From Desulfobacterales bacterium (GTDB lineage: Bacteria; Desulfobacterota; Desulfobacteria; Desulfobacterales; JAFDCJ01), in the NCBI GenBank assembly GCA_020345785.1, contig CP070771.1, positions 555,697 through 568,671 of the forward strand: DNA of 12,975 nt, read 5' to 3'. The notes below the pieces were generated by a model, which was not told the DNA's origin, made no database searches, and was given only the letters and a program-made list of their open reading frames with translations. Shown here one piece after another: positions 1 to 12,975 of the stretch (its first letter is position 1; the number at the start of each line of letters is the position of its first letter). A program made the translations under genes and the position numbers.

Positions 1-387
1 CGCATAAAAATATCCTATGGCTCCGGTGGCATCCTGCAGTTCAAGATTGGTTACACCGGGTTGAACCACAGCGTAACGGCTTTCGGGATAGATTCCCAGA
101 ATTCGGTTCAGACGGGAAAGACAGATGATCAATCCTTGGTCGGCCACAATGGTGCCGCCCGACAGGTTGGTTCCAAATCCGCGCGGCACAAAGGCAACTC
201 CTGCGCGGCGGGCAGCGCGCACGACCCGGGCAACTTCATTGCCGTTGGCGGGAAAAACCACTACGCCGGGTTTACCCCTGGCCAAAGAGGCATCATAGGA
301 GTACAGTTCCGAGATGGTTCGAGACATCGAAACATGCGCTTTGCCGACAATGCTTTCCATCTCGCGAATAAGAGTATCCGATATCAT
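1..387 (-). CDS. glcD: GlcD-type FAD-linked oxidase (glycolate/D-lactate oxidase family), N-terminal part
   Basis: This is the first 129 codons of a gene that continues past the left edge. The translated N-terminus reads through a VVVFPANGNEVARVVRAARR stretch (residues about 42-61) and then PRGFGTNLSGG (about residues 68-78), the nucleotide-binding signature of the FAD_binding_4 domain in GlcD and D-lactate dehydrogenases. Enzymes of this family oxidise 2-hydroxy acids to 2-oxo acids and usually work with a partner FAD subunit (GlcE) and an iron-sulfur subunit (GlcF), which would lie outside the window. I chose ATG at 387 because a weak AGTGAG lies just upstream; an in-frame GTG at 396 is an alternative. 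The gene follows a CoA ester lyase and CoA ligase cluster with the same orientation, which favours glycolate or a related hydroxy acid. The substrate cannot be read from this fragment. Confidence 0.85.
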   Translation of the reverse strand, partial: MISDTLIREMESIVGKAHVSMSRTISELYSYDASLARGKPGVVVFPANGNEVARVVRAARRAGVAFVPRGFGTNLSGGTIVADQGLIICLSRLNRILGIYPESRYAVVQPGVTNLELQDATGAIGYFYA

Positions 388-407
388 TTCGCTCACTTTG
401 TTCTATT

Positions 408-415
408 ATTGTCTG
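408..415 (-). promoter_or_regulatory. CAGACAAT motif upstream of glcD, shared with the gntR promoter
   Basis: The minus strand carries CAGACAAT about 20 bases before the glcD start. The same 8-mer occurs on the plus strand at 10270-10277, in the leader of the FadR-type regulator. It is a candidate half-site for that regulator, but an 8-mer match is weak and could be chance. Confidence 0.2.
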
Positions 416-496
416 TTCAGGTTGATAATAAGACCAAAATTTACTATGCATAAAAAAAGTCCACCCCCACCCTCCGGCTTTTGCCAACATCATAGC

Positions 497-524
497 GGCA
501 CAAGGCACAAGGCGCAGGGTGCAA
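497..524. repeat. Four tandem 7-base units (GGCACAA type)
   Basis: The units read GGCACAA, GGCACAA, GGCGCAG and GGTGCAA in direct succession. They lie in non-coding DNA and look like one of the short, decaying intergenic repeats seen elsewhere in this window. Confidence 0.55.
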
Positions 525-897
525 GGAAAATAAGCCTGCAAAACCGGCAACGTGCTGCTTAATCGAGTTCAGGGCTTCACCCATCTGGCAGCTAATAAGG
601 CACCTGTCGCCAGGTTTCTTTTTTGCCCTTCTATTTCAATTTCAGATGCCCGGCCGGGATCATCGTCCTTTTGAAAATGGATCGCCGTCTTCACCTCGGC
701 ATCGGCGCACGCGAGCGCACGCATTTCATCCGATGACCTGAAAATCATTTTCCGAAACAAGCGAAAAGTCTTCCCGGGGTGTCTTGCTGAGCAGACATAT
801 AATTATGCCATCCTGCCTTTCTGCAGTTGTTGATAATAAAACAACGATTTCGGAAGCCGTGCGCGGCTGCCGTTAATCGGCCGGATGGGCCTTGCAG

Positions 898-1110
898 CTA
901 TTCCATCACAATCAGAACAGCATCTGCTTCCACTGCATCACCTTTTTTGCAGTTCACCTCTTTTACCGTACCGGATTCCTCGGCGACTATGGGCAACTCC
1001 ATTTTCATGGCCTCGATGATGACAACTTCTTCACCTTCTTGGACACTGTCACCTACATTTACCTTAACATCAATAACCTTTCCACCCATCGGCGATTTAA
1101 CTTCACTCAC
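898..1110 (-). CDS. Biotin carboxyl carrier protein (biotinyl domain), stand-alone
   Basis: This is a 70-residue biotin/lipoyl-attachment domain with nothing else fused. The biotinylation motif EAMKMEL is present, with the modified lysine at residue 36 of the protein as called, and the usual SPMGGKV start and SGTV turn flank it. It would carry the carboxyl group between the OadA carboxyltransferase and the membrane decarboxylase encoded just upstream; OadA here has no biotinyl domain of its own. I chose GTG at 1110. The upstream in-frame ATG at 1128 is poorly placed, because an AGGAGG sits inside its first codons and lies 8 bases before the GTG. The gene is separated from the oadG-like gene by about 500 bases of repeat-rich DNA, so it may have its own promoter. 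Confidence 0.9.
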   Translation of the reverse strand: MSEVKSPMGGKVIDVKVNVGDSVQEGEEVVIIEAMKMELPIVAEESGTVKEVNCKKGDAVEADAVLIVME

Positions 1111-1252
1111 GGCTGATTCCTCCTTCATCTTTATTAGTATTTTACAGCTAAGATACTACGCTTTTTCCGAGTCTGCACTCGGAAAAAGTTGCCCCTGGGG
1201 GGCAGTAAATTTATCGCAAAGTCACCTAAATGAGGGGTCGGGGTGTTTTTCT

Positions 1253-1328
1253 CGTCATGCCCGCGGAGGCGGGCATCCAGTCCACTCGGTACCGAATTTT
1301 CCGGATTCCTGCCTTCGCAGAAATGACG
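1253..1328. repeat. 76-base REP/MITE-like element with imperfect inverted ends
   Basis: The left end begins CGTCATGCCCGC and contains a 7-bp stem (1258-1264 with 1269-1275, loop GGAG). The right end carries TTCCTGCCTTCGCAG and finishes ATGACG, an imperfect inverted copy of the left end. Elements of this CGTCATNCCCGC...ATGACG shape are common dispersed repeats in many bacterial genomes. No open reading frame is inside, so it would need a transposase in trans if it is mobile. Confidence 0.65.
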
Positions 1329-1389
1329 GTCGATAGCGAATAAACTCCCCGACTGCTCAATTAAATAGATTTTCCGCCGCAGGCGGATC

Positions 1390-1541
1390 AGGTTTCAGGT
1401 GTCAGCTGATGGCCGCTCAAGTTTACCCGCCTTTGGAGGGTGCTCAGTTTGATCGAAATGGAGTCATGCCTGATACCTTAAACCTTATGCCCTAAACCAA
1501 GTTCCTTGCACCAGAAATCTGACACCTGACACCTGAAACCT
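1390..1541. repeat. Pair of perfect 16-base inverted repeats 120 bases apart
   Basis: AGGTTTCAGGTGTCAG at 1390-1405 is the exact reverse complement of CTGACACCTGAAACCT at 1526-1541. The right copy is preceded by an extra GACAC unit, so the core looks like a short iterated CTGACAC motif. It could be the ends of a small non-autonomous element or two insertions of one repeat. Confidence 0.6.
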
Positions 1542-1566
1542 TAAAAAAATCAAAGCAATCGGCAAC

Positions 1567-1586
1567 ATCGACAACAAATTGTCGAT
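1567..1586. repeat. 8-bp stem hairpin downstream of the oadG-like gene
   Basis: ATCGACAA (1567-1574) pairs with TTGTCGAT (1579-1586) over a 4-base loop. On the minus strand a run of seven T follows only about 18 bases later (1543-1549), so it is a weak candidate for an intrinsic terminator of the oad genes. Confidence 0.35.
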
Positions 1587-1627
1587 ACGGCGCTACTAAG
1601 CGCTTAGGCTTAGCCAAATTTAACCTT

Positions 1628-2107
1628 TCAGGCTTTTGCCGCCGTCTCTTTCTCTTCTAATTTCTTGACGGATCGCGAAATGATCGCCCCTGAGATGGAC
1701 ATGCCGATCAGAAGAAAAAGAAGCACGACAAAGACGCCAATATACCGCAATATAAGCGTTCCGATGATCCAGGTCCAATTGTCCTTTACAATGACGACCA
1801 CGGCGCCGTTCGCATCATCCTTGGAAATCGTGATGGAATGCCACTTCAGGCCTCCATCGTCCTCGATATAGGTGGCATCTTTCCAATTGCGGTATTTGAT
1901 ATCATTCAGTTGCGCTAGGGCCTCTTTATAGAACCGGAGAACCTCGTCATGGGTCTTCTTGGAGTTCAGCTCCAATCTTTTCTTGGTTTTACTGATCGGC
2001 TCTCCACCCGGAATGACCGGCGCACCTAAAAAGTCATCTGCCCGGGACCATCCGGATACAGATAAAAGCCAACATACAATGAGCGTTAACAATATGATCT
2101 TTTTCAT
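1628..2107 (-). CDS. OadG-position membrane protein with signal peptide and periplasmic domain
   Basis: The 159-residue product has an N-terminal signal peptide (residues 1-23, SRA/DDF cleavage likely), a soluble region of about 85 residues that should face the periplasm, one hydrophobic segment (about 113-143) and a short charged tail rich in Lys and Glu. The hydrophobic segment and its position directly after oadB fit the gamma subunit of the sodium-pumping decarboxylase, which is a small single-span protein. Typical OadG proteins lack the large N-terminal domain and have a longer cytoplasmic tail, so the identification rests mainly on context. The soluble part contains a DEVLRFYKEAL helix as seen in small periplasmic domains of unknown function. 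It lies 45 bases after oadB with an AAGG ribosome site, so it is very likely co-transcribed. I am sure of the gene and less sure of the subunit role. Confidence 0.7.
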   Translation of the reverse strand: MKKIILLTLIVCWLLSVSGWSRADDFLGAPVIPGGEPISKTKKRLELNSKKTHDEVLRFYKEALAQLNDIKYRNWKDATYIEDDGGLKWHSITISKDDANGAVVVIVKDNWTWIIGTLILRYIGVFVVLLFLLIGMSISGAIISRSVKKLEEKETAAKA

Positions 2108-2152
2108 TTTTTATGCCTTGTTGCTTTAGCGGCTGAACTTTTACAATGGCTG

Positions 2153-3298
2153 TTAGTCAAACATGGCAATAAACATGCCGGCCGCGGCAGCCGATCCAAT
2201 AACACCGGCCAGATTGGGCCCCATGGCATGCATGAGCAAATGGTTTGTCTTATCGTATTTCAAACCCTGAAGTTGGGATACCCGGGCTGCCATGGGAACG
2301 GCGGAAACTCCGGCCGAACCGATCAAGGGGTTGATCTTTTCTTTTAGGAAGAGATTCATGATCTTCACCGTGGCAATACCGCCGACGGTGCAGACGGCAA
2401 AGTCAATCAAGCCCAGACCGAAAATGAAAAGCGGTTTCCAGCTGAGGAAATTGTCGGCATGCATGGTCGCGCCGACCGAAACCCCCAGAAATATGGTCAC
2501 AATGTTCATTAATGCCCCCTGAGCCGTCTCGGTGAGCCGGCCGACAACCCCGCTTTCCTTCATCAGGTTGCCCAGCATGAACATGCCCATCAACGGCATG
2601 ACGGAGGGCACCAGGAGCGCAATAATGCCGGCCGTCACGAGGGGAAACAGGATTTTTTCCTGTCGGGAGACGGGCCGCAGCTGACGCATTCGGATCTTTC
2701 GTTCCTGGGGAGAAGTCATCCACTTCATGATGGCGGGCTGGATCAGAGGCACCATGGCCATGTAGGAATACGCCGCCAGCGCATTCGGGCCGAGCAACTG
2801 GGGCGCCAGGTGCTGGGTCAGATAGATGGTCGTGGGGCCGTCAGCACCGCCGATGATGCCCACCGATGCTGCTTCCTTGAGGGTAAAGCCGGCCAGCACT
2901 GTGCCTGTAAAGGTAATGAAAACACCTAATTGGGCGCCGGCGCCGACGATCAGCGTTTTGGGATTGGCAATCAGCGGACCAAAATCGGTCATGGCACCCA
3001 GTCCCAGGAAAATGACACAGGGAATCACCTCCCACTCCAGCCCGTAGTGATAAAAGATCTGCAGCAAATAGGCGTGGCCTTCGCGGGAGTGTCCCATCAA
3101 GGGCACAAGGGGAAAGTTGACGAGAAAAATCCCAAATCCAATGGGCAGCAGCAACAGGGGTTCATATTTTTTGGCGATGGCCAAATAGATAAAAAACGAG
3201 GCCACCGCCCACATGATGATGATTTTCCACTGGAAGTTGAATACTCCGGTCGTATAGAGGATGCCATTTAGCATATCCAATATTTCATTCGCGGTCAT
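2153..3298 (-). CDS. oadB: Sodium-translocating decarboxylase beta subunit (OadB/GcdB/MmdB family)
   Basis: This 381-residue integral membrane protein would decarboxylate carboxybiotin and move Na+ outward. The family signature GIIGGADGPTTIYLTQHL lies at residues 148-165; its Asp153 corresponds to the essential Asp in the GGADGP motif of known OadB proteins. AAYSYMAMVPLIQP (175-188) and MHAMGPNLAGVIGSA (356-370) are the other conserved membrane segments thought to line the ion path. It is about 50 residues shorter than Klebsiella OadB but in the normal range for the family. The ATG at 3298 has AAGG about 8 bases upstream, and the gap to oadA is only 18 bases, so the two are one transcription unit. 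The family also serves glutaconyl-CoA and methylmalonyl-CoA decarboxylases; the OadA partner next door favours oxaloacetate. Confidence 0.93.
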   Translation of the reverse strand: MTANEILDMLNGILYTTGVFNFQWKIIIMWAVASFFIYLAIAKKYEPLLLLPIGFGIFLVNFPLVPLMGHSREGHAYLLQIFYHYGLEWEVIPCVIFLGLGAMTDFGPLIANPKTLIVGAGAQLGVFITFTGTVLAGFTLKEAASVGIIGGADGPTTIYLTQHLAPQLLGPNALAAYSYMAMVPLIQPAIMKWMTSPQERKIRMRQLRPVSRQEKILFPLVTAGIIALLVPSVMPLMGMFMLGNLMKESGVVGRLTETAQGALMNIVTIFLGVSVGATMHADNFLSWKPLFIFGLGLIDFAVCTVGGIATVKIMNLFLKEKINPLIGSAGVSAVPMAARVSQLQGLKYDKTNHLLMHAMGPNLAGVIGSAAAAGMFIAMFD

Positions 3299-3316
3299 TG
3301 CGATACCTTATCCTTC

Positions 3317-4810
3317 TTACATGGTCATGCATACCTGCTCGATGGCGGCTGCCATGGCCTCATCTTCTTTACGGATATCTTCCAGGGTTTTGGGTTTAAC
3401 CGCCTGCGGCTTTTCTTCCAGACCGTATTTCCACTTAAGGAACTGCTCGCCGGTTGAAGGATAAAGCGCATAGATAAGCAGGTCAAAATCGTCTTTGGCC
3501 AAATCGCTGATCTTCTTCTTGTCTGCTTCCAGCTCGGGTTCCAAGTAATCGGCCGCCCGGCCCGTGACCGGTGTCTCGCCTCGTTTATAGCCTTTGAGCA
3601 CCTTTTTGCGCACTTCGGGATCCACCGGCGTGGGTGTTTTGCCATAAAGACCGTACACCAGATCCTTGACCTCGTTGGTCACCATTTTATACTTGCCGAA
3701 AAGCACATTGAGCACCGCCTGAACGCCTACAATTTGGCTGGTCGGCGTGACCAGCGGCGGGGTTCCCAGCTCTGTGCGCGTCACCGCCACTTCTCTGAAT
3801 ACCTCCGGCAGCCGATCAAGGGCTTTGGCCTCTTTGAGTTGGTTCACCAGATTGGAGAGCATTCCGCCGGGAACCTGATGGGCCAACACCCCGGTGTCGA
3901 TGACCGACATTTTGTGCTTAGCCAAATAATCCCGATACTTGGGAGCGATGGTTTCGATGAAATCTCCCAATTCGAGCAGCAGACCGAGGTCAAAACCAGG
4001 ATCGCGCTTTGTTCCGTATAAGGTCGCCACAATCGGCTCGATGGCAGGCTGTGAGGTCCTCAACGCAAAGGGCGCCAGGCAGGTGTCGACAATGTCCACG
4101 CCGGCTTTAATAGCCTCCAGATAAATCATGGAAGCCATGCCGCTGGTGTAATGGGTATGCAAATGGATCGGAATCGTGATCTCTTTTTTCAATTCCGTAA
4201 TAATCTTGGCGATATCAAAGGGGGACATGATGCCAGCCATATCCTTTAAGCAAAGCGAATCGGCTCCCATCGCCTGTATCTCTTTGGCCTTGGTCTTGTA
4301 GTACTCAAGGTTGAACACCTCTCCGCCCATTCGTCTCTCGGTCAGAGAATAACAGATGGTGCCCTGGAAATGCTTCCCATTGGCCTTGATCCGCTCCACC
4401 ACGGTCTCAAAATTTCGAAAATCATTGAGCGCATCAAATACCCTAAAAACGTCTATTCCGACCTCGCATGCTTTATCCACGAACAACCTGGCCACATCAT
4501 CCGCATAGTTGCGATACCCCACCAGATTTTGCCCTCTTAAAAGCATGGAGAACGGGGTTTTTTTGATATGGTTCTTCAAGGTGCGCACGCGCTCAAAGGG
4601 GTCCTCCGCCAAAAAACGATGCATCGAATCAAAGGTAGCTCCGCCCCAAACCTCCATGGCCCAGAATCCGACAGAATCCATCTTTTCCGCAATGGGAAGC
4701 ATATCCTCGGTCCTCATCCTTGTTGCCAACAAGGACTGATGACCATCTCTAAATGTGTTGTCTTGGATCTTAATGGGATTTTGGGGTCCCTCTTCCAGAA
4801 AATCATTCAT
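3317..4810 (-). CDS. oadA: Oxaloacetate decarboxylase alpha / pyruvate carboxylase B-type carboxyltransferase
   Basis: The 497-residue protein transfers a carboxyl group between oxaloacetate and biotin. Residues 14-300 form the carboxyltransferase barrel, starting with DNTFRDGHQSLLATRMRTED. By comparison with the 5S transcarboxylase and OadA, the metal and carbamate residues are Asp22, Lys189 in LCLKDMAG, and His218 and His220 in IHLHTHYTSG. The conserved carboxylase domain follows, with QVPGGMLSNLVNQLKE and TPPLVTPTSQIVG. The C-terminus ends without a biotinyl domain, which is encoded separately at 898-1110. A GGAGGTG lies just before ATG 4810. Context with oadB and an oadG-like gene argues for the sodium-pumping decarboxylase rather than a pyruvate carboxylase, though sequence alone does not separate the two, and the complex might run either way. 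Confidence 0.9.
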   Translation of the reverse strand: MNDFLEEGPQNPIKIQDNTFRDGHQSLLATRMRTEDMLPIAEKMDSVGFWAMEVWGGATFDSMHRFLAEDPFERVRTLKNHIKKTPFSMLLRGQNLVGYRNYADDVARLFVDKACEVGIDVFRVFDALNDFRNFETVVERIKANGKHFQGTICYSLTERRMGGEVFNLEYYKTKAKEIQAMGADSLCLKDMAGIMSPFDIAKIITELKKEITIPIHLHTHYTSGMASMIYLEAIKAGVDIVDTCLAPFALRTSQPAIEPIVATLYGTKRDPGFDLGLLLELGDFIETIAPKYRDYLAKHKMSVIDTGVLAHQVPGGMLSNLVNQLKEAKALDRLPEVFREVAVTRTELGTPPLVTPTSQIVGVQAVLNVLFGKYKMVTNEVKDLVYGLYGKTPTPVDPEVRKKVLKGYKRGETPVTGRAADYLEPELEADKKKISDLAKDDFDLLIYALYPSTGEQFLKWKYGLEEKPQAVKPKTLEDIRKEDEAMAAAIEQVCMTM

Positions 4811-4874
4811 GGTGCACCTCCATTATACTTAGGGTATATAGTTTCATATTGCCCGGAGAAATTGATTGATGCGT

Positions 4875-5162
4875 CTACTTAACTGAATTGCGTTTGCTCT
4901 GTATGGTGGCCTCTTTATCTCTTCGGTCATCCACCTTCAGATCAATGGTAATCCTCCGGGCGCCTTCATCAAGATGAGCCTGATGTACTTTTTTTACCAG
5001 GAGGAACAAAGCGTCCAAATCGGGAACTTCAATACAGGTGGACATCCCACCGATCTCATAATGATAACCGGATTCCTTGATGACCTCAATGCCCTTCTTG
5101 ACCAACCGGCTTAAGCTGGTGCCATCACCTATGGGAAATACCGATAGTTGTGCGAGGATCAT
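4875..5162 (-). CDS. MTH1187-family thiamine-binding protein (DUF77)
   Basis: The 95-residue product begins MILAQLSVFPIGDGTSLSRL and contains YEIGGMSTCIE and RRITIDLKVDDRRDK, the three conserved stretches of the MTH1187/YqgV family. These small ferredoxin-fold proteins bind thiamine or related molecules and form tetramers, but their cellular task is not settled. It is 64 bases upstream of oadA, with GGAGA before its ATG, so it may be part of the oad unit. The reason for keeping it here is unclear; it could buffer thiamine for a pyruvate-using TPP enzyme downstream in the pathway, which is inference. Confidence 0.85.
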   Translation of the reverse strand: MILAQLSVFPIGDGTSLSRLVKKGIEVIKESGYHYEIGGMSTCIEVPDLDALFLLVKKVHQAHLDEGARRITIDLKVDDRRDKEATIQSKRNSVK

Positions 5163-5198
5163 AGATATTCTCCAATAATCATGCCTTTTAAAAATAAA

Positions 5199-5231
5199 TT
5201 GTAATCATTCTGGAATTTAGAATTCTTACAA
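5199..5231. repeat. AT-rich inverted repeat, 13-base arms, before the thiamine-binding protein gene
   Basis: Arms 5199-5211 and 5219-5231 pair at 11 of 13 positions over a 7-base loop. On the minus strand the stem is followed by TTTATTTTT, so it could act as a weak terminator after the formyltransferase gene or as an operator for the downstream genes. Confidence 0.4.
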
Positions 5232-5243
5232 TCAAATTCAAAA

Positions 5244-5270
5244 TGCCTAAAGTGCCTAAAATGCCTAAAA
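5244..5270. repeat. Three tandem 9-base units (TGCCTAAAA type)
   Basis: TGCCTAAAG, TGCCTAAAA and TGCCTAAAA lie head to tail. Two related units occur at 11314-11331 in another intergenic gap, so this is a dispersed tandem motif of the genome. Confidence 0.6.
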
Positions 5271-5300
5271 TTAAGGAATCCTATCTAATTTAAAACTGAT

Positions 5301-5350
5301 GGAGCGAAGCGACTTCAATAAATATTCAATTTTCAATAGTCAATAGTCAT
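5301..5350. repeat. Dispersed 50-base intergenic repeat, copy 1
   Basis: This stretch matches 8725-8774 at 43 of 50 positions in the same orientation. It starts GGAGCGAAGCGAC and continues as an ATTCAATTTTCAATA-rich tract. It ends 16 bases from the stop codon of the formyltransferase gene, with a CCGGC/GCCGG mini-hairpin (5353-5365) in between. Confidence 0.7.
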
Positions 5351-5366
5351 TTCCGGCTTCGCCGGT

Positions 5367-6278
5367 TTACGTACCAAACCGCATGCCCACCTTCAATTCT
5401 ATTTCATCAGCCAATTTATCGGCATCCAGTTTAGCACCCTTTTCTGCCTTCATCTTGCCGATTTTCAGCGCCCCGCCGTTGAGAGCGACGACCACCTCTC
5501 CTCTACCGATTCTGATTACCTCCCCAGGTACACTTTCATGGACTGCCTCGATCAACTGCCCTTGGTAAAATTTAACATTCTGGCCTGCGAAGGTCGAATG
5601 TGCTCCCGGCTGAGGGTCACACCCCCGGATCAGATTATAGACCTCCCGGGCCGGTTTTGACCAATCAATCCCGGCATGTCGGTCGTCGCAGGGCGGCTCA
5701 TACGTCGCCAGTGCCTCATCCTGGGAGATTTTGGGGGCCTTGCCGTTTTTAATGAGATCTACTGCTTCGACAATGGCATCGATACCCATCGGAAACAGCT
5801 TATTGAAGTAAAGCGAACCCGTGGTGTCATCCGGTGCAATTTCTACTTCCTCCTGCAGAAGAATTGGACCGGTATCGATACCTTTGTCTACCCACAGGAT
5901 TGTCAGCCCCGTGCGGGTGTCGCCTTGGATAATGGCCCAATTGATTCCACTGGCTCCCCGATGTTTCGGCAGCAGTGAAGGGTGGTAACAGATGGTACCG
6001 ATGGAAGGAATTTCTAAAAGACTGTCCGGTATAATGTCGGTTACGAAGGCAAGAATAACCAGATTCGGCTTTAAGTTTAGGAATGCCTGCCGCACCTCAT
6101 CATCCTTCATGTGGTTGGGCTGAAAAACGGTCTTGCCTGAATTTTCGGCCAGGCTTTTCATGGCCTCACCCCGTTTGTCTTGCGGGCAGAAGACCCCGAC
6201 GATGTCCTCGCCTTTTTGGATAAGGGCATCCAAGGTCTTTTCCCCGAAAGGACCCTGACCAACCAGAATTATTCTCAT
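5367..6278 (-). CDS. Formyltransferase-family protein resembling the hydrolase domain of 10-formyl-THF dehydrogenase
   Basis: The 303-residue protein has the N-terminal formyltransferase fold (starts MRIILVGQGPFGEKTLDAL) and a C-terminal FMT-C-like beta domain (about 205-300). The motif CYHPSLLPKHRGASGINW (97-114) gives His99, and GIDTGPILLQ gives Asp135. Their spacing of 36 matches the His106/Asp142 pair of the hydrolase domain of 10-formyltetrahydrofolate dehydrogenase, and HPSLLP-HRGAS is shared with it. The Asn two residues before the His in methionyl-tRNA formyltransferase is Cys97 here, so it is unlikely to be the housekeeping Fmt. It probably releases formate from, or moves a formyl group of, 10-formyl-THF. 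GGAGG lies just before ATG 6278. It starts after the terminator that closes the CoA-ligase cluster, so it probably begins a new unit with the thiamine-binding and oad genes. Confidence 0.75.
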   Translation of the reverse strand: MRIILVGQGPFGEKTLDALIQKGEDIVGVFCPQDKRGEAMKSLAENSGKTVFQPNHMKDDEVRQAFLNLKPNLVILAFVTDIIPDSLLEIPSIGTICYHPSLLPKHRGASGINWAIIQGDTRTGLTILWVDKGIDTGPILLQEEVEIAPDDTTGSLYFNKLFPMGIDAIVEAVDLIKNGKAPKISQDEALATYEPPCDDRHAGIDWSKPAREVYNLIRGCDPQPGAHSTFAGQNVKFYQGQLIEAVHESVPGEVIRIGRGEVVVALNGGALKIGKMKAEKGAKLDADKLADEIELKVGMRFGT

Positions 6279-6360
6279 TATCCCTCCTACTTCCTCTCCA
6301 AACCGCTAAGATCACCAAAACAGTCATTAATCCGGTTTTCTATTACTGCTAGGCGATAGC

Positions 6361-6396
6361 AAAAGAGGCACAAAGAATTTCCAATCTTTATGCCTC
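6361..6396 (-). terminator. Intrinsic terminator after the CoA ester lyase gene
   Basis: On the minus strand GAGGCATAAAGA pairs with TCTTTGTGCCTC around an 8-base loop, a 12-bp stem with one G-U wobble, and TTTT follows directly. It lies about 85 bases after the stop codon of the CoA ester lyase and should end the sucC-like to lyase transcript. Confidence 0.8.
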
Positions 6397-6479
6397 CTGA
6401 TCAAGGACTTATGATAGCCACCGCGTTTCCCATGGTGCAGTCCATCAAAACCCTGCCAGGTTTGCAGACTGCCCCTGAA

Positions 6480-7376
6480 TTACTTTGTTTTGGACTCCGC
6501 AGCTTTGATTTCTTCCATGGTTCGCAGGATCTGCAGCGCATTTTCGTAGACCGGGGTGTCCACCATTTTACCCTTGTAGGAAACCGCGGCGGACCCCTTG
6601 GCAATACCCTCTTCTTCAAAGACCTTCTTGACGCCCTCGGCCCACTCGACATCTGCGGCAGACGGGGTGTAGATCTCATGGGAAGGCCCAATCTGGCTCG
6701 GGTGGATCAGCATCCTGCCTTCATAGCCCATCTGACGGCCTTCCCGGGTACTCTTTTTGAATGCTTCCACGTCGCTGATGTTCACAAAGGGACAATCGAT
6801 AGCCACACATCCGGCAGCGCGGGCTGCAACAGCCGTGTGAAACCTGGCATACAACTGTTCCTGCCCTTCGGAAGTGAGGGTTACGCGCATATCCTTGGTA
6901 AAATCCACGGCCCCGAAAATAAGAGAGTTGACCCGCGGACTGGCACAGGCGGCAGGATAGGCGTTCATCACACCTTTGGCTGTTTCAATCAGCAATTGGA
7001 TGGCCACACTGCCCACCTTCATGCCTCTCCTCTGCTCCAGTTCTTCCAGCTTCCAGTCCAGACGTTTGACATTATCAGCATCACCGCATTTTGCCAGACA
7101 CACGCCGTCAAGGCCGGGATGCACAATAGCTTCCAGATCATCGTTGGTCATCTGGGTTTCCCAGTTATTGACGCGAACATAAAGGGAAGGGGCAAGCTGT
7201 TTTTCCCGGTTGGCTTTCAGATACGCTTGTATCATTACCCGGCCTTTGGGCTTTTCCGCCGGCGGTACGGAGTCCTCCAAATCCAGGGTCAGGATATCAC
7301 ACAAAATTTCCGGGGCCTTGCCGACCATCTTTTCATTATTGCTGGGTGTGTAAAACACCGATCTCATAACTGGCAT
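6480..7376 (-). CDS. CoA ester lyase of the HpcH/HpaI, CitE and malyl-CoA lyase family
   Basis: This 298-residue TIM-barrel enzyme belongs to the Mg2+-dependent lyases that split 3-hydroxyacyl-CoAs such as (S)-malyl-CoA, citramalyl-CoA or citryl-CoA into acetyl-CoA and a 2-oxo acid, reversibly. Visible motifs are LDLEDSV (31-37), YVRVNN with the CoA/substrate Arg68, LLIETAKGV with Glu131 and FGAVDFT with Asp158 (the Mg2+ ligands), then GYEGRMLIHPSQI near 218-229. Length is normal. GGAGGAGG lies 8 bases before ATG 7376. It follows the CoA-ligase alpha subunit by 71 bases and its transcript ends at a good terminator, so it works with that ligase. With a GlcD oxidase in the same region, malyl-CoA lyase (glyoxylate + acetyl-CoA) is the favoured role; citramalyl-CoA lyase is an alternative. 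Confidence 0.88.
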   Translation of the reverse strand: MPVMRSVFYTPSNNEKMVGKAPEILCDILTLDLEDSVPPAEKPKGRVMIQAYLKANREKQLAPSLYVRVNNWETQMTNDDLEAIVHPGLDGVCLAKCGDADNVKRLDWKLEELEQRRGMKVGSVAIQLLIETAKGVMNAYPAACASPRVNSLIFGAVDFTKDMRVTLTSEGQEQLYARFHTAVAARAAGCVAIDCPFVNISDVEAFKKSTREGRQMGYEGRMLIHPSQIGPSHEIYTPSAADVEWAEGVKKVFEEEGIAKGSAAVSYKGKMVDTPVYENALQILRTMEEIKAAESKTK

Positions 7377-7447
7377 GATAGGATCCTCCTCCTTCTAATT
7401 GGAAAGTTGGAATTCTATTTTCCCGAATAGCTGTTTAAATATCGACA

Positions 7448-8344
7448 CTACAAATTAATGAGTTCTTTAATTTTGGGGGCAATTTCCTCGGGACTGTCAA
7501 CGACATGGGCCTTGGCCTCGGTCAAGGCCTTGATTTTGCCCTGGGCGGTACCCCGACCACGCTCCACAATACTGCTGGCATGGGAAAATCGCATTCCCTC
7601 CGGGGCCCACGCACCAGCTATATAGACAACCAGCGGCTTTGTAAACTCACCTTTGGCAACGGTCTCGGCCGCTTCTTCTTCCAAGGTTCCGCCGATTTCA
7701 CCAAATATAGCAACTGCTTTGGTCTGTTCATCTTTTTCGAACAGCTTAAGCACATCGGACATGGTGAGACCCAAAACCGGCTCTGTCCCGATATGCATGG
7801 CGGTGCTGATACCAAGGCCGGCCACTTTCAGGGCCCAAGGCACTGTTCCTGATTGACCGCCGCTGCGGGATATGACACCGATTGGTCCCGGCTCGAAAAG
7901 CATGCTGGCCCAATCGACGCTGCCGCCCAGCCAGCCCATGGCGGCTTTGCCGGGACTGATAATTCCAAGGCTACCAGGGCCCAGTATTTTGGCGCCATTA
8001 TTCATCGCATAGTGGACCATGGCAATCACATCATGAACCGGGATACGCTCCACCGGCGAGACCACGAATTTGATTCCCGCGTCGATGGCCTCATAAACAG
8101 CACTTTTTAGCGCCGGGCCGGGAATAAATGTCACCGTGGCATCCACCATACCCTCATTATTAATGGCTTGCTGAACGGTGTCGTATACCGGCAGGCCATG
8201 AACCTCTCCCCCGCCGCGCCCCGGGGTCACGCCGGCGACGACCTTGGTTCCGTACTCTTTCATAAACTCGGTCCGCAGGGATCCTTCCCTGCCTGTCATT
8301 CCCTGCACAATGACTCTGGTATTTTCGTCTAACAGTATTGACAT
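7448..8344 (-). CDS. Acid-CoA ligase alpha subunit, SucD-like, divergent
   Basis: The 298-residue product has the CoA-binding Rossmann domain (1-130, GVTPGRGGGEVHGLPVYDTV) and the ligase domain of succinyl-CoA synthetase alpha. FGEIGGTLEEEAAE and YIAGAWAPEGMRFSHASS are conserved, and His255 sits where the phosphorylated histidine of SucD lies. Several motifs differ from true SucD: GPNCPG is GPGSLG, GTLTYE is GGQSGTV, and the GHAGA box is SHASS. The enzyme should make or break an acyl-CoA with ATP and a phospho-His intermediate. Given the neighbouring CoA ester lyase, malate-CoA ligase is a likely role but is not proven; other hydroxy acids are possible. The start at 8344 has a GGGGGATGAA ribosome site, and the ferredoxin-like gene ends 12 bases before it. 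Confidence 0.85.
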   Translation of the reverse strand: MSILLDENTRVIVQGMTGREGSLRTEFMKEYGTKVVAGVTPGRGGGEVHGLPVYDTVQQAINNEGMVDATVTFIPGPALKSAVYEAIDAGIKFVVSPVERIPVHDVIAMVHYAMNNGAKILGPGSLGIISPGKAAMGWLGGSVDWASMLFEPGPIGVISRSGGQSGTVPWALKVAGLGISTAMHIGTEPVLGLTMSDVLKLFEKDEQTKAVAIFGEIGGTLEEEAAETVAKGEFTKPLVVYIAGAWAPEGMRFSHASSIVERGRGTAQGKIKALTEAKAHVVDSPEEIAPKIKELINL

Positions 8345-8356
8345 TTCATCCCCCTG

Positions 8357-8641
8357 CTATTGTGTTCCGTGCTTTTTCCTGTAGTCTGCCAGCCCCTCAA
8401 TCGGGACCTCGATGGTGATGGCCGAATTGCCCCTGAACCAGCATTCGTATTCACAGGCAAGACATTCAGTGCCTTTGCGCGCCAGTTCCTCGGCAGATCC
8501 TTCAACCGCCGGCTTGCCGCCTTTCAGGATCAGGATGCCGCGACTGTAGGTCTTACAGGCCTCTACACAGGCATGGGTTTTACAGCCTTCACATTTTTCG
8601 TCATCAATGATGACCTTGATCGTTCTCTCGTTAAACTCCAT
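8357..8641 (-). CDS. Small ferredoxin-like iron-sulfur protein, seven Cys
   Basis: The 94-residue protein has Cys at 17, 20, 25 and 29 (CEGCKTHACVEAC) and at 60, 63 and 67 (CLACEYEC). A fourth cysteine of the second motif is missing, so it could bind one [4Fe-4S] cluster and a second of [3Fe-4S] type or with a non-Cys ligand. The spacing CxxCx4CxxxC is unusual. The overall layout is nearer to FixX-type than to clostridial ferredoxins. I chose ATG 8641 because AGAAGGGGG lies upstream; the frame can be extended to 8743 but the added part is encoded by the intergenic repeat. The gene lies between the two subunits of the CoA ligase and is close to the alpha gene, so it was probably retained for a joint function, perhaps electron transfer linked to the pathway or a structural subunit. 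Confidence 0.8.
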   Translation of the reverse strand: MEFNERTIKVIIDDEKCEGCKTHACVEACKTYSRGILILKGGKPAVEGSAEELARKGTECLACEYECWFRGNSAITIEVPIEGLADYRKKHGTQ

Positions 8642-8724
8642 AAGACCCCCTTCTTGTGATTTGATATTTTCAATTGAATAATGATTATTTGAGGTTCGCC
8701 TGTGGCCGCTCATTAAAAAATGGC

Positions 8725-8774
8725 GGAGCGCAGCGACATCCACAAATATTCAATTTTCAATATTCAATATTCAA
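8725..8774. repeat. Dispersed 50-base intergenic repeat, copy 2
   Basis: This matches 5301-5350 at 43 of 50 positions. It covers the stop codon of the SucC-like gene and most of the gap to the ferredoxin-like gene, so the end of that protein may have been set by the insertion. Confidence 0.7.
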
Positions 8775-10021
8775 TCCTTTTCTTTCCGGTATTCATCGAC
8801 CAGGGCTCTAACCCTGCCGCCGATGAATTTGGCATCGTAAACATGCTCCCGATCATAGATTTCAATCCTGGCATTGAGATCCGCCAAACCCTCTTTTAGA
8901 ATCTGCTGGGATTCGGCTTCCTTGTTGCCGCAAAGCAGAAGAACCACTGGAAAACCCGGGCGTTTGGGAAGTTCTTCCCTCAAGGCCTTTACAATGCCGT
9001 GGGCATGATGCCACTGTTCCTGATTCGCCATCATAAATCCGGCCAAAAAATAGGCCTCAATGCCCGGGATCGACATAATAAGCTTCACGACCCGGTAAAC
9101 CTTGGAGGCCGTCGGATTGCCGCTGGTGTCGGCGTAATCGGCAACCTTCAAATCCACCTTATTAAGCGCATCCATGCCGAGCATGGCCGCGCCGCCGCCG
9201 ATACCGTGGTAGCCGACATAACCGCCTTTGGCCACCTCCTGCGGATCGGCCATCTGGGCCACATAGCTGGTGCCGCGAAAATCGCTCTCTTCAAACGACC
9301 AGGCGATGAGATCAAACTCGGTGGGCTCTTTGAGAAACTCACGGCCGATTTTGATCCCCAGATCGGGGTGTCTGAAAAGTGCCTGGTCATCGATCGCCAT
9401 ACGGCAGTCGGCTGCCAGAACTTTGCCGTCGCCGGTCAGCACGAGCGGGTTAATTTCCAATGTCCGGCAATCCATCTGCTGGAAAGCCTTGAAAAGTTTG
9501 AAAACGACATCGGCAATCGGTCTGAGGGTCTTGCCCTTTACTCCCATTGAAGAGACCAGATTCAAGGTATCATAAGGCATGATTCCCTTGATGACATCTA
9601 CATTCATGACAGCGATTTTATCCTGGGGCACTGATTCGATGTCCACACCTCCCTCAGGGCTGAACATCAACACCGGCCCTCTGACCTCCTGGGCGGAGTT
9701 GATAATCACACCGGCATAAAACTCCTGAGCGATATCCAGCTTTTCCTCAACGAGAACCTGTTTAACTTCAAGCCCTTTGACCTGCATGCCCAGAATCGCG
9801 TCGGCTGCCGCTTCGGCCTCAGCAGGTGTGTCGGCAAATTTTACCGCTCCGGATTTTCCCCTGCCGCCGGCCCACACTTGCGCTTTAACCACGACGGGCT
9901 TTGCCAACTTTTCTGCCGCCTGCCTGGCCTCTTGCGGGGATTTCACCACCATCCCTTCAGGGATCGGGATACCCGCTTTCTTAAATATTTCCTTTCCCTG
10001 ATACTCGAAAAATTTTGCCAT
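8771..10021 (-). CDS. Acid-CoA ligase beta subunit, SucC-like, with altered C-terminal motif
   Basis: The 416-residue protein has an ATP-grasp domain like succinyl-CoA synthetase beta: EYQGKEIFKKAGIPIPEG, VVVKAQVWAGGRGKSGAVK (43-61), SPEGGVDIE, and LEINPLVLTGDGKVLAADCR with Asn191 and Asp205 as the Mg2+ ligands expected from E. coli SucC. DDQALFRHPDL is also conserved. The C-terminal domain departs from SucC: the NGAGLAMATMD segment is IGGGAAMLGMD, LDVGGGA is ADTSGNPT, and the NIFGGI-RCD loop is AGFMMANQEQWHHAHG. That loop helps shape the acid-binding site in succinyl-CoA synthetases, so the substrate is probably not succinate. GGAGG lies just before ATG 10021. It is the first gene of the cluster and is divergent from the GntR regulator, which likely controls it. 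Confidence 0.85.
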   Translation of the reverse strand: MAKFFEYQGKEIFKKAGIPIPEGMVVKSPQEARQAAEKLAKPVVVKAQVWAGGRGKSGAVKFADTPAEAEAAADAILGMQVKGLEVKQVLVEEKLDIAQEFYAGVIINSAQEVRGPVLMFSPEGGVDIESVPQDKIAVMNVDVIKGIMPYDTLNLVSSMGVKGKTLRPIADVVFKLFKAFQQMDCRTLEINPLVLTGDGKVLAADCRMAIDDQALFRHPDLGIKIGREFLKEPTEFDLIAWSFEESDFRGTSYVAQMADPQEVAKGGYVGYHGIGGGAAMLGMDALNKVDLKVADYADTSGNPTASKVYRVVKLIMSIPGIEAYFLAGFMMANQEQWHHAHGIVKALREELPKRPGFPVVLLLCGNKEAESQQILKEGLADLNARIEIYDREHVYDAKFIGGRVRALVDEYRKEKD

Positions 10022-10103
10022 CTTGCCTCCAAGAACATCGTTTAGCGTTTATTTTGTTCGATTTAACACTGGTAGGACCATCCATGCATAAACCATATAT
10101 GTG

Positions 10104-10116
10104 CTTGACTGTCAAG
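10104..10116. promoter_or_regulatory. Palindrome over a candidate -35 of the CoA-ligase cluster
   Basis: CTTGACTGTCAAG is a perfect 6+1+6 palindrome. Read on the minus strand it contains TTGACA (10115-10110), a consensus -35 about 90 bases before the SucC-like start, with only a weak TTTATG at 17 bases spacing. It is a plausible operator for the divergent FadR-type regulator. Confidence 0.4.
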
Positions 10117-10145
10117 TATATTTTTGTTCCGGCAGCAATGCAGAT

Positions 10146-10203
10146 CGATAAGTGACACGAAGTCGCAATTTGTAAGAAACCCTTTAAATATATATACTTA
10201 TCG
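10146..10203. promoter_or_regulatory. 8-base inverted repeat pair in the divergent region
   Basis: CGATAAGT (10146-10153) and ACTTATCG (10196-10203) are exact inverted copies with 42 bases between. With the pair at 10214-10276 they give a repeated layout of paired half-sites about 50 bases apart. The statistical support is modest. Confidence 0.25.
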
Positions 10204-10213
10204 GGTCTTTTAC

Positions 10214-10276
10214 TTGTCTGCTTTTTCTAGGTTGACAAACCGCATTGATCCTGTTAGCTAAAATGTAAGCAGACAA
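10214..10276. promoter_or_regulatory. 10-base inverted repeats flanking the gntR promoter
   Basis: TTGTCTGCTT (10214-10223) and AAGCAGACAA (10267-10276) are exact reverse complements and sit either side of the candidate promoter. Such a pair would fit autoregulation by a dimeric regulator bound at both sites. Confidence 0.4.
10232..10264 (+). promoter_or_regulatory. Candidate sigma-70 promoter of the gntR gene
   Basis: TTGACA at 10232-10237 matches the -35 consensus. TAGCTA follows at a 17-base spacing (10255-10260), and the better -10 TAAAAT at 10259-10264 is at 21 bases. The ribosome site GAGGT lies just before ATG 10301. Confidence 0.45.
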
Positions 10277-10300
10277 TCAGTCATAATTTGTTGAGGTAAT

Positions 10301-11080
10301 ATGGTCAGACCAAGCTTTCAGCCCATCAAACAGGAAAAAATCTCCGCTAAAATCGCTGGACAAATAAAATCTCTCATCGCAAAGGGTGAATTGAAGCCCG
10401 GAGATGTCTTACCCCCGGAAAGAGAACTCGTCAAGGTCTTTAAAGTAAGTCGGGCCTCACTGCGGGAAGCTCTGAAATCACTGACCGGAATGGGTTTTTT
10501 AGAGATCACTCATACGCATCGAACCATTGTAAAATCTCTGGCCGCCGGCCGGATCACCGAACCGCTTGACCATCTCATCAGGGAGGACATCCATACCGTC
10601 TTTGAGCTGATCGAAGTCAGGAAGGCGATCGAGACCTGGAATGCGTATTATGCAGCAGTAAGGGCTGACGATGAGGATGTCGCGCGACTCGAGAGCAGCA
10701 TCGGATCAATGCGGCAAAAAATTGATCAGCACAGCAGTGCAGTGGAAGACGATGCCAATTTTCATATTGCCGTCTCACAGGCTGCACACAACAAAATACA
10801 GACCCATCTGATGTTCTCCATATATGACCTGCTCAAAGAATCCATTGCAAACTACTTCGACAACTTTAAACTAAATTACATACTTGATCAGCACTATCGG
10901 GTGGTCGAGGCCATAAAAAAGAACGATCCGGTTTTGGCCAGCAGAAGAATGCGTGAACACCTTGACTATGTCGAATCCGTGGTAAAAGAACATGCCGTTG
11001 CCGATCATAGCCAGCCCGACTGGATAAGTTCAGCACATGCGACAGTTGGAAGAAACTCGGAAAACACGCTGCCCGGATAG
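10301..11080 (+). CDS. FadR-family GntR transcriptional regulator
   Basis: The 259-residue product has a winged helix-turn-helix at about 11-80 (GELKPGDVLPPERELVKVF, then VSRASLREALKSLTGMGFLE) and an FCD ligand domain from about 95 to 225. Likely metal ligands of the FCD domain are Asp151 and His155 in DANFHIAV, His198 in QHYRVVEAI and His220 in REHLDY, the pattern of FCD proteins that bind a carboxylic acid through a metal. Family members such as GlcC and LldR sense glycolate or lactate. The gene is divergent from the CoA-ligase cluster with 279 bases between them, the usual place for a local regulator. The ligand is inferred to be a 2-hydroxy or 2-oxo acid of the pathway. Confidence 0.9.
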   Translation: MVRPSFQPIKQEKISAKIAGQIKSLIAKGELKPGDVLPPERELVKVFKVSRASLREALKSLTGMGFLEITHTHRTIVKSLAAGRITEPLDHLIREDIHTVFELIEVRKAIETWNAYYAAVRADDEDVARLESSIGSMRQKIDQHSSAVEDDANFHIAVSQAAHNKIQTHLMFSIYDLLKESIANYFDNFKLNYILDQHYRVVEAIKKNDPVLASRRMREHLDYVESVVKEHAVADHSQPDWISSAHATVGRNSENTLPG

Positions 11081-11142
11081 CAAATTACGGGCTGAAGCTT
11101 GTCGAGTGGACGTAAACTGAGGGATATATTGGGATAGTAAAG

Positions 11143-11167
11143 AAGCCTGGCCCAGCGGACCAGGCTT
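11143..11167. terminator. Hairpin, likely bidirectional terminator
   Basis: AAGCCTGG pairs perfectly with CCAGGCTT over a 9-base loop. On the minus strand the stem is followed by CTTTACT, on the plus strand by a less T-rich tail. It lies where the gntR transcript and the TRAP-side transcript meet. Confidence 0.5.
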
Positions 11168-11283
11168 TCAATGTTAGAATAAAAAGGGGATGCCGCTGGG
11201 CAAGCCCCTATTTAGTCTTATACGACAGTTTTATATGTTTAGCAGAAAAATATATTTTAATTGAAAGATGAGGCTACCGTAAT

Positions 11284-11331
11284 CCCGCTTTTAGCGGGCC
11301 TAAAATTACAAAATGTCTAAAAGGCCTAAAA
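11284..11331. repeat. GC hairpin plus two 9-base units related to those at 5244-5270
   Basis: CCCGCT/AGCGGG (11284-11289, 11293-11298) is followed by TGTCTAAAA and GGCCTAAAA (11314-11331). The units share CTAAAA and the 9-base period with the tandem units near 5250. Confidence 0.5.
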
Positions 11332-11348
11332 TACTGGATACGACTTGT

Positions 11349-11468
11349 TTAATCGTTTGGAAACGTGTTTTCGAATCCTTTAATAAGCCCATAGATAATG
11401 AAACCAATCATTCCGACCACAAGGGCAAGACAGATTAGGGTAATAACATTTGGCCAGAGTACAAACAT
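11349..11468 (-). CDS. 39-residue single-TM membrane protein
   Basis: ATG 11468 is preceded by GGGAGGAAGA at ideal spacing, one of the best ribosome sites in the window. The product begins MFVLWPNVITLICLALVVG, has one hydrophobic segment (residues about 4-29) and ends with the polar tail KGFENTFPND. The family is not recognised. It lies downstream of the PH-like membrane protein and the TRAP permease on the same strand, about 115 bases after the former. Its strong ribosome site suggests that it is really made; small single-span proteins often act as accessory subunits of membrane complexes. No homology evidence is available. Confidence 0.65.
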   Translation of the reverse strand: MFVLWPNVITLICLALVVGMIGFIIYGLIKGFENTFPND

Positions 11469-11582
11469 ATTCTTCCTCCCTGATACACGTATGCAAGATT
11501 GTATTCTCAATAATATTTGACTCAAAATTACAGCACTTCACCGAATTCGTCAACCTGAAATTTGTTAGTGCTTGCAGGATGC

Positions 11583-12041
11583 TCATACACCTTTAAACTT
11601 CATTTCCCGGTTGATTAACCTCATCTTCTTCAGCACCTGCTGGAGCTCGTCGTCAGTAATACGGCAAAACAGGTATGCTTTTTCACGCTCCAGGCGAAAC
11701 CTGATAAAACTGTACGGTATAAGGGCCAACCGCGGACCTTCCACCAGAGAAATAGCGTCGGCCCTGACGCTGAGCACCCTCCTGAAACTGGTTAATTCAA
11801 TCGTTCCCTTATCATCAATGTAAATCCTGTATGAAATTCCCAGTGAAAAAAACCAGGTGTACCCCAGCACGAATGCGATCATGAGCAGCTGAAACAGCGG
11901 CCACCCGGCGCTGAGAGTCTTTGATCCGATCATCACAATGCATACAACCGTCCACACCAGCAAAAGCACATAAAAAAGCCCCACAAAAAAAATTGGGGCC
12001 TGGTATAGGTAGTCTTTTTTAGAGATCCTGTCTTTTTTCAT
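11583..12041 (-). CDS. Membrane protein with two TM helices and a possible PH-like domain
   Basis: The 152-residue product has two hydrophobic helices (about 15-38 and 47-69) and then an alternating beta-type region (YRIYIDDKGTIELTSF, VLSVRADAISLVEG, IRFRLEREKAYLF) closed by a helix (about 129-147). This order of two TM helices, beta barrel and C-terminal helix is that of bacterial PH-domain membrane proteins, but the similarity is judged by eye only. The function is unknown. It follows the TRAP permease by 85 bases and probably shares its transcript. The ribosome site before ATG 12041 is weak, so translation may depend on coupling or on the permease mRNA. Confidence 0.65.
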   Translation of the reverse strand: MKKDRISKKDYLYQAPIFFVGLFYVLLLVWTVVCIVMIGSKTLSAGWPLFQLLMIAFVLGYTWFFSLGISYRIYIDDKGTIELTSFRRVLSVRADAISLVEGPRLALIPYSFIRFRLEREKAYLFCRITDDELQQVLKKMRLINREMKFKGV

Positions 12042-12064
12042 GATTGCATCGCTTCAGCACTCAC

Positions 12065-12095
12065 GCAGGTGTCCCGCGATCAACGAAACACCTGC
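12065..12095. repeat. 8-bp stem hairpin between the TRAP permease and the PH-like gene
   Basis: GCAGGTGT (12065-12072) pairs exactly with ACACCTGC (12088-12095) across a 15-base loop. No T tract follows, so it is more likely an mRNA processing or stability element than a terminator. Confidence 0.4.
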
Positions 12096-12126
12096 CGTAA
12101 AATATCATCGGAAGCAATAAAATCAT

Positions 12127-12975
12127 CTAGTACAGGATGTTGGGCAACCATAGTATGATTTTGGGGAAGTACATCACCAGAGCCACCCCGACAACCTGCA
12201 GGCCGATGAAGGGGGCCGAAGACTTCCAGATATCCGTCGTCGAAACCTCGGGTGGTGCCACACCCTTCAAATAGAAGAGCGCATATCCGAAAGGCGGCGA
12301 AAGAAAGGAGATTTGCAAATTGGTGGCAAACAGCACGCCAAACCACACCGGATCAAAGCCCAGCTGTCGGATAATGGGGCCGAAAATGGGGACGCACAGC
12401 ATGATGATGCCGACCCAGTCAATGAAACATCCCAGGAAAACCAGAATCAGCTGCATGACAATGATGATGCCCCATTTTCCCAGTCCGGAGCCCAGGAGCA
12501 TCTGGGTAACAAATTCGCCGCCGCCCACCATGACGTATAAACCGACAAAGATATTGGCGCCAAAAATGGTCCACATAACCATGGCGGAAGATTTCAGCGT
12601 ATTTTCAGCGGCCTGAACGACGCCTTTCCATTTCAGCTTGCCCTGCAAAGCGGTAAGTATAATGGCACCGGCGGCACCCACGCCGGCCGCCTCGGTGGGC
12701 GCCGCGATACCGGTAAATATGGTCCCCAGCACCAGGAAAATAAGAATGGCAGGCGCGACGATCCGCACCAGCAGTCCCAGTCTGTCTTTAAGGGGCAAGC
12801 GTTCCTCCGGCGGGACCGGCGGGCCCAAGGTGGGATTAATATAACATCGAATCGTAACATATGCGATAAACAAGGCCGACAGCATAATCCCGGGCAGGAT
12901 GGCCCCGGCGTAAAGCCGGCCGATGGAGCTGTTATCCACCAGACCGTAAACGATCAGCATGACGCTGGGCGGAAT
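12127..12975 (-). CDS. dctM: TRAP transporter large permease (DctM family), C-terminal part
   Basis: The last 282 residues of a DctM-type permease are present; the gene runs off the right edge. The ATG at 12960 is internal, because the reading frame continues upstream as IPPSV, giving the IPPSVMLIVYG motif of the family. Other signatures are AAPTEAAGVGA, FLGCFIDWVGIIMLCVPIFGP and the segment SFLSPPFGYALFYLKGVAPP, which is typical of large permeases grouped with mannitol/chloroaromatic or 2-oxo acid TRAP systems. The permease uses an ion gradient, usually Na+, to import a carboxylic acid delivered by a binding protein. The small permease and binding protein should lie to the right. A hydroxy- or oxo-acid substrate would fit the metabolic genes in the window. 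Confidence 0.92.
   Translation of the reverse strand: MPPSVMLIVYGLVDNSSIGRLYAGAILPGIMLSALFIAYVTIRCYINPTLGPPVPPEERLPLKDRLGLLVRIVAPAILIFLVLGTIFTGIAAPTEAAGVGAAGAIILTALQGKLKWKGVVQAAENTLKSSAMVMWTIFGANIFVGLYVMVGGGEFVTQMLLGSGLGKWGIIIVMQLILVFLGCFIDWVGIIMLCVPIFGPIIRQLGFDPVWFGVLFATNLQISFLSPPFGYALFYLKGVAPPEVSTTDIWKSSAPFIGLQVVGVALVMYFPKIILWLPNILY

What the first reader, a model, noticed from the sequence alone, without database searches (positions are those of the whole stretch)
1..10021. Possible malyl-CoA-type glycolate/glyoxylate oxidation pathway coupled to a sodium pump
A GlcD-type oxidase, CoA ester lyase, SucCD-like ligase and a Na+-pumping oxaloacetate decarboxylase share one strand across 10 kb. 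Glyoxylate plus acetyl-CoA to malyl-CoA, ligase-driven ATP formation to malate, then oxaloacetate decarboxylation with Na+ export would form an energy-saving cycle. A malyl-CoA route for glycolate oxidation is known in syntrophic bacteria; adding an Oad pump in the same locus would be an uncommon combination.
Basis: partly seen in the sequence, partly recalled or inferred. Interest (0 to 1): 0.7.

Follow-up and report, generated by a model that had tools for sequence, protein, structure and literature searches.

The report
Anaerobic glycolate pathway with sodium pump
This genome fragment, which resembles Desulfobacterota, carries a probable set of genes for burning glycolate without oxygen through malyl-CoA, using an unusual ligase with an extra iron-sulfur protein and, here, a sodium-pumping decarboxylase.

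Summary
In detail: SucC-like, SucD-like, CitE/HpcH-like, OadA, OadB and the start of a GlcD-type oxidase lie on the minus strand. The block SucC-[FeS]-SucD-CitE is widely conserved: in 80 loci fetched by the Fe-S protein, SucC precedes it in 75 of 75 with room and SucD follows in 79 of 79 readable; GlcD-type genes are near in 49, PFOR in 12, malic enzyme in 10. It occurs in Desulfofustis glycolicus and three Moorella species; papers name D. glycolicus and other Moorella as malyl-CoA-pathway users. Best reading: glyoxylate + acetyl-CoA to malyl-CoA to malate + ATP. The ligase is not MtkAB: own clade, own motifs, Fe-S partner. Of 81 loci, only the window has this Oad inside the operon; five of 80 have a different OadA type nearby. 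Sodium coupling is plausible, not shown. Known pathway, new variant.

The parts
8771..10021 (-). SucC-like (beta, ATP-grasp) subunit of an ADP-forming CoA ligase; proposed malyl-CoA synthetase subunit
   Evidence: PF08442; own clade apart from SucC and MtkA; ANQEQWHHAH in place of the SucC/MtkA loop
8357..8641 (-). 94-aa iron-sulfur protein with 7 conserved cysteines; proposed third ligase subunit
   Evidence: no Pfam or NCBIfam hit for the ORF 8357-8743; 280 homologues at E 0.001, 120 listed; 7 Cys kept; between SucC and SucD wherever readable; AlphaFold mean pLDDT 72
7448..8344 (-). SucD-like (alpha, CoA-binding, phospho-His) ligase subunit
   Evidence: PF02629, PF00549; SHASSI aligned to the GHAGA His region of E. 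coli SucD
6480..7376 (-). CitE/HpcH-type CoA ester lyase; proposed malyl-CoA lyase
   Evidence: PF03328; 30-31% to Mcl of Aminobacter and Paracoccus; the block's lyase is the only match to an Mcl query in 5 of 6 genomes
5367..6278 (-). Protein like the N-terminal 10-formyl-THF hydrolase domain of ALDH1L1
   Evidence: best PDB matches are 10-formyl-THF dehydrogenases, 208 bits; Cys at the Asn position of formyltransferases
4875..5162 (-). MTH1187-type thiamine-binding protein
   Evidence: PF01910 and TIGR00106 above cut-off
3317..4810 (-). OadA-type carboxyltransferase without biotin domain
   Evidence: PF00682, PF02436; RDG, KDM and HxH motifs kept
2153..3298 (-). OadB, membrane Na+-translocating decarboxylase subunit
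   Evidence: PF03977 and TIGR01109 above cut-off; GGADGP and MGPN motifs
1628..2107 (-). Putative OadG-like small membrane protein with N-terminal signal-like segment
   Evidence: position after OadB; a 54% homologue follows a 90% OadB in L152; no Pfam hit
898..1128 (-). Biotin carboxyl carrier protein (EAMKME)
   Evidence: NCBIfam biotin-carrier models matched, below their cut-offs; 81% homologue in L002 in the same operon slot
572..772 (-). Remnant of the 3' part of a methyltransferase gene that is open in L002
   Evidence: tblastn 68.7% over 67 aa, E 8e-25
1..396 (-). N-terminus of a GlcD-type FAD oxidase (runs off the window)
   Evidence: PF01565; the GlcD-GlcE-like fusion in L009 passes TIGR00387
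10301..11080 (+). GntR/FCD-family regulator, divergent
   Evidence: PF00392, PF07729
12127..12975 (-). TRAP transporter large permease DctM (cut by the window end)
   Evidence: PF06808; DctM-like genes in 23 of 80 related loci

Best explanation
A catabolic gene cluster for anaerobic glycolate/glyoxylate oxidation. A GlcD(EF)-type oxidase makes glyoxylate. The CitE-type lyase condenses it with acetyl-CoA to malyl-CoA. A three-gene ADP-forming ligase (SucC-like, Fe-S protein, SucD-like) releases malate and makes ATP. Malate is oxidised to oxaloacetate by an MDH encoded elsewhere. OadA + BCCP + OadB (+ OadG-like) decarboxylate oxaloacetate to pyruvate with Na+ export, where some other lineages carry malic enzyme. 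PFOR regenerates acetyl-CoA. Shown: gene content, gene order, conservation, motifs. Inferred: substrates, direction, the Fe-S protein being a ligase subunit, Na+ coupling. My weights: malyl-CoA/glyoxylate use about 0.72; Fe-S protein as ligase subunit about 0.7; Oad working in this pathway about 0.55. On checking I lowered the first weight and the overall odds slightly, because the GlcF-like and most GlcD-like proteins scanned miss the curated glycolate-oxidase cut-offs.
For: Block conserved around the Fe-S protein: SucC 75 of 75 with room, SucD 79 of 79, CitE in 74 loci. GlcD-type 49, GlcF-like 39, PFOR 12, malic enzyme 10 of 80. D. glycolicus locus: divergent TRAP genes, then SucC-FeS-SucD-CitE-ThiB-methyltransferase-GlcDE-GlcF-PFOR. 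Three Moorella loci: block followed by malic enzyme. L010 has the block with MDH, PFOR, GlcD and a biotin-domain OadA type plus OadB. None of 6 carrier genomes has a malate synthase, and in 5 of 6 the block's lyase is the only match to an Mcl query. OadA/OadB motifs and BCCP present. L002 keeps the BCCP between ThiB and the methyltransferase-GlcD pair. Literature passages: D. glycolicus and Moorella named as malyl-CoA users (PMC6313629, PMC8092247); Desulfofustis glycolicus called a glycolate-oxidizing sulfate reducer (PMC4262008).
Against: No activity or expression data. The lyase falls below the curated cut-offs of the citE, RipC and halophile Mcl models alike, so sequence does not fix its substrate. 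Of three GlcD-type proteins scanned, one passes the glcD cut-off (571.9 vs 567.9) and two do not; the three GlcF-like proteins score below the GlcF cut-off and best against other models. A GlcDEF-like flavoprotein in a sulfate reducer is proposed to do other chemistry (PMC13416013, abstract and passages). D. glycolicus also has a glyoxylate carboligase above cut-off. This Oad arrangement was seen in no other of 81 loci; 499 nt with two terminator-like hairpins part OadG from BCCP. An OadB at 90% in G006 lies by methylmalonyl-CoA mutase, and one at 65% in G004 seems to. The OadA relative in G004 has no OadB in the 380 nt that remain on its contig. MDH is not in the window; GlcD is cut off.
Confidence: 0.6

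Rival explanations
1. Citrate catabolism: the ligase is a citryl-CoA synthetase, the lyase a citryl-CoA lyase, and Oad handles the oxaloacetate, like a citrate-fermentation operon with a ligase in place of CitDF.
For: TIGR01588 citE is the best NCBIfam model for the lyase (188 bits); citryl-CoA synthetase 6hxq is the second PDB match of the SucC-like protein; Oad commonly serves citrate fermentation (recalled).
Against: Far below the citE cut-off of 443.4; GlcD-type genes near the block in 49 of 80 loci and malic enzyme in 10 do not fit citrate; no CitD or CitF model was hit by the 13 window proteins scanned; present in D. glycolicus.
Confidence: 0.1
2. The block handles another hydroxy acid (citramalate, itaconate-derived or other) and GlcD is a general 2-hydroxyacid dehydrogenase.
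For: The mitochondrial citrate-lyase-beta-like protein (CLYBL) and RipC are near matches; a paralogous block in G004 sits beside two MmgE/PrpD-like genes and an aldehyde-oxidoreductase-like gene (my reading of the sequences), so the module can serve other acids; GlcF-like and most GlcD-like proteins scanned are below the glycolate-oxidase cut-offs.
Against: Links to malic enzyme, MDH and PFOR and occurrence in D. glycolicus; the paralogue is only 49/34/55/34% identical to the window's proteins.
Confidence: 0.19
3. OadABG + BCCP is a separate unit (propionate or anaplerotic metabolism, or a transcarboxylase part) that only neighbours the glycolate genes in this genome.
For: Unique to this window among 81 loci; OadB at 90% and OadG-like at 54% in G006 lie by methylmalonyl-CoA mutase; OadA matches the transcarboxylase 5S model too, 451 bits, below its cut-off; 499-nt gap with repeats.
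Against: OadA starts 64 nt after ThiB on the same strand; BCCP is kept in the same operon slot in L002; three of 6 genomes show no malic enzyme; L010, L013, L015, L019 and L024 carry another OadA type near the block.
Confidence: 0.4
4. The small Fe-S protein is an electron carrier for GlcD or PFOR, not a ligase part.
For: Ferredoxin-like cysteine pattern and a weak, non-significant fold match to 2[4Fe-4S] ferredoxin 1fdn.
Against: Between the ligase genes wherever readable (75/75, 79/79), also in loci where no GlcD or PFOR was found in the fetched stretch and in the paralogous block.
Confidence: 0.25

Closest known systems
Malyl-CoA pathway of glycolate/glyoxylate oxidation in Syntrophobotulus glycolicus, Desulfofustis glycolicus and Moorella
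   Same: Same inferred reactions; D. glycolicus and three Moorella species carry the same block
   Different: Described from physiology and enzyme evidence in the passages I saw; the window has Oad where some relatives have malic enzyme
MtkAB + Mcl of the serine cycle
   Same: SucCD-fold ligase and HpcH/CitE-fold lyase for malyl-CoA
   Different: Mtk groups with SucCD, not with this block; in three records Mtk genes abut with no Fe-S gene between; lyase 30-31% identical
Succinyl-CoA synthetase SucCD
   Same: ATP-grasp plus CoA-binding subunits, phospho-His region
   Different: Loops changed; SucCD-like genes that group with E. coli SucCD are also in the genomes of L002 and L009
Na+-translocating oxaloacetate decarboxylase
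   Same: OadA carboxyltransferase, OadB pump, biotin carrier
   Different: Biotin domain is a separate gene; gamma-like ORF unrecognised by Pfam
ALDH1L1 N-terminal 10-formyl-THF hydrolase domain
   Same: Sequence along most of the protein, His and Asp kept
   Different: Stand-alone; role in this operon unknown

Membership tests
Anaerobic malyl-CoA glycolate pathway | GlcD-type oxidase genes linked to lyase and ligase genes | tested here: met
   GlcD-type in 49 and GlcF-like in 39 of 80 loci; in the window only the GlcD start is seen
Anaerobic malyl-CoA glycolate pathway | The oxidase is a glycolate oxidase by curated models | tested here: inconclusive
   glcD cut-off passed by 1 of 3 GlcD-type proteins scanned (L009, 571.9 vs 567.9); GlcE-like and GlcF-like parts below cut-off
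Anaerobic malyl-CoA glycolate pathway | Malate to pyruvate to acetyl-CoA enzymes linked | tested here: met
   Malic enzyme 10, PFOR 12, MDH 1 of 80 loci; in the window Oad only
Anaerobic malyl-CoA glycolate pathway | Malyl-CoA lyase and ADP-forming malyl-CoA ligase activities | not testable with these tools
   needs enzyme assay
MtkAB malate-CoA ligase | Score above NF010647 cut-off (604) | tested here: not met
   173.8 bits
MtkAB malate-CoA ligase | Groups with MtkA/MtkB in a tree | tested here: not met
   Block separate, 100/100
SucCD succinate-CoA ligase | Score above NF001913 (370) and NF004230 (336) | tested here: not met
   263.1 and 283.6 bits
ADP-forming CoA ligase superfamily | ATP-grasp, CoA-binding and CoA-ligase domains, active-site His region | tested here: met
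   Pfam; SHASSI; pattern SHA[SG][SAT]I in 75 of 80 SucD-like ORFs scanned
Citrate lyase CitDEF | CitE above TIGR01588 cut-off, CitD and CitF present | tested here: not met
   188.4 vs 443.4; no CitD or CitF hit among 13 window proteins scanned
Na+-translocating oxaloacetate decarboxylase | OadB subunit | tested here: met
   TIGR01109 486.4 vs 190.6
Na+-translocating oxaloacetate decarboxylase | OadA with 2-oxoacid carboxyltransferase motifs, and a biotin carrier | tested here: met
   Motifs, BCCP; TIGR01108 593.6 is below its cut-off 756.5, a model that includes the biotin domain
Na+-translocating oxaloacetate decarboxylase | OadG (PF04277) | tested here: inconclusive
   No Pfam hit at E 0.001 for 1628-2107; position and membrane-anchor look only
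Na+-translocating oxaloacetate decarboxylase | Na+ transport on decarboxylation | not testable with these tools
   needs vesicle assay
10-formyl-THF hydrolase (ALDH1L1 N-domain) | Closer to it than to methionyl-tRNA formyltransferase; His/Asp kept, Asn absent | tested here: met
   208.2 vs 158.5 bits; Cys in place of Asn

The most novel reading that the evidence does not exclude
A third class of ADP-forming acyl-CoA ligase, made of SucC-like, SucD-like and an obligatory seven-cysteine iron-sulfur subunit, paired with a CitE-type lyase, is the malyl-CoA synthetase of anaerobes across several phyla; the iron-sulfur cluster may tie ATP formation to cell redox state, and in this lineage the pathway is joined to a sodium-pumping oxaloacetate decarboxylase so that each glyoxylate yields ATP and a sodium gradient.
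Probability: 0.4. Interest if true: 0.75.

Novelty: new variant of a known kind. Interest (0 to 1): 0.55.

Why it matters
The malyl-CoA route of anaerobic glyoxylate use was proposed from physiology and enzyme evidence in the 1990s (so PMC8092247, passage; Friedrich and Schink 1995 is the reference cited). In the listings and passages I saw no paper names this gene block or an Fe-S subunit; PMC8092247 does imply that S. glycolicus has 'canonical' malyl-CoA lyase genes, without naming them in the passages seen. The block gives testable candidates in cultured strains such as D. glycolicus DSM 9705 and Moorella, a possible genomic marker for anaerobic glycolate turnover, and an unexplained Fe-S partner of a CoA ligase.

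Tried and rejected
MtkAB/Mcl membership: rejected by curated cut-offs, gene order and tree. Citrate operon: weighed and held unlikely. Fe-S/SucD fusion, suspected, was an artefact of my ORF picker. The first ORF picker chose antisense ORFs; replaced. Whole-genome OadB presence as support for oxaloacetate decarboxylation: weakened, since OadB in G006 lies by methylmalonyl-CoA mutase (Pfam) and in G004 by a protein that looks like it (not scanned), and in L153 a carboxyl-transferase-domain gene (PF01039) is near. The OadA-type genes in L010, L013, L019 and L024 (about 30% identical) lack the LLRGQN motif, so their substrate is open; L015's is cut by the contig end and was not aligned. Fold search of the Fe-S model: no hit at E 0.001. 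OadA search in 291 genomes of one order: 275 with matches, the listed top ones mostly in open frames over 600 aa (capped list); the two top places opened (L129, L130) had no OadB beside OadA. Promoter/terminator scan near chance: 18 vs 15.0 +/- 4.2 and 20 vs 14.7 +/- 3.4. No Rfam hit at gathering score. Malic enzyme (10 loci) and OadA (5 loci) never share a locus, but the numbers are too small for a test. I did not check whether S. glycolicus or M. thermoacetica carries the block.
Full report
Observation. In order of transcription: SucC-like (8771-10021), a 94-aa Fe-S protein (8357-8641), SucD-like (7448-8344), CitE/HpcH-like lyase (6480-7376), a formyltransferase-fold protein (5367-6278), an MTH1187 thiamine-binding protein (4875-5162), OadA (3317-4810), OadB (2153-3298), a small membrane ORF (1628-2107), a biotin carrier (898-1128), a methyltransferase remnant (572-772) and the first 132 residues of a GlcD-type oxidase (1-396). 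A GntR/FCD regulator is divergent (10301-11080) and a TRAP DctM gene lies upstream (12127-12975). No genome is held for the window.

Comparison. The Fe-S protein has no Pfam or NCBIfam match but 280 homologues at E 0.001, of which 120 were listed. A profile of the window protein and 33 of them (A1) was used for one scan of the species genomes: 115 relatives, of which the best 80 loci were kept. In one search the Fe-S ORF was found in 79 of 80; in L065 masked bases run it into SucD in one frame. SucC lies just upstream in 75 of 75 loci with more than 300 nt of room, SucD just downstream in 79 of 79, and CitE follows in 74; it was not found in L006, L022, L033 and L063, which have room. GlcD-type genes lie in the fetched stretch, on either strand, in 49 of 80; of 52 loci with at least 6 kb downstream, 36 have one on the same strand. 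GlcF-like 39, TRAP DctM 23, DctP 27, GntR 29, formyltransferase-fold 29, ThiB 14, PFOR 12, malic enzyme 10, MDH 1, OadA-type 5, BCCP 1 of 80. Many loci are cut by contig ends, so these are lower bounds. All 80 Fe-S sequences keep seven cysteines (76 by pattern, four read).

Named carriers. L009 is Desulfofustis glycolicus DSM 9705; its order is TRAP genes (divergent), SucC-FeS-SucD-CitE, ThiB, methyltransferase, a GlcD-GlcE-like fusion, GlcF-like, PFOR. The fusion scores 571.9 against the glcD cut-off of 567.9, its second half 220.8 against the GlcE cut-off of 284, and the GlcF-like protein 145 against 333, with an LdhH model higher but also below cut-off. Two other GlcD-type proteins scanned (L034, L079) score 539.7 and 483.2, below the glcD cut-off. 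L058, L059 and L070 are Moorella sulfitireducens, M. mulderi and M. stamsii, with malic enzyme right after CitE. L021 is Desulfospira joergensenii. L010, an uncultured deltaproteobacterium, has the block with MDH, a 1173-aa PFOR, GlcD and a divergent OadA-type/OadB pair. Papers (passages found by term): PMC6313629 lists D. glycolicus, S. glycolicus, Moorella sp. HUC22-1, M. thermoacetica and a Lachnospiraceae strain as users of the malyl-CoA pathway; PMC8092247 calls it proposed for S. glycolicus and used by Moorella sp. HUC22-1; PMC3156405 describes S. glycolicus growth; PMC4262008 calls D. [quoted passage not shown] PMC10992200 says M. thermoacetica uses glyoxylate and glycolate; PMC13416013 reports a GlcDEF-like flavoprotein thought to act on benzene, a warning against reading every such set as glycolate oxidase.

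Whole genomes. In six carrier genomes (those of L002, L006, L009, L010, L021, L059) no malate synthase was found (0 of 6). A canonical Mcl query finds only the block's lyase in 5 of 6; the sixth, G004, has two matches, one in a paralogous block and one, on contig C307, that I did not look at. Glyoxylate carboligase above cut-off: only D. glycolicus, 1 of 6, so that organism has a second possible glyoxylate route. Malic enzyme: 3 of 6. OadB: 5 of 6, but in G006 it lies by methylmalonyl-CoA mutase and in G004 it seems to, so this does not by itself mean oxaloacetate decarboxylation. Completeness of these genomes was not given.

The ligase. SucC- and SucD-like proteins of the block form clades with full support apart from E. 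coli SucCD, the SucCD-like genes of the genomes of L009 and L002 (L096, L097) and MtkAB of Paracoccus, Aminobacter and Ruegeria (30-36% and 38-43% identity). The tree warns of long branches for the Azospirillum sequence and the paralogue. The loop NIFGGIVRCD of SucC (NIFAGINRCD in MtkA) aligns to FMMANQEQWHHAH here; the motif was found in 70 of 71 block SucC-like ORFs (those over 350 aa and 52% identity). In the Paracoccus, Aminobacter and Ruegeria records MtkA and MtkB abut with no gene between. A paralogous block, 49/34/55/34% identical, lies in G004 beside ABC transporter, aldehyde-oxidoreductase-like and MmgE/PrpD-like genes (these names are my reading of the sequences, not a family search). 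There too an Fe-S protein sits between the ligase genes, with no GlcD in the 19 kb read. So the Fe-S protein follows the ligase, not the oxidase. Its model is of medium confidence (pLDDT 72) and finds no significant fold match.

The pump. OadA keeps RDG, KDM and HxH motifs, and OadB keeps GGADGP, GVSAVPMAARV and MGPN (their functional meaning is recalled). OadA lacks a biotin domain; the separate carrier at 898-1128 can supply it. L002, the window's sister in the trees (an Olavius-associated bacterium), has the same carrier between ThiB and the methyltransferase but no OadABG there. The window keeps a remnant of that methyltransferase between carrier and GlcD. So the two loci share one operon plan, with OadABG gained here or lost there. 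Five of 80 loci carry another OadA-type gene near the block, in four with OadB seen. Those OadA are about 30% identical, and in the four aligned LTRS replaces LLRG, so their substrate is open. A 499-nt stretch with repeats and two terminator-like hairpins parts OadG from the carrier.

The formyltransferase-fold protein matches the hydrolase domain of 10-formyl-THF dehydrogenase best (208 bits against 158 for methionyl-tRNA formyltransferase). Cysteine stands where formyltransferases have asparagine in 25 of 30 aligned sequences; 4 have Asn and 1 has Gln. Its role is unknown; a link to C1 units is a guess.

Verdict. Best reading: a malyl-CoA glycolate/glyoxylate pathway with an uncharacterised three-component ligase, in which a Na+-exporting oxaloacetate decarboxylase takes the place of malic enzyme. 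The first part is well supported by context, the second is plausible but rests on this one locus.

Noticed in passing
   Followed up: partly
window 572-772, minus strand: Truncated remnant of a methyltransferase gene that is open in L002.
   Followed up: yes
window 5367-6278: Stand-alone protein like the 10-formyl-THF hydrolase domain of ALDH1L1; formyltransferase-fold homologues in 29 of 80 loci, five of which (L007, L009, L011, L021, L031) have Asn or Gln instead of Cys; role unknown.
   Followed up: partly
L010:5453-7300, L013:15213-17099, L019:15023-16909, L024:9141-11012: OadA-like proteins with LTRS in place of LLRG beside OadB and the malyl-CoA block; perhaps a sodium-pumping decarboxylase for another acid.
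   Followed up: partly
L152:5932-9787: OadB (90%), OadG-like (54%) and BCCP (74%) relatives of the window's genes next to methylmalonyl-CoA mutase.
   Followed up: partly
window 11583-12041: Small membrane protein without Pfam match next to TRAP DctM; 9 loci in its cluster (window included).
   Followed up: no
L053: A contig binned as a Nitrososphaeria archaeon carries SucC-FeS-SucD-CitE; transfer or binning error not checked.
   Followed up: no
window 1253-1541: Inverted repeats in the gap between OadG and the biotin carrier.
   Followed up: no
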